Origin: an uncultured Coprococcus sp.
Lineage (GTDB): Bacteria; Bacillota; Clostridia; Lachnospirales; Lachnospiraceae
DNA: 64,000 bases
Assembly (NCBI GenBank): GCA_934277375.1
Contig: CAKQTZ010000001.1
Coordinates: forward strand, 1 to 64,000
Direction: 5' to 3'
Shown here: positions 1 through 64,000 of the stretch, one piece after another
Position numbering within the stretch: the first letter of the stretch is position 1
Layout of the letters: the number at the start of each line of letters is the position of its first letter
Program-made: the position numbers and the translations under genes
The notes under the pieces: model-generated
What the model saw: only the letters and a program-made list of their open reading frames with translations
Database searches by the model: none
What the model was told of the DNA's origin: nothing

Positions 1-75
1 ATCTTTCGATCCGACGTTCTTGAAATTCTTGTTTGGAATTTCAGGGTTGTCATGTTGTTAATTTTTCAAGGTTCT
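1..75 (-). other. Probable 16S rRNA operon leader (runs off left edge)
   Basis: On the minus strand this stretch follows a strong promoter and reads GAGAACATAAAGAACCTTG and then an A-rich run, which resembles the transcribed leader ahead of 16S rRNA in Clostridia. No protein frame of note is present. The rRNA gene itself would lie left of base 1 and is not seen, so the assignment rests on the promoter pattern and leader resemblance only. Confidence 0.6.
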
Positions 76-107
76 TTATGTTCTCGCCTCTCAGCGACAA
101 CTTCTAT

Positions 108-136
108 ATGTTATCACATCTGAAGTTCTTTGTCAA
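108..136 (-). promoter_or_regulatory. rRNA-type promoter, proximal (P3)
   Basis: Minus-strand -35 TTGACA (136-131), 17-bp spacer and -10 TAACAT (113-108). An A-rich tract lies upstream of the -35, as expected for an UP element. It is the last of three equally built promoters reading toward the left edge. Confidence 0.75.
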
Positions 137-205
137 CAACTTTTTTATCTTTTTTCAAGACCTTTTCGGTTGCTGATGTCTGACCTCTTCGGCGACAACT
201 TCTAA

Positions 206-234
206 ATATTACCACACCGAAGTGTGTATGTCAA
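206..234 (-). promoter_or_regulatory. rRNA-type promoter, middle (P2)
   Basis: Minus-strand -35 TTGACA (234-229), 17-bp spacer, -10 TAATAT (211-206). The sequence after the -10 (AGAAGTTGTCGC) is repeated after the -10 of the proximal promoter, so the two promoter units look like a duplication. Confidence 0.75.
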
Positions 235-333
235 CAACTTTTTCAGGTAATTTATAATCATGTCTCAGTGACTTATCATGTTGTATACCCATAAAAGCTG
301 TCGTATGCTGTCTGCTCATGCGACAGCTTTTAT

Positions 334-362
334 AAGATACCACCACTGTAATCTTATGTCAA
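334..362 (-). promoter_or_regulatory. rRNA-type promoter, distal (P1)
   Basis: Minus-strand -35 TTGACA (362-357), 17-bp spacer, -10 TATCTT (339-334). Same geometry as the two promoters downstream. It starts only about 70 bp beyond the stop of the oxidoreductase gene. The rest of 1-433 holds no convincing gene. Confidence 0.65.
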
Positions 363-433
363 GGACTTTTTTTATTTATCTGACAATTGTGTGCAATTGT
401 TCTAAACAGCCTCCCCTACATATGGCAATCTAT

Positions 434-1405
434 CTATTCTTCCTCTGGATATGTAAATCCCCATGATCTTCTGAACTCTGTCATCATATCCATGACATCC
501 TTTGTATATTCCAGATACATATCTCCATCACCGGATATCGCACTCTCCATATCCTGAAGCTCATACGCAAGGGCATCCGCATTTTCTCCGGCTGCAACAG
601 TCTCAGTTTTGCCTGTATCTGTGTATGTGACCTTTGCCTCCCACGCTCTTGGATACTCCATCACCTCTATATATCCATTTTCACATGATACCATTCCACG
701 TTTCGGCTGCTTCGAGTGAAGGGAGAGCATAACAGTTGCCATCTGGCCTTCCTTATTCATAAGCAAAAGTCCTGCCTGCTCATCCACTCCAGTAGGCGCA
801 GGCTTAACCTGTGAAAGGAGCTTGTCTGGCTTTGAGTCCATGAACCACCTTATAAATGACAGGGCATACACACCTATATCCAGCATTGCCCCTCCCGCAA
901 GATTCCTGTTGAAGAATCTATTGCTCATATCATAGTCTTTGAAGCTTCCAAAGTTCATGGTTATGAGATTGACTTTGCCAAGTGCACCTGAACGCAACAG
1001 TTCTTTAAGTTTTTTGTAAATAGGCATATGATAAATAGTCATCGCTTCACCTACGATCACATTATGCTGCTCTGCAAGTTTTACCATCTCTTCGAGTTCA
1101 TCGCTGTTCAATGTAATAGACTTCTCCACCAATATATGCTTACCATTCTCTATTGCTTTTCTCATAAACTGTATGTGTGTATTGTGTGGTGTCGTTATGT
1201 ATATCACATCCACCTCCGGATCCGTGAACATCTCATTGTAGTCTGAATATACCTTACCTATGCCATACTTCTCAGCAAATGCCACCGCTTTGTCATATGT
1301 TCTGTTTCCGACGGCATAAATGTTCTTACCATTCTTTTTGAGTGCCACCGCCATCTCATTTGCGATAACTCCCGTTCCGAGAACTGCCCATTTGATATCT
1401 TTCAT
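434..1405 (-). CDS. Gfo/Idh/MocA family oxidoreductase
   Basis: NAD(P)-dependent sugar or polyol dehydrogenase-like protein of 323 residues. The N-terminal Rossmann fold shows WAVLGTGVIA, and the strand ending VEKSITLN corresponds to the family's EKP motif, with Ser in place of Pro. The C-terminal half matches the alpha/beta substrate domain (GGAMLDIGVY). An upstream in-frame ATG at 1420 overlaps the GGAGG ribosome binding site (1414-1418), so the inner ATG at 1405, 8 nt after that site, is the better start. It has its own promoter at 1521-1549 and follows the RpiR regulator on the same strand. The substrate cannot be read from sequence. Confidence 0.9.
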   Translation of the reverse strand: MKDIKWAVLGTGVIANEMAVALKKNGKNIYAVGNRTYDKAVAFAEKYGIGKVYSDYNEMFTDPEVDVIYITTPHNTHIQFMRKAIENGKHILVEKSITLNSDELEEMVKLAEQHNVIVGEAMTIYHMPIYKKLKELLRSGALGKVNLITMNFGSFKDYDMSNRFFNRNLAGGAMLDIGVYALSFIRWFMDSKPDKLLSQVKPAPTGVDEQAGLLLMNKEGQMATVMLSLHSKQPKRGMVSCENGYIEVMEYPRAWEAKVTYTDTGKTETVAAGENADALAYELQDMESAISGDGDMYLEYTKDVMDMMTEFRRSWGFTYPEEE

Positions 1406-1520
1406 ATCTGTTTCCTCCATATATAATTATGTATTTGGATTGTATATACACTGCACATAAATGCCCGTTGTATGTAAGTTTTTTTCACGCATATTGTGTG
1501 CGTGTAATTTTCTTTCATAT

Positions 1521-1549
1521 AAAGTATCACACATGAAATCATTTGTCAA
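1521..1549 (-). promoter_or_regulatory. Promoter of the Gfo/Idh/MocA gene
   Basis: Minus-strand -35 TTGACA (1549-1544), 17-bp spacer, -10 TACTTT (1526-1521), with transcription toward the ATG at 1405. It lies in the 205-bp gap after the RpiR gene. Confidence 0.7.
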
Positions 1550-1610
1550 ATACCATAGACACTTTTCTGAAAAATCCGCACATCTTCATTCAACTGATCA
1601 AAGCATCATG

Positions 1611-2456
1611 TCACTCCTTTGTATATGCCATCGCTTGTTCGTGTCTCACTATAGACTCGTAGGATTCCTTTCTCATAGATGCAAGCAACAGATATATTAT
1701 CTCTATCACCATGGTTGCAGACACCCTTGAAAAGCAGTACCCATCAAGAAATAATTTTTCACGGGTAGCTGTTGTGATGTGGTATGTGCTAAGCTCCGCA
1801 ACACTTGACCTGGCATTATTGGTTATTGATATGGCGACTGCGCCGCGGCTCTTTGCCGCCTCCAATATCTGGATCACACCTGTCGACTCCCCGGAGTTGG
1901 ATATTGCTACCACAACATCCTTGTCGGTCATATTATAACTGTATCCAAGTTCAGTCTCCCATATCGGTGTTGACATGGCACGTATACCTATCTGGTTAAG
2001 CTTATATGCCCCATCCATGGCAACCGGTATCGTATTGCCCACAGCCGCCATGAGTACCGTATCGGCATTGTTTATCACATCCAATATCTTTTTCAGTTCC
2101 TCTCTGTCGATCATGGCCACAGTTTGTCTCAGTTCTTCCATTTTATTCGACAGTATTCCTCTCAGAGAACCTTCCATATCATCCACAGATATATGTCCAG
2201 ATATCTCGCCGTCATCCTTGGCATCCACGAGTTCTCTCGCCAGCGATATCTTGAGATGGTGAAATCCCTTCAGTTCTATTCGTTTGCAGAATCTCGACAC
2301 CGAGGCCTCGCTGACACAGCACTCCTTTGCCAGCTCCCCGACTGTCATATCCACAACCTTCTTGGGATTCCTGACGATATAATCGCCTATTTTCTTTTCT
2401 GTATCAAAGAACGAATCCATAGATACGCATATCTGATTTATAACTGATCCTTCCAT
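1611..2456 (-). CDS. RpiR/MurR family transcriptional regulator
   Basis: 281 residues with the two-domain layout of RpiR regulators. An N-terminal HTH_6 domain (about residues 1-77, recognition region VSEASVSRFCKRIELKGF) is followed by a C-terminal SIS phosphosugar-binding domain (about 115-260) with AISNSGESTG. RpiR proteins sense phosphosugars and usually control neighbouring sugar genes, so the adjacent Gfo/Idh/MocA dehydrogenase is a candidate target (inference). The ATG at 2456 follows AGGAGATAGG. A candidate promoter is at 2593-2621. Confidence 0.92.
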   Translation of the reverse strand: MEGSVINQICVSMDSFFDTEKKIGDYIVRNPKKVVDMTVGELAKECCVSEASVSRFCKRIELKGFHHLKISLARELVDAKDDGEISGHISVDDMEGSLRGILSNKMEELRQTVAMIDREELKKILDVINNADTVLMAAVGNTIPVAMDGAYKLNQIGIRAMSTPIWETELGYSYNMTDKDVVVAISNSGESTGVIQILEAAKSRGAVAISITNNARSSVAELSTYHITTATREKLFLDGYCFSRVSATMVIEIIYLLLASMRKESYESIVRHEQAMAYTKE

Positions 2457-2592
2457 ATTTTCCTATCTCCTTTCTTCTTTCGGAAATAATCCATCACATA
2501 GTGTTTTCTATACAATACCTCTAATAATTTTCTCAGTTAAATTCGTTTTCATATTTGTTGCAGGCTTAAAATCTATTTTCATACCATTTACA

Positions 2593-2621
2593 ACTCTACC
2601 ATCCTTCTCTCATCCAGTCAA
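2593..2621 (-). promoter_or_regulatory. Candidate promoter of the RpiR gene
   Basis: Minus-strand -35 TTGACT (2621-2616), 17-bp spacer, -10 TAGAGT (2598-2593). The -10 is weak; the position, between an upstream terminator and the regulator start, is appropriate. Confidence 0.5.
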
Positions 2622-2658
2622 ACAAATGTATTTTCGCTTGAAACTCATTTATCAAATA

Positions 2659-2699
2659 AAAACAGAGTATCTGGAACCCCTATCACGATACTCTGTTTT
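2659..2699 (-). terminator. Terminator after the FAD oxidoreductase gene
   Basis: Perfect 13-bp inverted repeat (2659-2671 with 2687-2699) and a 15-nt loop. On the minus strand the stem is followed by a T-rich run. It ends the flavoprotein transcript about 37 bp after its stop codon. Confidence 0.8.
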
Positions 2700-2735
2700 G
2701 AATGACTTTCTTCTATATAAATATATCTATTCGTT

Positions 2736-4109
2736 TTATTCGCCCTGTGCTATATTTCTTGCCACATATACACCGCTTGCGGATGCGTGGGACAACGAAT
2801 GTGTTATGCCGCTTCCATCGCCTATGATATACAGTCCCTTATATCTTGTCTCAAGCTTATCATCTACTTCAACCTTCATGTTGTAGAATTTGACCTCAAC
2901 TCCATACAACAGTGTATCTTCATTTGCCGTTCCTGGGGCAATTTTGTCAAGTGCATATATCATCTCTATTATTCCATCCAGGATTCTCTTTGGAAGGACA
3001 AGGCTCAGATCTCCCGGCGTGGCATTGAGCGTAGGTGTGATGAACGCTTCCTCGATCCTGCTCTGGGTGGATCTCTGTCCCCTTATGAGATCGCCAAATC
3101 TCTGCACTATTACTCCGCCGCCCAGCATGTTGCTGAGTCTCGCTATGCTCTCGCCGTATCCGTTGGAGTCCTTGAATGGCTCAGAGAAATGTTTTGCCAC
3201 AAGGAGTGCAAAGTTTGTATTATCCGTCTGCTTTGCAGGATCCTCATAGCTGTGACCATTTACCGTTATGATTCCATTTGTATTCTCTGTAACTACGGCG
3301 CCCCTTGGGTTCATGCAGAAGGTTCGCACCTTGTCTCCATACTTCTCCGTTCTGTACACTATCTTGCTCTCATAGAGCTCGTCCGTCAAATGTGCAAATA
3401 TAGCTGCAGGAAGCTCCACTCTGACTCCTATATCTACTCTGTTAGATTTTGTAGGTACATTTAGGTCTTTGCAGACAGCCTCCATCCATTTGCTGCCGCT
3501 TCTTCCTACGGATATGATACATTTATTACAAGCAAATGTACCCTTCTTGCAGCATACACTGTAAGTCCCATCCTCCAGCTTTTCCACCGTCTGTATAGGA
3601 GTGTCAAAATTGAAATCCACCTTATCCTGAAGATATGCATACAGATTCTCCAGAACTATATAGTTGATGTCCGTGCCAAGATGTCTGACCGATGCATCCA
3701 GCAGATGAAGTCTGTTCTGCAGACACACTGTCTTGAATCTTGTGCCGGCAGTGGAATAAAGCTTCGTACCCTCTCCGCCGTACTCCATATTGATATCATC
3801 CACATACTTCATGAGGTCTATGGCCTCGTTCTTGCCGATGTACTCATACAGACTTCCGCCAAAGTCATTTGTGATATTGTACTTTCCATCAGAAAATGCA
3901 CCTGCACCGCCAAATCCACTCATGATCGAACAGCTATCACATCCCACGCAGCTCTTGATCTTTGTGCCGTCTATCGGACATTTTCTTCTCTTAAGCTCAT
4001 GTCCAGCCTCAAACACTGCAACCTTGAGATCCGGAGCCTGCTTTGTCAGCTCATATGCAGAAAATATTCCTCCTGGTCCCGCTCCAATAATTATCACATC
4101 ATACCTCAT
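2736..4109 (-). CDS. FAD-dependent oxidoreductase, COG2509 type
   Basis: A flavoprotein of 457 residues from the chosen start. The FAD-binding motif DVIIIGAGPGG is at the N terminus. A cysteine-rich stretch (CPIDGTKIKSCVGCDSC) and GFGGAGAFSDGKYN follow, and a second nucleotide-binding region (IIGDGSGITHSLSHASASG) is near the C terminus. These are hallmarks of the uncharacterised COG2509 dehydrogenases, whose substrate is unknown. The frame is open further upstream to 4175, but GGAGGG lies just before the ATG at 4109 and the Rossmann motif starts right after it, so that ATG is preferred. Confidence 0.9.
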   Translation of the reverse strand: MRYDVIIIGAGPGGIFSAYELTKQAPDLKVAVFEAGHELKRRKCPIDGTKIKSCVGCDSCSIMSGFGGAGAFSDGKYNITNDFGGSLYEYIGKNEAIDLMKYVDDINMEYGGEGTKLYSTAGTRFKTVCLQNRLHLLDASVRHLGTDINYIVLENLYAYLQDKVDFNFDTPIQTVEKLEDGTYSVCCKKGTFACNKCIISVGRSGSKWMEAVCKDLNVPTKSNRVDIGVRVELPAAIFAHLTDELYESKIVYRTEKYGDKVRTFCMNPRGAVVTENTNGIITVNGHSYEDPAKQTDNTNFALLVAKHFSEPFKDSNGYGESIARLSNMLGGGVIVQRFGDLIRGQRSTQSRIEEAFITPTLNATPGDLSLVLPKRILDGIIEMIYALDKIAPGTANEDTLLYGVEVKFYNMKVEVDDKLETRYKGLYIIGDGSGITHSLSHASASGVYVARNIAQGE

Positions 4110-4192
4110 ACGCGCACCCTCCAAAATCATTTTATATTTTTTATTAAACCCTATCCACGTTCTGTATCCACACACATATTTTTACACAAAAA

Positions 4193-4230
4193 TATAGTTG
4201 ACCACGGCAATCCATGTCGTAGTCAACTAT
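4193..4230. repeat. 13-bp inverted repeat in a gene-free stretch
   Basis: ATAGTTGACCACG pairs with CGTAGTCAACTAT (one mismatch) around a 12-nt loop, upstream of the flavoprotein gene. It could be a regulator-binding dyad or an RNA hairpin; there is no T run. The stretch 4110-4560 has no supported gene. Confidence 0.5.
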
Positions 4231-4445
4231 TATCGGTAGCTGGTAGATACGCCCAACCATATTATGGGCTTATACATATATAATTGTAATTCTTTCGTCA
4301 TAAAATATGATTGCACTATTCATATTTACTATATCTCACGCAAAATATCTGCGCTCATGTGGATGCCACAAACTGATCGTCCACATCGCATCCTTAAAAA
4401 TTATAGCATATTACATATAGTTTGCGCAAGCGCAACCGTCGCAAT

Positions 4446-4564
4446 GCTCATTATATCATGATTCGCACCTACGGTGCTTTCCGTTGCTGTCGCAACTATC
4501 ATGATCCAATTCGCCGCTCGCCAATCATGCAAGCATGTTGGCTCCCTTGCGCTCATTATATCAT
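4446..4564. repeat. Direct repeat GCTCATTATATCAT flanking 91 bp
   Basis: The 14-mer GCTCATTATATCAT occurs at 4446-4459 and again at 4551-4564; the second copy overlaps the stop codon of the XRE gene. The sequence between is rich in short palindromes (ATCATGAT, GCAAGCATG). It may be a small inserted repeat element. Confidence 0.4.
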
Positions 4565-5130
4565 AACGATGCTATGATTGCCACGATGAATGTTCCAAGC
4601 AGGAATAATACGCCTATTACCAACAGTACTTTCATAAGTTTTCTTTTCCGCTTTCTCATATTTTCCAGAACTCCGGTTGAATAGAACACCGCAACCAGCA
4701 GCGCTCCTATCGCAACTCCCATAAGCGTCCCCATCAAATAGTCATAAACCGGAAGATTATTATCTCTGCTGATCACCATCATCGTCAGTCCAGCAATCAG
4801 CGAAACCAATCCCACTATGCTGATTATACGCAATCTCATCAGCAATGTATTCTTCTCATTTTCCGCATAATCCGCAACAATCAGCAATCTCTCTTTCTCT
4901 TCCTTATTCATGTCATCACCCTTACTTTCTCCGTCAATGATATCCCTGATATCGACATCATAAAAATCTGCCAGTTCCACCAAAATACTGAGATCCGGCA
5001 TGTTGCTGCCTGTCTCCCATCTTGACACACTGCGGTTTGTTACCCCAAACCGCTCAGCAAGTTGTTCCTGGGTAAGCTGTTTTTCCTTTCTCAGTTCTTT
5101 CAGGAACAAACCGATCTTTTTCAGATCCAT
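4561..5130 (-). CDS. XRE-family regulator with C-terminal membrane segments
   Basis: 189 residues. An N-terminal HTH_3/XRE domain (about 1-65: LTQEQLAERFGVTNRSVSRWETG) is followed by a linker and three predicted membrane helices (about 98-120, 128-150, 165-189). Membrane-anchored XRE proteins of this type are common in Clostridia and of unknown signal. The ATG at 5130 follows AGGAGG by 8 nt. Two copies of TATTAGCTGAAA upstream (minus strand, 5155-5144 and 5219-5208) are candidate autoregulatory sites. Confidence 0.88.
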   Translation of the reverse strand: MDLKKIGLFLKELRKEKQLTQEQLAERFGVTNRSVSRWETGSNMPDLSILVELADFYDVDIRDIIDGESKGDDMNKEEKERLLIVADYAENEKNTLLMRLRIISIVGLVSLIAGLTMMVISRDNNLPVYDYLMGTLMGVAIGALLVAVFYSTGVLENMRKRKRKLMKVLLVIGVLFLLGTFIVAIIASL

Positions 5131-5143
5131 ATTTGTTGCCTCC

Positions 5144-5219
5144 TTTCAGCTAATATAGTAGTGTTTTTCGGGTGTTTTTTACAGGACACGATGCGGGAAT
5201 TGGCTATTTTCAGCTAATA
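5144..5219 (-). promoter_or_regulatory. Paired 12-bp direct repeats upstream of the XRE gene
   Basis: TATTAGCTGAAA on the minus strand at 5155-5144 and 5219-5208, 64 bp apart. The proximal copy touches the ribosome binding site, so bound protein could block expression. Binding by the XRE protein is inferred from position only. Confidence 0.35.
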
Positions 5220-5255
5220 CAAGGTCAAAATAAGGTCAAATCCCATTTTTTGTCA

Positions 5256-5292
5256 GAAAAAAAGACCTCCGAGGGCGAACCCTCGAAGGTCT
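5256..5292 (-). terminator. Terminator of tuf
   Basis: Inverted repeat AGACCTTCGAGGG/CCCTCGGAGGTCT on the minus strand (5292-5280 with 5275-5263; one mismatch), 4-nt loop, then a run of Ts (5262-5256). It lies 33 bp after the tuf stop. Confidence 0.9.
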
Positions 5293-5324
5293 GAAAATCC
5301 TTTATTTATGCGGTTTATCAGCGA

Positions 5325-6512
5325 TTACTCGATGATAGTTGCAACTCTTCCTGAACCTACAGTTCTACCACCCTCACGGATAGCGAATGTAAGACCCTGG
5401 CTCATAGCGATTGGGTGGATGAGCTCGATTGTCATCTCTACGTTATCACCAGGCATGCACATCTCTGTACCAGCTGGAAGGTTACATACACCTGTAACGT
5501 CTGTTGTTCTGAAGTAGAACTGTGGACGATAGTTGTTGAAGAATGGTGTATGACGACCACCCTCGTCCTTTGTCAGAACGTAAACCTGTGCTGTGAACTT
5601 TGTATGACATGTAATTGAACCTGGCTTACAAAGAACCTGTCCTCTTACGATATCCTCTCTCTTGATACCACGAAGAAGAGCACCGATGTTATCACCAGCC
5701 TGACCTTCGTCAAGGAGCTTTCTGAACATCTCGATACCTGTTACTGTTGTCTTCTGGATCTCTGGCTTGATACCAACGATCTCAACTTCATCATTGAGGT
5801 GAATTACACCAGCCTCTACTCTACCAGTAGCAACTGTTCCACGACCTGTGATTGTGAATACATCCTCTACAGGCATGATGAATGGCTTATCTGTATCTCT
5901 CTGTGGATCTGGAATGTATGAATCAACTGTATCCATAAGCTCCATGATCTTGTCTCCCCAAGGTCCCATTGGATCCTCAAGAGCCTTAAGAGCTGAACCC
6001 TTAACGATAGGACAATCATTGAATCCGTACTCCTCGAGCTGCTCTGTAACTTCCATCTCAACGAGCTCGATAAGCTCCTCATCGTCTACCATATCACACT
6101 TGTTAAGGAATACAACGATGTAAGGAACACCAACCTGACGTGAAAGAAGGATATGCTCCTTTGTCTGAGCCATAACACCATCAGTAGCAGCAACAACAAG
6201 GATAGCACCATCCATCTGAGCTGCACCAGTGATCATGTTCTTAACGTAGTCAGCATGTCCTGGACAGTCAACGTGTGCGTAATGTCTGTGCTCTGTCTCA
6301 TACTCAACGTGAGCTGTAGAGATAGTGATACCTCTTTCTCTCTCCTCTGGAGCCTTATCAATGTTCTCGAAATCTGTAGCTGTGTTACCAGCAACTCTCT
6401 CTGAAAGAACCTTTGTGATAGCAGCTGTAAGAGTAGTCTTACCGTGATCTACGTGTCCGATTGTACCGATGTTACAATGTGGCTTACTTCTATTAAACTT
6501 TTCCTTTGCCAT
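5325..6512 (-). CDS. tuf: Translation elongation factor Tu
   Basis: 395 residues, full length. It delivers aminoacyl-tRNA to the ribosome as a GTP complex. G1 [12 protein letters not shown]3 DCPGHADYV and G4 NKCD are present; domains 2 and 3 follow and end in [15 protein letters not shown]. The ATG at 6512 follows AAGGAGG. It is the last gene of the str cluster but has its own promoter (6568-6596) in the 200-bp gap after fusA, so it can be expressed independently. Confidence 0.99.
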
Positions 6513-6567
6513 GATATAAAATCCTCCTTAAAAATTATACCCCACGCGGGTTACTCGGCTAAAAATC

Positions 6568-6596
6568 ATTATATAGAAAATACTAGAGATTTTCAA
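6568..6596 (-). promoter_or_regulatory. Promoter of tuf
   Basis: Minus-strand -35 TTGAAA (6596-6591), 17-bp spacer, -10 TATAAT (6573-6568), between fusA and tuf. A wobble-rich hairpin precedes it at about 6617-6655 without a T run, so it is not a clear terminator. Confidence 0.75.
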
Positions 6597-6712
6597 CCAT
6601 TTTTTATCTCTTTATACCAGCAGGCTAACGATATGTAATCTTTAACCTGCCAGCATATATAATTTTTTATTTATTTGATCTGAAAGACCAGGAAAATGTC
6701 CTTCGTCAAATC

Positions 6713-8830
6713 TTACTTAGAATGCTCTGCGATAACCTTCTCCTGGATGCTCTTTGGACACTGAGCGTACTTCTCAAAGAACATTGAGTAGTTACCACGA
6801 CCCTGTGTTGATGAACGAAGCTCTGTTGAGTATCCGAACATCTCTGCAAGTGGAACGAATGCTCTGACGATCTTACCACCGCCGATATCATCCATACCCT
6901 CGATCTGGCCTCTCTTAGCATTTAAGCTTCCGATTACATCGCCGAGGTACTCCTCTGGCATTGTAACCTCAACCTTCATGATTGGCTCAAGAAGAACTGG
7001 GTTAGCCTTAGCCATAGCCTCCTTGAATGCCATAGAACCAGCGATGTGGAATGCCATCTCTGATGAATCGACCTCATGGTATGATCCATCGTATACGTTA
7101 GCATAAACACCAAGTACTGGGTAGCCGCCAAGGATACCAGCCTTAGCTGCCTCTTCGATACCCTCTCCAACTGCTGGGATGTACTCCTTAGGAATAGCAC
7201 CACCGACAACTGTTGACTCGAACTTGAATGTCTCCTCACCGTTAGGATCCATAGGCTCGAACTTAACCTTACAATGACCGTACTGTCCACGACCACCTGA
7301 CTGCTTAGCATACTTGCTGTCGATATCAACTGGCTTTGTGAATGTCTCCTTGTAAGCAACCTGAGGTGCACCAACGTTTGCCTCAACCTTGAACTCACGG
7401 AGAAGACGATCAACGATAACCTCAAGGTGAAGCTCACCCATTCCGGCAATGATTGTCTGTCCTGTCTCTTTGTCTGTATGAGCCTTGAATGTAGGATCCT
7501 CCTCAGCAAGCTTTGCGAGTGCCTCACCCATCTTACCCTGATCATTCTTGGTCTTAGGCTCGATGGCAAGCTCGATAACTGGCTCTGGGAATTCCATTGA
7601 CTCAAGGATAACTGGATGCTGCTCATCACAGATTGTGTCACCTGTAGTTGTAAGCTTGAAACCTACAGCAGCTGCGATATCTCCTGAGTAAACCTTATCA
7701 ATCTCTTTACGAGCGTTGGCATGCATCTGTACGATACGTCCTACACGCTCCTTCTTATCCTTTGTTGCATTCAGTACATATGAACCTGAGTTCAGTGTAC
7801 CTGAGTAAACTCTGAAGAATGCAAGCTTTCCAACGAATGGATCTGTCATGATCTTGAATGCAAGAGCTGAGAACGGCTCATCATCTGATGAATGACGAAC
7901 AACCTCGTTACCATCTGGATCAACACCTGTGATATCAGGGATATCTGTTGGTGCTGGCATGTACTCGATAACACCGTCAAGCATCTTCTGAACACCCTTG
8001 TTCTTATAAGCTGAACCAAGGAATACAGGAACTGCCTCACTAGCGATAGTTGCTCTACGAAGAACCTTCTTCATCTCATCGATCGATGGCTCCTCGCCCT
8101 CAAGATACATCATCATTAAGTCGTCATCTAACTCGCAGATCTTCTCGACAAGGTTCTCATGCCACTTGTCTGCAAGCTCCTTAAGGTCATCAGGGATAGT
8201 TGTGATCTCGATGTCCTCGCCCTTATCATCTTTGTAGTAGTATGCCTCCATCTCGAACAGATCGATCAGACCGATGAAGTCTGACTCTTTTCCAATAGGG
8301 ATCTGTACTGGAATTGCATTCTTGCCCAGACGATCAATAATTGTCTGAACTGAGTAGAAAAAGTCTGCACCCATTTTATCCATCTTGTTGATGAATGCCA
8401 TACGAGGTACATTGTATGTGTCAGCCTGACGCCATACATTCTCTGACTGAGGCTCTACACCAGCCTTAGCATCAAATACACCTACAGCTCCGTCAAGTAC
8501 ACGAAGTGAACGCTCAACCTCAACAGTGAAGTCAACGTGTCCCGGAGTATCAATGATGTTGATTCTGTGCTCTAACGCGCCAGCCTTTGGTTTATGATGA
8601 TCCTCAAGTGTCCAGTGACATGTTGTAGCAGCTGAAGTAATTGTTATACCTCTCTCCTGCTCCTGCTCCATCCAGTCCATGGTAGCTGTACCGTCATGAG
8701 TATCACCAATCTTATAGTTAACACCAGTATAGTATAAGATACGCTCTGTAAGAGTTGTCTTACCGGCATCGATATGAGCCATAATACCAATGTTTCTTGT
8801 TCTGTCCAATGGATATTCTCTTCCAGCCAA
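6713..8830 (-). CDS. fusA: Translation elongation factor G
   Basis: 705 residues, typical of EF-G, the GTPase for ribosomal translocation. G1 [13 protein letters not shown]3 DTPGHVDFT and G4 NKMDK are visible; domains II-V follow (for example [13 protein letters not shown]). The start codon is TTG at 8830, 8 nt after AGGAGG; the N terminus [15 protein letters not shown] matches other EF-Gs, which supports this rare start. It lies 92 bp after rpsG on the same strand. Confidence 0.99.
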
Positions 8831-8922
8831 CGGATTGTCCTCCTTTTGCTAATTTTCGTAACACATCTATTGTGTCCCATATACACATAAGCATGCATAC
8901 AAATGCATCCTCATACAGACAA

Positions 8923-9393
8923 TTAGAATCTGTAGTGAGCGAATGCCTTGTTTGCCTCTGCCATCTTGTGCATGTCTTCTTTTCTCTTTACAGATGCACC
9001 TGTGTTGTTAGCTGCATCCATGATCTCCTTCGCAAGTCTCTCTTCCATAGTCTTCTCACTTCTTGCACGTGAGAAAGCTGTTAACCAACGAAGTCCGAGA
9101 GCCTGTCTTCTGTCAGGTCTTACATCGATAGGTACCTGATATGTTGCACCACCGATACGTCTAGCCTTAACCTCGAGGAGTGGCATGATGTTGTTCATAG
9201 CCTCTTCGAATACCTCTAATGCAGGCTTACCAGTCTCTTCTGCGATACGATCAAATGCGCCGTAGACGATCTTCTGTGCTACACCCTTCTTACCATCTAA
9301 CATAATGTTGTTGATAAGCTTTGTAACGACCTTATTGTTGTAAATTGGATCCGCTAATACGTCTCTCTTTGCGATATGTCCTTTACGTGGCAC
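8923..9393 (-). CDS. rpsG: 30S ribosomal protein S7
   Basis: 156 residues, the usual length. S7 nucleates assembly of the 3' domain of 16S rRNA and lies at the tRNA exit site. Conserved stretches include [26 protein letters not shown] and the C-terminal [13 protein letters not shown]. The start is GTG at 9393, after AAGGAGGG. The order rpsL-rpsG-fusA is the conserved str operon. Confidence 0.98.
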
Positions 9394-9559
9394 GGTTCTT
9401 CCCTCCTTAATTATTTATTAAATCTTCGGTACTCACATTCTCTCTATAATTATGGAATGTGTTCGTGCTGTTATCTGTCTTAATTGTTTCTATCTGAATT
9501 ATTATCTATATAAAAACATGACCTTACCAGCACAAATTAGAATTGTGTTCTAGCATGTT

Positions 9560-9979
9560 TTATTTTGCATCCTTAGGACGCTTTGCACCATACTTTGAAC
9601 GAGCCTGACGTCTCTTTGCTACACCTGCTGTATCAAGAGTACCTCTGATAATATGGTATCTTGTACCAGGTAAGTCCTTTACTCTTCCACCACGGATAAG
9701 TACAACGCTATGCTCCTGAAGGTTATGACCCTCACCTGGGATATAACTTGTTACTTCGATTCCGTTTGAAAGACGTACTCTGGCGATCTTTCTAAGAGCT
9801 GAGTTAGGCTTCTTAGGAGTAGCTGTCTTAACTGCTGTACAAACTCCTCTCTTCTGTGGTGAGCTTGTCTCTACTGGCTTCTTCTTGAGTGAGTTGAAAC
9901 TTCTCTGAAGAGCTGGTGCAGTTGACTTCTTCTCTACTGTCTGTCTTCCTTTTCTAACTAACTGGTTAAATGTTGGCAT
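9560..9979 (-). CDS. rpsL: 30S ribosomal protein S12
   Basis: 139 residues, the longer Gram-positive form. S12 acts in decoding accuracy. [11 protein letters not shown] opens the protein, and [13 protein letters not shown] carries the unmutated lysine pair where streptomycin-resistance changes occur, so the sequence looks wild type there. The ATG at 9979 follows AGGAGGTG. It is first in the str operon, with a strong promoter at 10041-10069. Confidence 0.98.
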
Positions 9980-10007
9980 GTTTTCACCTCCTGTATATAA
10001 ACTTAAA

Positions 10008-10043
10008 AATGATAAAGCATGTTTTTACGCATGCTTTATCATT
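10008..10043 (-). terminator. Terminator of tetR overlapping the rpsL promoter
   Basis: Perfect 14-bp inverted repeat (10008-10021 with 10030-10043), 8-nt loop, followed on the minus strand by TTTTTAAG. It would stop read-through from tetR. The -10 of the rpsL promoter (10046-10041) overlaps the outer arm, so transcripts starting about 7 bp later lack most of the first arm and should escape the hairpin. Confidence 0.75.
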
Positions 10044-10069
10044 ATATAGTCGTGTATTTTCTCTGTCAA
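10041..10069 (-). promoter_or_regulatory. Promoter of the str operon (rpsL)
   Basis: Minus-strand consensus -35 TTGACA (10069-10064), 17-bp spacer, consensus -10 TATAAT (10046-10041). The -35 lies 10 bp after the tetR stop codon. Confidence 0.88.
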
Positions 10070-10078
10070 GCATTTATT

Positions 10079-10615
10079 TTAAATATTATCTTTGACAAAA
10101 CGGAGATAATTCTCAATATCTTTTCCTATTTTGGCTCTATCAAACTCAATATAACCTGTATTTACCAGAAAAGCCATTCCGATTATGAGATTTTTCATTT
10201 TTCTGTCTATTTCCTGTGCAGCAGCTGTATCAAAACCGCCTTGTTCTTCCAACATTGATGCTGACTGTGTGTCCGCCAGCAGATCTTTGCCTTCGGACTC
10301 ATCCATAGTAAAATATCTGAATAATATCCTCTCTTCATTTGCAAATTCACAAACTGCAATCCCCTGCATTATATAATCCGCATATTCACGGTCATTCAAT
10401 TTCGCTTTCAAATTATCCAGCAGCTCATTCACTCTCGCCAGTGTAACTTCCATTATCACACCCATATCATTAAAGTTCTCATATATGGGCTGTGTGGAAC
10501 ACCCTGCTTCTTTTGCAAGCTTTCTTGCGCTGAGTGATTTAAAGCCTTCTTTCCTGACCAGATTATATGCCGCATCCAATATTCTTTCTTTGTCTATCTT
10601 CTTTACAGCAGCCAT
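10079..10615 (-). CDS. TetR/AcrR family transcriptional regulator
   Basis: 178 residues. The N-terminal TetR helix-turn-helix (about 8-55) shows ILDAAYNLVRKEGFKSLSARKLAKEAGCSTQPIYENF with the typical recognition helix; residues 60-178 form a helical ligand/dimerisation domain of unknown ligand. It sits between rpoC and rpsL, a place usually held by ribosomal-associated genes, and is fenced by hairpins on both sides. No efflux or enzyme gene is adjacent, so its target is unclear. Confidence 0.9.
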   Translation of the reverse strand: MAAVKKIDKERILDAAYNLVRKEGFKSLSARKLAKEAGCSTQPIYENFNDMGVIMEVTLARVNELLDNLKAKLNDREYADYIMQGIAVCEFANEERILFRYFTMDESEGKDLLADTQSASMLEEQGGFDTAAAQEIDRKMKNLIIGMAFLVNTGYIEFDRAKIGKDIENYLRFVKDNI

Positions 10616-10689
10616 ATGACTTCATCCATTTCTATAATATTATTCTGTTTATGGTTTTCACCCGACATGAGTCTGTTTTTATAGACAAA

Positions 10690-10767
10690 GGAATCCGGTA
10701 TATACATTCCGCCACCTGATGCCTATATACGACTTCAGGTATTCGAAACTGACATATCCCGGATTCC
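10690..10767 (-). terminator. Nested hairpin after rpoC, probable terminator or processing site
   Basis: Outer arms GGAATCCGGTATAT (10690-10703) and ATATCCCGGATTCC (10754-10767) enclose a second 6-bp stem (10714-10719 with 10735-10740). On the minus strand only a short TTTGTCT follows, so termination would be weak. It sits 59 bp after the rpoC stop. Confidence 0.5.
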
Positions 10768-10826
10768 CCTTCTATCCTTCATGTCCAGCTATATATAATA
10801 GCTGTGTTTATTTTTTGTTGAGATGA

Positions 10827-13800
10827 TTACTGCTCATCCTCTGCATCACCTGCAGCATCAAGAGTCTCGAATACTATCTCCTCAGAGTTTACGTTCTCAA
10901 GCTCCTCATAATCATCATAATCTTCGTCATCGAAGAAATTAAGCTCTTCCATCTCTGTATCAAGCTTTACTGAACGATATCTCTTCATTCCTGTTCCAGC
11001 AGGTATAAGCTTACCTATAAGAACATTCTCCTTAAGTCCAACAAGTGGATCTACCTTGCTCTTTATAGCAGCATCTGTAAGAACCTTTGTAGTTTCCTGG
11101 AACGATGCAGCTGACATAAATGAATCAGTTGCAAGTGATGCCTTTGTTATACCAAGCATTATCTGGGTACCTGTCGCAGGCTCTTTACCCTCTGCTATAA
11201 GCGCCTCATTCGTATCCTCATACTCAAGAAGATTTGCCTGTGTTCCTGGAAGATAATTTGAATCTCCCGGCTCATCTATGATGATCTTCTTCAGCATCTG
11301 TCTAACGATTATCTCTATATGCTTATCGTTGATATCAACACCCTGAAGTCTGTAAACCTTCTGAACCTCACGGAGCATGTAATCCTGAACGGCACGAACT
11401 CCCTTGATCTTAAGTATATCGTGCGGATTTACTGAACCCTCTGTGAGCTCATCACCAGCCTCAAGAACCTGATCATCAAGAACTCTGATACGTGAACCAT
11501 AAGGTATAAGATATGCCTTTGACTCACCAGTCTCATCATTTGTGATTATTACTTCTCTCTTCTTCTTGTTGTCGCGGAGCTGAACCTTACCACCAAACTC
11601 TGCAATGATCGCAAGTCCCTTTGGCTTTCTGGCCTCGAACAACTCCTCTACTCTAGGAAGACCCTGTGTAATATCGCCACCGGCAACACCACCTGTATGG
11701 AATGTTCTCATTGTAAGCTGTGTACCAGGCTCACCGATTGACTGAGCAGCAATGATTCCAACTGACTCACCAACCTGAACTGGCATTCCTGTTGCCATGT
11801 TTGCACCGTAACACTTAGCACATACGCCAAGATGTGACTTACATGTAAGAACTGTTCTTATCTTGAGCTTTGCATCACTTCTGACTGAGGTATTTCCATC
11901 CTCATCTGTAACTGTAAATGGTACACCATTTGCATCTACACCCTTCTTAACGATGAGCTCTGCTCTCTTAGGCGTTACCATGTGGTTTATCTTAACAAGC
12001 ATATTACCATCTGCATCATATACAGATTCTGCAAGATATCTGCCTGTGATTCTCTCCTGGAATTCCTCGATCATCTCTTTGCCCTCTCTGAAAGCTTCGA
12101 TGACCATGCCAGGTATCTCTTTTCTTCCTATACTACAATCCGGCTCTCTGATTATAAGATCCTGAGATACATCTACAAGACGTCTTGTCAGGTATCCTGA
12201 ATCGGCTGTACGAAGAGCTGTATCTGACAGACCCTTACGAGCACCATGAGCAGAGATGAAATACTCCAGAACGTCAAGTCCTTCTCGGAAGTTAGACTTG
12301 ATTGGGAGCTCGATGGTCTTACCTGTTGTATCAGCCATCAGTCCTCGCATACCTGCAAGCTGTTTGATCTGCTGGTTAGAACCACGGGCACCGGAGTCAG
12401 CCATCATGAATATGTTATTATACTTATCAAGCCCTGCAAACAGGAGATCCTGAAGATGCTTATCTGCTTTCTCCCAGATCTTAACTACCGCCTGATATCT
12501 CTCCTCGTCTGATACGAGTCCACGTCTGAACTTCTTAGTGATTTGATCAACGAGTTGCTGTGCATCATCAAGGATATCTTTCTTCTCATCAGGCACCTTC
12601 ATATCAGAAATAGATACTGATATAGCACCTCTTGTTGAGTACTTGTATCCAATAGCCTTAACATCATCAAGAACTTCGGCAGTCTTTGTCGCACCATGTG
12701 TATTGATACACTTATCAAGGATCGGCTTGAGCTGCTTCTTACCTACATGGAAGTCAATCTCCAGCTTAAGAGCATTCTCGCGAACACTTCTGTCTACAAA
12801 GCCAAGGTCCTGTGGAATAATCTCATTGAAAAGGAGCTTTCCAAGGGTTGTATCTATGATTCCTGTAACTTTCTCTCCCTCAAACTCTGCAGTTCTTCTG
12901 ACATGAATCTTGGTATGAAGTGTAATTCCACCATTCTCATATGCCAGTATAGCCTCATTCTTGGACTTGAAATATCTTCCCTCGCCAATCTCTCCTTCCT
13001 TCTCCATAGTCAGATAGTAAATACCAAGCACCATATCCTGTGAAGGAACTGCAACCGGTGCACCATCTGATGGCTTCAAAAGGTTATTTGGTGAAAGCAG
13101 AAGGAATCTACACTCTGCCTGAGCCTCAACTGTAAGTGGAAGATGGACAGCCATCTGATCTCCATCGAAATCAGCGTTGAACGCTGTACATACGAGCGGA
13201 TGAAGTTTTATCGCCTTTCCGCCTACAAGCACTGGCTCAAATGCCTGAATTCCAAGTCTGTGAAGTGTAGGGGCACGGTTAAGCATAACCGGATGCTCCT
13301 TAATGACATCCTCAAGGATATCCCAAACCTGTGGTTCGAGCTTCTCTACCATCTTCTTAGCCTGCTTGATGTTATTTGCCTTACCTGTAGCTGTAAGCTC
13401 TTTCATAACAAATGGCTTGAACAGCTCTATGGCCATCTCCTTAGGGAGACCGCACTGATATATCTTAAGCTCTGGTCCTACTACGATAACTGAACGTCCT
13501 GAGTAGTCAACACGCTTACCAAGAAGGTTCTGACGGAAACGTCCCTGCTTACCCTTTAACATCTCTGAAAGTGACTTAAGAGCTCTATTACCAGGTCCTG
13601 TTACCGCACGGCCACGTCTACCGTTATCTATGAGAGCATCAACTGCCTCCTGCAGCATTCTCTTCTCATTTCTCACAATTATCTCTGGAGCTCCAAGATC
13701 AAGGAGTCTTCTGAGACGATTGTTTCTGTTGATGATTCTTCTATAGAGGTCATTAAGATCAGATGTTGCAAATCTTCCACCCTCAAGCTGTACCATTGGT

Positions 13801-14549
13801 CTGATATCTGGTGGTATTACAGGAATAACATTCATGATCATCCATTCAGGTCTGTTCTCAGATGTTCTGAAAGCCTCCATAACCTCGAGTCTCTTGATTA
13901 TTCTTGTTCTCTTCTGTCCGCTGCATGTCTCAAGTTCTTTCTTAAGCTCCTCGCTCTCTGCATCGAGATCAATCGCCTTGAGAAGCTTCTGTATAGCCTC
14001 AGCGCCCATCTCAGCTACAAAAGAACCATATCCATACTCCTTCTCTGCCTCTCTGAATTCCTGCTCACTAAGGATCTGCTTGTAAGCAAGTGGAGTATCT
14101 TTAGGGTCTGTTACTATATATGAAGAGAAGTACAATACTTTTTCAAGTACCCTTGGAGATATATCAAGTATAAGTCCCATACGGCTAGGTATTCCCTTGA
14201 AATACCAGATATGTGAAACAGGGGCAGCAAGCTCTATATGTCCCATACGCTCTCTACGAACGTTGGACTTTGTGACCTCTACACCACACTTATCACATAC
14301 GATTCCCTTAAATCTAATCTTCTTGTACTTTCCACAGTTACACTCCCAGTCCTTCTGTGGTCCAAATATCTTCTCACAGAACAGACCATCCTTCTCAGGC
14401 TTAAGTGTTCTGTAGTTGATAGTCTCAGGGCGCTTTACCTCACCATGAGACCATTCTCTTATCTTTTCAGGAGATGCAAGTCCGATTTTTATTGCGTCAA
14501 AGTTCAATGACTTTTCCTGTTCTGCATTGTCTACATTGTATTCTGGCAT
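10827..14549 (-). CDS. rpoC: DNA-directed RNA polymerase subunit beta'
   Basis: 1240 residues, the expected length for Clostridia. The catalytic Mg motif [12 protein letters not shown] is present, the N-terminal zinc ribbon cysteines lie in [20 protein letters not shown], and the second zinc site is in [13 protein letters not shown]. The C terminus is an acidic tail (roughly the last 40 residues, rich in D and E). The ATG at 14549 follows AAGGAGC and begins 17 bp after rpoB, so the two are co-transcribed. Confidence 0.99.
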
Positions 14550-14566
14550 CTTACAAAGCTCCTTTC

Positions 14567-17500
14567 TTATTCTTCATCATTATCATCTATGAAGTCTGAG
14601 TCGTCCAGACCATCCATGTCGTCTTCATCAACCTCTGAGAATCCGTTTGCCTGAAGCTCCTCGGCATCATTGCCCCTGAACACCTCAGGTGCATCGGTCT
14701 CATCCATATCGTCATCTCTGTCTGATGATCTGTCGCTGAGAAGTCTCTTGATGCTAGTATTATAGTCATAGGCCTCCATAGTCTCACTAAGATCGACCTC
14801 AACCATCTTCTTATTGCCTTCCTCGTCTTCTTCCTCCCTTACGACTCTTACATCAAGTCCAAGAGCCTGGAACTCCTTAAGAAGTACCTTGAATGACTCA
14901 GGCACACCAGGTGCAGGTATATTGTCGCCCTTGATAATAGCCTCATATGTCTTAACACGTCCCACAACGTCGTCAGATTTAACTGTCAAAATCTCCTGCA
15001 GGGTGTATGAAGCACCATAAGCCTCCAAAGCCCAAACCTCCATCTCTCCGAAACGCTGTCCACCGAACTGAGCTTTACCACCCAGCGGCTGCTGTGTTAC
15101 CAGTGAGTAAGGACCTGTTGAACGTGCGTGGATCTTATCATCAACCAGATGGTGCAGCTTGAGATAGTGCATGTAACCAATAGTTACAGGTGCGTCGAAG
15201 TTCTCTCCTGTTCTACCATCACGCAGCTGAACCTTACCTGTTCTGTTGATAGGTACACCTTTCCACTCTGCTCTGTGGTCTCTGTTATTGTAAAGGAAGT
15301 CCATAACCTCCGGTTTTACTGTATCCTTGTACTTGGCCTCAAAGTCTTCCCATGTACCATTTGCATAGTCATTCGCCATCTCAAGTGTATCCATGATGTC
15401 AAACTCTGTTGCGCCATTGAATACAGGAGTTGATACCTTGAATCCAAGAACCTGTGAAGCAAGTCCGAGATGGATCTCAAGGACCTGTCCGATATTCATT
15501 CGCGAAGGAACGCCCAGTGGGTTAAGCACAATATCAAGAGGACGTCCGTTTGGCAGGAATGGCATGTCCTCAACAGGGAGTACTCGTGAAACTACACCCT
15601 TATTACCATGACGACCAGCCATCTTGTCTCCGACCTGGATCTTTCTCTTCTGCGCTATATATACTCGAACCTTCTTATCCACACCTGCTGGAAGGTCATC
15701 GCCATCTGCACGTGTAAATACCTTTGCATCTATAACAATACCGAATGCTCCATGTGGAACCTTCAGCGATGTATCTCTTACCTCTCTTGCCTTTTCTCCA
15801 AAGATTGCACGGAGAAGTCTCTCCTCTGCTGTCAGCTCTGTCTCTCCCTTTGGAGTTACTTTTCCGACAAGTATATCACCGGCACGGACCTCTGCGCCGA
15901 TTCTGATGATACCGTTCTCATCAAGATCCTTGAGGACATCATTTGAAAGTCCTGCAAGATCTCTTGTGATCTCTTCCTTACCAAGCTTTGTATCACGAGC
16001 CTCACACTCGTACTTCTCTATATGGATCGATGTGTATACATCATCACGCACAAGTCTCTCGCTAAGAAGAACTGCATCCTCGTAGTTGTAACCTTCCCAT
16101 GTCATGAAACCTATCAGAGGGTTTTTGCCAAGTGCGATCTCTCCACCTGATGTTGAAGGGCCATCTGCAATAACCTCTCCAGCCTCTACATGGTCTCCCT
16201 TGAATACTATAGGTCTCTGGTTCATACAGTTACCCTGGTTGCTTCGTGCAAACTTGATGATATGATATACATCCTTTGTACCATCCTCATCTGCTCTTAT
16301 GCAGATCTCTGTACTGTTGGAGTACTCCACAACACCATCTCTCTTTGCTACAACGCAGACACCTGAATCTACAGCCGCCTTTGCCTCCATACCAGTTCCA
16401 ACTACAGCTGACTCTGTCATCATAAGAGGAACCGCCTGACGCTGCATGTTAGATCCCATAAGGGCACGGTTAGCATCATCGTTCTGAAGGAATGGTATCA
16501 TTGATGTGGCAACTGAGAATACCATCTTAGGTGATACATCCATGAGGTCTACCTTGGACTTAGGGAACTCAGTTGTATCAGCTCTGAAACGGCCTGATAC
16601 GTTGTTTTTCACAAAATGTCCATCTGCATCTATAGGCTCATTAGCCTGTACTACTCTGTATCTGTCCTCCTCGTCCGCTGTGAGGTATACTACTTCGTCA
16701 GTAACGATAGGGTTTGAAGGATCTGTCTTATCCAGCTTTCTATATGGCGCCTCAACAAAGCCATACTCGTTGATACGTGCATATGTAGCCAGTGAGTTGA
16801 TAAGTCCGATGTTAGGACCCTCAGGGGTCTCGATAGGACACATTCTACCATAATGTGTATAGTGTACATCTCGGACCTCAAATCCAGCTCTGTCTCGTGA
16901 AAGTCCACCAGGACCAAGGGCTGAAAGTCTTCTCTTGTGAGTCAGCTCTGACAGAGGGTTATTCTGATCCATAAACTGTGACAGCTGTGAACTTCCGAAG
17001 AACTCCTTAACCGCTGCCGTAACCGGCTTTATATTTATAAGAGACTGAGGTGTGATAGACTCAGCATCCTGTGTTGTCATTCTCTCTCTTACAACTCTCT
17101 CAAGTCTTGACAGACCGATTCTGTACTGGTTCTGAAGAAGCTCTCCAACAGCTCTGATACGTCTGTTGCCCAGATGGTCGATATCATCATCATTTCCTAT
17201 ACCATACTCAAGATGAATGTTGTAATTAATTGAAGCAAATATATCTTCCTTTGTAATGTGCTTTGGTACAAGATCTGACATATCGCGCTCTATTGCAGCC
17301 CTAAGCTTTTCTGTATCATCTCCGTACTCCTCAAGCAGTCCCTCTAGTACTGGATAATACACACGCTCAACTATACCAAGCTCAGCAGGATCAAAATCAA
17401 CATAGTTTGCAATGTTTACCATCATATTGGAAAGAACCTTTACATCTCTCTCCTCCGTCTGGATCATTACATATGGTACTGCTGCATCCTGAATAGTGTC

Positions 17501-18457
17501 TGCCATCTCCTCGGACAAAGTTGTGCCAGCCTCAGCTATAACCTCTCCTGTACTTGGATCTATGGCATCTTCAGCAAGTACATGACCTGCTATACGAGCC
17601 TTGAAGGCAAGCTTCTTGTTGAACTTATAACGTCCAACCTTTGCAAGATCGTATCTTCTTGCATCAAAAAACATAGCATTAATAAGGCTCTCTGCATTCT
17701 CAACTACAGATGGCTCATCTGGTCTGATCTTCTTATAAAGCTCAACCACACCCTCTGCATATGACTTAGCAGGGTCCTTGTTAAGGCTCTCCATAATCTT
17801 TGGCTCCTCGCCAAATAAATCTATGATCTCCTGATCTGTTCCAAGACCAAGGGCACGAATAAGAACAGTAACCGGCACCTTTCTGGTTCTATCTACACGC
17901 ACATAGAAAACATCATTGGAATCTGTCTCATACTCCAGCCATGCTCCTCTGTTAGGAATAACTGTACATGCATACAGCCTCTTTCCTACCTTATCATGTG
18001 TTATATCATAGTAAATACCAGGTGAACGCACTAACTGGCTTACTATAACTCGCTCTGCACCATTGATAACGAATGTACCTGTCTCTGTCATAAGAGGAAG
18101 ATCACCCATGAATATCTCATGATCTGACATCTCCTTAGCATCTCCGACTCTGAGTCTGACCTTGACTCTCAGAGGAGCCGCATATGTTGCATCTCTCTCC
18201 TTACATTCCTCGATACTGTACTTCAAGTCATCTTTACAGAACTGAAAATCTACAAACTCGAGACTGTACTGACCAGAATAATCAGTGATTGGAGAAATAT
18301 CCCTGAATGCTTCCTTCAGACCGTCAGTCAAGAACCAGTTGTATGAATTCTTCTGAACCTCTATGAAGTTAGGCATCTCCAGTACGTCCTTCTGCTTAGC
18401 ATAGCTCATTCTGTAGCCTTTTCCAGACTTGACAGGACTAATTCTGTTCTTTTCCAT
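14567..18457 (-). CDS. rpoB: DNA-directed RNA polymerase subunit beta
   Basis: 1296 residues from the chosen start. The rifampicin pocket reads [20 protein letters not shown] followed by [10 protein letters not shown], i.e. the wild-type sensitive form. The frame extends to a TTG at 18502, but the ATG at 18457 has AAGGGGTG 9 nt upstream and begins [16 protein letters not shown], so it is preferred. The C terminus is a long Asp/Glu-rich tail (about the last 50 residues). It has its own promoter at 18589-18617 and a hairpin leader. Confidence 0.98.
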
Positions 18458-18541
18458 CGACACATTCACCCCTTGGAATTTATTTTTATGCTTTTCAGAC
18501 AAACCTTAAGTTTAATAAGGGTTTTAAAGCCATATATCAGG

Positions 18542-18576
18542 CTATTATGGGACGTTTGCACACGAACCCATAATAG
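18542..18576 (-). promoter_or_regulatory. Hairpin in the rpoB leader
   Basis: Perfect 10-bp inverted repeat CTATTATGGG/CCCATAATAG (18542-18551 with 18567-18576), a few bases after the expected transcription start. No T run follows, so it is a leader structure and not a terminator; a role in rpoBC control is possible. Confidence 0.5.
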
Positions 18577-18588
18577 TGACAGTTTACT

Positions 18589-18617
18589 ATACTACCAGCA
18601 AATGCAATATTTGTCAA
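18589..18617 (-). promoter_or_regulatory. Promoter of rpoBC
   Basis: Minus-strand -35 TTGACA (18617-18612), 17-bp spacer, -10 TAGTAT (18594-18589), between the rplL terminator and rpoB. It separates rpoBC transcription from rplJL. Confidence 0.8.
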
Positions 18618-18672
18618 CTATTTTTTGGAAATATTTTAGATTCAAAGAAACTCGCACATTTTAGAACAATGT

Positions 18673-18694
18673 AAGTGATAAATATGTATCACTT
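18673..18694. repeat. 8-bp inverted repeat before the rpoB promoter
   Basis: AAGTGATA and TATCACTT around a 6-nt loop, between the rplL terminator and the rpoB promoter. It may be a protein-binding dyad; function unknown. Confidence 0.4.
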
Positions 18695-18708
18695 TAAATA
18701 ATAGAAAA

Positions 18709-18746
18709 CCGGTCCGGCGGTATGAGACTCATCTCCGCCAGACCGG
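18709..18746 (-). terminator. Terminator after rplL
   Basis: GC-rich inverted repeat CCGGTCCGGCGG/CCGCCAGACCGG (18709-18720 with 18735-18746; one mismatch), followed on the minus strand by TTTTCTATTATTT. It ends or attenuates the rplJL transcript before rpoB. Confidence 0.82.
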
Positions 18747-18775
18747 GTAATATCTGATGTAAAATAAGGATTAAA

Positions 18776-19144
18776 TTACTTTAATGTAACCTTAGCTCCC
18801 TCAGCCTCGAGCTTTGTCTTAGCCTCCTCAGCCTCTTCCTTAGTAGCGTCCTCCTTGATTACCTTTGGAGCACCATCTACAGCGTCCTTAGCTTCCTTAA
18901 GACCTAAGCCTGTAAGCTCACGAACAACCTTGATAACCTTAACCTTGTTAGGACCAACCTCTGTAAGCTCTACGTTGAATGAATCCTTCTCCTCAGCTGC
19001 TGCTGCACCGTCAGCACCTGCTGCTGCAACTACAACGCCTGCTGCTGCAGATACGCCAAACTCCTCTTCGCAAGCCTTAACTAAATCGTTTAACTCTAAT
19101 ACTGATAAACCTTTGATTACTTCAATAATTTCCTGAGTTGTCAT
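18776..19144 (-). CDS. rplL: 50S ribosomal protein L7/L12
   Basis: 122 residues. It is the stalk protein that recruits translation factors. An N-terminal dimerisation domain ([21 protein letters not shown]), an Ala-rich hinge and the C-terminal domain ([24 protein letters not shown]) are all visible. An ATG at 19159 overlaps the GGAGG site; the inner ATG at 19144, 8 nt after GGAGG, fits the family N terminus. It follows rplJ in the same transcript. Confidence 0.97.
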
Positions 19145-19309
19145 TATGTTTTCCTCCATATAATATAATTTGTTATTTTGTAATGCATCCGCACATCATT
19201 CTCGTCTCATGCGGATACTTTTTGTCCATAATACAGACATATGAACATCTGACAGCATGCACACACAGCATCACCGTTATACATACCAGATATTCTATAA
19301 GGCTTAATA

Positions 19310-19798
19310 TTAAGCCTCCTTCTGCTCTGCGATCTGCTTGATAACACGAGCGAAGTTTGCGATAGGTGACTGGATACTTCCAAGGAACTTGGAAATAAGC
19401 GCGTCTCTTGAAGGGATCTTTGCGATAACCTGGATTCCTTCTGCATCGTAGAATGTTCCTTCTACAACGCCACCCTTAAGCTCAAGAGCTGGGGCATTCT
19501 TTGCGAAGTCTGCAAGAACTCTTGCAGCTGCTGTAGCGTCATCCTTGCAGATTGCAAGACCAGTTGGTCCCTCTAAACAACCCTTAAGGCCTTCGAACTC
19601 TGTTCCCTCGATAGCGAAGTTGACCATTGTGTTCTTGTATACCTTGTATACAACACCAGCTTCTCTCAGATTCTTACGGAGCTGTGTATCCTGCTCAACT
19701 GTAAGACCACGATAGTCTACAACTACTGCAGTAACAGCGCCTTCAAGATTTGCCTTGATCTCTTCTACTATTGGCTTCTTTAACTCTACCTTTGCCAT
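19310..19798 (-). CDS. rplJ: 50S ribosomal protein L10
   Basis: 162 residues from MAKVELKKPIVEEI. L10 anchors the L7/L12 stalk and binds its own leader RNA for autoregulation. The conserved core AVVVDYRGLTVEQDTQLRKNLREAGV is present. The frame extends to 19837, but AAGGAGG precedes the ATG at 19798 and the L10 family starts there. It is first of rplJL; rplA, rplK and nusG are not upstream in this window. Confidence 0.97.
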   Translation of the reverse strand: MAKVELKKPIVEEIKANLEGAVTAVVVDYRGLTVEQDTQLRKNLREAGVVYKVYKNTMVNFAIEGTEFEGLKGCLEGPTGLAICKDDATAAARVLADFAKNAPALELKGGVVEGTFYDAEGIQVIAKIPSRDALISKFLGSIQSPIANFARVIKQIAEQKEA

Positions 19799-19841
19799 AA
19801 TGCGCCTCCTTATTTTACTAATGACTGCACATTTCAAGATA

Positions 19842-19875
19842 TAAAAAAACTCTCAAAGCCCTAAGACCTGAGAGT
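19842..19875 (-). terminator. Attenuator terminator in the L10 leader
   Basis: Stem ACTCTCA/TGAGAGT (19875-19869 with 19855-19849 on the minus strand), 13-nt loop, then seven Ts. It stands directly upstream of the rplJ ribosome binding site, at the 3' end of the L10 leader. Confidence 0.85.
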
Positions 19876-19970
19876 AGATTGTTAAATCAATAACGATATC
19901 TTTCCTCGGTAGGTGATGTTTCATCTTACGCCCTGAGGCACCTACTGTCTTCGGCAGTTCATCGTTGCTC
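19876..19970 (-). ncRNA. Ribosomal protein L10 leader RNA
   Basis: On the minus strand this transcript contains GAAGACAGTAGGTG and CACCTACCGAGG, the kink-turn and stem sequences of the Firmicutes L10 leader family (Rfam L10_leader). The two arms (CAGTAGGTG / CACCTACCG) pair. L10, probably with L12, would bind here and favour the downstream terminator. Confidence 0.85.
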
Positions 19971-19999
19971 AATATAACACACACTTGAACCTGTGTCAA
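19971..19999 (-). promoter_or_regulatory. Promoter of rplJL
   Basis: Minus-strand -35 TTGACA (19999-19994), 17-bp spacer, -10 TATATT (19976-19971), just upstream of the L10 leader. Confidence 0.82.
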
Positions 20000-20014
20000 C
20001 CATTTATTTTATTT

Positions 20015-20575
20015 TTATGCACCTATAGTTTCATCAACCGCATTGGCGATAGCATCGGCAATCGCTTCGAAATTGTAGTCAAACAGATAATTATCGTAAT
20101 CATTATTTATAAACCCTGTCTCGATCAGCACCGCCGGTATATCGGTATGCCTTAACACCGCAAGCCCCGGTCGTTCTTCCACGTTTATATTACGAAAGCC
20201 CAGTCCAGACAACCCGCTGTTTATCTTCTGTGCAAGATCATACTTCACTCCGCTTTTATCATACACCAGAGTCTGGACCCCACTGTACCTGTTTGCCTCA
20301 GGAGCAGAATTCCTGTGAAGCGATATGAAATATCCGGCACCGCTTTCATTGCCCTTCTGGGCCTTTCTGACCGGCGAGTCATATGTATCCGTTGTTCTGG
20401 TGTATACAACATCATATCCCCTGCGCTCCAGTTCATCACCAAGAGCCAGAGCCAGGTTCAGGTTGTCATTTTTCTCCAGCCTGCCCTCATACGAAGCTCC
20501 GTTATCGTATCCTCCGTGTCCTGCATCTATCATAATCTTTGTAGCCATATAACACCATATCCCATCTTGCTCCAT
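20015..20575 (-). CDS. N-acetylmuramoyl-L-alanine amidase (Amidase_3)
   Basis: 186 residues, a single Amidase_3 domain that cuts the lactyl amide between N-acetylmuramic acid and the stem peptide. Zinc and catalytic residues are visible: H20 (IDAGHGG), E34 (GRLEKN), H87 (SLHRN) and E152 (IETGF). There is no signal peptide, so export or use during lysis is unclear. The start is uncertain: neither the ATG at 20575 nor the in-frame ATG at 20548 has a clear ribosome binding site. It lies 83 bp after a GH25 muramidase gene on the same strand. Confidence 0.9.
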   Translation of the reverse strand: MEQDGIWCYMATKIMIDAGHGGYDNGASYEGRLEKNDNLNLALALGDELERRGYDVVYTRTTDTYDSPVRKAQKGNESGAGYFISLHRNSAPEANRYSGVQTLVYDKSGVKYDLAQKINSGLSGLGFRNINVEERPGLAVLRHTDIPAVLIETGFINNDYDNYLFDYNFEAIADAIANAVDETIGA

Positions 20576-20658
20576 TAATATTATGTAGTTTTACGCAAAA
20601 CAAGAACCCGAGGCTATATATATTATGCGGTCTTTTTATGGCAAAATACCATTTTCTG

Positions 20659-21660
20659 CTATTTAAACCAGAGATTTAGATCCACATCACCGGATATTCC
20701 CTCAACGGATCCGGATTCTGTATACTGCCAGCCCGTATATTTGTATGGAAAATTCGGAACATTTGCATAATGGGCAAGCCACAGCTCATAATCTCCAAGC
20801 CTGTCCATGTCAAGATTCTGGGCAAACATATTCCTGCTGGCATATATCATAGGTGTATATCCAGCATCCTTTACTGTCTCGCAGAATCCGACTATGCCAT
20901 CCGTCCTCTCATCATTCGTTGCATTGTCTCCCCTCGCCTCGGAATCACCGATGAGCTCAGAGTCGATCACTATAGGATATTTTATGTTCATCTTCTTGAT
21001 CTGTTTTAATACAAACTCCGCTTCCTCAACGCCCTCATCATACGTTATGGCCTGGGTGAAGAAATATACACCGGCAGGAACTTTATATTTTATAACTGCT
21101 GCCTTGTTATCCTCAAAGCTGGAATCAAGCATAAGGCCGCCCTCTGTGTATCCTCTGTAGCCAACGCGCAGCATAACAAAATCTATATCTTTGTTCTGGG
21201 ACAAAACCTCCCAGTCTATATCTGACTGGAATGTAGACAGATCAACTCCCACGAGAGTATCCTTTATACTGTCATCACTATAGTGCATATACCCGTCATC
21301 ACCCGTGAAAAAGCGCTCGGAATCCAGATTGTTCCTCTCCACCTTATCACTGATCTTATAGAGCAGCGCATCAGGTCCAAGCTCACCCACATTTATGTAT
21401 GCCGTAGGGATATAGTTCCAATAGTTGTCATATATAAGCTGTGTTATCTCTGTATCATCCAGTGTATATCCAGCCTCATAACTGAGTCCCGTTGACGCCT
21501 TTGAACTTGTAAAACCACCCGCACGGCCAAAAAGTATTCCTATAATGAGTCCTGCGATGAAACACAAAGCGCCAACCAATATGCACCAGTTTCTGGTATA
21601 TTGCTTTATCTGACGTACATCCATATCGATTACCTGTTTCTTCCTTATATTTTTAAGCAC
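20659..21660 (-). CDS. GH25 family muramidase, membrane anchored
   Basis: 333 residues. A short cytoplasmic segment and one membrane helix (about 24-46) precede an extracellular GH25 lysozyme domain (about 136-333). GVDLSTFQ (D140) and VIDSE (D233, E235) are the catalytic aspartates and glutamate of the family, which hydrolyses the MurNAc-GlcNAc bond. The first codon GTG at 21660 sits too close to GAGGAG; an ATG at 21624 (MDVRQIKQY) is an alternative. It starts 10 bp after the hydrolase-methyltransferase gene, so the two are probably co-transcribed. Confidence 0.9.
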   Translation of the reverse strand: MLKNIRKKQVIDMDVRQIKQYTRNWCILVGALCFIAGLIIGILFGRAGGFTSSKASTGLSYEAGYTLDDTEITQLIYDNYWNYIPTAYINVGELGPDALLYKISDKVERNNLDSERFFTGDDGYMHYSDDSIKDTLVGVDLSTFQSDIDWEVLSQNKDIDFVMLRVGYRGYTEGGLMLDSSFEDNKAAVIKYKVPAGVYFFTQAITYDEGVEEAEFVLKQIKKMNIKYPIVIDSELIGDSEARGDNATNDERTDGIVGFCETVKDAGYTPMIYASRNMFAQNLDMDRLGDYELWLAHYANVPNFPYKYTGWQYTESGSVEGISGDVDLNLWFK

Positions 21661-21670
21661 TCCTCAAGCA

Positions 21671-23419
21671 TCACACGTTATCAAGAAAATGCTCTGTACC
21701 AAGACGCAGATGTATAATCTTATCATACTTCTGCTTTATTGCATGTCTAAATTTCTTCGCTTCCGCGGCAGAGAACATACGCTCCAGATCAGATTCATTG
21801 AGTATGGCCTTATCGTACAATATTCTGTACTTTATATTCCAATCATACATGAGACTGGTACAGTTATCTATACTAACCCTGAGCATACTGCCCTTATTTA
21901 TACCCATAAACACATTTCTGTTCCATCTGTGCTTTGCCACTGAGTTCTTGGCATCAAACACCACCTCAGCTCCAGGAAATTTTCTCCATACAGCATCAAG
22001 AAATGACCTCAGCCTGTCTCTGTCAAAATATCTCATCATATCATAAGCGACAAACAGAATGGCTGTATCCTGAGGCTTTGATATCCTGTCAAGCCAGCCG
22101 TAATCAAACAGCGAACTGGCAATATTTATCTCCCTGTCACGAGGATCCATATACTTCCGCCTGAGTTCGATACGCTCCGGCAGATCCACATTGTACCACT
22201 TTATCCTTCCGTTATCCACTCGGTAAAACATGGTATCAAGCTCACATCCCACATTTACTACAATACCGTCTGCGTAACGGTTTATAAAGTTCTGCACTCT
22301 GCCATCTATAGCTACAAGCCTCTCCATGATAACCGTTCTGTCGTAAAATGTATACTGGGAATTTCTATTTTTATGCTCTATTCCGATCTTGTCTGTCAGC
22401 TTTATCGACTCGCTATCCTCGAACAGTTTCGGGTATCTCTCCGCCATCATGGCCCTGCACCATATATCATTCTCAATATCTGCAGGCACATAATCCGACT
22501 CACCCTTTAAACAATCCATAACCTTTTTGACTATGGTTCTGCACTCAGGTATAAGCGGATGTTCAAAATAATCATGTACCACCGAATAATACTGATAATA
22601 TCTCACCTTGACATTCAGTTTATTTGCGTTGTCATACAGTCTTCTCGCATAGCAGTTCAGCATGTCATCGTTTGTGGTGAATATATCCATCTCATCACAT
22701 ATATCCGTGAGATCATAATCCACAGGGCTTGTCATTTCCTGTTTTCCTGTGGCGTTCCTGATCCAATATTGATTCAGGAAATGTTTTATTTCAGGAGAAT
22801 AATAATATTTGTACATGAATCTGTGTTTGTCACTCATGGCCTGTTCCAGATCCGAATCGGCAAACTCTATGTCAAGCACAGGCGAACACAAGACCAGCTT
22901 ATCCGGCCTGCGCTTTCCTGTCTTCCAAAGCTGTATAGCTGTCGACAATGCAAGACAGCCTCCTGAGGAATTGCCAAGCAGGACTATTCTGTCAGCTTCA
23001 ATGTTACTGCACAGTCTGTCATATGCCCCGGTCAGCATCTCCACAGCATCTGTCACTGAATGTTCCGGAGCCAGAGGATATATCGGCACAACCGCCCCGT
23101 ATCCTGTCCGCTCAACTGTGTCAAATACAAACTTCCACTCATTGTGGGTTATCTGGTACACAAATCCACCACCGTGAATATATATAAAATATTCCTTAAC
23201 ATTTTTTTGGGCAGGGGTGACATAAAAACATAATCCTCCCTTTTCAAATACTGATCGTATATTCAATTTCTCTTCATTATAAGAAGGAGGATTATAATCT
23301 TCTTTCTTATGTACCTTTATCGCCGACTTATATATGTCAGAGGCTTTCTTACGCCGGTCATCCAGCATAATATGCCCTAGTTTTTCTATTGCTATAGTTA
23401 AATAGTTCTGACTTCCCAT
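21671..23419 (-). CDS. Alpha/beta hydrolase fused to an LCMT-type methyltransferase
   Basis: 582 residues with two catalytic halves. Residues about 1-300 are a hormone-sensitive-lipase-type alpha/beta hydrolase: oxyanion HGGG (82-85), nucleophile GNSSG (S151) and the C-terminal VHDYFEHP (H282). Residues about 315-582 match the leucine carboxyl methyltransferase / polyketide O-methyltransferase family (COG3315): NVGCELDTMFYR (389-400) is the SAM-binding loop and WYNVDLPERIELR follows. One half would hydrolyse esters, the other methylate a carboxyl or hydroxyl group. The ATG at 23419 follows AAAGGTG. The substrate is unknown; the partner gene is a muramidase. Confidence 0.85.
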   Translation of the reverse strand: MGSQNYLTIAIEKLGHIMLDDRRKKASDIYKSAIKVHKKEDYNPPSYNEEKLNIRSVFEKGGLCFYVTPAQKNVKEYFIYIHGGGFVYQITHNEWKFVFDTVERTGYGAVVPIYPLAPEHSVTDAVEMLTGAYDRLCSNIEADRIVLLGNSSGGCLALSTAIQLWKTGKRRPDKLVLCSPVLDIEFADSDLEQAMSDKHRFMYKYYYSPEIKHFLNQYWIRNATGKQEMTSPVDYDLTDICDEMDIFTTNDDMLNCYARRLYDNANKLNVKVRYYQYYSVVHDYFEHPLIPECRTIVKKVMDCLKGESDYVPADIENDIWCRAMMAERYPKLFEDSESIKLTDKIGIEHKNRNSQYTFYDRTVIMERLVAIDGRVQNFINRYADGIVVNVGCELDTMFYRVDNGRIKWYNVDLPERIELRRKYMDPRDREINIASSLFDYGWLDRISKPQDTAILFVAYDMMRYFDRDRLRSFLDAVWRKFPGAEVVFDAKNSVAKHRWNRNVFMGINKGSMLRVSIDNCTSLMYDWNIKYRILYDKAILNESDLERMFSAAEAKKFRHAIKQKYDKIIHLRLGTEHFLDNV

Positions 23420-23648
23420 TATTCACCTTTCCATCAATATGCTTCCCATACTCTTTCAATTATTTTTGCACATGTACATGATATAATCAAGAAATGATTT
23501 TATTTCCTGTTGCATTATCGTCAAATTATGATATTATAAATTGCGACAAGCATGGGCTGTTCCTTATATATCCGGACTGCAAATGCTTGTTTCACTGTAG
23601 ATTGACCAATAGTCTGTTTTTTCAGACAACAGCAGAAAGGCAGAACAT

Positions 23649-24035
23649 ATGAATATCACTATGTTAAAAAGCAAGATCCACAGAGCCGTGGTAACCCAGG
23701 CAGAGCTCAATTATGTGGGAAGTATAACTGTAGACTCAGAGCTTCTCAAAGCGGCAGGGATTCTTGAATATGAACTGGTACAGATTGTAGATATAGATAA
23801 CGGAAACCGTTTCGAGACATATACCATCGCCGGTGAGCCAGGTTCAGGTGTAATGTGTCTCAACGGTGCCGCAGCCAGACAGGTACAGGTCGGTGATCAC
23901 ATAATACTTATGTGCTACGCTTCCATGACTCCGGAAGAGGCTGAGGAACACACGCCTAAGGTTGTATTTGTGAATGATGACAATTCTATATCGCGTATAA
24001 CTGACTACGAAAAGCACGGTGAATTATTCAGTTGA
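23649..24035 (+). CDS. panD: Aspartate 1-decarboxylase
   Basis: 128 residues. It makes beta-alanine from L-aspartate for pantothenate and CoA synthesis. The enzyme is a pyruvoyl protein that self-cleaves at Gly-Ser; here YVGSITVD contains that site. Other family blocks are [32 protein letters not shown] and ILMCYASM. The ATG at 23649 follows AGAAAGG. panB and panC are not adjacent. It stands alone, convergent with a HAD gene, with a shared terminator after it. Confidence 0.95.
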
Positions 24036-24089
24036 TCCAGACTCATCACACCGACATCCGAGCATTTGATTATTCAGTTTTACCATATT

Positions 24090-24183
24090 AAAAAAGAACT
24101 ATTCTTTGTTTAAGTTTCATCAAAAATGTTCAATATATTTTGTCCAACGTTTTGATACTTTTCACATTGAATAGTTCTTTTTT
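24090..24183. terminator. Bidirectional terminator between panD and the HAD gene
   Basis: Arms AAAAAAGAACTATTC (24090-24104) and its exact complement (24169-24183) enclose about 64 nt containing a second short stem (ATCAAAA/TTTTGAT). T runs are present on both strands. It serves the convergent panD and HAD genes. Confidence 0.75.
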
Positions 24184-24184
24184 A

Positions 24185-24925
24185 TTATTTCTCTTTCAGC
24201 AGAAGATCCCCCAGCATATGCATATCAACTTCGTCCATAACTATGTCTGCTCTTATGGTTCTGGAATCATCGTCCACAGGAGAGATATTGGAATGCACAT
24301 AACACGTGTGCAGCCCCGCCTGTCTGGCCGCTATAATATCACACACTGCGTCATTTCCAACCATTATCGACCTGGCAGGATTCAGATGATTTCTCTCCAG
24401 CAGCTGCTGATAGAATGCAGCATCCGGTTTCATTGCTCCAAAATCAGAGGACAGAGATATGTCCTTAAAATAATTCTCTATTCCCAGTTCCTGGATCTCA
24501 GGCAGAGTAAATACTCTCTGGGCATTTGACAGGACATATAGATTTTTCCCCGAAGCAACAAGCCTCTCCAGCAAGTCAACAGTGCCATCATACAATTTTA
24601 TATGCTCAGTTGATGCCTTCCTGAATTCTTTTGCAGCAGCAACCGTGAGCTCTGCACAATCACATGGATCCTGATTACTTTTCACCGTCAGTTTCTCAAA
24701 CACATCAAGTATCTGAATCTCCGGAAACTTGAACCTTCTCTTGGCCATGGCCTGTTCTGCCCTACGGATCTGCCTTTTGTATCTAGATCTCAGCCCGGCA
24801 GGATTGTACTTTACTCCATGCTGTGCATAGAATTCACACATATGCTTCCACACAGATATATCCTCCTCATCGGTATGTATATCTATCAATGTTCCATACA
24901 GATCAAATATTATATTATCGTACAT
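24185..24925 (-). CDS. HAD family hydrolase
   Basis: 246 residues, HAD subfamily IA phosphatase fold. Motif I FDLYGTLID (D8 nucleophile), motif II LSNA, motif III lysine in GAMKPD and motif IV MVGNDAVCDI are in order, with a helical cap between motifs I and II. The substrate (small phosphate ester or nucleotide) cannot be told. The ATG at 24925 follows GGAGG. It is the last gene of a minus-strand run with UPF0340, GNAT and DUF4097 genes. Confidence 0.92.
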   Translation of the reverse strand: MYDNIIFDLYGTLIDIHTDEEDISVWKHMCEFYAQHGVKYNPAGLRSRYKRQIRRAEQAMAKRRFKFPEIQILDVFEKLTVKSNQDPCDCAELTVAAAKEFRKASTEHIKLYDGTVDLLERLVASGKNLYVLSNAQRVFTLPEIQELGIENYFKDISLSSDFGAMKPDAAFYQQLLERNHLNPARSIMVGNDAVCDIIAARQAGLHTCYVHSNISPVDDDSRTIRADIVMDEVDMHMLGDLLLKEK

Positions 24926-24994
24926 GCCGTACCTCCAAATGTAATGTATATTATATCCGTGTTACAGGTCTGGAGCAAATCTGCCAGCCTTAAC

Positions 24995-25819
24995 CTACAG
25001 ATAACATGCCCTCGCCCCGCCAATGTATTTCGCTCTTGTCCTGGCCATAACAACATGGGCGCTGCCCACCATATTATGCTCGGATCTCACTGGAACTGCC
25101 ACTGGAGCAAGGTGCATTCCTATAAGAGTATCTCCTATATCTATGCCTGCCTGAGCCTGTATCTCCTCTATAGCAACTGGTTCCTCCATATATGCATAAG
25201 CCGCCGTTGCAAATGAGCCTCCCGCTTTAAGCTGTGGTACCACATTCACAATCGGGATCCTGTTTGCCCTGGCATATGCCTTTTCCACTATTATAGCCCT
25301 GTTGAGATGTTCACAACACTGGGCCGCCATATACACACCTGTACCAGCCAGTTCGTCCTGTATCGCCTTTGCGATGCATTTTCCTATCTCTTCACTCGAG
25401 AATGAGCCTATACGCATATTGGCCACTTCACTGGAAGAGCATCCCACAACAAGTGCATCTCCTGGCTCAAGCCCGGCAACAGCAAGCAGATCCTTTACAG
25501 CGCCTCTCACCTCATCCTCTATCTCTTTCATGTGCGTAAACTTCTCTGTTGACAGGCCTTTGCCCGCCGGTCTAAGGCCATTTTCAGCCTGTATGTCATC
25601 ATGTGCCCAGTTGCCCTGCGCATCCTCTGACATCTGGTCTGTGTTCTCTTCATCAGATATGTCCTCATATTCATCCCTGTCTATAGGCACTGGAACACCC
25701 GTCTTTCCGAGAACAGTTACTCCTCCATACCATGTGCTGTCAACATCGAGAACATCCCCGATATTATACTCCATTGAATACTCATCTTTTTTCTGTATTA
25801 TCTTTACTTTCTTAGCCAT
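24995..25819 (-). CDS. UPF0340 (TIGR01440) protein with an N-terminal extension
   Basis: 274 residues. Residues about 95-274 form the UPF0340/YwlG family domain (ALVVGCSSSEVANMRIGS, AAQCCEHLNRAI, HNMVGSAHVVMARTRAKYIGGARACYL), whose function is not known. The family is usually about 180 residues; here about 93 extra residues precede it: a possible small beta barrel (GDVLDVDSTWYGGVTVLGKTG) and an acidic linker. One continuous frame with no internal start of note supports a true fusion. The ATG at 25819 follows AAAGGAGA. Confidence 0.85.
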   Translation of the reverse strand: MAKKVKIIQKKDEYSMEYNIGDVLDVDSTWYGGVTVLGKTGVPVPIDRDEYEDISDEENTDQMSEDAQGNWAHDDIQAENGLRPAGKGLSTEKFTHMKEIEDEVRGAVKDLLAVAGLEPGDALVVGCSSSEVANMRIGSFSSEEIGKCIAKAIQDELAGTGVYMAAQCCEHLNRAIIVEKAYARANRIPIVNVVPQLKAGGSFATAAYAYMEEPVAIEEIQAQAGIDIGDTLIGMHLAPVAVPVRSEHNMVGSAHVVMARTRAKYIGGARACYL

Positions 25820-25881
25820 ATATATCGTCTCCTTTCAGTATTTACCCACATATCCGATACGATTATCAAAATGGCATCGAA

Positions 25882-26412
25882 TCACATTCTTTTCACTACA
25901 CTATATAAAAGTCTTCCATACATAAGCGTCATAACATCCTCATATTCCTGCCTGTTGACATATTCTCCATATGTCATCATCTCATATGTGACTCCGGCCT
26001 CCCTGACCTGATAATCCAGGCACGCCAGGCCATTTCTCTCATAGAATGCTTTCCGCCTGCACCGCTGTTCATAATTTGGCGCATTTTCATCAAGCGGCTC
26101 TATATTCAGGAACATCTTCACTCCCGGATATCTTTTGTGCACCTGTCTCAATATCTCAGATCCATATCCGCCGTCCCGGGCATTTTCATCTATTGCAAGG
26201 AACATGAGTGTCTTGACTTTCTCATTTCCTATGACATATGTCAGCCCCACAAATCTGCCTCCATCAACGACGGCACTGAACCTGGCCTTTCCCTGATGGC
26301 ATCTTCTGGTAAGCATCCACATGGGAGGTCTCTCCTCCCTGGGAAAAGCTGTGATAAACAGCTGCTTCACCTGTTTCCTATACGGTGCTATATCTGTAAA
26401 TTCTATCTTCAT
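25882..26412 (-). CDS. GNAT family N-acetyltransferase
   Basis: 176 residues. GNAT fold with an acetyl-CoA pocket region around FLAIDENARDGGYGSEILRQV (R/Q-x-x-G-x-G/A-like) and the N-terminal VKQLFITAFPREERPP seen in a Firmicutes GNAT subfamily. The substrate is unknown. It starts 16 bp after the DUF4097 gene, so the two form an operon. The ribosome binding site is weak. Confidence 0.85.
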   Translation of the reverse strand: MKIEFTDIAPYRKQVKQLFITAFPREERPPMWMLTRRCHQGKARFSAVVDGGRFVGLTYVIGNEKVKTLMFLAIDENARDGGYGSEILRQVHKRYPGVKMFLNIEPLDENAPNYEQRCRRKAFYERNGLACLDYQVREAGVTYEMMTYGEYVNRQEYEDVMTLMYGRLLYSVVKRM

Positions 26413-26428
26413 AGTTCAATCTTCTTTC

Positions 26429-27376
26429 TTAATTTTCCAGAGAACCGTCAACATATTTCAATGTTATATTCCCTGAGTCAGTCCTGACGATGCACTTCTC
26501 CCACGCTTTCTCTGAAGATGCGGGCACATTTATATCTCCGCTGTCACTGTCAACCAGTATATATTTGTCAGACAAAAGTGATATATCTACATCACCTTTT
26601 CTCGACTTTACCCACATGATGGCTCCCTCACAGCCCTCAACTGCTATGTCTCCTCTGTCAGTTGTCATGGTCACAGTATTGGAAGCAATTATGTCGTATC
26701 CCTCAAGCAGTCCATTGCCTGAAGAAATGACTATATTGCCTGCGCCAATATTCATAAGAGAAAAGTCCCCACTATCGCCATCTATCTCTATGTGCTCCAT
26801 ATTCATCGTGGCTACAGTCACATCTCCTGACTTCACATCTATATCCGCTCTTTTCCCATCAACTCCAGAGATAAATACATCGCCCTTGGACTCCGTAATC
26901 TCCAGCATATTACATGTAATCCGAGCATTTACCGATATATCGCCAGACTCAGATTCTATAGATACATCCCCGTACTGCGATTCCGGAATATATAATATGA
27001 TATATGGATCATCTCCAAATCCAAGGTCCGATCCAAATGTACGGTTATCTATACAATTTATATGCAGAGTACCCTCATGGACATAAACCGAATGCTTTAC
27101 ATCATCTGAATCGAAATATACAACACTGCACCTGTCATCATCCGTCTCCTTCAGCTCAACATCCATATCCTGGGCAGCCGCTATATCGATGTTCTGAAAT
27201 TCTTTATCTATATATACATACTTTTCTGTATATGAACTTTTGGCTTTTGCTTTCTTCTCCTCTTTCATCGTGAGTCTCGCCTGTCTTCCAAGCACCGCCG
27301 ATATGACCATTACACTCAGCAAAGCACACACCACTATCAATGTAATGGCTCTCATGACCCATTTAGCCGCTTTCAA
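26429..27376 (-). CDS. Membrane-anchored DUF4097 beta-repeat protein
   Basis: 315 residues. An N-terminal membrane helix (about 8-30) is followed by an extracellular part with repeated beta strands of the DUF4097 type (recurrent ESGDISVNA, SKGDVFISG, KSGDVTVAT, DSGDFSLMN, RKGDVDISL). The fold is a right-handed beta helix; no enzymatic role is known. The start is TTG at 27376 after AGGTG. It is first of a probable operon DUF4097-GNAT-UPF0340-HAD. Confidence 0.88.
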   Translation of the reverse strand: MKAAKWVMRAITLIVVCALLSVMVISAVLGRQARLTMKEEKKAKAKSSYTEKYVYIDKEFQNIDIAAAQDMDVELKETDDDRCSVVYFDSDDVKHSVYVHEGTLHINCIDNRTFGSDLGFGDDPYIILYIPESQYGDVSIESESGDISVNARITCNMLEITESKGDVFISGVDGKRADIDVKSGDVTVATMNMEHIEIDGDSGDFSLMNIGAGNIVISSGNGLLEGYDIIASNTVTMTTDRGDIAVEGCEGAIMWVKSRKGDVDISLLSDKYILVDSDSGDINVPASSEKAWEKCIVRTDSGNITLKYVDGSLEN

Positions 27377-27429
27377 ACTTTTTCACCTCATACAGTATCT
27401 TCTACATCCAGTCCATTATATATACAAAA

Positions 27430-27475
27430 CGGATGTATTGCAAATGGGCTTTATAACCCATCTGCAACACATCCG
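27430..27475 (-). terminator. Terminator of mgsA
   Basis: 19-bp stem (27430-27448 with 27457-27475) that is fully paired in the minus-strand RNA if two G-U wobbles are allowed, 8-nt loop, then TTTTGT. It lies 43 bp after the mgsA stop. Confidence 0.85.
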
Positions 27476-27518
27476 TATATATACGCCAGTTTCCACGGCG
27501 TCAGCTTCAGATTTTCTC

Positions 27519-27995
27519 TTATTTACCAAGAGTATTTGCACGGTTGTCTATATTCTTCTGAAAGTTGATGACCTGATGGTCATATGGCTCGTCCATCAGC
27601 TTCGACTGGATCATGAAGTCCGCTGTGGCTTTGTTGTTCGCCATCGGTATGTCGTACACCTGGGCGATGCGGAGCAGAGCCTTCACATCCGGGTCATGCG
27701 GAGCTGCTGTGAGCGGATCAGAGAAGAATACTACGAAATCTATCCTGCCCTCAACAATCTTGGCACCAATCTGCTGGTCTCCTCCAAGTGGGCCGCTGTT
27801 GTAACCCTTCACCTGAAGGTTTGTCCTGTCTGTTATCATGCGGGCTGTGGTTCCCGTTCCACACAGCTCATGCTGACTCAATATGTCTTTGTTGTCCTCG
27901 CACCACTTGATGAGTTCTTCCTTCTTGGCATCATGGGCGATAAGAGCAATTCTCTTCTGCTTTGGTATTGTCATCGTGATGTAATCTGCACTCAT
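27519..27995 (-). CDS. mgsA: Methylglyoxal synthase
   Basis: 158 residues. It converts dihydroxyacetone phosphate to methylglyoxal and phosphate, a bypass of lower glycolysis under phosphate limitation. LIAHDAKKEELIKW, GTGTTA, GPLGGDQQIGAKI (catalytic Asp region) and FFSDPL..HDPDVKALLR are all typical. The ATG at 27995 follows AAAGGAGGT. It is monocistronic, with a terminator behind it. Confidence 0.96.
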   Translation of the reverse strand: MSADYITMTIPKQKRIALIAHDAKKEELIKWCEDNKDILSQHELCGTGTTARMITDRTNLQVKGYNSGPLGGDQQIGAKIVEGRIDFVVFFSDPLTAAPHDPDVKALLRIAQVYDIPMANNKATADFMIQSKLMDEPYDHQVINFQKNIDNRANTLGK

Positions 27996-28379
27996 GTCTG
28001 TACCTCCTTTTTGCCTTCCCGCAATAATTTTACCATATTCTACTATCTGTGAACACCGATTCTACACCCTTACTCTACCCAATCCGCCATTCATTTTCAA
28101 TATAAAACTCTGTAATATAGGAAAAATTTACTGCATTATTACATTTACGAATTTGCCTAACTTTCCTCTGTTTTTTCTTCCATCTGTGTGGTATTCTCTT
28201 ATAGAATGCTTTATAAATTTAAGCATTCTGTGTTATTACATTATTTTGTAAAAATGTTTCTGTCCCCACTCGAAACAGACTCTGTATTTCATTCAAATTC
28301 CGGACAGAATAATTTTTCATAAAGATATACGCAGGCAATTCATGTACCTGCTCAATTATAGTTTAAGGAGATTTACAAG
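27996..28379. other. 384-bp gap between mgsA and the DUF1846 gene
   Basis: AT-rich divergent control region. It holds two hairpins: AGAATGCTT/AAGCATTCT (28203-28211 with 28221-28229), and TTCTGTCC/GGACAGAA (28258-28265 with 28302-28309) followed by TAATTTTTC, which may attenuate the plus-strand gene. A small GCAGG/CCTGC pair lies near the ribosome binding site. No consensus promoter is clear and no gene is supported. Confidence 0.5.
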
Positions 28380-29852
28380 ATGAGAAAAATTGGCTTTGAC
28401 AATGACAAATATCTGTCCATGCAGTCTGAGCATATCAGAGAAAGAATCGGGCAGTTTGGAGACAAGCTGTATCTGGAATTTGGCGGAAAGCTATTTGATG
28501 ACTATCACGCATCCAGAGTTCTTCCGGGATTCGCACCGGACAGTAAGCTTCAGATGCTCCTCCAGCTCGCAGATCAGGCTGAGATGATCATTTCCATCAA
28601 TGCTGCCGACATAGAGCGCAACAAGATCAGACATGACCTCGGCATCACTTACGATCAGGATGTTATCAGACTGATCGGTGTATATAAGGAAAAAGGACTT
28701 TATGTGAGCAGTGTGGTGATCACCAGATACGCAGGACAGTCTTCTGCAGATGTGTTCCAGAAGAAGCTTGAGGCAATCGGCATCAAGGTTTACCACCACT
28801 ATTCGATCGACGGATACCCAAACAACGTGGAGAAGATTGTCAGCGACGAAGGCTACGGCAAGAACGATTATGTTGAGACCACAAGACCTCTCGTCATCGT
28901 TACAGCACCTGGCCCTGGAAGCGGCAAGATGGCTACATGTCTCTCCCAGCTCTACCATGAGAATAAGCGCGGCGTAAAGGCCGGATATGCAAAGTTTGAG
29001 ACATTCCCTATCTGGAATATACCTCTCAAGCATCCTGTAAACCTTGCTTACGAGGCTGCAACAGCCGACCTCAACGATGTGAACATGATCGATCCGTTCC
29101 ATCTTGAGGCGTATGGTGAAACCACAGTCAACTACAACCGTGACATAGAGATCTACCCTGTCCTTGCGGCTATGTTCGAGGGAATCTACGGACACTGCCC
29201 ATACAAGTCCCCTACAGACATGGGTGTCAACATGGCAGGAAACTGCATCGTTGACGACGAGGCTTGTCAGGAAGCTTCAAAGCAGGAGATCATCAGAAGA
29301 TACTATCAGTCAGTAAACAGATTTGTCAGAGACGAAGCAACAAAGGATGAGGTCTACAAGCAGGAACTCATCATGAAGCAGGCAAAGATCACCGTGGATG
29401 ACCGCGCCGTTGTCCCTGTCGCCAACAAGCTTGCCGAGGAGACCGGTTCTGCCGCTGCAGCACTTGAGCTGCCAGACGGAACCATCGTCACAGGTTCAAC
29501 CTCAGACCTTCTCGGTCCTTCATCAGCAGTCCTCCTGAATGCCATCAAGATCCTTGGCGGCATTGACAAGAAGACACACCTGATCTCAAGGACATTTATC
29601 GAGCCTATACAGAAGCTCAAGACCCAGTACCTTGGCAGCAGGAATCCAAGACTACACACAGACGAGGTTCTCATAGCCCTGTCCATGTGTGCCGTATCAG
29701 ATCCAAATGCCAAGCTTGCACTGCAGCAGCTTCCAAAGCTTGCCGGATGCCAGCTCCACACATCTGCCATCCTGTCGGCGGTTGATATGAACACATTCAA
29801 GAAGCTTGGAATTGAGTTTACGAATGAAGCAGTGTATGAGGGAAGGATGTAA
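28380..29852 (+). CDS. DUF1846 family protein
   Basis: 490 residues, about the family length. DUF1846 proteins are conserved in Firmicutes and actinobacteria, with solved structures but no established function. Conserved stretches are IGFDNDKYLSMQSEHIRERI at the start, VTAPGPGSGKMATCLSQLYH (a P-loop-like GPGSGK) near residue 180, and IDPFHLEAYGETTVNYNRD. The ATG at 28380 follows AAGGAGA. Codon use is strongly biased, as in highly expressed genes. It is monocistronic with a strong terminator. Confidence 0.93.
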   Translation: MRKIGFDNDKYLSMQSEHIRERIGQFGDKLYLEFGGKLFDDYHASRVLPGFAPDSKLQMLLQLADQAEMIISINAADIERNKIRHDLGITYDQDVIRLIGVYKEKGLYVSSVVITRYAGQSSADVFQKKLEAIGIKVYHHYSIDGYPNNVEKIVSDEGYGKNDYVETTRPLVIVTAPGPGSGKMATCLSQLYHENKRGVKAGYAKFETFPIWNIPLKHPVNLAYEAATADLNDVNMIDPFHLEAYGETTVNYNRDIEIYPVLAAMFEGIYGHCPYKSPTDMGVNMAGNCIVDDEACQEASKQEIIRRYYQSVNRFVRDEATKDEVYKQELIMKQAKITVDDRAVVPVANKLAEETGSAAAALELPDGTIVTGSTSDLLGPSSAVLLNAIKILGGIDKKTHLISRTFIEPIQKLKTQYLGSRNPRLHTDEVLIALSMCAVSDPNAKLALQQLPKLAGCQLHTSAILSAVDMNTFKKLGIEFTNEAVYEGRM

Positions 29853-29900
29853 GGGACTTCACCAATTTGAAAGAATTTTCACAGCCCTATCTTCCTGTGC

Positions 29901-29956
29901 AGACTACAAAACCGGGGCAGATCTTTTAACATGATCTGCCCCGGTTTTTGTAGTCT
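29901..29956. terminator. Bidirectional terminator
   Basis: Long inverted repeat around a 9-nt loop (29901-29923 with 29933-29956; one bulged base) with GC-rich core ACCGGGGCAGATC and T-rich flanks on both strands. It serves the convergent DUF1846 and DUF1275 genes. Confidence 0.9.
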
Positions 29957-29966
29957 TCAATTTTTT

Positions 29967-30638
29967 TTATCTCTTTTCCTTATACATCATGAGATTTGCC
30001 ACCATAAGCAGTGCACTGGATATCCATATCGACTTGAGCCCCAGATGAAGCGTACACACTCCGCCAGCTCCGGCGCCGAGTGCGAATATGATAATGATCC
30101 CATAATAATGCATAGCCTTTCTGAGCGCCCCCGGCTCTTTGTCTCTTAAGTATACCGACAGACTCTCCGTTCCGCTTCGTAGATTTCCTATGCACATGGT
30201 GCTGGCATAGCCGTAGCCATTTACCTTTCTGAAGGTCTGAACCTGCATGGAGCAGGCAAATGACACAAGCATGGTGGCAAGCAGATTGAACCTCACCGGC
30301 ATGAATCCAACCGCAAACAATATCACAATCTCCACCAGCACAACTATCTGTCTCCAATGGATCCTGGATGCATTCTTGTATCTGTGGCTTATCCTCTCCG
30401 CCACCAGTACACCCAAAGCAAATGCAATTATCGGGAAAAGGTATCTCAGTGCAATCTTCAGATCCCCCATCATAAGATGCTGGCTCATGAGGACTACATT
30501 TCCTGTCTGGGCATTGGAGAAAACCTCATCTCTGGCGTTGTATGTATATGCATCCTGAAACCCTCCTGACAGTGCAAGTATGGCACTTAAAAGAAATGTC
30601 TCGGATGTCTGTCTGAGTTCATGTTTCTTTTTTAGCAT
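29967..30638 (-). CDS. DUF1275 (YoaK) family membrane protein
   Basis: 223 residues with about six predicted membrane helices. GGFQDAYTYNARDEVFSNAQTGN near the N terminus and RKVNGYGYASTMCIGNLRSG in the middle are the family signatures. DUF1275 proteins are inner membrane proteins of unknown transport function. The ATG at 30638 has only a weak purine-rich site upstream. Confidence 0.92.
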   Translation of the reverse strand: MLKKKHELRQTSETFLLSAILALSGGFQDAYTYNARDEVFSNAQTGNVVLMSQHLMMGDLKIALRYLFPIIAFALGVLVAERISHRYKNASRIHWRQIVVLVEIVILFAVGFMPVRFNLLATMLVSFACSMQVQTFRKVNGYGYASTMCIGNLRSGTESLSVYLRDKEPGALRKAMHYYGIIIIFALGAGAGGVCTLHLGLKSIWISSALLMVANLMMYKEKR

Positions 30639-30675
30639 GGTATTGTCTCTTTTCTGTCTGTATTCGAATTGTCAG

Positions 30676-32370
30676 TTAATATCTTGCTTTTTTGATCACT
30701 CTTCCTTTTGCATCATATATATTGTATCCAAGATATACTCCATTCTTTGAATAGACATTCTTAATATATTTTACAAGCTTATTCTTAGAATTGTAATAAT
30801 ATGTTGAATCATATTTATCATACACCTCTTTTTCCATTCCGGTATATTGCATTTTAGAGTTATATTTTTTAGTTACAAGATTTTCTATCCTGTATTCATT
30901 TGCACCAATCTTTTTCATAGTTGTAATTATCACATTATAGGATACTACCTTGCCAGTTTTGCTCTTATAGATCTCTTGATGATATTCTTTTCTATATTTG
31001 CCATCTCTGCTGACATAATTTTGGGTTATTCCTGCCAGCTTCGATATACTGGTTCTGATGTTGCCTTCCATCGTTCCACCACCATCATATCTATTAACAT
31101 ACAGTTTGCCATCATATTTGTAATATGGATGCACGAACAATAAATAATAGTAGTCCTCGGTATTTTCCGAAGTTGCAACCATGCATATATTTTTATTTGT
31201 CTTCATCGTACTTTCTATAACCTGTCTTCCAGATTTAGTATATGTTTTAGCCCTCACTATATAATAACCAATATTCGATGAACAGCCTTCCATCTCAACT
31301 CTAAAATATTTACTTCGCTTGTTTGTTCCCGTTTTTAATACATAACAATCATCATATCCATATTTGTTGATTGGCGATGTTGCCGACTTAATTACATCTG
31401 ACTTTTCACCAATATACATTTTATTGTTATGTGTTTTATAAGCTGCAACCTTAAACATATATCCAGTTGCCGGCTTCAGCCTGTACACAGTGTAATATTC
31501 TTTATTCTTATCAGCCCCATCATAACTGGTACTATAATATTCCAGACATTCATTCCATTTTTTTGTTTCGGGATTATACTGATAAATAATATAACCTTCT
31601 GCACCCTTAACTATATCCCAGCCTATAACAGCACTGTTCGATTCGCTCGATTCAATAATCTTCTTATTTTTTTTATATGGTACACCGCTCACTCCACCAG
31701 TTATCTTTCCAGGATTAGTATATTCGGTTATAGTGTTAGTGCTTGCCACCACAACCTCTTTGCCATTATGAACTACATATGCCTCAAGTCTGAACTTATA
31801 GACTGTATTAGCTTTTAACTTTTCTACAGCGGCTGACGTGTTTTTACCTGCATACTCAACTATCCATTTACCATTCGAATATCTCTGAAGCTTATATTTA
31901 GCAGCCCCTTTCAGACTTTTCCATTTTAAAGTTATTTTATTTGCAGTCTGAGCAGAACTGACATTTGACATCGCTGCCTCTGTTATCTTAAATGACAATG
32001 TTATAGTTCCTTTATATCTCCCTATGTACGAAACAACTAATGCAGCAGTACCCGGATAAATATTATTTTCATACGAACAGATATAGTCTGTTCCTTCTTT
32101 TAATTTCCTATCACTATTATCCAAAACTTTGACAGCTGGTTTCTTTTCACTTCCATCATACGTGAATGTTTTCTTACTCAATGTAGCGCTAAATTTACTG
32201 GCATCAATCCTTCCATCTCCTGACGTGGCATGATTTATCGAAGTTTTCTCTGCCAGCGCGGTCTGCTCCGAAGCATATGCTTTGCTAATCTCTCCTTTAC
32301 AAACCACAAAACCGCCCACTGCCATAACCGTTAACAATACAAGTGCTAACATTCTTGTTGTTTTTCCCAT
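30676..32370 (-). CDS. Secreted surface protein with Ig-like and Fn3-type domains
   Basis: 564 residues. A signal peptide (about 1-34: LALVLLTVMAVGGFVVCKG, cleavage near AYA) precedes a beta domain of the type YDGSEKKPAVKV...YIGRYKGTITLSFKI (about 60-130), which recurs in clostridial surface proteins. Fibronectin type III-like modules follow (LKWKSLKGAAKYKLQRY; NSAVIGWDIVKGAEGYIIYQY). The C-terminal third has YNSKNKLVKYI...YDAKGRVIKKARY repeats. It is likely extracellular and adhesive or polymer-binding. The gene is more AT-rich than its neighbours, which may indicate transfer. No anchor motif is seen. Confidence 0.85.
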   Translation of the reverse strand: MGKTTRMLALVLLTVMAVGGFVVCKGEISKAYASEQTALAEKTSINHATSGDGRIDASKFSATLSKKTFTYDGSEKKPAVKVLDNSDRKLKEGTDYICSYENNIYPGTAALVVSYIGRYKGTITLSFKITEAAMSNVSSAQTANKITLKWKSLKGAAKYKLQRYSNGKWIVEYAGKNTSAAVEKLKANTVYKFRLEAYVVHNGKEVVVASTNTITEYTNPGKITGGVSGVPYKKNKKIIESSESNSAVIGWDIVKGAEGYIIYQYNPETKKWNECLEYYSTSYDGADKNKEYYTVYRLKPATGYMFKVAAYKTHNNKMYIGEKSDVIKSATSPINKYGYDDCYVLKTGTNKRSKYFRVEMEGCSSNIGYYIVRAKTYTKSGRQVIESTMKTNKNICMVATSENTEDYYYLLFVHPYYKYDGKLYVNRYDGGGTMEGNIRTSISKLAGITQNYVSRDGKYRKEYHQEIYKSKTGKVVSYNVIITTMKKIGANEYRIENLVTKKYNSKMQYTGMEKEVYDKYDSTYYYNSKNKLVKYIKNVYSKNGVYLGYNIYDAKGRVIKKARY

Positions 32371-32485
32371 ATAAATCTCTCCTCTCTCAAAAACGCCTTA
32401 CACAACTATATGAAAATTATACAACCTGCTTTGGTAAATGTACACAAAATATTCACATTTAAAGCAATCTATGTTGTAATACCAA

Positions 32486-32532
32486 AAGGGAATCCGTTTT
32501 CATCTTTATTTAGATGATCAACAGATTCCCTT
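32486..32532 (-). terminator. Terminator after the permease-dehydrogenase fusion gene
   Basis: Arms AAGGGAATC (32486-32494) and GATTCCCTT (32524-32532) enclose an inner TCATCT/AGATGA stem. A short T run follows on the minus strand. Confidence 0.7.
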
Positions 32533-32561
32533 GTTAATATCAGTATTTAAATTTGTTCAAT

Positions 32562-35216
32562 CTACATCGCCTTCTTGTATATCTCAGCAATCTCCTCCTG
32601 TGTGAATACCACAGGGTTGTTTGCTATGCTGGCTGCTGAAACCTTCATGCAGTTCTCAGCCATCCAAGGAATATCCTTCTCCTCGATTCCGAGATCTGAA
32701 AGCTTGACATCCAGATCAAGATTCTTCAGAAGAGTTCTGATCTTCGGTGCCAGATCATCCGCCGTGATACCGCCAAATATTCTGGCGATCTTCGCAAATT
32801 TGAAGTGATCTCCCTTGTAGGATGCCTCGATGATAACAGGGGTCAGAGCTGCAAGTCCCTTGCCATGAACTATATCCTTAAGTCCGCTGGCCGGATGCTC
32901 CATTCCGTGAGCCAGTGTAACTCCAGCTGTGTTGATGACCATACCACCTATGGTGCTGGCCAGTGTTATCTTCTCCCAGCTCTCCTGGGTTCCTCTGCCC
33001 TTATATACATCCACAAGATTGTGGGCGATAAGATCGATCGCATACAGTGCAAGCGCATCTGTAAATGGCTGCGAGATCTTTGATGTGTATGCCTCCATGC
33101 AGTGGCACAGTGCATCGAACCCAACTGCTGCAAGCACATGCTTTGGCATGGTCTTCATGCAGTCCGGATCCACGATGGATACCTTTGCCACGATGGCATT
33201 GCACCTGAGTGACTTCTTGTCGCCATTTTCCGGATTGGTGAGAACCGCAAATCCATTTCCCTCTGAACCTGTTCCGCAGGTTGTAGGAATAAGTACAAGC
33301 GGAAGTGCCGTATCGCTGACCTTTCTGCCGAATATGTAATCGTTGATGTCTCCATCATTGAGCGCCAGGAACGCTATAGCCTTTGCGCAGTCCATGATGC
33401 TTCCACCACCTATGGCAACGACCACATCACAGCCATTTGCCTTGGCAAATTCTGCACCTTCCATCGCTGTTGTAGTGAGCGGATTCTGTGCAACCTTATC
33501 AAACAATGTAGTCTCAAGACCTGCTGCTTTCAGACTGTCATTTACCTTGTCATACAAGCCTGACTTCTTTGCACTGCTGCGGCCTGTGACGATGAGCGCT
33601 TTCTTACCATACGGCTTAGTGAGTTCACCGGTCTGGGCAACCTTTCCGGTACCAAATGCAATATTTACAGGGAGATTGTAGTTGAAGGCAATAGGCTGGA
33701 CAAATTTTGTCTCGTCCTCCTCAGCCATAACAAGCTCGATTGCTGCCTTGACTTCTTCCTCTCTGTTCTCTTCCTCATCTACAATCTCATCATCAATGAG
33801 GACATCGACATGTGAAGCGAATTTTTCTTTATATTTAAGCTTACATATTATGAAGAATACCACACCAAGAAGTGACCAGCCACCTGCCATAGCCCATTCC
33901 TGCCATACAAGTGCACTTCCTGAATTTGGAACTATGTACATCACAACCATAAAACCAGACATGAGAACTGCCAGCACACCAACGATCTTATAATGCTTGA
34001 CCTTATATGGTCTCTTCATATCCGGTGCCTTCTTCCTGAGTATCAGGAATGAAAGGGATACCATGCAATATGCAAGACAGCATCCAAAGTTACCTGCGTC
34101 AACTATCCATACCAGCATCTTACGGCCTGCAAGAGGTGCAAGAACTGAGAGGAAACCGATGAGGTAAAGTGCATTTACAGGTGTCTTGTGCTTCTTGTGA
34201 AGCTTTGCAAATGTCTTCGGGATCATGTATGACTCTGCCATGGAGTACATCGCACGGCTTCCTCCGATGAGGAATGAGTTCCAGCTGGTAACGATACCGC
34301 ACATACCTCCTACAATAAGAACCTTCGACATAATACTGCTGTTGAATGCCTTTGCCATGGCATCCGCTGTAACAAGACCTGATCCATCCATGGATGCAGC
34401 TATCTCAGATGAATTCATGACATAACCTACACCTATGATGATAAGTGCATAGAATGCAACCGCAAGAACAATTGAGAGTATCATGATCTTACCGATCTTC
34501 TTGAGAGGTACATTGATCTCCTCTGCAGCCTGTGGGATTACGTCAAATCCAATGAAGAAGAATGGTGTGGTAACAGCAACTCTGAGGATAGTCTTAAATA
34601 TCTCTCCTGTGGAGTCTCCGTTGAACACCTGTCCGTCAAGGTTTGAAGCATCTCCTGTCACAACTGATGCAACTATGAGGAGAATACCAACACCGCCGAT
34701 CACAACTGTAAGTATGGTCTGCAGAAGTGCTGCTGTCTTCGCGCCCTTTATATTGATATATGTTATAAATATCGCAACTATTATTGCAACCGCAAGCCAC
34801 GATGCATAGATATCAAAACCTGCCACCGTGTACAGATATCCCTGAAGGAACTTTGGATATATATAAGTGATGATGGTTGGAAGTGCACACGCCTCGAAAC
34901 AAACAACACTGACATATCCAAGTACGATAGCCCATGTACATATGTAAGAACCTATAGGGCCCATAGCCTTATAGCTGAACACATGCTCGCCGCCGCACTG
35001 AGGCATGGCTGCTGTAAGCTCTGCATAAGTGAGTCCAACGAAGAATACCATCACACCGCCAAGTGCAAATCCGATAGCCGCTCCTATTACTCCACCTCTC
35101 GTGATCCAGTCGCCTGAGGATACTACCCAGCCCCAGCCGATCATGGCTCCAAAGGCTATCACCAGTATGTCCCAGGCAGAAAATACTTTATCAAATTCTG
35201 ATTTTTTTCCTGCCAT
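32562..35216 (-). CDS. APC amino acid permease fused to an iron-containing alcohol dehydrogenase
   Basis: 884 residues in one frame. Residues about 1-455 are a 12-helix APC permease (DILVIAFGAMIGWGWVVSSGDW start, typical GS/GW helix-1 motif). An acidic linker of about 40 residues (IDDEIVDEEENREEEVKAA) leads to a complete group-III alcohol dehydrogenase (about 495-884) with the NAD site GGGSIMDCAKA and iron ligands in FDALCHCMEAY and LAHGMEHPASGLKDIVHGKG. Next to two omega-aminotransferases it could import an omega-amino acid such as GABA and reduce the derived semialdehyde to a hydroxy acid (inference). An upstream frame reaches 35309, but AAAGGATG precedes the ATG at 35216. Confidence 0.9.
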   Translation of the reverse strand: MAGKKSEFDKVFSAWDILVIAFGAMIGWGWVVSSGDWITRGGVIGAAIGFALGGVMVFFVGLTYAELTAAMPQCGGEHVFSYKAMGPIGSYICTWAIVLGYVSVVCFEACALPTIITYIYPKFLQGYLYTVAGFDIYASWLAVAIIVAIFITYINIKGAKTAALLQTILTVVIGGVGILLIVASVVTGDASNLDGQVFNGDSTGEIFKTILRVAVTTPFFFIGFDVIPQAAEEINVPLKKIGKIMILSIVLAVAFYALIIIGVGYVMNSSEIAASMDGSGLVTADAMAKAFNSSIMSKVLIVGGMCGIVTSWNSFLIGGSRAMYSMAESYMIPKTFAKLHKKHKTPVNALYLIGFLSVLAPLAGRKMLVWIVDAGNFGCCLAYCMVSLSFLILRKKAPDMKRPYKVKHYKIVGVLAVLMSGFMVVMYIVPNSGSALVWQEWAMAGGWSLLGVVFFIICKLKYKEKFASHVDVLIDDEIVDEEENREEEVKAAIELVMAEEDETKFVQPIAFNYNLPVNIAFGTGKVAQTGELTKPYGKKALIVTGRSSAKKSGLYDKVNDSLKAAGLETTLFDKVAQNPLTTTAMEGAEFAKANGCDVVVAIGGGSIMDCAKAIAFLALNDGDINDYIFGRKVSDTALPLVLIPTTCGTGSEGNGFAVLTNPENGDKKSLRCNAIVAKVSIVDPDCMKTMPKHVLAAVGFDALCHCMEAYTSKISQPFTDALALYAIDLIAHNLVDVYKGRGTQESWEKITLASTIGGMVINTAGVTLAHGMEHPASGLKDIVHGKGLAALTPVIIEASYKGDHFKFAKIARIFGGITADDLAPKIRTLLKNLDLDVKLSDLGIEEKDIPWMAENCMKVSAASIANNPVVFTQEEIAEIYKKAM

Positions 35217-35270
35217 AATATCATCCTTTCTAATACATCCAAGCACATCATCCTCATTTTTGTTAAAGTG

Positions 35271-35323
35271 TAAAAAAATGGCGTCAGAGATCACACTTTC
35301 TGTGTTCATCTGACGCCTTTGTC
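35271..35323 (-). promoter_or_regulatory. Leader terminator/attenuator before the permease-dehydrogenase gene
   Basis: Minus strand: GACAAAGGCGTCAGA, an inner CACA/TGTG stem, TCTGACGCC, then ATTTTTTTA. The arms pair (35317-35309 with 35288-35280). It shares CATYTGACGCCTTTGTC (plus-strand reading) with the amtB leader. It may end the upstream kinase-like transcript or act as a regulated attenuator. Confidence 0.6.
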
Positions 35324-35385
35324 ATTTCCTATATTCGCGATGTAGTTGGAATTGCATATATCTGTTAATTTACATTTTTTTATGC

Positions 35386-35979
35386 TTAATCCTCAAATCT
35401 CAGATCTATCATCTGAAGTATGTACTTTGCAGTTTTCTCAAGGCCAAGTACACTTGAGTCTATCATCATGTCTCGCATGCTGCAGTCTCTCATATCTCCG
35501 CCTGTCATGTAGTTATATCTGGAACTGAGCATTCCATCGTTGTACTTGACAAGCTCAGCCGCCTTGTCATGATCAAGGCCCTTCTTCTCCATGACATACT
35601 GTATTCTCTTTTCTGTAGGCGCATATATGAATACATTCAGACAGTCATCTCTGTCCCTGAGTATATAATTGCTGCACCGTCCTATGATGATACAGGAAGA
35701 TTTCTCTGCAAATTTATTGATAACCTCAAACTGCTTATAAATAACCCTGTTTGTAAGGTTTGCATATCTCGGTCCAAAGCTTGTATCAAATTCATACTTG
35801 ACTGTCTCGCCCTGATCCGCCTTCTTGACAAGATCTCTGTCAACGCCAATCTCCTCAACGACCTTATCTATCAGATCTCTGTCGTAATACTCAACTCCCA
35901 GAGATTTCGCCACCATCTTGCCAATCTCTATTCCACCGCTGGCATATTCACATCCAACGGTCACAACAAAATGTTTCAT
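35386..35979 (-). CDS. Cytidylate kinase-like family protein
   Basis: 197 residues, AAA_26/cytidylate-kinase-like fold. The N terminus VVTVGCEYASGGIEIGKMVAKSLGVEYYDRDLI is the degenerate P-loop typical of this family (GSGG-x-EI replaced by ASGGIEIG). The later IIIGRCSNYILRDRDDCLNVFIYAP is also characteristic. Nucleotide substrate and role are unknown; such genes often neighbour transporters in Lachnospiraceae. It lies between the aminotransferase and the permease-dehydrogenase genes on the same strand. The ATG at 35979 follows GGAAGGAGC. Confidence 0.85.
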   Translation of the reverse strand: MKHFVVTVGCEYASGGIEIGKMVAKSLGVEYYDRDLIDKVVEEIGVDRDLVKKADQGETVKYEFDTSFGPRYANLTNRVIYKQFEVINKFAEKSSCIIIGRCSNYILRDRDDCLNVFIYAPTEKRIQYVMEKKGLDHDKAAELVKYNDGMLSSRYNYMTGGDMRDCSMRDMMIDSSVLGLEKTAKYILQMIDLRFED

Positions 35980-36013
35980 CTACATCGCTCCTTCCAGGGG
36001 CTTCGCGCTTCCC

Positions 36014-37231
36014 CTATTTACTTAATTCTGCCACTGCATCTGTGATGATCTCAACAGCCTTATCACACTGCTCTTCGTTCACGATAAGTGGTGGGATCAT
36101 ACGGATTATATGAGCTCCGATGGCTGTGATCAGAAGCTTTCTGTCAAGACATCCATGCTTTACATCTACGCCGCCGATCGTATCATCAAACTCAACACCA
36201 ACCAGGAGACCCTGATGTCTTACTTCCTTTACATGTGGGATCTTCTCAAGCTTTGCTGCGAAATAATCTCCCATCTTCTTTGCATTTCCTGCAAGATCTC
36301 TGTCAAGCAGCTCATTTACCTCAGCAAGTGCTGCTGCACATGATACAGGATGTCCACCAAATGTTGTTCCATGTGAACCAGGTGTAAATGCCTTTGCTAC
36401 CTCAGCGGTTGCACATATAGCTCCAATTGGCATTCCGCCGCCGAGAGCCTTTGCCATGGACACGATATCCGGCTTGATTCCGTAATTCATGTATGACATG
36501 ACATTTCCTGTTCTGCACCAGCCTGTCTGAACCTCATCTATAAGGAGAAGCATATCGTTCTCATCACAGAACTCTCTGAGTCCCTTCATGAATTCCATTG
36601 TTGCAGGATGTACACCGCCCTCGCCCTGTACAGGCTCAACCATGATTGCTATAGTGTTCTCTGTACATGCATCCTTGAATGCCTGAAGGTCGTTGTAAGG
36701 TGCATATGAGAAGCCGTATGTCATAGGACCAAATCCTACCTGACAGCCATTTCCAGGCTGACCTGTTGCTGACATGGCACCGAATGTTCTTCCGTGGAAG
36801 CCCTGCTTTGCAGTTACGATATGGTAACGGTTTGGACCATACTTCTCAATACCATACTTACGTGCCATCTTGATCATAGCCTCATTAGCCTCTGTTCCTG
36901 AGTTCTGGAAGAATATCTTATCCATTCCGATTGTTGTACAAACCTTCTCAGCAAGCAGTGCCTGTGGAATCGTGTAAGGATAGTTGAATGTGTGCATGAT
37001 GTCACCGACCTGATCCTTGACAGCCTCAACAACCTTCTCATTGCAGTTACCTGCGCTGTTTACTGCAATTCCGGCGTAGAAATCAAGATATCCGTTGCCG
37101 TTCTCATCATATATGTACATATCCTTTGCTGTCTCAGCGAGGAAATCGAAACGCTCATATGTCTCGATCATGTACTTGTCTACCTTGTCCTTGATGTCCT
37201 GAAATGTTAATCCTGTGTCTTTTAATTTCAT
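36014..37231 (-). CDS. Class-III (omega) aminotransferase
   Basis: 405 residues, PLP-dependent fold type I, subgroup II. The PLP lysine is in VSMAKALGGGMPIG; SGTEANEAMIKMAR, FHGRTFGAMSATG, VEPVQGEGG and LIDEVQTGWCRTG are the other family blocks. It resembles acetylornithine/GABA-type enzymes; the amino donor cannot be fixed. The frame continues to 37417, but GGAGGTAAGG precedes the ATG at 37231, so the upstream part is the 5' leader. It has its own promoter (37386-37414) and a leader hairpin. The cytidylate-kinase-like gene follows after 34 bp. Confidence 0.93.
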   Translation of the reverse strand: MKLKDTGLTFQDIKDKVDKYMIETYERFDFLAETAKDMYIYDENGNGYLDFYAGIAVNSAGNCNEKVVEAVKDQVGDIMHTFNYPYTIPQALLAEKVCTTIGMDKIFFQNSGTEANEAMIKMARKYGIEKYGPNRYHIVTAKQGFHGRTFGAMSATGQPGNGCQVGFGPMTYGFSYAPYNDLQAFKDACTENTIAIMVEPVQGEGGVHPATMEFMKGLREFCDENDMLLLIDEVQTGWCRTGNVMSYMNYGIKPDIVSMAKALGGGMPIGAICATAEVAKAFTPGSHGTTFGGHPVSCAAALAEVNELLDRDLAGNAKKMGDYFAAKLEKIPHVKEVRHQGLLVGVEFDDTIGGVDVKHGCLDRKLLITAIGAHIIRMIPPLIVNEEQCDKAVEIITDAVAELSK

Positions 37232-37303
37232 AATCCTTACCTCCACTACATTTGTAAAATTTAGAAGAATCATGGTGCCGGATAGCTTTTGTCCCCAAGC
37301 ATC

Positions 37304-37355
37304 AAAAAAGGCAAAGGAGACAGTGGACGAGTATTCGTCCAGGCTCCTTTGCCTT
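37304..37355 (-). promoter_or_regulatory. Leader terminator/attenuator before the aminotransferase gene
   Basis: Minus strand: AAGGCAAAGGAG pairs with CTCCTTTGCCTT (37355-37344 with 37319-37308), with a perfect inner stem GGACGA/TCGTCC, then TTTTTT. It begins about 30 nt after the expected transcription start. The sequence GGCAAAGGAGCC matches the pattern GRCAAAGGMGYC found in two other leaders of this window. Confidence 0.65.
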
Positions 37356-37385
37356 AAATTCTTGTTCTTTATATTTGACACATTT

Positions 37386-37414
37386 AAAATACCACTCAAT
37401 ATAATACATGTCAA
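37386..37414 (-). promoter_or_regulatory. Promoter of the aminotransferase gene
   Basis: Minus-strand -35 TTGACA (37414-37409), 17-bp spacer, -10 TATTTT (37391-37386). Confidence 0.75.
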
Positions 37415-37576
37415 CACCTTTTCTTAATTTTCTTAAGATTGGCTTATTATATAACTTTGCTTATATAATGGATTACTTTTGAACGTTATTTTATTGAACA
37501 TATTGTGCAATATATTGAACATGCAATAATTCTTTGCAGCTACCTTTTGTGTGCAATATTTTGCACTTTTTTCATG

Positions 37577-38131
37577 TTAGTGATAGTCCAGGAATACGCA
37601 TATACAGCTCACCTTTTCATTTCCATCGTTGCTGTACACATGAACCTTGTCGGTCTCAAACCTGTATATCTGATTCTTACCGACCTTCTGTTTTGTATCA
37701 CCGGCCTCAACAGTCAGAACACCCTCTGTAACCGACAGGTATTCTCTTGTCTTCTCGCCATGCGAACCGCTGACATACGCACCTCCCGGCGCAATATCAA
37801 TGCGATATATCTCCACCTCATGGCTGTCCTCATATGGAAAACACGTCCACACCTTATACTGTCCCTTCGCCTCCTTGATCGGAACAAGCTCCTCTGGATT
37901 CACAAGACAAGCCTCCATGGGCGGCGGATCGATAAGTTCATGGAACTCAACTCTGAGACCGCTGGCTATCTTGCCCATGACACCCAGCGACGGATTCGCT
38001 GTACCCTTCTCAATCTGCGCCAGCATACTCTTGCTGACACCCGTCTGCTCAGACAGCACATCCAGACTCATGCCTTTGGAGGTCCTCATTCTATTCAGAT
38101 TCACAGCAACATTATGTGATAAATAATCCAT
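37577..38131 (-). CDS. XRE-family regulator with C-terminal cupin domain
   Basis: 184 residues. HTH_3 domain (about 8-62: MSLDVLSEQTGVSKSMLAQIEKGTANPSLG) followed by a cupin_2 sensor domain (about 105-184: IDIAPGGAYVSGSHGEKTREYLSVTEG). Regulators of this build (PuuR-like) often control amino acid or polyamine catabolism. It lies 158 bp after gabT on the same strand. The frame extends upstream to 38218 through a repeat element, but AGAGGGAG before the ATG at 38131 and the HTH position favour this start. Confidence 0.9.
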   Translation of the reverse strand: MDYLSHNVAVNLNRMRTSKGMSLDVLSEQTGVSKSMLAQIEKGTANPSLGVMGKIASGLRVEFHELIDPPPMEACLVNPEELVPIKEAKGQYKVWTCFPYEDSHEVEIYRIDIAPGGAYVSGSHGEKTREYLSVTEGVLTVEAGDTKQKVGKNQIYRFETDKVHVYSNDGNEKVSCICVFLDYH

Positions 38132-38137
38132 AGCAAT

Positions 38138-38258
38138 TCTCCCTCTTTCGCGGGTCCTCCTTGTGATATATGGAGCAGGCGCATTACTATGCACTCCGTG
38201 CGGCGCCCGCATTATCACAAGGCATCTCCCTCTTTCGCGGGTCCTCCTTGTGATATAT
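38138..38258 (-). repeat. 1.4 tandem copies of an 87-bp unit carrying a structured leader element
   Basis: A 34-bp sequence (38138-38171) is repeated exactly at 38225-38258. Between them lies GCGGGCGC/GCGCCTGC with inner GCAC-GGA-GTGC, enclosed by a perfect 10-bp outer stem CCTTGTGATA/TATCACAAGG (minus strand, 38222-38213 with 38168-38159) whose 3' arm covers part of AAGGAGG. The unit also encodes a possible 12-residue peptide MPCDNAGAARSA after AGAGGGAG. A closely similar sequence precedes the serpin gene at 58138-58216. Confidence 0.7.
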
Positions 38259-38289
38259 TATGTCGTATATCTTCTGCTTTTTCAAGCGT

Positions 38290-39645
38290 CTACTTAGACA
38301 CCGCCTCCACTGCTGCCTCGAAGATATCAAGGCCGGCGGCAAGCTGCTCATCTGTGATAACAAGCGGTGCAAGGAATCTTATGACATTATTGTAGGTTCC
38401 GGCGCCCTCAACCAACAGACCGCGCTTCCAGCACTCGGTGATGACCGCAGATGTAAGCTCAGGAGCAGGCTCCTTGGTCTTCTTATCCTTGACAAACTCT
38501 ATTCCTACCATTCCGCCGAGTCCTCTGACATCGCCAACGCACTCATACTTCTCCTTGAGCTCATTGTATCTTGCCACAACTTTCTCACCGATCTCACATG
38601 AACGTCCTGCAAGATCATCTCTCTCCATGATCTCGATAGTCTTGAGGGCTGCTGCACAGGCAAGTGGATTTCCACAGTATGTACCGCCTATTGTTCCAGG
38701 AGCGACAGCCTCCATGATCTCTGATCTTGCGATGATGGCTGACAGCGGAACACCTGCTGCTATAGACTTGGCTGTTGCTATGATATCTGGCTGTACTCCT
38801 GCCTCCTGCCAATATACACTGGCAAATATTCTTCCTGTTCTGCAGAAACCACTCTGTACCTCATCTGCGATAAGAAGGATTCCATTGTCATCACAGAGCT
38901 TTCTGACAGCCTTTACCCACTCGATAGGTGCAGGTATGAAACCACCCTCGCCCTGAAGAGGCTCAACAACAACCGCAGCAATGGTATCTGCAGCTGCGCA
39001 CTGTTCAAATACATCTGTAAGCGAATTTATATAGTAATCAAGAGCTGCCTCCTGTGGCATTCCCTCCGGATTCCTGTAGTAATATGGGAACTGTGCCCTG
39101 AACACTCCATTTGCAAGCTCACCCATTCCCTTTGCATAAGCCTTCTTGGATGTCATGGCCATCGTGTAATGTGTTCTGCCGTGGAAAGCTCCCGAAAATA
39201 CGATGATATTTGGTCTCTTTGTAAAGCTCTTTGCAACCTTTACAGCATTCTCATCAGCTTCAGCGCCACTGTTTGCGAAGAACACCTTCTTCTCGTCGCC
39301 CTTTACTGGTGCGATGGATGCAAGCTTCTCAGCGAGTGCCACATATCCCTCATGGGTTACCACATTGAACATGCCGTGGAAATATTTGTCAGCCTGTGCC
39401 TTGACAGCCTCAACGACCTCCGGCTGTGAAAATCCGATATTCAGGACACCGACACCACCTATCCAGTCGAGGAACTTGTTGCCATCCACATCCTGTATCA
39501 TAGCTCCTTCACCTTTATCTATAACGACAGGGTACGCACATCTGATGGCTGATGGCACAGCCTTCTCTCTTCTCTTTATAACCTCTGCTGCCTTTGGTCC
39601 CGGCAGTGTCTCTGTGATTATCACTGGTAAATCTGTTCTAAGCAT
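38290..39645 (-). CDS. gabT: 4-aminobutyrate aminotransferase-like protein
   Basis: 451 residues, class-III PLP aminotransferase. The N terminus LPGPKAAEVIKRREKAVPSAI is typical of GABA--2-oxoglutarate aminotransferases; GAEADENAVKVAK, FSGAFHGRTHYTMAMTSK, EPLQGEGGF, IADEVQSGFCRTG and the PLP lysine in IATAKSIAAGVPLSA follow. It would convert GABA to succinate semialdehyde; related omega-amino acids are possible. The ATG at 39645 follows AGGAGG. It is divergent from a PucR regulator and upstream of the XRE-cupin gene, both plausible controllers. Confidence 0.88.
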   Translation of the reverse strand: MLRTDLPVIITETLPGPKAAEVIKRREKAVPSAIRCAYPVVIDKGEGAMIQDVDGNKFLDWIGGVGVLNIGFSQPEVVEAVKAQADKYFHGMFNVVTHEGYVALAEKLASIAPVKGDEKKVFFANSGAEADENAVKVAKSFTKRPNIIVFSGAFHGRTHYTMAMTSKKAYAKGMGELANGVFRAQFPYYYRNPEGMPQEAALDYYINSLTDVFEQCAAADTIAAVVVEPLQGEGGFIPAPIEWVKAVRKLCDDNGILLIADEVQSGFCRTGRIFASVYWQEAGVQPDIIATAKSIAAGVPLSAIIARSEIMEAVAPGTIGGTYCGNPLACAAALKTIEIMERDDLAGRSCEIGEKVVARYNELKEKYECVGDVRGLGGMVGIEFVKDKKTKEPAPELTSAVITECWKRGLLVEGAGTYNNVIRFLAPLVITDEQLAAGLDIFEAAVEAVSK

Positions 39646-39707
39646 AATTTTGTCCTCCTTTATTTTTTCAACCAGCAGCCTGGAAGCCGTATCGGGGTCG
39701 CCGTATC

Positions 39708-39757
39708 GGGGTCAGACCCTCTTTACTGCATCAACGTGTTAAATGGGGTCTGACCCC
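39708..39757. repeat. 50-bp palindromic element, copy 1
   Basis: GGGGTCAGACCC (39708-39719) and GGGGTCTGACCCC (39745-39757) flank the spacer CTTTACTGCATCAACGTG. The same 50-bp design with the same spacer core occurs at 43179-43228 (inverted) and 49245-49294. It lies between gabT and the PucR gene. A partial GGGGTC copy precedes it at 39694. Confidence 0.85.
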
Positions 39758-39853
39758 ATTTGACCTATTTTAACCTCATTTCTGAAACACCGGCTGTCTT
39801 TTTAACTCTGCATATAGAATCGCACAACCATAGGTGTTATGCCATATTCCCCA

Positions 39854-39882
39854 GGCACAAAATATTAGAACGTATTTGTGCC
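39854..39882. promoter_or_regulatory. Dyad GGCACAAA-N13-TTTGTGCC in the gabT/PucR intergenic region
   Basis: Perfect 8-bp arms (39854-39861 with 39875-39882), 18 bp upstream of the -35 of the PucR gene and between the two divergent genes. Position suggests an operator, possibly for PucR itself. Confidence 0.5.
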
Positions 39883-39900
39883 CACAGCACATTAATATCA

Positions 39901-39929
39901 TTGACACAGGTCTCATATGTAGTGATAAT
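39901..39929 (+). promoter_or_regulatory. Promoter of the PucR gene
   Basis: Plus-strand -35 TTGACA (39901-39906), 17-bp spacer, -10 GATAAT (39924-39929), upstream of the ATG at 39992. Confidence 0.75.
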
Positions 39930-39991
39930 AATATATAATGTGTTTTTTACAGGACGATATATGTGCGTATAATACAGGAGGGAACACTGAC

Positions 39992-41131
39992 ATGGCCATT
40001 TTTCTGAGAGATCTGTACTATGATACCAAACGAAAATACAACCTTAACTTGATATCCGGCGGAAAGGGAATGGAGAACATCGTAAGCTGGGTATACATAT
40101 CAGAGGATATATCCACATCCACATTCTTGAACGGAGGGGAACTCATCATCACAACCGGCGTGACCTCCGGTGAACGCGAGGACTGGCTCAGAGCATTTAT
40201 CAAGGAGCTCATAAAGAGGGGAACCTGCGGACTCATTCTGAATACCGGCAGATATATATTTGAGGATGACATAACCGATGAGATCGTCAGACTGTGCCAC
40301 CGATATTCGTTCCCGCTGTTCACCATGCCATGGGATACAAGGATATTCGATATCACCCACGACTACTACAACAGAATATTTGAAGACTCTAGGGATGATG
40401 GCAACATGACCGCAGCATTCCAGAATATTCTCATTGGGAATTCACTGACTGACGAGCAGACTGACACAATAAAAGGCTCCGGATTCAACAACGGCTACTA
40501 CAACGTTCTGTCCATCGATACAGAAGCAACAGATGAGTTCATGTATATCCTGCAGAAGGTCTGCAACAATACAGATCTTGTCTTTCACGCATTTGTATAT
40601 GATAGCAATCCGACAGTTATCCTGAGATGCCCTTCCTCTGGCTCCATAGCAGACAAATGCGCCGGCATCGCAGAGGCTCTGGCAGCACGATTTCCGGACC
40701 GCAGAATACATATGGGTTCCGGAAGCCCGGTTCTGTCCCTGACAGAACTGCCCCAAAGTTACCGCCGTGCAGTTTCCGCAAGGAAATTTACCACAGACAA
40801 CATATATTGTGATTACAACAGCCTCGGATTCCTGCGTATTCTTCTGGAAGTTAATGATACGCAGCTCATACACTCATTTATCACAGAGCAGCTCGGCAGA
40901 GTCATAGAGTACGACAAAACCCATCACTCAGCTCTGACGGACACCCTGTACGAATATCTGAAGTGCAGTGGCAGTGTTCAGCTTATCTCCGAGAAAATGT
41001 TCTGCCACAGGAATACGATAAATTACAGGCTCCGGATAATAAAAGAAGAGCTGGAATATGATCTCTCCGATGCGGATGTCAGATTCCAGCTCATGGCTGC
41101 ATATAAACTCAGAGAGCTAAGCAAAATGTAA
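39992..41131 (+). CDS. PucR family transcriptional regulator
   Basis: 379 residues. An N-terminal PucR ligand domain (about 1-120: LNLISGGKGMENIVSWVYISE, LNGGELIITTGV) is followed by a middle region and a C-terminal PucR-type helix-turn-helix (about 320-375: LYEYLKCSGSVQLISEKMFCHRNTINYRLRII). PucR regulators activate purine, GABA or amino acid catabolic genes. GGAGGG before the ATG at 39992 decides the start over an upstream in-frame ATG at 39938. It is divergent from gabT, with a dyad between them. Confidence 0.92.
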   Translation: MAIFLRDLYYDTKRKYNLNLISGGKGMENIVSWVYISEDISTSTFLNGGELIITTGVTSGEREDWLRAFIKELIKRGTCGLILNTGRYIFEDDITDEIVRLCHRYSFPLFTMPWDTRIFDITHDYYNRIFEDSRDDGNMTAAFQNILIGNSLTDEQTDTIKGSGFNNGYYNVLSIDTEATDEFMYILQKVCNNTDLVFHAFVYDSNPTVILRCPSSGSIADKCAGIAEALAARFPDRRIHMGSGSPVLSLTELPQSYRRAVSARKFTTDNIYCDYNSLGFLRILLEVNDTQLIHSFITEQLGRVIEYDKTHHSALTDTLYEYLKCSGSVQLISEKMFCHRNTINYRLRIIKEELEYDLSDADVRFQLMAAYKLRELSKM

Positions 41132-41150
41132 CGCTCTCCAATCATTCTTA

Positions 41151-41843
41151 TTACATAAAATGTGCATACACCGATGCAAGTATAACCGTAAGTATTCCCG
41201 TAACTGCGATTGACAGGCTGCTCATGGCTCCCTCAACCTCGCCGATCTCCATCGCCTTGGCAGTTCCGATGGCGTGGGATGATGATCCCAAGGCAAGTCC
41301 CTTGGATATAGGCTCCTGTATCCGGAATATCTTGAACACGATCTCTCCGATTATATTGCCGATCACTCCGGTCACAACTATGACTGCAACCGTGATGGTC
41401 ACATATCCGCCAAGCTCTTCCGAAACACCCATTCCGATAGCTGTGGTTATGGACTTCGGGAGAAGTGTCACATAATCTTTATGGGAAAGTCCCATAATCT
41501 TGCACAACACAAGGACTGTAGTCAGACTCGTTATAACTCCGGCAACTATACCGCCGAGCACAGCCTTATAATTGTGCTTTAAAAGCTCCCACTGCTCATA
41601 GAGTGGGATTGCAAGACACACTGTAGCCGGTGTGAGAAACCAGCTCAGATACTTTGCACCTTCATTGTACACATCGTAATCCACATCAGCCACAACAAGC
41701 ACCACTATAGTCACTATGATGGACACCAGCAGAGGGTTAAGTATAGCTATCTTAAGTTTCTTTTTAAGTACACTTCCAAACATATATGCCAGGAGGCTTA
41801 TAGTCACCCCTGCAAATATGGACGATTCAAACAGATCTCTCAT
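41151..41843 (-). CDS. lrgB: LrgB family protein
   Basis: 230 residues with about seven membrane helices; LAYMFGSVLKKKLKIAILNPLLVSI, SWFLTPATVCLAIPLYEQ, LPKSITTAIGMGVSEELGG and GLALGSSSHAIGTAKAMEIGE are the LrgB/CidB blocks. LrgAB proteins act with holin-like LrgA in autolysis control or in export and import of pyruvate or glycolate. It overlaps the end of lrgA by 17 bp, a sign of translational coupling. Confidence 0.95.
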   Translation of the reverse strand: MRDLFESSIFAGVTISLLAYMFGSVLKKKLKIAILNPLLVSIIVTIVVLVVADVDYDVYNEGAKYLSWFLTPATVCLAIPLYEQWELLKHNYKAVLGGIVAGVITSLTTVLVLCKIMGLSHKDYVTLLPKSITTAIGMGVSEELGGYVTITVAVIVVTGVIGNIIGEIVFKIFRIQEPISKGLALGSSSHAIGTAKAMEIGEVEGAMSSLSIAVTGILTVILASVYAHFM

Positions 41844-42204
41844 TTTCAGTCTCCTTCTTCCTGTCTCTTCTAATTATAAACTGTGATACCCAGCCAGCCG
41901 CCAGCATGACCGTTATGATAACGACCACCGTTATGACACTAACCGGCACAAGCACAGGCTTGAGCGTTCCCCACGATGACATCAGCCCCACACCGGCTGG
42001 TATGAACATGACCGGCATGATCTCTATGAGAAACTTGCCCACACTCTTCACATCGTCCAGCTTGATGATCTTGGTCTGCAGGCAGATAAACATGACGACC
42101 ATTCCGTATATGCTCGCCGGAATCGGAAGTGGAACTATGTACTTAAGTATCTCTCCAACAAATGAGATAGCGAGGATTATAAGAAACTGTTTCAAATATT
42201 TCAT
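41827..42204 (-). CDS. lrgA: CidA/LrgA family holin-like protein
   Basis: 125 residues with four membrane helices. FVGEILKYIVPLPIPASIYGMVVMFI and IEIMPVMFIPAGVGLM are the family signatures. The ATG at 42204 follows AAGGAAG. It is the first gene of lrgAB. A terminator-like hairpin at 42315-42372 stands in its 5' region. Confidence 0.94.
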   Translation of the reverse strand: MKYLKQFLIILAISFVGEILKYIVPLPIPASIYGMVVMFICLQTKIIKLDDVKSVGKFLIEIMPVMFIPAGVGLMSSWGTLKPVLVPVSVITVVVIITVMLAAGWVSQFIIRRDRKKETENERSV

Positions 42205-42314
42205 CTTTTTGGTCTTCCTTCTACTACAATATATTTATCATGCACATATGGAGCAACAATTCACAACTTTGGTATACATGCTTGTATACAGCCTCCACAT
42301 ATCAGGTTATTTTC

Positions 42315-42372
42315 ATAAAAAAGGAGGTTCGATACACAGATATAGTTACTCTGTATATTCAAACCACCCTTT
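42315..42372 (-). terminator. Hairpin with T run upstream of lrgA
   Basis: Minus strand: AAGGGTGGTTTGAATATACAG pairs imperfectly with a complementary arm ending GAACCTCCTT, then TTTTTT. It lies about 150 bp after the PhoU-like gene and 110 bp before lrgA, so it is either the terminator of the former or an attenuator of lrgAB. The rest of the gap 42205-42523 is AT-rich without a gene. Confidence 0.6.
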
Positions 42373-42523
42373 AACCCTCTGATTATTATATTCTCACACA
42401 GATTTTATTCAATAGAATATTCTGCATTTTCTAAATTTTGATAAATATAACAAATTTTTTAATTCAATCTGATAATTTTTCGTAAATGTTTCTATCCACT
42501 ATTATTTTTGCAGGAATCTCATC

Positions 42524-43144
42524 CTACGAATTTTTCATAATCACAGTGTTCACGATATCAGCCGCATGCTCGCACACATCCATACAGTTCTCTATGCAGG
42601 CATATATGTTTTTCCACACGACCACAGTCCGAAGATCGCTCTCACCGTACAGTCTGTGCATATTCTCCACATACAGTCTGTCTCCCTGCTCCTCAAGGTC
42701 ATTTACCCTGATTATGCTCTGCTCAATGGTCTTTGAACTCTTGAATCTCTTCAATTCTCCGATCACACCCTGCAGTGCCTTGATGCACTCAAGGAGCAGT
42801 TCTACCATCTGCGGCACATCCTCTCTGATGGTATCCACATTGCACATATAAATCTGCAGGAACACATCCTCAACAGCATCGGTAATATCATCCAGATAGT
42901 TAGACAGGGCAACCAGATCCTCCCGTTCTATCGGTGTTATGAATGCCTGACTGAGTACAGTCATCATCTTATGTTTCTTGCCATCAGCCTTCTGCTCAAA
43001 CTCATGCATACGATCAAGGTCTTCCTTGATCGTATCCACCGAAAAATCCACGACTACGTTCTTCAGAAACTCCGCAGCCTGATACGAGATCTCCACACAT
43101 GTATTCAGATTCTTAAAATAAAATTCGTCCTTTTTCTTCTTCAT
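42524..43144 (-). CDS. DUF47/PhoU-like phosphate transport regulator
   Basis: 206 residues, helical PhoU-like DUF47 family (TIGR00153). Paired with PiT permeases in many bacteria, where it modulates phosphate uptake. FYFKNLNTCVEISYQAAEFL, EFEQKADGKKHKMM, FITPIEREDLVALSNYLDDITDAVED and WKNIYACIENCMDVCEHAADIV contain the conserved E/D-x-x-x-D metal-binding motifs. It follows pit with a palindromic element between. The ATG at 43144 follows AAGGAGA. Confidence 0.93.
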   Translation of the reverse strand: MKKKKDEFYFKNLNTCVEISYQAAEFLKNVVVDFSVDTIKEDLDRMHEFEQKADGKKHKMMTVLSQAFITPIEREDLVALSNYLDDITDAVEDVFLQIYMCNVDTIREDVPQMVELLLECIKALQGVIGELKRFKSSKTIEQSIIRVNDLEEQGDRLYVENMHRLYGESDLRTVVVWKNIYACIENCMDVCEHAADIVNTVIMKNS

Positions 43145-43178
43145 TGTTTTTTCTCCTTATAAACAAAACTCTAACAAA

Positions 43179-43228
43179 GGGGTCAGGCCCCATTTAACAC
43201 GTTAATGCATCAAAAGGGGTCTGACCCC
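43179..43228. repeat. 50-bp palindromic element, copy 2 (inverted)
   Basis: GGGGTCAGGCCCC (43179-43191) and GGGGTCTGACCCC (43216-43228) flank the spacer core TTTAACACGTTAATGCAT, the reverse complement of the core in the other two copies. It lies between the PiT and PhoU-like genes. Confidence 0.85.
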
Positions 43229-43279
43229 ATATGCCTGCAGATGGTTGCATAATTCAGTCCATCTGCAACCACCTATAAA

Positions 43280-44341
43280 CTAGCCCAGCCACACGATCAG
43301 CAGCTTTGCCATGCCATATCCTATGACACCGCAGCCAGGGAATGTAAGCACCCAGGCGAGCACCATATCACGCACCACTTTAAGGTTGATCGCAGATGCC
43401 CTCTTCTCAGCACCCACTCCCATGATGGCTGTCGTCTTCACATGAGTGGTGCTGACTGGGATTCCAAATACCGTCGAGAGCAGGATACAGAGTGCCGCTG
43501 ACAGATCAGCCGCAAATCCCTGGTATTTCTCAAGCTTTACCATATCCATTCCAACAGACTTGATGATCTTCTTTCCTCCAATTGATGTTCCAAGTCCCAT
43601 GACAACCGAACAAAGTATCATCATCCATATTGGAATTGTTATATTTTCGGCACTGCTCTGTCCATTTACGAGAAACAGTCCAAGCAGGAGAACTCCCAGG
43701 AACTTCTGTCCATCCTGAGCTCCGTGCATGAACGCCACCGCCGCCGAGCCGGCCACCTGTGCTTTGGAGAAAAAAGCATTTGTCTTCCTTCTGTCAAATC
43801 GGTAACAGATCACCGTGAGCAGCTTGCATACCACAAATCCGGCTGCGAATCCAAGAATGGTTGACAGTACAAGACCATATATTACTTTTATCCACTCTGA
43901 AGGATTTACACCATCCAGGCCTCCCTGAAGTGCTATGGCTGCGCCCGTAAGTCCGGCTATCAGTGCATGACTCTCACTTGTCGGTATGCCAAATGCCCAT
44001 GCACCGATTGCCCATATTACGATCGCCGTCATTGCCGCACACAGAGCGATCATCGCTGAGTCTGTGTCACCGCCGAAATTCACCATGTTCTTGATAGTCA
44101 TGGCTACCTTTGAATTGACAAGCGACATGATAAGCACCCCAAGGAAATTGCAGGCAGCCGCCATAATTATCGCCTTATCCACATCTATACATCTGGTAGA
44201 CACACACGTCGCTATGGCATTTGGTGCATCCGTCCATCCATTTACCAGAATTACTCCAAGTGTCAGCAGGACGGCAATCAAAAGCGCCGGATGGCTCACA
44301 ACCTGCTCTGCAAAATATGAAAATGTAATATTCTCCAGCAT
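43280..44341 (-). CDS. pit: PiT family inorganic phosphate transporter
   Basis: 353 residues with about ten membrane helices. The duplicated PiT signatures are seen as VNGWTDAPNAIATCVSTRC near the N terminus and MHGAQDGQKFLGVL / GVPVSTTHVKTTAIMGVG-like segments in the second half. It would import phosphate, possibly as metal phosphate, with proton or sodium. The ATG lies only 2 bp after the stop of the P-type ATPase, so translation is coupled; DUF47/PhoU follows. Confidence 0.95.
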   Translation of the reverse strand: MLENITFSYFAEQVVSHPALLIAVLLTLGVILVNGWTDAPNAIATCVSTRCIDVDKAIIMAAACNFLGVLIMSLVNSKVAMTIKNMVNFGGDTDSAMIALCAAMTAIVIWAIGAWAFGIPTSESHALIAGLTGAAIALQGGLDGVNPSEWIKVIYGLVLSTILGFAAGFVVCKLLTVICYRFDRRKTNAFFSKAQVAGSAAVAFMHGAQDGQKFLGVLLLGLFLVNGQSSAENITIPIWMMILCSVVMGLGTSIGGKKIIKSVGMDMVKLEKYQGFAADLSAALCILLSTVFGIPVSTTHVKTTAIMGVGAEKRASAINLKVVRDMVLAWVLTFPGCGVIGYGMAKLLIVWLG

Positions 44342-44343
44342 GT

Positions 44344-47097
44344 CTATCTCCTCTTGTCCTGTATGACCTTAATGATCTGTATTATCGCAGTCGGTGCAAA
44401 TGCAAGTCCCGCTATCTTCAGCACATCCGCCGCTCCAAGACTTACCACGCTGAACAGACTGTGAAGTCCCGGTATGAACAGGACCGCAGCCAGAAATGCA
44501 ACGCCGGCTAAAAATGCATAGACACTGTATTTATTTGATCTAAATCCAAGCTTAAACATCGACTCCTCACTTCTGCAGTTAAAACCGTGGAACAATCTGG
44601 CAAGTGTCAGTGTTGCAAATGCCATGGTAGTGGCTTTTGCCGAACTCACGGGCAGGCCAAGATGGAATGCTGTCATGGTCGCTATAGCGATGAGAAGGCC
44701 CTCCGAGAGCATCTTTGCCATAAAGTCAGATGTCAATATTCCCTTCTTAGGATCCCTCGGTTTTTCTGAGAGCAGCGATGGATCAGCCGGCTCCATTCCT
44801 ATCGCGAGCGCAGGAAGAGAATCTGTGAGCAGGTTGATGAACAACAGATGTACAGGTGCAAACGGAACAGGCAGGGCAGCTATTGAGGTATAAAGCACCG
44901 CAAGTATTCCAGCTGTGTTTCCTGACAGCAGGAACAGTATCGCATTCTTTATGTTCCTGTATACATTTCGTCCATTTGACACAGCCTTGATGATGGTCGC
45001 AAAGTTGTCATCTGAGAGGATCATAGCCGCCGCGTCCTTGGACACCTCCGTGCCGGTTATTCCCATGGCAACACCTATGTCTGCCTTCTTGAGTGCAGGG
45101 GCATCATTGACACCGTCACCTGTCATGGCTACTATATTGCCGTTCTTCTGCCATGCATCGACTATCCTTATCTTATTCTCCGGTGACACCCTGGCATATA
45201 CAGATATCTTTGTTATGTCACGTGCAAGCTCCTCATCAGACAGAGCATCAAGCTCCTCTCCCGTGAGTGCCATGTCTCCATCTTCGTATATTCCGATCTG
45301 CTTCGCTATGGCAACCGCTGTGATCTTGTGGTCTCCGGTTATCATGACTGGCTTTATGCCCGCACGCCTTGCATCGGCAACCGCTGCCACAGACTCCGGG
45401 CGTGGCGGATCCACCATGGACACAAGTCCAAGAAATGTAAATCCATACTCAGTATCAACTCCCAGTACCTCGTCACTTTCCTTATATGCAAATGACAGTA
45501 CACGGAGGCCATTCTCTGAGAATGCCTTGTTCTGAGCCTTGATCTTCGCTTTTTCTTCATCTGTCATAGGCTTTACGCCATCGCTGTATCTCACGCTCAC
45601 GCATCTGTCAAGCAGCACATCAACCGCACCCTTGGTGAGTATGGTCGGTACCCCATGAAGCAGATACTTTGTACTCATAAGCTTTCTGTCCGAGTCAAAC
45701 GGAACCTCCTCCATTCTGTCCATACAGTCCCTAAGTACATCCTCACTAAGATTCCACGCACCGGAGCCACATGGGTCAGTGGGGTCAGGCCCCTTATCAC
45801 CTGACTTTCTGTTTGAGATGGGATCAGGCCGCTTATTTCCTGACTTTCTGTTTGAAATGGGGTCAGGCCCCTCCGTTGCAAGTCCATTATTTCCTGGCAT
45901 CATGTGGACCTGGCGGAACATCTCAAGCAATGCATATTCCGTCGGATCTCCTATTCCTTTACCATCCACTATGCTGGAATCATTGGTGAGAACCGCATCA
46001 TATAGCAGATACCTGTGGAGCTGGTTATGGGCATCTAGCTCCTCCGGCTTGTAAAGTTTTCCATCCAGATATATCTCCTGCACGGTCATCTTGTTCTGTG
46101 TAAGTGTTCCGGTCTTGTCTGAGCAGATGACTGACACGCATCCAAGGCTTTCAACCGCCTTGAGGTTCTTGATGATCGCATTCTCCTTCGCCATCTTCTG
46201 GGTGCCAAATGCCTGTACGATAGTGACTATCGAACCGAGAGCCTCAGGTATAGCTGCAACCGCAAGGGCAACCGCGAACATCATAGAATCAAGCACCGCC
46301 ATCTTCCTGTATATACAAAGGACAAATACCAGCGCGCACACAATCATGATAAATGCCGCAAGTCTTGCACTGAACTTGTCAAGGCTCTCCTGAAGAGGAG
46401 TCTTTCTCTCCTTTGCCGCGTTCATCAATCCTGCGATCTTGCCAAGCTCCGTGTCCATTCCGGTTCCGGTCACAAGCACCTCTGCTCGTCCGTATGTAAC
46501 AAGACTTCCTGAATACACCATATTTGTCCTGTCTGCAAGGGGCACGGAACCTTTTATTATTGCATCATTTTTCTCCACATTTGTAGATTCTCCGGTAAGT
46601 GAACTCTCATTTACCTGGAGTGAGAAGTTCCTGAGTATCCTTCCATCGGCAACTATCATATCGCCCGCCTCGAGCAGCACGATATCACCCGGAACTATCT
46701 CGCGGGACGGAAGCTCCTGCTTCACACCATCTCTCATAACTTTTGCATTTGGGGATGAAAGCTGTTTCAGACTGTCAAGCGAACGCTCAGCTTTCACATG
46801 CTGCACTGTTCCCAGCACAGCATTCATGACGAGTACCGCCAAGATTACTATGGTACTCTCGATATTATCAGAAAACATAGAAATGACCGCTGCTATTATC
46901 AGTATGATCACCAGCAGGTCACAAAACTGGCTGAGAAACACCTGTAATGTGCTCTTTCTCTTGCCTTCCTGGAGAACATTTTCTCCCTTCTCACTGCGGA
47001 TCTCCTCCGCCTGCTTTGAACTCAGCCCATGTCTGTCTGTCTTGAATTCCTTTAGCAGTTCATCACTGGAACAATTCCAAAAATTCTTCTCTGTCAT
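44344..47097 (-). CDS. P2-type cation (probably calcium) ATPase with a repeat insert
   Basis: 917 residues. Phosphorylation motif CSDKTGTLTQNKM, actuator TGES, hinge TGDGVNDAPALKKADIG, and membrane sites AAIPEAL (M4) and INLLTDSLPALAIGMEP (M6) point to a P2-type Ca2+-like pump. Residues about 409-438 in the nucleotide domain are three tandem 13-residue units (GPDPISNRKSGNK type) encoded by a 39-bp palindrome-bearing repeat. The start is uncertain between GTG 47103 and ATG 47097; AAGGAG lies upstream. It is co-transcribed with pit. Confidence 0.93.
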   Translation of the reverse strand: MTEKNFWNCSSDELLKEFKTDRHGLSSKQAEEIRSEKGENVLQEGKRKSTLQVFLSQFCDLLVIILIIAAVISMFSDNIESTIVILAVLVMNAVLGTVQHVKAERSLDSLKQLSSPNAKVMRDGVKQELPSREIVPGDIVLLEAGDMIVADGRILRNFSLQVNESSLTGESTNVEKNDAIIKGSVPLADRTNMVYSGSLVTYGRAEVLVTGTGMDTELGKIAGLMNAAKERKTPLQESLDKFSARLAAFIMIVCALVFVLCIYRKMAVLDSMMFAVALAVAAIPEALGSIVTIVQAFGTQKMAKENAIIKNLKAVESLGCVSVICSDKTGTLTQNKMTVQEIYLDGKLYKPEELDAHNQLHRYLLYDAVLTNDSSIVDGKGIGDPTEYALLEMFRQVHMMPGNNGLATEGPDPISNRKSGNKRPDPISNRKSGDKGPDPTDPCGSGAWNLSEDVLRDCMDRMEEVPFDSDRKLMSTKYLLHGVPTILTKGAVDVLLDRCVSVRYSDGVKPMTDEEKAKIKAQNKAFSENGLRVLSFAYKESDEVLGVDTEYGFTFLGLVSMVDPPRPESVAAVADARRAGIKPVMITGDHKITAVAIAKQIGIYEDGDMALTGEELDALSDEELARDITKISVYARVSPENKIRIVDAWQKNGNIVAMTGDGVNDAPALKKADIGVAMGITGTEVSKDAAAMILSDDNFATIIKAVSNGRNVYRNIKNAILFLLSGNTAGILAVLYTSIAALPVPFAPVHLLFINLLTDSLPALAIGMEPADPSLLSEKPRDPKKGILTSDFMAKMLSEGLLIAIATMTAFHLGLPVSSAKATTMAFATLTLARLFHGFNCRSEESMFKLGFRSNKYSVYAFLAGVAFLAAVLFIPGLHSLFSVVSLGAADVLKIAGLAFAPTAIIQIIKVIQDKRR
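45781..45871. repeat. Three GGGGTCAGGCCCC-type palindromes in a 39-bp tandem repeat inside the ATPase gene
   Basis: Palindromes at 45781-45793, 45820-45832 (two changes) and 45859-45871, 39 bp apart, separated by a repeated TGACTTTCTGTTTGA segment. The period of 13 codons keeps the ATPase frame. The palindrome matches that of the 50-bp intergenic elements. Confidence 0.85.
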
Positions 47098-47103
47098 ACA
47101 CAC

Positions 47104-47532
47104 CAGACTCCTTTTCTTCTTGAATTAGGATAACAGGTTTATGCCTGATATCCATTCTCTGTTTTCCAGATCATCAAACGTTATTTAGTGTCTTCTGATC
47201 TTATATGCTTATCACGCAAAGAAAAGTCTGTTGTGTATTCAGCTATCTCTTTTTCTTACATACAACAAAGGAACGAGACCTTCATTGCATGATAAACACA
47301 CAATAAAAGTCTCGTTCCTTCCAAGTTCTATATACACTACTATATATACTTCGAAAGCGTGCGTCCCGGTTTCCTGCACAAGTATGTCCCAGCCAGAAAA
47401 CGTGATGACGAGATCGCACAACATCTTATAACCGATGTGAACTACTCCCTGATATTTCCGACATAATAACACTGGAACCCTTTGATTGTCAAAGAGTTCC
47501 CGGCTAGTATTTGGTAAAGAAATTATAAACTT
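47104..47532. other. 429-bp gap between the ATPase and P-II genes
   Basis: Contains a perfect 12-bp hairpin (47268-47279 with 47309-47320) and a second hairpin GGAACTCTTTGA/TCAAAGGGTTCC (47474-47500, minus-strand reading) close after the P-II gene. A plus-strand frame of about 56 codons (47296-47466) has protein-like ending KYVPARKRDDEIAQHLIT but no start and may be a relic. No gene is supported. Confidence 0.5.
47268..47320 (-). terminator. Hairpin, probable terminator of the amtB-glnB transcript
   Basis: Perfect arms AAGGAACGAGAC/GTCTCGTTCCTT with a 29-nt loop; on the minus strand followed by TTGTTGT, a weak T run. It may also define the 5' boundary of the ATPase transcript. Confidence 0.55.
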
Positions 47533-47880
47533 TTAATTCAGAGCATCATAGCCGCTCTCCTTTGTACGGATCTTAGTTGCAGTGCGGATCTCGTAGCTGA
47601 ATATCTTGCCATCTCCAACCTCGCCAGTATATGCCGCCTTCTGGATAGCCTCAATGGTCTTCTTCTCCCATTCCTCAGATGACACAACTATCTCAAACTT
47701 GATCTTCGGCTGCATCACCACATCTACCTCCGTACCACGGACAAGCTTCTTATATCCTCTCTGTGCTCCGCATCCCATAACCTGAGACACTGTAATTCCA
47801 TTTACATCTATGGCGTTCAGTGCTTCCTTGACGTCCTCAAAGACCTCCTCGCGCACGATAGCCTCAACCTTTATCATCAT
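47533..47880 (-). CDS. glnK: P-II family nitrogen regulatory protein
   Basis: 115 residues. The trimeric P-II fold signals 2-oxoglutarate and ATP/ADP state and typically blocks AmtB. C-terminal signature EVGDGKIFSYEI and the B-loop region are intact. The T-loop reads GCGAQRGYKKLVRG: valine stands where most P-II proteins have the uridylylated tyrosine (position 47 here), so covalent control at that site is not possible. It follows amtB by 91 bp, the classic pair. The start is one of two adjacent ATGs after GGAGAGG. Confidence 0.93.
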   Translation of the reverse strand: MMIKVEAIVREEVFEDVKEALNAIDVNGITVSQVMGCGAQRGYKKLVRGTEVDVVMQPKIKFEIVVSSEEWEKKTIEAIQKAAYTGEVGDGKIFSYEIRTATKIRTKESGYDALN

Positions 47881-47971
47881 ATCAGACCTCTCCTTCCTTA
47901 TTCTAAAATCTATCTATACCAATAAACATGCAATTCGAACCTCATAACATATCAAGTTCGACATTGCCGTC

Positions 47972-49216
47972 CTATGAATCAAGTCCATTGAATGTTGGAT
48001 ATGCACTCTCGCCGTGCTCTGAGATATCCAGACCTACCTTCTCTTCCCTGTCTGTTACACGAAGCGGTGTGAAGAGTCTCACGATTCCAAGACAGATAAA
48101 TGTTCCGACTACGGCTACCGCGATCGTTACAACTATACCTACAAGCTGCATCAGGAACAGATGTACATCGCCGAATACAAGACCATCCCAACGAGCTACA
48201 CTGTTGATCGAGCTCTTTGCAAATAAACCTGTTGCGATACCTCCCCAGATACCTCCGATACCATGACATCCAAATGCATCAAGTGCATCGTCTATCTTCA
48301 GCTTACCCTTAAGGAATGATATTGTAAAGCAGCAGATCGGGCTGACAAGTGCACCGATGATGAATGATGACCAAATCGGTACGAATCCAGCACCAGGTGT
48401 TATAGCCACAAGACCGACAACAAGACCTGTCGATGCACCAACCAGTGTAGGCTTTCCATCCTTTATAACATCTATTATCATCCATGAAAGCATTGCGCTG
48501 GCACTGGCAATCGCTGTTGTCATGAATGCATGTGCTGCAAGACCATTTGCTCCGAGGGCACTTCCGGCATTGAAACCGAACCAGCCAAACCAAAGGATGA
48601 ATGCACCGAGTGCAACAAATGGAATGTTGTGAACTCTGTATGCTGTGTTCTCGTATCCCTTTCTTCTTCCAAGGATGATAGAGAATACAAGGGCACTCAC
48701 ACCTGAGCTTATATGTACTACATTTCCTCCTGCAAAATCAACTGATCCGATCTCTCCGAGGAAACCGCCCTGACCCCATACCATGTGTGCCATCGGATAA
48801 TAAACGATGATCGACCAGAGCATGATGAAGGAGAACAGTGCCTTGAACTTCACACGTCCGACCAGTGAGCCGGTGATAAGCGCCGGTGTGATCATTGCGA
48901 ACATCATCTGAAATGCAACGTATACAAGGTGAGGTATATTGTCCGCATAAGGGCCAGCCTCATCCATCTTTATCCCGTTAAGTGCAAACCACTTGAGGTC
49001 TCCTATAACACCTCCATGATTAGTGCCAAATGAGAGTGAGTAACCGAACAGCACCCACATGACAACTGAAAGTCCCATGATGGCTGTACATGCCATGATG
49101 GTATTTACAACATTTTTCCTCCTGACGAGGCCTCCGTAGAAGAATGCAAGTCCGGGTGTCATGAAGAACACCAGAGCCGCACAAATCATAATAAAACCAG
49201 TATCTCCCGTATTCAT
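47972..49216 (-). CDS. amtB: Ammonium transporter Amt
   Basis: 414 residues with eleven membrane helices. The pore is recognisable: GGNVVHISSGV and GCHGIGGIWGG carry the twin histidines, and QMMFAMITPALI and WFGWFGFNAGS carry the gating phenylalanine and tryptophan regions. It conducts ammonium across the membrane. The ATG at 49216 follows AAGGAGG. The leader contains a promoter, a terminator-like hairpin and a 50-bp palindromic element, and glnK follows. Confidence 0.97.
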   Translation of the reverse strand: MNTGDTGFIMICAALVFFMTPGLAFFYGGLVRRKNVVNTIMACTAIMGLSVVMWVLFGYSLSFGTNHGGVIGDLKWFALNGIKMDEAGPYADNIPHLVYVAFQMMFAMITPALITGSLVGRVKFKALFSFIMLWSIIVYYPMAHMVWGQGGFLGEIGSVDFAGGNVVHISSGVSALVFSIILGRRKGYENTAYRVHNIPFVALGAFILWFGWFGFNAGSALGANGLAAHAFMTTAIASASAMLSWMIIDVIKDGKPTLVGASTGLVVGLVAITPGAGFVPIWSSFIIGALVSPICCFTISFLKGKLKIDDALDAFGCHGIGGIWGGIATGLFAKSSINSVARWDGLVFGDVHLFLMQLVGIVVTIAVAVVGTFICLGIVRLFTPLRVTDREEKVGLDISEHGESAYPTFNGLDS

Positions 49217-49244
49217 AGTTTCTTCCTCCTTAATTCTTCCTAAA

Positions 49245-49294
49245 GGGGTCAGACCCCTTTTACTGCATTAACGTGTTAAACAGGGTCTGACCCC
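49245..49294. repeat. 50-bp palindromic element, copy 3, in the amtB leader
   Basis: GGGGTCAGACCCC (49245-49257) and AGGGTCTGACCCC (49282-49294) flank ACTGCATTAACGTGTTAAAC. It lies between the leader hairpin and the amtB ribosome binding site, so it would be part of the mRNA. Confidence 0.85.
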
Positions 49295-49306
49295 TTTGTT
49301 AATGAA

Positions 49307-49354
49307 ACAAAAAGGCGCCAAACGAATCTTTTTGATCCATTTGACGCCTTTGTC
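49307..49354 (-). promoter_or_regulatory. Leader terminator/attenuator before amtB
   Basis: Minus strand: GACAAAGGCGTCAAA and GGATC, loop AAAAA, GATTC, then TTTGGCGCCTTT (49351-49340 with 49322-49311), followed by TTGTTTC. It begins only a few bases after the expected transcription start. It shares 16 of 17 bases with the leader of the permease-dehydrogenase gene at the same position in the hairpin. Confidence 0.65.
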
Positions 49355-49361
49355 GTGATTT

Positions 49362-49390
49362 ATAATAGCAGACTTCAGAAAATAATGCAA
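49362..49390 (-). promoter_or_regulatory. Promoter of amtB
   Basis: Minus-strand -35 TTGCAT (49390-49385), 17-bp spacer, -10 TATTAT (49367-49362). Confidence 0.65.
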
Positions 49391-49505
49391 GAGGTAATTT
49401 TAAATTGTTTTTCCCAAGCTATTTTGTTGCTTTTGTAAAGTTTCTTAACCAAATCTTTGTTGCGGACTCAATTTCGATATACCGGACTTTTACGGCGTGC
49501 TATTT

Positions 49506-50180
49506 CTACGCCACCCTTGTATGTGCGTCCATTCCGGTCTTTCCTGCTGCCATACTTACATTCGCCGTAACCGGTATATGTTCCTTACATGCAATTGCAA
49601 CATCCCGCATCGACGGCACTGACACACTTTCCGTCTGCCAGAACCGCTCCGTAACCACGGATATTGCATTTGTTATATATCTGTAATCATTCTCACATCC
49701 TGGAACTGCACTGGCATATCTGTCATGCATTTCTCTGAGATATTCCACTATGTCTAGCTCGTCATCAATGCTATCCATATTAACGCCTACAGAGGATATC
49801 ATCTTATTCACATAGTCATGCAGCTCTGTCTCATATTGGCAGTGCTCTCTTAGAGTTCCAGGAAATATGCTGTTGTGCGGGTAGGTGAATGAATCCGCCA
49901 CGTAATGAACAAGCTTTCCGAGAATGAAACTTTGTCTGACAGTTCCCATTCTGCCCTTCTCAAGTTTCTTTGTGAGTTTTTCCATATACTTCATGACATT
50001 TTCGTAGTTGTGTCCTCTAAGTTTCTCCTCGCCATGAATGCTGCCCCTGAAATAAGTCAGCATATTGATATCCGGCTCTATGCTGCCAAATACAAATACT
50101 GCCTTCTGCAGCTTAGATGCGCCGGTATCCATGTGATCCATAATATATCTGCTCAGATTCATGTGGTCTGCTGTTCTCAT
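49506..50180 (-). CDS. Zinc-dependent phospholipase C-like protein
   Basis: 224 residues matching the zn-dep phospholipase C family (Zn_dep_PLPC). Likely metal ligands are in ADHMNLSRYIMDHM, FVFGSIEPDINM, RGHNYENV and GKLVHYVADSFTYPHN, an all-helical arrangement. No signal peptide is present, so it is probably cytoplasmic and its substrate is unknown. The ATG at 50180 follows AGGAGG. It stands alone upstream of amtB. Confidence 0.85.
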   Translation of the reverse strand: MRTADHMNLSRYIMDHMDTGASKLQKAVFVFGSIEPDINMLTYFRGSIHGEEKLRGHNYENVMKYMEKLTKKLEKGRMGTVRQSFILGKLVHYVADSFTYPHNSIFPGTLREHCQYETELHDYVNKMISSVGVNMDSIDDELDIVEYLREMHDRYASAVPGCENDYRYITNAISVVTERFWQTESVSVPSMRDVAIACKEHIPVTANVSMAAGKTGMDAHTRVA

Positions 50181-50342
50181 ATTTAACGCCTCCTGCCTGT
50201 ATTATTTCATCAAGCTCTGCTTGATGATCTCCTCATACACAAATGTATCTTCTATATCTTTTTCGTTATTTATAGTGTAAACAAAAGATATAAAATCCAC
50301 AGGAAGAAACTATAAATACTTTCTAAATAGACCGTAAAATAT

Positions 50343-51284
50343 TCAGAAATTCATGGCTAGTAATAGAGTTCCAGCGGTGATGCATACAACGCCAACAGCA
50401 GCTTTCTTTGTCAGCTTTTCATGGAACACGATTCCTGAAAATGCTATGGTGATGAGCATGCTCAGCTTGTCTATCGGAACAACCACGCTTGCCGGTCCGT
50501 CCTGAAGCGCCCTGTAATAGCACAACCAGGATGCTCCCGTGGCTATTCCCGAAAGCGCTATAAACAACAGCTCTTTCTTCTCTATATCCTTTATCTCATG
50601 CTGCTTTCCAGACACAAATACCATAAGCCAAGCCATGACAAGAACCACCGTTGTCCTGATCTCCGTGCCCAGATTTGAGTTGATATCCGATATTCCTACC
50701 TTGCCGAGGATTGCTGTCAAACTGGCAAAAACAGCTGAGAGCACGGCGTACAACAGCCAGCTACCATGCAAAAGCCCCATTCCTCGCTGTTTCTTCGTCA
50801 CACTGCCACCATCTGTTGACATATGTTCGCCAGCTTTCCCTGACAGATCCTGATCATCTGCAGTTTTCTTTTTTGTGATCATGAGCATGGTGCCCGCGCC
50901 TATCATAACTATTGAGATGCCCTTAACCCAAGTGAGCCCCTCGTGGAGAAATATAAGGGCAAGCAATATCGTGAGCACAGTGCTTGATTTGTCTATAGGA
51001 ACGACCTTGTTGATATCCCCTTTCTGCAGCGCCCTGAAATAGCACAGCCAGGATGCGCCGGTTGCAAATCCGGAGAGGATCAGAAAAAGCAAAGTCTTGC
51101 CGCTAATATATGTGTCTGCAGTCCAGGCTCCTGTGACAAGGACCATCAGCCAGGCAAACAGCAAAACCACAACTGTCCTTATGGCTGTCGCCACATCAGA
51201 ATCCGTCTTCCTTATACCGCATTTTGCAAGTATCGCCGTGATTCCCGCAAAGAACGAAGAACCAACAGCAAATAATATCCACAT
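50343..51284 (-). CDS. EamA/DMT family transporter
   Basis: 313 residues with ten predicted membrane helices arranged as two EamA halves: each half has GITAILAKCGI / LTAILGKVGI, TEIRTTVVLVMAWLMV-like and GIATGASWLCYYRALQ(D/K)G-like blocks, which shows internal duplication. DMT transporters export or import small metabolites; the substrate is unknown. The frame extends to 51329, but GGGAGG before the ATG at 51284 sets the start. Confidence 0.92.
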   Translation of the reverse strand: MWILFAVGSSFFAGITAILAKCGIRKTDSDVATAIRTVVVLLFAWLMVLVTGAWTADTYISGKTLLFLILSGFATGASWLCYFRALQKGDINKVVPIDKSSTVLTILLALIFLHEGLTWVKGISIVMIGAGTMLMITKKKTADDQDLSGKAGEHMSTDGGSVTKKQRGMGLLHGSWLLYAVLSAVFASLTAILGKVGISDINSNLGTEIRTTVVLVMAWLMVFVSGKQHEIKDIEKKELLFIALSGIATGASWLCYYRALQDGPASVVVPIDKLSMLITIAFSGIVFHEKLTKKAAVGVVCITAGTLLLAMNF

Positions 51285-51511
51285 TTTACGCGCCTCCCAT
51301 TTATATGTGACCGTAAGCCACACATACATTTATCATTTTGTATCATCTTTACTACATGGTAACACTATTTTGACTCCAAATCCATCCCTGTGGCACTTCC
51401 GCTCAAAACCGCATAAATGCTAGGTTTCTATCCACTTTGTATATTTTTCTAAAGCTTTTATTAAATAAGCTTCTCTGGCCTTGAAATATCATTTACGGTA
51501 CTGTATCCTCA

Positions 51512-51970
51512 GTGAAAAGTATCTCCCGCGAGAATCGTAAATTATCCATACCGGCTGGCCAGCCAGATCATTTACTGCGTTGTTATTTTTTATTTTATGT
51601 TTTTTTGACGAGCATCAGGGATCTGGATACCAGACATGGAATGTTTGCAGATACAATATCGTCTATTGTATCTGATGCTAATGAGGAAAAGATTGAAACA
51701 TGGAAGGAGCGTGATGCTTTTATGAATAGTGCGATGAGAAGAATCATGGGCAAGGAACTGCAGGAGAGCATAGACGAAGGACTTATCGAAGGGCGTTCTG
51801 AAGGCAGATCCGTGGGACGTTCTGAGGAGAGAAGCCTGATAAAAAAGGCCACAAAAGCCGCTAAGGATAACAACATATCTAACGTATCAGACCTCGAGGC
51901 CCTCGGCTTTGACAAAGACACTGCAGAAGGCGCTATATCCATTCTAACAGAACTTGACATCATATCATGA
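51512..51970 (+). pseudogene. Truncated PD-(D/E)XK (Rpn-like) nuclease/transposase relic
   Basis: Only the C-terminal part of a larger family is recognisable (about from ISSIVSDANEEKIETWKERD): the helical tail with EGRSEGRSVGRSEERSLIKKATKAAKDN and DLEALGFDKDTAEGAI is typical of Rpn/PD-(D/E)XK nuclease-transposase family proteins. The nuclease core is missing and the first 40 residues look like non-coding sequence read through. No ribosome binding site precedes the first ATG. It is a probable 5'-truncated relic. Confidence 0.65.
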
Positions 51971-51990
51971 TTAAACACTCTAATAAAATA

Positions 51991-52035
51991 CCCCATATAA
52001 TTTCTGGAAATAAATAATTTCAGAATTATATGGGG
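51991..52035. terminator. Bidirectional terminator
   Basis: Arms CCCCATATAATTTCTG (51991-52006) and CAGAATTATATGGGG (52021-52035) with a 14-nt loop and AATTTT after it on the plus strand. It lies between the Rpn relic and the convergent DXS-like gene. Confidence 0.7.
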
Positions 52036-52109
52036 AATTTTATGTCTGCTCTATATTTCTACTAATAAATTATTCATATAAACATATCTGTCACAGATAA
52101 TCATATACT

Positions 52110-53861
52110 TTACAACAGTCCCTTAACATCCTTCGCGATCATCCCTGCATCAAGACGATTATCCTTAAGAACCTCTTCGACATCGTACCTGTCGAGGAAT
52201 TCCTTCTTAAGACCATAATTCAACACCTTCATATCCGAATCACCATAAAATCTCGCAATCTTCTCGCCAAATCCACCATCCAGTATACCGTCCTCGATGG
52301 TGATGACAACAGAGTGGTCTGCCTTGAGGCTTTCAAGAAGTTCCTCATCGAGTCCTGTGATATAGTAAGGATTGATGACAGTGGCATCTATTCCAAGCTT
52401 GCTCTTCATCTCGTCTGCTGCAGCATTTGCCAGACTGTAGAAGGTTCCAAGGCCGAGTATGGCAACCTTGTTTCCCTTCTGTGTCACCTCATACTTATTC
52501 AGATCTCCAAAGTCCTTCGTCACAGGTCTTCCACTTACCATTGCACCGCCTGGGAGCTTGATTGCAACCGGATGCTCATTCTGCTCTATGCTCCAGTCAA
52601 GCATGGCAATATACTCTTCCTTTGTTGTCGGAGCAAGATATACAAGATTAGGGATATTTGAAAGCATAGGGATATCCTGAAATCCCAGATGTGTCACATC
52701 ATTCATTCCATATACAGATCCTGCAAATGTCACTATAGTGGCTGCATTGTTGTTGATACAGAGATCCTGGGATACCTGATCAAATGTTCTCTGCACAAAT
52801 GAGCTGTACACACCAAACACCGGCTTTCCGCCGCCCGCTGCAATTCCCGACGCAAGTGCCACCGCTGTCTCCTCTGCGATTCCCACGTCGACAAACTGCT
52901 TTCCGGCCTCACGTCTCTTGTCCTCTGTGAAGCCCATGACCGTCGGTGTTCCCGCTGTGATGGCAACAACCTTTGGATCCTTCTTCATCTTGTCAAGCAG
53001 GTAATCGCAGGACACGCTTGAGTAGTCCTCCTCTCCGCCTTCAAATAACGATTTTCCTGTCTTTATATCAAATGGTCCATTGTAGTGCCACTGCTCCTTG
53101 TGCTCCTCGGCTGGGGCATAGCCCTTTCCCTTGAGGGTTCTGATGTGGACCACGACCGGTTTCTTTGTATCTTTTACCTTCTGAAATGTGTCGATGAGGG
53201 CTGCCACATCATTGCCTTCATGCACGTAACAATAATCAAGTCCCATGGCGCGGAACAGATTGCACTCTGCTGTTCCCTTTGTATCCCTGAGTAATTTGAG
53301 ATTTGTATAGAGTCCACCGTGGTTTTCAGCTATGGACATATCGTTGTCATTTACAACTATTATGAGGTTGCCATCCAGCTCTTTAGCGTAATCCAGACCT
53401 TCAAGAGCCTCTCCTCCTGACAGGGAGCCATCACCTATCACTGCTATCACATTGCCATCTGCCCCCTGGAGATCCCTTGCCTTTGCAAGGCCTGCTGCAA
53501 GACTTATGGATGTTGAGGTATGTCCAACCGTGAAGAAATCGTGCTCGCTCTCTTGCGGGTTGCTGTAACCGGTCACATCATCATAGTGCTCCTCATAGAG
53601 GTATGCATCCTTTCTTCCAGTGAGCATCTTGTGCGGATAACTCTGGTGTGACACGTCATACACAATCTTATCCTTAGGTGACTCAAATACATAGTGAAGT
53701 GCTATGGTTGCCTCCACCATACCAAAGTTCGGACCAAAATGTCCGCCGTGCCTGCTGGCTCTGATGAGAAGTACATGTCTCATCTCGTCTGCAAGTGTTC
53801 TCATCTCGTCTACTGTCAGTTTCTTTACATCCTGTGGTCCATTGATATTTTCAATATACAT
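52110..53861 (-). CDS. Divergent 1-deoxy-D-xylulose-5-phosphate synthase (DXS-like)
   Basis: 583 residues, shorter than the usual 620-640 of DXS. The thiamine diphosphate transketolase fold is complete: SRHGGHFGPNFGMVEATIALH, GDGSLSGGEALEGLD...VNDNDMSIAENHGGLY (TPP site), the pyrimidine domain (DVGIAEETAVALASGIAAGGGKP) and a C-terminal transketolase domain. Differences from standard DXS (GDGSLSGGEA in place of GDGAMTGGMA; NHGG in place of NVGA) suggest a second, divergent type with possibly different substrate. It follows the MerR gene by 115 bp and may share its promoter. Confidence 0.85.
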   Translation of the reverse strand: MYIENINGPQDVKKLTVDEMRTLADEMRHVLLIRASRHGGHFGPNFGMVEATIALHYVFESPKDKIVYDVSHQSYPHKMLTGRKDAYLYEEHYDDVTGYSNPQESEHDFFTVGHTSTSISLAAGLAKARDLQGADGNVIAVIGDGSLSGGEALEGLDYAKELDGNLIIVVNDNDMSIAENHGGLYTNLKLLRDTKGTAECNLFRAMGLDYCYVHEGNDVAALIDTFQKVKDTKKPVVVHIRTLKGKGYAPAEEHKEQWHYNGPFDIKTGKSLFEGGEEDYSSVSCDYLLDKMKKDPKVVAITAGTPTVMGFTEDKRREAGKQFVDVGIAEETAVALASGIAAGGGKPVFGVYSSFVQRTFDQVSQDLCINNNAATIVTFAGSVYGMNDVTHLGFQDIPMLSNIPNLVYLAPTTKEEYIAMLDWSIEQNEHPVAIKLPGGAMVSGRPVTKDFGDLNKYEVTQKGNKVAILGLGTFYSLANAAADEMKSKLGIDATVINPYYITGLDEELLESLKADHSVVITIEDGILDGGFGEKIARFYGDSDMKVLNYGLKKEFLDRYDVEEVLKDNRLDAGMIAKDVKGLL

Positions 53862-53976
53862 TTTTCTTTATCCTCCTGTTTTAACATAGTGAATTACTTC
53901 TCATTAACATAGTGCATCACCGCTAGTTGATCTGCCTTTCCGTTTACCTCCATACATACTCCAGATCATGCATCTG

Positions 53977-54372
53977 TTATTCACAATCCGTAAACTTTCT
54001 GTCCCATACAAGCTTGCCGGTCTTCACGGCCGCCTCATATTTGGATATCTTGTAATGAAGTCTCTCCATAGTGGCTTCTATCTGCTTCCTCTGCTCGTCA
54101 AGCTTCTCATACTGCTCCTTAAGGAGCTCCAGTCTCGCGCCAAATGTGGTATCTCCCATCTGGAACAGTTTTACATATTCAATAAGCGCCTCTATCGGAA
54201 CACCAGCATTTCTCATGCATACAGTATGTTCAACCCAATCGACATCCTTTTCCTGATAATCTCTGTTGCCACTGGCATTTCTCGCAACCGGAGGGATAAG
54301 CCCAACCCTCTCGTAATACCTGAGCGTATCAGCGGTGATATCAAATTTTTCACTTACCTCTTTGATAGTCAT
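53977..54372 (-). CDS. MerR family transcriptional regulator
   Basis: 131 residues. The MerR winged helix (about 1-70: TIKEVSEKFDITADTLRYYERVGLIPPVARNASGNRDY) is followed by a coiled-coil dimer helix (about 85-120). There is no metal-binding cysteine pattern, and the size fits aldehyde-responsive AdhR-like members. The ATG at 54372 follows AGAGGTGG. It is autoregulated, judging by the operator at 54454-54484, and the DXS-like gene lies downstream. Confidence 0.92.
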   Translation of the reverse strand: MTIKEVSEKFDITADTLRYYERVGLIPPVARNASGNRDYQEKDVDWVEHTVCMRNAGVPIEALIEYVKLFQMGDTTFGARLELLKEQYEKLDEQRKQIEATMERLHYKISKYEAAVKTGKLVWDRKFTDCE

Positions 54373-54453
54373 ATTGCCACCTCTTTCCTAATTTCAAGAA
54401 AACCTTTCTATTTATAGCTATATGCACTCACACAATACCTATATGTTACATTG

Positions 54454-54484
54454 AATATAGCACTTGGAGCTGACTCCAAGTCAA
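54454..54484 (-). promoter_or_regulatory. MerR-type promoter and operator
   Basis: Minus-strand -35 TTGACT (54484-54479) and -10 TATATT (54459-54454) are 19 bp apart, and a perfect dyad CTTGGAG-TCAG-CTCCAAG (54480-54463) fills the spacer. A 19-bp spacer with a central dyad is the defining layout of MerR-activated promoters. Confidence 0.85.
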
Positions 54485-54594
54485 CCACAAAATTTTATAG
54501 ATTTTGTAAAATGTAAAACTTAATTCCCGATTATAAAACTTAACTCCGGTTCATATAACCAATTTCATGATTATGTAATGTCCTGTAAATTACA

Positions 54595-54693
54595 AAAGGC
54601 ATATAACCCGGTCTGATACGATTCACATTAAGCAGCTTGGGTTATCAGCCTTGTCTACTTAAGAGAAACTCATCACCATGGCTATATGCCTTT
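54595..54693 (-). terminator. Long structured hairpin after the SseB-like gene
   Basis: Outer arms AAAGGCATATA/TATATGCCTTT (54595-54605 with 54683-54693) enclose about 77 nt with inner complementarities (GATAACCC with GGGTTAT). The minus strand continues TTTTGTAATTT, so it can terminate the upstream gene. The size allows a structured RNA. The remaining gap 54485-54594 shows nothing else. Confidence 0.55.
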
Positions 54694-54700
54694 AATTTTA

Positions 54701-56077
54701 TTATTTTCCTGACTTACCAGCCTTCAATATTGCATTATACATTTCCTCATTTATATAACAGCCGGCTTTGTAATACTTTGTCGCATTTATCACGCAATCC
54801 ATGCTGTCTATAAATCCCTCTACCGGCTGAACCATTCCATCCCATGATTCATCGTACTGCATCCTGAGGCGCTTCCAATCGGTGTACATATTCACTGCCG
54901 ATCTTCCGAATTTGCCTTCCCTCACTGCAAGTGATATCGTGGTATCCTTCTGTATCACCGTACGTCCGTCTGCATCAGGCTGAGGTATATCACCGGCGTG
55001 TCTCATCGGTACAATGAACTTTGCATGTAATACCTCTCTGCTGAAGAACTGATAATACAGATTTGCCACAAGTTCTTTATCCGGAGTATCCGGTTCACCA
55101 ACCTGTGCCATGAGCAGCAGCCATCTCTCCACCGCCGGATTCGTAACCGGAATGTTTATCTCTGGCATGTCACCATAATCTGGTTTCGATACTATCATAC
55201 TCTGATCTATGCCGAACGAACCATCTGGCGCTGTGATTCCACATGCACCATTCAGAAAGAATGCATCTGCAAGGAAATCATGTATCCCTTTCCGCTCCTC
55301 TCCATTCTCTATCAGCCTGTACTCAAACTGATCCTCGGGGAATGATGTCCTTACCAGCTCCATCTGTGCCTTGGTAAACAACATTATATCAGGCGGCGTA
55401 CATACATATCTTCCATCTTCCTGTTTTATGGTTCTGGATAACATATGTGCCTCTCCAGTATCTTTATTTACAAGTGCATAGATGCGGTCTGCAGTGAGTA
55501 TCTTATGTACTATATTCTGCATATGCCTTTTGCATATCTCATCCACAACCTCAGGAGCCATATGCTTCTCCGGATGCTGTGCTATATACCATCTATACAG
55601 TCTTATCAACTCTTCATAATCAGCTATGGACAGCTGCTCAACATCCTTCTCGGATATATCCATACTGTCATTTGCAACAAATGTCTGTCCAAGGGCCGCT
55701 ATGTATGTGGCACGTATATCATCAGCGGTACAATCCTGTCCATATCCAACAGTACCCTTTCTGATTCCCATGCTCTCTCCGTGCTCAATTATGAGACTCA
55801 TCATTCCGTCCGAGGCCTCTGATGCCGCCCGTTCCGGACCTACCTCAATTCCTCTGATAACTGCACTCTTTACTTCGCCACCATCGTCGCCAGGATGCGT
55901 GATATTTATCGTATCACCTACACGGATTTTTCCCTGTACCATGGCCATCACGACCAGATCATCACTGTCATCATCAATTGAAAACACATCAAGTACACCA
56001 AAATGTACATTCTGGTCAGCCTCCCCCTGAGGTGTCTGAACCTGATCCGAATCCTGCTTATTTCTTAAAATACTCAT
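54701..56077 (-). CDS. Protein with EF-Tu domain-2-like barrel and SseB-like C terminus
   Basis: 458 residues of unknown function. Residues about 26-112 resemble the translation-factor beta barrel (domain 2 of EF-Tu): FGVLDVFSID, GKIRVGDTINIT, VIRGIEVGPERA, IRKGTVGYG. The C-terminal half (about 325-458) resembles SseB: NPAVERWLLLMAQV, FFSREVLHAKFIVPM, SAVNMYTDWKRLRMQY, MDCVINATKYYKAGCYI. No GTPase domain is present. The ATG at 56077 follows AAAGG. Role unknown; a protein-binding or regulatory role is possible. Confidence 0.8.
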   Translation of the reverse strand: MSILRNKQDSDQVQTPQGEADQNVHFGVLDVFSIDDDSDDLVVMAMVQGKIRVGDTINITHPGDDGGEVKSAVIRGIEVGPERAASEASDGMMSLIIEHGESMGIRKGTVGYGQDCTADDIRATYIAALGQTFVANDSMDISEKDVEQLSIADYEELIRLYRWYIAQHPEKHMAPEVVDEICKRHMQNIVHKILTADRIYALVNKDTGEAHMLSRTIKQEDGRYVCTPPDIMLFTKAQMELVRTSFPEDQFEYRLIENGEERKGIHDFLADAFFLNGACGITAPDGSFGIDQSMIVSKPDYGDMPEINIPVTNPAVERWLLLMAQVGEPDTPDKELVANLYYQFFSREVLHAKFIVPMRHAGDIPQPDADGRTVIQKDTTISLAVREGKFGRSAVNMYTDWKRLRMQYDESWDGMVQPVEGFIDSMDCVINATKYYKAGCYINEEMYNAILKAGKSGK

Positions 56078-56205
56078 ACCTTCTCGCCTTTCCGCATCTT
56101 ATATTCTCATGTATATAATAATATCACGAATCCGGCATCTTATAAAGCATCTTATGAAGTCAATGGCACTTAATAAGATCTCGGCACGATTGCTGATATA
56201 TCTAA

Positions 56206-56460
56206 TTATGCACTGATACCAACTGCGGAACAGATATTTACAGCAATTATGTCATCGACTGCCACACCAAATATAGCCGCAAGAATAATCAGATTATCTA
56301 CCGTTGGCATAGCCAATCCCTTCTGCCACTTATATATCGCATTCGGTGTGGCAAAGCCGAATATTTCCTGCAGATCTCTAACAGACAGACCTGCACTTTC
56401 CCTAAGTTTTACTATGTTTCTACCAGTACCTGCCATATCAATTGTTGGTATATTGCTCAT
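56206..56460 (-). CDS. Small XRE-family DNA-binding protein
   Basis: 84 residues, nearly all one helix-turn-helix domain (IVKLRESAGLSVRDLQEIFGFATPNAIYKWQKGLAMPTVDNLIILA). The short C-terminal tail is hydrophobic. Neither target nor partner is clear. The ATG at 56460 follows CAGGAGGG. It is 128 bp upstream of the SseB-like gene on the same strand. Confidence 0.88.
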   Translation of the reverse strand: MSNIPTIDMAGTGRNIVKLRESAGLSVRDLQEIFGFATPNAIYKWQKGLAMPTVDNLIILAAIFGVAVDDIIAVNICSAVGISA

Positions 56461-56521
56461 AACATTTCCCTCCTGCTCATGAACATCAAATCGTTATCTC
56501 TTCGTTATCCCCAAACACGCC

Positions 56522-56580
56522 AAAAAAGCGCCCATCCACATGAATATTTCTGTAAATACCCACATGGATGGACGCTTTTT
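56522..56580. terminator. Bidirectional terminator
   Basis: Arms AAAAAGCGCCCATCCACATG and CATGGATGGACGCTTTTT (56523-56542 with 56563-56580; small internal mismatches) with T runs on both strands. It closes minus-strand transcription coming from 56640-57513, before the small XRE gene. Confidence 0.75.
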
Positions 56581-56639
56581 CGCACACCATGATTCAAATT
56601 TATTATGCTTCTGTCTCCGATCCCTGTCTTGAGCAAACA

Positions 56640-56895
56640 CTATATCTGATAATTCCTGGCACCTTCATCGAATCTCTTCGATATCTCATCATCAGAATAT
56701 CCGGATCTCTCCGCTCTTATATGTTCACCCTGACCTTCAACTTAGCGCATATGCAAAACCATGTTCTGTACACTTTCGCCCTGTACCATATGAGTACATG
56801 TATTCACGGCGCAGATCATCATTCTTGATCGACGGATCCGCCCCATCAATATTAAATTCTCGTATAATATGTCTAGCGAAAACCATACTTAACAT
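56640..56895 (-). pseudogene. Frameshifted small gene of unknown family
   Basis: On the minus strand AAAGGAATGAATC precedes ATG at 56895 and a frame of 52 codons (to 56737) reads MLSMVFARHIIREFNIDGAD...TEHGFAYALS. A shift of frame at the end continues VEGQGEHIRAERSGYSDDEI and SKRFDEGARNYQI to a stop at 56640. Both parts look protein-like, so this may be one gene of about 84 residues with a frameshift, or a 52-residue protein. No family is recognised. Confidence 0.4.
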
Positions 56896-56977
56896 GATTC
56901 ATTCCTTTCCTGACTATCCCTTCCGGGTTCCTTTTACTAAGTCATTTTTTATTGGCAGGCCCTGCTTCTTATTTTAT

Positions 56978-57068
56978 TTGACCGCCTAAACTGTACTCTA
57001 CCACAAGTGTAAGCATTTGTCATCATACCTGTGGTAGAAAATGCGTGTTTATTTATTCCGGCGGTCAA
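56978..57068. repeat. Nested inverted repeats downstream of the DUF4186 gene
   Basis: Outer arms TTGACCGCC/GGCGGTCAA (56978-56986 with 57060-57068) and inner arms TCTACCACA/TGTGGTAGA (56997-57005 with 57030-57038), all perfect. It could be a small mobile element or a structured RNA. It is the only clear content between 56896 and 57099. Confidence 0.6.
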
Positions 57069-57099
57069 CCGAGCATTGTTTCGCCATGCATGACTGATC

Positions 57100-57513
57100 C
57101 TATGCATCTCTGCCCGGCTGCCCCTTATCACCGGCCGCCTCAAGTTCCCTGCTTATCCATGTCATGATCACATCTACCAGATACTCCTGCTGCCTCGGTC
57201 CAAGTTCTACCCCTGGTGCAAATGTATGCCACTTCCGTATGCATTCACGGCAGCAGGTTGCAGTGGCATGCTGTGCCACAAATACCGGATGTCCACGCAT
57301 GGGCGTCTGTTTGCCATCATTTGCTATGAATGCCGGAGCCTCACGCAGTGCTATGAAATCTCTGGCGTGCTGCCTGATAGTATCCAATCCTTTTTCATGT
57401 ATGTAATCGATATCCTTCTGAGTCAGATGGAATCCACTGCGGAATTTAGATCTTCCCAGGCGCTCAAACAGCTGCGAATACCATTCGTCCTTTGTCAACC
57501 GTATCATCTCCAT
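57100..57513 (-). CDS. DUF4186 family protein
   Basis: 137 residues. The DUF4186 core is clear: LGRSKFRSGFHLTQKDIDYIHEKGLDTIRQHARDFI, ANDGKQTPMRGHPVFVAQHATATCCRECIRKWH. The last block holds a possible zinc or metal centre (H, CC..C..WH). Function is unknown. The C-terminal 30 residues (LEAAGDKGQPGRDA) are a non-conserved tail. It follows the VOC gene by 35 bp, so the two form an operon; its ribosome binding site is weak. Confidence 0.9.
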   Translation of the reverse strand: MEMIRLTKDEWYSQLFERLGRSKFRSGFHLTQKDIDYIHEKGLDTIRQHARDFIALREAPAFIANDGKQTPMRGHPVFVAQHATATCCRECIRKWHTFAPGVELGPRQQEYLVDVIMTWISRELEAAGDKGQPGRDA

Positions 57514-57548
57514 GTATATTGATCTCTGTCAGTCCTGACAACACGCAG

Positions 57549-57932
57549 TCACTTCTCACAGAAAAATTCTATCTCTTCGCCAAGCGGTCCTCGGCAGAAC
57601 GCGATCCTTGCAGGAAATTTTGGATCCGACTGGATCTCTATATCCTTTGGCTCCACAAATACTTCATAACCGGCAGCTCTGACCTCTGACACACAGGCAT
57701 CCACGTCATCCGTGGCAAATGCAAAATGTCTTATATTACCCTGCGGAAGCGGTGACTCACCATCGTCAAACACCTCGATTATTCCATCTCCGGTATCAAA
57801 CATGATTCCTCCAGCCCAGCTTCTCGCAACTGAAAGTCCAAGTATGTCTCTGTAAAATTCCGCTGCCTTTTCGTATTCCTCTCTGCTGCAGCATTTGAGT
57901 GCTACGTGATGTATTCCTTTTATAAGTGACAT
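57549..57932 (-). CDS. VOC (glyoxalase/dioxygenase) family protein
   Basis: 127 residues, two beta-alpha-beta-beta-beta modules of the VOC fold. GIHHVALKCCSREEYEKAAEFYRDILGLSV, the central RHFAFATDDVDACVSEVRAAG and C-terminal GPLGEEIEFFCE carry the usual metal ligands (H9, H69, E123). Lactoylglutathione-lyase-like or epimerase activity is possible but not certain. The ATG at 57932 follows AGGAGG. It is first of a two-gene operon with DUF4186. Confidence 0.9.
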   Translation of the reverse strand: MSLIKGIHHVALKCCSREEYEKAAEFYRDILGLSVARSWAGGIMFDTGDGIIEVFDDGESPLPQGNIRHFAFATDDVDACVSEVRAAGYEVFVEPKDIEIQSDPKFPARIAFCRGPLGEEIEFFCEK

Positions 57933-58100
57933 CTCTATCTCCTCCTGTCAAATACCATTCCATCTGCTGTTATCTCTTCCTGCATTAATTGATATATTCC
58001 TATTATTTATTTTATTGCATTTCTCTGGCAAATAAAATAAATAATTCCATAAAAACTAATTTAATACACGTATTTATATTAGACACAGTGAGATATCAGT

Positions 58101-58106
58101 TATAAT
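58101..58106 (+). promoter_or_regulatory. -10 element of the serpin promoter
   Basis: Consensus TATAAT at 58101-58106. A poor -35 (ATTAGA or TAGACA) lies 15-17 bp upstream. Transcription from about 58113 would give a leader of about 110 nt that includes the structured element. Confidence 0.5.
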
Positions 58107-58137
58107 GTGTCTACAAAGTAACTATCATAGATAGGGG

Positions 58138-58216
58138 CCGCAAAAGAATGGTGTTCCTAATGATAATGCAGGCGCCGCACGGAACGCATATGAATGTGCC
58201 TGCTCAAAAAAGGAGG
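58138..58216 (+). ncRNA. Structured leader element upstream of the serpin gene
   Basis: CCGCAAAAGA...CCTAATGATAATGC leads into GCAGGCGC/GTGCCTGC (58168-58175 with 58196-58203) around GCACGGAACGCATATGAAT. An upstream TTCCT (58154-58158) can pair with AGGAG of the serpin ribosome binding site (58211-58215). The arrangement, spacing and most bases match the element at 38138-38258, including the following AGGAGGAC. It may be a translational control element or a dispersed repeat. Confidence 0.6.
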
Positions 58217-58224
58217 ACAAAACT

Positions 58225-59520
58225 ATGAGAAAAAAGATAACTGCATTACTACTAAGCACCTGTATATGCGCAGGTCTTGCCGGCTGCGGCACAAATACAC
58301 CGGGAAATAATCCTGGTCACACAAAAAACGATTCGTCAGTCACTTCACTCACTGACAACGTCACTGTGACTTCGGTCAAAACGGATATAACATCATTTGA
58401 CCAGCTAAAGAACGGAATCAATGAATTCTCTATGAATATGTATTCTGCTCTTCCTGCTGATAAGAACATATTTTACTCGCCTTACAGCATTGCAAGTGCA
58501 CTGTCCATGCTGGATGTAGGTGCAGACGGAGCAACCAAAAAAGAGCTTGAAAACGCTCTCGGCATAACAGATCTTGATGAGTGGAACGATGAGATGAAAG
58601 CATATCTGTCAAAAGACTGGTCACAGAATACATTTGTCAACACAGCGAATTCAATATGGATGAACAAGGGAACGACTTGGGCGGCCAATATAAATTCCGA
58701 CTTTCTTACACCCGCCAAGGATTATTACTCCGGTGAAGTCTACGAAGCTGACTTCGATGGTCAGGCAGACAAGGTCGTTCAAAATGTCAACAACTGGGTG
58801 AGTGACAACACCAACAAGATGATCCCCGAAATCTTAAAGGATATCCCTGGTGGAACCGTGATGATGCTCATAAACGCAGTTTATTTCGAGGGGAAATGGG
58901 ATACTCCTTTTACCGAGGACCAGACTTTTCAGAGCAGCTTCTACGGAACCGATAAGGAAAGCACTGTTGATATGATGCATCTCTACGGTGAGCATTTCAC
59001 ATACATGGACAACGGTGAGATCAAGGGAATCACACTTCCATACGATGGAGACAATGTTGTCATGAAGGTGTTCATGCCAACCGCCGATGACGGAGACATA
59101 AATGAACTCTTTGACAAACTAAGCAACAAAGAAAAGCAGAAGCTCATCGACTCTCTGGATGATGCCAGCAACGTAGAGATCGATACCCTCCAGCTCCCAA
59201 AATTCACAGATGAGCAGCGTATCGACGGTCTTGACGACATTCTGAAAAACATGGGAATCCAGTCGGCATATTCGGAGAGTGCTGACTTCTCCAAGATCGC
59301 CGATGGCATAGCCGTTTCATCAGTCAACCACAGGGCAAAGGTGATCGTGGATGAGAACGGAACCAAGGCCGCAGCAGAGACAGACATCATGATCAAGGAA
59401 ACAGCAATGATGCCAAGTGAGGAAACATATAACTTTATTGTGGACAAGCCATTTGTGTATGTGATAGAAGATCAGAGCACTGGAATGATCCTGTTCATGG
59501 GCAGGGTAAACTCGCTGTAA
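58225..59520 (+). CDS. Secreted serpin-family lipoprotein
   Basis: 431 residues. A lipoprotein signal peptide (about 1-21, lipobox LAGC) is followed by a linker and a full serpin domain (about 55-431): NIFYSPYSIASALSMLDVGADGATKKELENAL, INAVYFEGKWDTPF, the hinge VDENGTKAAAETDI (375-388) and FVYVIEDQSTGMILFMGRV. The reactive loop runs to about residue 397 (ETAMMPS), with methionines near the likely P1 site, so elastase- or chymotrypsin-like proteases are possible targets. The Ala-rich hinge suggests an inhibitory serpin. The ATG at 58225 follows AGGAGG by 8 nt. Confidence 0.93.
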   Translation: MRKKITALLLSTCICAGLAGCGTNTPGNNPGHTKNDSSVTSLTDNVTVTSVKTDITSFDQLKNGINEFSMNMYSALPADKNIFYSPYSIASALSMLDVGADGATKKELENALGITDLDEWNDEMKAYLSKDWSQNTFVNTANSIWMNKGTTWAANINSDFLTPAKDYYSGEVYEADFDGQADKVVQNVNNWVSDNTNKMIPEILKDIPGGTVMMLINAVYFEGKWDTPFTEDQTFQSSFYGTDKESTVDMMHLYGEHFTYMDNGEIKGITLPYDGDNVVMKVFMPTADDGDINELFDKLSNKEKQKLIDSLDDASNVEIDTLQLPKFTDEQRIDGLDDILKNMGIQSAYSESADFSKIADGIAVSSVNHRAKVIVDENGTKAAAETDIMIKETAMMPSEETYNFIVDKPFVYVIEDQSTGMILFMGRVNSL

Positions 59521-59568
59521 TTTTTGATTATCGACACATACCATGACTTGCTTCAGCAGCTTTTCCCT

Positions 59569-59649
59569 GCGAAGAATGGAGCATTTTCGCTTTTTCCGCT
59601 GGTTTTCCTCGCAAAGAAATGGAGCTTTTTCGCTTTTTCCGCTGGTTTT
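59569..59649. repeat. Two tandem copies of a 42-bp repeat
   Basis: GCGAAGAATGGAGCATTTTC (start of copy 1, 59569-59606) is repeated with small changes as GCAAAGAAATGGAGCTTTTT (copy 2, 59611-59649), both ending TTTTTCCGCTGGTTTT. No coding potential. Confidence 0.7.
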
Positions 59650-59693
59650 AAGTATTTGAGTACAAAATTTTCACTTTTCTTTGCAAATATCGA

Positions 59694-59731
59694 CAAAAGC
59701 ACACAAGATAACAAACTCTTGTGTGCTTTTG
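59694..59731 (+). terminator. Terminator downstream of the serpin gene
   Basis: Perfect 15-bp arms CAAAAGCACACAAGA/TCTTGTGTGCTTTTG (59694-59708 with 59717-59731) and TTCGTTTTTTCC after. It lies 174 bp after the serpin stop. Confidence 0.8.
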
Positions 59732-59779
59732 TTCGTTTTTTCCACAAAAAGTGACAAATTTTTGCTCTTTTTATTGTGC

Positions 59780-59974
59780 CTACATAATCAAGTCTCTAAA
59801 ATATGTTTCATGAACAGGCTGATTGCCAGATATTCCCTCAATCACACCGACGATTACAACTCCCACTGAGATTCCATCCTTGATATCAGACACGGTATCT
59901 CCAACATTTATGACATTTGCCACGGAATGAACGCCAAGGGTCTCTGAGAAGGATGCTTTGATCGCTGAACTCAT
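59780..59974 (-). pseudogene. Relic of a HAD-type phosphonatase C terminus
   Basis: A 64-codon minus-strand frame contains INVGDTVSDIKDGISVGVVIVGVIEGIS, which resembles motif IV and the tail of phosphonoacetaldehyde-hydrolase-like HAD phosphatases (VGDTxSDIxEGxxAGxxxVGV). The first 15 residues and the rest of the enzyme are absent, and there is no ribosome binding site. It is probably a decayed fragment. Confidence 0.55.
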
Positions 59975-60016
59975 GGCTCAGCTTAAAAAGTAGGATTATA
60001 AAGTGAGCAATTATTA

Positions 60017-60062
60017 AAGGACAGAACCCACCAGCTTTCTTTCGCTGAGAAGTTCTGTCCTT
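60017..60062 (-). terminator. Terminator after the signal peptidase operon
   Basis: Arms AAGGACAGAAC/GTTCTGTCCTT (60017-60027 with 60052-60062) with an inner CAGC/GCTG stem. A longer T run is on the plus strand, so it can act in both directions. Confidence 0.75.
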
Positions 60063-60077
60063 TTTTCTATAGGTCCA

Positions 60078-60731
60078 CTATTCCAACTTTCTCTCTGAAG
60101 TCTCACTGTCTTCTGATGTGTCTTCTTTTTCTCTGAGGTTCTTCTCCCGTATATACTGGATCGCCTCTTTTACGGCAGCCTCCTCCTCATCCTTTGCTAT
60201 CTTTCTTGCATAGGATACAGTCTTTACGAGGTTGGCTATGAGTATAATGGCAAGCGGAACAAGAATTATGGGTACAAATATAAGTGGGTTGGACACAAGC
60301 CTCACTATCTTGCCAAGTATGAGTGATGACCACACCACCCTGCCAAGCAGATCTCTTGAGTCCACATCATAACGATCCACCACATTATTGGCATCGCCTT
60401 TTGTAATATACCTATAATTATTACCATCCGTCTCTATCGAGACAACTCTATGTGTATTTACCGCACCAGAAAGAGCAGGATCCGAGGAATAAAATGATAT
60501 CACATCATTCTCCTTTATGGCTGATGGATCTGTCTGCTTAACAATTATCAGCGAATCCACATCGTAGGTTGGCGCCATACTGCCTGTGGTTACCCGAAGC
60601 GCCATGTAACCAGCTATGTTCGGCGTCTTCCCCGGTTTGGTCATCACCACTATAAGCAGTACAAATACCGCTGCAATGATGATAATGACTGATAGTACAT
60701 TTATAATTGTATATAGTATCTTCTTAAACAT
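60078..60731 (-). CDS. Signal peptidase I, SipW/archaeal (ER) type
   Basis: 217 residues. An N-terminal membrane helix (about 8-30), catalytic serine in VTTGSMAPT (S51) and histidine in NTHRVV (H94), with KGDANNVVD, define the S26B Ser-His class that includes Bacillus SipW. A second membrane helix (about 150-172) and a charged cytoplasmic tail follow. SipW-type enzymes process specific substrates such as TasA-like filament proteins; none is visible here. It follows the coiled-coil protein gene by 27 bp. Confidence 0.92.
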   Translation of the reverse strand: MFKKILYTIINVLSVIIIIAAVFVLLIVVMTKPGKTPNIAGYMALRVTTGSMAPTYDVDSLIIVKQTDPSAIKENDVISFYSSDPALSGAVNTHRVVSIETDGNNYRYITKGDANNVVDRYDVDSRDLLGRVVWSSLILGKIVRLVSNPLIFVPIILVPLAIILIANLVKTVSYARKIAKDEEEAAVKEAIQYIREKNLREKEDTSEDSETSERKLE

Positions 60732-60758
60732 AAAAGTATATCCTGTTGCAACTTTTTA

Positions 60759-63317
60759 CTACTTATCGTCTGCAGAATTCTTTCGTTCTCGTCTTTCCTC
60801 AAGAGAACGTCTTATGTAATGACTGAGGCTGTTTGCCTCCGCCTTTGCCAAAGCCTTCTGTTCTCTCTTCTGCGCTGCTTCGACCTGTTCATTTGCCTTT
60901 CGCTGCATCTCAGCAATCTGCTCAGCTGCACTCCTCTGCGCAGCTGCTGCCTGCTCCCTGGCTGCTGCCGCCTCTGCCTCGCTATTCTCAGCACGTTTCT
61001 GAGCCTCCGCCATACGCCGTTCGAAATCTGCCGCTGTTCTCTCAGCTTCAGCTCTGAGCTTCCCGGCTTCAGCAACCTCCCTGTCAGATTCTGCTTTGAT
61101 ATCTGACACTGTCTTTTCTGTCTCTGCCTTGATGTCTGCAATAAGCCTCTCCGCCTCAGCTTTTGCATCAGCTATCTGCTTATCTGCCTGTGTTTTTGTA
61201 TCAGCTATCTGTTTATCTGCCTCGGCTATCTGTTTGTCTGCCTGCGTCTTCAAGTCGGCTATCTGCTTCTCCGTTTCAGTCTTTACTGCTTCGATCTCTT
61301 CTGAACTATTCCTCCTGATCTGCTCTATCTCTGACTGTGCCTGCAGCTTTGCTTCCGCTATCTCCTCGGCTGCAATCTTATGCGCTCTGTCTATATCTTC
61401 TGCCGCCTGTTTTCTGACCACTTCCAGCTCTGTCTCTGACTTCAGTGTTATCTCTGCGATCTGACTGGCAGCCTCCGCCTTAACCCTGGCCACCATATCC
61501 TCCGCGTTCTTCTCAGCTTCATCGACCGCCGACTGTTTCGCAGCCTGCACCTGTTCAACCCTGGACTTCATCTCAGCCTGCACTTGTTCAACTCTGGACT
61601 TCATCTCAGCCTGAACTGCTTCCATGGCATTCTGTGCCTCATTCTGAGCCGCCTCAAATGCTGCCAGCGCATCAGCCTCCGCTTTCTCTGCCGCATCCTT
61701 CGTCTCCTGATGGGCCTTCTGTTCCTCAGAAAACTGCATCATATAAGCGTTGCGCTCCTCCTCGGTCTGAGCCTGCAGATCAGATAGCTGCTGTAACTGC
61801 TCACTTAAGGAATCAATCTGCCACTGCAGATCAGACATGGAGAACTGCATCTCCGAAACTGTCTGCTCAAGCTCCTGGGTATGCTGCTTTTCCTGTTCAA
61901 GTGCGGCCTCTGCATCAATCTGTGCCTGAGTTACCTCCTCGACAAATACCTTTCGGATCTCAACATCAGGTATATTCGGATCGTCTACTATCTCTTCCTT
62001 GATCTCCTTTATGAACTTAGGCTTTACAGGCTCTTTCTTCTCCACCGCGATCTCGTTCATCTTGCGGGGATCTGACTCAAGAAGGCTTTTGAAAACCGTA
62101 TAGTTTGTGATCATGTTGATATACATCTGTAAGAGGTACTCTTCATCAAATTCCATTGCGGAATCCTGTTCCTCTATACTGAAACCAACTTCATCATAGC
62201 TCTCTATGAACTGCCACAGCTTATAACACGCACGATAATCCGGATCCTTCATCATAAGGTTTGTTCTCTGGATAGGACTGTGAACCTTGGCACAGCCATT
62301 CATGATCTCACAGAATGAGCTCTGCCTCAGAACCCTTGACATACGACGCACACGATCGATCCTCTTGAAGACGCTCATGTTATCCGTATCATTTTCCACC
62401 AGACTCTGTTTATTCTTGACAGTCATCTCCACCTTATAGGATATCTGCTCATAAGCATCGTCCACCTTGCTCTCCATGCTCATGACATTGCAGGTCTCAT
62501 CCCCTGTCGCCCAGAAGATCACATCTGTACGCTTATCTACGAAAGCAAAGAGTCTCTGTATAAGATGATATACAAATCTATTCTCATAAAGATCATAGCT
62601 CTCCTCTGTCGTCACATTGAGAATTTTGGTCGGCTGCATCTCTCCGGCAGCATTTGTGGCTATGAACTGTGTGTTCTGACTGAGATGGCGCACGCTGTCG
62701 GCACTGATCTTCTTCGCCAGGGCAACCGGAACAACCTCCTCTTTTGTCGCGATAAACCTTCGAGGCTTATCAACTATCTTGAAAATGGATTCTATTCCCT
62801 CTTCAACCACCGTAAGCCAGGTCTCGTCAACCACCTTGTGGAGAACTCTGTTCACCTGCTGGAGCTTGTTGTCACCTGCCTGTATCATCTCGAACATGTA
62901 CTGGAAATATCTGTCATCACCAAGTGCCTCTTCTACACTTCCCGTATACTTCTCGTACAGATTCGTGATCGTCAGATCATCCTCGGTATACTCAGACTCC
63001 TCTTCATAATCATAGGAGCCTGAACCTTCATCCCATGCATTGGGGTCTGGCACTCCATCTCCACCGAAATCGTCCCACGCGTCCGGGCTTGGCACACCGT
63101 CTACGCTGAAATCGTCCCATGCATCCGGGCTTGGCACACCGTCCGCAACGGGGTCAGACCCCATCTCAAAATCCTCCGGCATCGGTACTCCATCCCTGGG
63201 GTCTGACCCTTCCGCCCTAAGGCTTCCGTCCGATTCACTCACCCCGTCAGAGTCAACTATTGCTTCCGGAACAAACTCTTCAGTTGTATTATCATTAATA
63301 TCTGGTCTATCTGCCAT
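60759..63317 (-). CDS. DUF2357-like protein with long coiled coil
   Basis: 852 residues. An acidic N terminus carries three 14-residue repeats (DGVPSPDAWDDFSV type, 59-98) and two GSDP units. The middle part (about 100-430) contains YENRFVYHLIQRLFAFVDKR, the ENRFV hallmark of DUF2357/DUF524 proteins that pair with McrB-like ATPases. From about 465 to 835 it is an Ala/Glu/Gln-rich coiled coil with repeats such as ADKQIADTKTQADKQIADAK. No PD-(D/E)XK nuclease motif is recognised. It is flanked by an AAA+ gene (35 bp upstream) and a signal peptidase. Function unknown. Confidence 0.85.
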   Translation of the reverse strand: MADRPDINDNTTEEFVPEAIVDSDGVSESDGSLRAEGSDPRDGVPMPEDFEMGSDPVADGVPSPDAWDDFSVDGVPSPDAWDDFGGDGVPDPNAWDEGSGSYDYEEESEYTEDDLTITNLYEKYTGSVEEALGDDRYFQYMFEMIQAGDNKLQQVNRVLHKVVDETWLTVVEEGIESIFKIVDKPRRFIATKEEVVPVALAKKISADSVRHLSQNTQFIATNAAGEMQPTKILNVTTEESYDLYENRFVYHLIQRLFAFVDKRTDVIFWATGDETCNVMSMESKVDDAYEQISYKVEMTVKNKQSLVENDTDNMSVFKRIDRVRRMSRVLRQSSFCEIMNGCAKVHSPIQRTNLMMKDPDYRACYKLWQFIESYDEVGFSIEEQDSAMEFDEEYLLQMYINMITNYTVFKSLLESDPRKMNEIAVEKKEPVKPKFIKEIKEEIVDDPNIPDVEIRKVFVEEVTQAQIDAEAALEQEKQHTQELEQTVSEMQFSMSDLQWQIDSLSEQLQQLSDLQAQTEEERNAYMMQFSEEQKAHQETKDAAEKAEADALAAFEAAQNEAQNAMEAVQAEMKSRVEQVQAEMKSRVEQVQAAKQSAVDEAEKNAEDMVARVKAEAASQIAEITLKSETELEVVRKQAAEDIDRAHKIAAEEIAEAKLQAQSEIEQIRRNSSEEIEAVKTETEKQIADLKTQADKQIAEADKQIADTKTQADKQIADAKAEAERLIADIKAETEKTVSDIKAESDREVAEAGKLRAEAERTAADFERRMAEAQKRAENSEAEAAAAREQAAAAQRSAAEQIAEMQRKANEQVEAAQKREQKALAKAEANSLSHYIRRSLEERRERKNSADDK
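63149..63210. repeat. Two GGGGTCAGACCCC-type palindromes inside the coiled-coil gene
   Basis: GGGGTCAGACCCC at 63150-63162 and GGGGTCTGACCC at 63198-63209. In the coding frame both yield GSDP (residues 53-56 and 37-40). They match the palindromes of the 50-bp intergenic elements. Confidence 0.8.
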
Positions 63318-63352
63318 ACATTTTCTCCTGTCTCACCAAAACAGCGCATCCA

Positions 63353-64000
63353 TCAATACAGATTCTGGATTCGCCTCAGGTACTCCTTACTATCATTCAT
63401 TCCCTCTGTACCAAATATCTTTTCTATGTAACTGATAAGTCCTGTAATCTCATCACGTACAAAGCTCACGTTCAAACTTTCAAACTTCTTCAGAACAGTT
63501 CTGGCAACGATGTAATCCATAGCGTCAAGCTCTGTTCCGCCACAGGCAACATACACCGGTATGAAATCATACATATGCTTCATGATACGGTTTCCAAACG
63601 AAAGCTTGAATCTTGTGAGCAGGTATTTGTCCAGCTTCTGTATATTCTCCATCATCACATCACTGATAGGATGCTCGACCTTTGCCTTCTGGAACAGATA
63701 CAGCAGATGCTCCGTTGTGATCTCACATGCAGGCTGAAGATCACACTCAAATGCGTCCGCCCTCTCGTTCAGCTCGATCGGCATTGCACGGTCATATACC
63801 TTATCAGTGATCGTAAATGTAGAATCATCATTGTTCGCCGTACCGATGAACCAGGTTCCATCTGTGACATGTATCTTTCCTGAATCAAGCTTTACTGGAT
63901 CTCCATCCCATGCGGTCGGAACAAGATCCAGAACCCACTCATCCTTGCTTGGCATCTCCAGTACGGAGAGCATCTCGGCAAAGTAATACTCGATACGGGC
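63353..64000 (-). CDS. AAA+ ATPase, McrB/MoxR-like (partial, runs off right edge)
   Basis: The C-terminal 215 residues are visible; the frame is open to base 64000. ARIEYYFAEMLSVLE corresponds to the segment after Walker B, and WFIGTANNDDSTFTITDKVYDRAMPIEL is sensor 1 and the arginine-finger region of AAA_5/McrB-like ATPases. The GTPase signature MNTADRS of true McrB is not present (TANNDDST here), so it is probably an ATPase. A helical lid domain follows. It is first of an operon with the DUF2357-like coiled-coil protein and the signal peptidase. Confidence 0.85.
   Translation of the reverse strand, partial: ARIEYYFAEMLSVLEMPSKDEWVLDLVPTAWDGDPVKLDSGKIHVTDGTWFIGTANNDDSTFTITDKVYDRAMPIELNERADAFECDLQPACEITTEHLLYLFQKAKVEHPISDVMMENIQKLDKYLLTRFKLSFGNRIMKHMYDFIPVYVACGGTELDAMDYIVARTVLKKFESLNVSFVRDEITGLISYIEKIFGTEGMNDSKEYLRRIQNLY

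Follow-up and report, generated by a model that had tools for sequence, protein, structure and literature searches.

The stretch of DNA analyzed here (64,000 nucleotides; the window hereafter) encodes a single polypeptide in which an amino acid permease is joined to an iron-type alcohol dehydrogenase. This fusion is real and common to several bacterial groups, and its genomic context suggests that it may serve to scavenge nitrogen from GABA or a closely similar omega-amino acid. The gene is an unbroken frame of 884 amino acid residues on the minus strand (positions 32562-35216), which comprises a 12-helix APC permease and a complete iron-type alcohol dehydrogenase. AGAAAGGATG lies directly 5' of its ATG. 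An alternative in-frame ATG at 35309 would give a protein of 915 residues; the 884-residue start is shared by 18 aligned relatives, whereas protein P0001 starts 13 residues earlier.

Pfam matches to AA_permease_2 (residues 12-449), Fe-ADH (516-684) and ADH_Fe_C (696-884) are all above cut-off. The first of these, together with the 12 helices and the APC fold, places the N-terminal half among the amino acid permeases of the APC superfamily; the scores of the other two (183.5 bits with a cut-off of 31.3 and 145.8 bits with a cut-off of 27, respectively) place the C-terminal half among the iron-containing (group III) alcohol dehydrogenases as defined by Pfam. The permease domain (residues 1-465; 33822-35216, minus strand) also has sequence matches to the solved structures 5oqt and 6f34. 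It is followed by an acidic tether (residues 466-510; 33687-33821, minus strand), mostly predicted to be disordered with a short helix at residues 486-496, and by the dehydrogenase domain (residues 511-884; 32565-33686, minus strand), where the four metal-ligand positions and a GGGS motif are present. In the AlphaFold2 model, the helices read as those of a 12-helix APC permease and the Fe-ADH fold is confident; pLDDT is below 50 at residues 72-78 and 475-514. By comparison with FucO, we take D701, H705, H770 and H784 to be the metal ligands and G603-G604-G605-S606 to be the GGGS motif. These positions are unchanged in 52 of 52 aligned fusions and replaced in all five Megasphaera fusions (see below). 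Thus, what the sequence-only reading had described, a twelve-helix APC permease and a complete Fe-dependent dehydrogenase with intact NAD and metal motifs in one chain, uninterrupted by a stop or frameshift, is confirmed by the open frame, the Pfam matches, the model, the conserved motifs and the full-length fused relatives.

The check proposed in that reading, a search for the same fusion in other genomes, had a clear outcome: the best 120 of 2376 matches (7993 candidates scored) are all fusions, with 78-99% identity and 92-100% query coverage. Several matches are already named “bifunctional amino acid transporter/iron-containing alcohol dehydrogenase” by NCBI; this is the same protein family, present there as a database name only, and our search of the open-access literature found no paper on a permease-dehydrogenase fusion. 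The fusion is also present in loci of named isolates, for example Bifidobacterium merycicum DSM 6492, Bilifractor porci and Oliverpabstia intestinalis. Because both the best-matching relatives and named isolates carry it, a sequencing or assembly artefact is ruled out in practice. Sampling of genomes from the family of G001, the genome holding a 99%-identical relative (L021), with at most three candidates scored per genome, gave an unbroken full-length match in 9 of 299 genomes and a stop-interrupted spanning match in 3 further ones. Of 101 genomes from the B. merycicum genus, 9 contain the fusion, as do 5 of 15 from the genus of Megasphaera cerevisiae. Judging by record titles, its hosts include Lachnospiraceae, Bifidobacterium, Megasphaera and Epulopiscium, and it has apparently been carried between phyla. 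The Bifidobacterium fusions that we read have two types of linker (one in L030, L032, L036, L037 and L136; the other, resembling L017 and L018, in L134 and L135), which suggests at least two transfers. A viral origin was rejected, as no relative was found in the viral contigs. The hosts of the module are probably anaerobes, mostly from guts, and the bacterium of the window probably dwells in the gut. One relative, P0042 (1053 residues), has a serine-recombinase domain (PF00239) ahead of the permease, which is either an assembly join or a genuine three-part protein.

Unfused versions are also frequent in our set. The window and 80 related loci comprise 44 fusions, 35 pairs of separate genes (including L051 and L052, cut by a contig end, and L053, with a broken dehydrogenase frame) and two permeases with no neighboring dehydrogenase. 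These 80 are the top-ranking loci out of at least 550, and the proportion fused should therefore not be read as a frequency in the population. In 34 of the 35 split loci the permease precedes the dehydrogenase on the same strand, with 4-nt overlaps in four of them; L057 is ordered differently. The subfamily of the window's domain supplies the split dehydrogenase in 13 loci; in the other 22 it comes from another iron-type subfamily, which shares 31-39% identity with that of the window. The unfused permeases have an acidic tail, and their pairwise identity is 76% at residues 470-484 versus 78% in the core, dropping to 65% at residues 485-499 and 39% at residues 500-512 (35 permeases: 34 from split loci and L068, with L056 and L057 excluded). 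The “linker” of the fusion is the diverged form of this tail. In six pairs of fusions, the inter-domain stretch is 36-50% identical versus 78-88% for the domains, as expected for a translated tether. The permease tree (its later version leaves out 16 near-duplicate rows and includes 11 new ones) conflicts with that of the dehydrogenase; branches are long and some of the support is weak, so that either fusion or later fission may account for a given clade.

The Megasphaera fusions form a special case. In five of five fused genomes (L040, L042, L043, L044 and L127), other residues stand at all four metal-ligand positions, and the GGGS motif is altered as well. The domain is nevertheless full-length, with an intact frame and the same fold in the model, and its Foldseek TM-scores (by target) to solved single dehydrogenases are mostly 0.72-0.84. 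Its dN/dS is 0.11 (L044/L127) and 0.18 (L042/L043), with 0.07 and 0.04 for the permease in the same pairs; these values come from two pairs, the second near saturation (dS 1.4), other pairs having given no usable dS; they point to purifying selection and do not support neutral decay. Fusion to a dehydrogenase of the second subfamily is not supported either, as the tree places the domain on the first-subfamily side, with very long branches. Three other genomes of the genus have a permease approximately 70% identical and sister to the fused ones, with no dehydrogenase domain. Thus, the domain can lose its metal site, or vanish, while the permease stays.

The neighborhood of the fusion is conserved, in line with the earlier statement that two aminotransferases adjoin it: one or two class III aminotransferases accompany the permease in most loci. 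In the window, the fusion gene is preceded on the minus strand by genes for a cytidylate-kinase-like protein (PF13189; 35386-35979), an ArgD-like class III aminotransferase assigned by Pfam and NCBIfam (AT2; 36014-37237), a regulator with HTH and cupin domains (37577-38143) and a second class III aminotransferase (AT1; 38290-39645); a PucR-type regulator is encoded divergently (39938-41131, plus strand; both regulators by Pfam). AT1 resembles GABA aminotransferases: it scores 494.1 bits with TIGR00700, below the cut-off of 506.65, and the solved structures nearest to it are 4-aminobutyrate aminotransferases. No gene accompanies the permease more constantly than the cytidylate-kinase-like one: it lies 5' of the permease in all 79 loci whose sequence extends far enough, and in most cases a class III aminotransferase gene comes before it. 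It has no evident part in the chemistry of the pathway, however, which counts against the scheme proposed below. Within 3 kb 5' of the permease start, 57 of 71 loci have AT2, 7 have an ornithine-cyclodeaminase-like gene, 3 have AT1 and 4 have none of these (among the latter, L057 has AT2 just beyond the limit and L020 has AT1 downstream). Both aminotransferases lie within 6.5 kb in 24 of the 71 loci, and AT1 stands immediately before the kinase-like gene in L017, L075 and L079. The loci with the ornithine-cyclodeaminase-like gene instead of an aminotransferase are L023, L024, L026, L027, L031, L038 and L039. Six of these seven are near a gene set resembling FAD/2Fe-2S amine dehydrogenases, and the product from L024, the sole one tested, scores above the cut-off of “tyramine oxidase subunit B”.

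On balance, we lean toward the view that these genes form a nitrogen-scavenging module. The permease half would import GABA or a closely similar omega-amino acid, and the neighboring class III aminotransferase would transfer its amino group to 2-oxoglutarate, yielding glutamate and a semialdehyde. The tethered dehydrogenase half, held on the cytoplasmic side of the membrane, would then reduce the semialdehyde to a hydroxy acid (4-hydroxybutyrate in the case of GABA), which would leave the cell as waste. The likely benefit of the tether would be that it supplies the reductase in a fixed 1:1 ratio and keeps it at the membrane, preventing accumulation of the reactive aldehyde; a sealed channel is not implied. 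Uptake and reductive use of an omega-amino acid, as originally proposed, are therefore retained on the strength of genomic context, with GABA as the best candidate; “degradation”, the other part of that proposal, is better replaced by nitrogen scavenging because the HpaB/AbfD family, which includes the enzyme required for onward use of 4-hydroxybutyrate, was found in 4 of 19 module genomes (L078 left out; completeness not given), all of them Megasphaera. For the same reason, the hydroxy acid is probably waste outside Megasphaera. The family was not found in G001 (completeness not given), the genome of the 99%-identical relative, which speaks against a full GABA-to-butyrate route in the species of the window. 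Covalent channeling, also proposed at the outset, is unlikely, since the tether of approximately 40 residues is predicted to be disordered, the aminotransferase must act before the reductase, and many loci of the set (35 of 81) keep the proteins separate. The tethered Megasphaera enzyme, devoid of metal ligands, further counters it; it also weighs against the scheme itself, in that the module does not always require the tethered domain to carry out the reduction.

Alternatives to this scheme concern the substrate, the transport mode and the role of the tether. There is a considerable, though smaller, chance that the substrate is not GABA, but putrescine (reduced to 4-aminobutanol), beta-alanine (3-hydroxypropionate), 5-aminovalerate (5-hydroxyvalerate), taurine (isethionate) or another amino compound. 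The dehydrogenase half exceeds no NCBIfam equivalog cut-off: 4-hydroxybutyrate dehydrogenase (NF058672) scores 186.5 bits with a cut-off of 500, ErcA (NF041833), the best-scoring NCBIfam model for the protein, 265.9 with a cut-off of 550, and the lactaldehyde and choline equivalogs are likewise below theirs. Sulfoacetaldehyde is a less likely substrate, to judge from its reductase SarD (NF050025; 212.4 bits with a cut-off of 700), a score that also counts against this alternative. Standalone orthologues of the dehydrogenase (52-79% identical; six with surroundings read) are beside AT1 or AT2 in five cases (L115-L118 and L120, not L119), which supports the nitrogen-scavenging scheme. One of them, L117, lies in a polyamine cluster, with a putrescine aminotransferase (667 bits, equivalog cut-off 612), an agmatine deiminase (541 bits, equivalog cut-off 382), PotA (374 bits, subfamily cut-off 356), AT1 (62% identical) and the dehydrogenase (66%); this cluster is in keeping with the scheme, but it also fits reduction of 4-aminobutanal and can be taken to favor another substrate. 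AT2 is ArgD-like and not GabT-like, which also counts against GABA, and the pathway with TauF in Bifidobacterium (PMC6616044) follows the same logic with taurine. On the other hand, AT1, which directly precedes the kinase-like gene in three loci, most resembles GABA aminotransferases. L118 has an ABC transporter in place of the permease, accompanied by a kinase-like gene (24% identical), AT2 (81%) and the dehydrogenase (63%). The best match of the transporter's ATPase is GlnQ (301 bits; the cut-off of 379 is not reached), so that it resembles amino acid types and not PotA; the other transporter parts were recognized by eye. L132 has an uninterrupted series of AT1, a gene resembling the dehydrogenase (34%), the permease and a gene resembling glutamate dehydrogenase; like L118, it supports the scheme. 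The substrate may vary, since a different iron-type subfamily serves 22 of the 35 split loci. The L118 transporter, being of the importer type and non-exchanging, also speaks against a further possibility, which we regard as improbable: that the permease is an exchanger, bringing in the omega-amino acid in return for the hydroxy acid that its own dehydrogenase half produces, with the tether feeding this counter-substrate to the exit side. Similarity of fold, moreover, shows no mechanism.

As to the tether, the nitrogen-scavenging scheme assigns it a benefit, but the fusion might instead be selectively near-neutral, adjacent co-transcribed genes having lost the intervening stop codon and gained equal protein amounts only. 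We think this somewhat unlikely. All but one of the 35 split loci have the two genes in the same order on one strand, four of them with short overlaps, which is what such an origin would leave. So are the residues found where the free enzyme would begin, in the 40 fusions with the window's dehydrogenase subfamily (Met in 8, Ile in 10). L033, in which a split-type permease tail runs into the dehydrogenase with the tail still in place, looks like a separate fusion event and points the same way (its record is titled Succinatimonas, which may reflect metagenome mis-binning). Against near-neutrality stand the presence of the fusion in records of Lachnospiraceae, Bifidobacterium, Megasphaera and Epulopiscium, its apparent movement between phyla, and the full-length domain that Megasphaera keeps after loss of the metal ligands. 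The latter could also mean that the dehydrogenase half is a built-in subunit of the transporter, which assembles or gates the permease and possibly senses NAD(P)H or the aldehyde; Megasphaera would then have given up catalysis but retained the structural or gating function. We hold this to be quite doubtful: ligand loss in five of five genomes with an intact frame and low dN/dS argues for it, and the three genomes of the same genus with a permease and no domain argue against it.

Expression of the fusion is probably controlled by nitrogen through a terminator in its leader. The 169-nt gap before the gene (35217-35385, minus strand; fold z -4.28) contains a strong terminator-like hairpin (35280-35317) with a T-run (35272-35279), both on the minus strand. 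The 5' foot of this terminator can alternatively pair into a hexaloop mini-hairpin, GAC-AAAGGC-GTC (35312-35323, minus strand). No Rfam family was found at the leader. A scan for terminator-foot hexaloops with A1 and G4 identified 43 elements with covarying stems, 41 in the loci and two in the window, where the second (49343-49354, minus strand) precedes an ammonium transporter gene (47972-49216). The genes that follow are the permease (14), AT2 (14), the cyclodeaminase-like gene (3) or one adjacent to it (2), AT1 (2), ammonium transporters (2; the window's confirmed by Pfam, that of L028 recognized by eye) and others (6), shares that are biased because the loci were chosen for the module. When the stem letters were left unconstrained, 52 of 273 terminator-linked hexaloops were fully paired, with a mean of 16.1 and a maximum of 29 for shuffled partners, related loci being counted apart; a looser terminator scan gave 19 of 143 with 9.8 expected. 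A terminator before the permease is not general among the loci: in the 30 loci with a gap of at least 60 nt between the kinase-like gene and the permease match (the gap is shorter or not measurable in the others), a T-run hairpin of -14 kcal/mol or lower is present in 15, a weaker one in 4 and none in 11, including the four Bifidobacterium loci. According to PMC3369931, leader RNAs controlled by ANTAR proteins (EutV, NasR, AmiR) have two hexaloop hairpins with A1, G4 and at least three pairs each, the second at the foot of the terminator. The window element is like this second hairpin, an A1/G4 hexaloop closed by three pairs at the terminator's 5' foot. However, the first hairpin, described there as required in EutV targets, was found upstream of 1 of 42 elements with 1.9 expected (L008, too near a contig end, was dropped), which does not support a classic two-hairpin ANTAR site. 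ANTAR domains are present in 12 of 12 genomes searched, and in three of three genomes read the ANTAR gene, recognized by eye, directly follows glnA (glutamine synthetase). This adjacency, and the presence of the element before the fusion and ammonium transporter genes of the window as well as before AT2 and AT1 elsewhere, hint at nitrogen control of the module by an ANTAR-like antiterminator, which we treat as a lead, not as a result.

Other elements of the window include a purine riboswitch (4200-4298, minus strand) and a ribosomal L10 leader (19835-19972, minus strand), both above the Rfam gathering score, and a serpin gene (PF00079; 58225-59520, plus strand). A palindromic terminator-like element with GGGGTCTGACCCC lies at 39738-39764 (plus strand), and related matches to AACAAAGGGGTC lie at 43173 (plus strand) and 49289 (minus strand).

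A secondary transporter and a downstream metabolic enzyme in one chain, kept in several lineages, offer a ready test of whether a tethered reductase changes flux, and unfused, fused intact, fused metal-ligand-less and domain-free versions occur naturally for direct comparison. If the substrate is GABA, the module would be a gut sink for this neurotransmitter and a possible source of 4-hydroxybutyrate.

Several known systems share features with the fusion and its module. SLC7 transporters are disulphide-linked to the SLC3A2 (4F2hc) heavy chain, which has an extracellular glycosidase-fold domain without activity. As an APC transporter joined to an inactive enzyme-like domain, this arrangement is comparable to the Megasphaera version, and the subunit or gating role considered above for the dehydrogenase half would parallel that of such inactive heavy chains in the amino acid exchangers of animals; unlike these, the window fusion is one chain, has a dehydrogenase fold and presumably carries it inside the cell. 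Clostridial fermentation of GABA to 4-hydroxybutyrate employs GABA aminotransferase and an iron-type 4-hydroxybutyrate dehydrogenase, followed by 4-hydroxybutyryl-CoA dehydratase. It has the aminotransferase and the iron-type dehydrogenase in common with the module, whereas the dehydratase family was found, among the 19 module genomes, in the four Megasphaera genomes mentioned above. The nearest described parallel is nitrogen assimilation from taurine with TauF in Bifidobacterium kashiwanohense, for which PMC6616044 describes import of the amine, an aminotransferase, an NADH-dependent iron-type (M-ADH) reductase and secretion of the hydroxy product, the same logic as proposed here. TauF differs in being a separate protein with taurine as its substrate, and the window dehydrogenase domain is 28% identical to it (6jko) in a sequence comparison that tested the permease half less than the dehydrogenase half.
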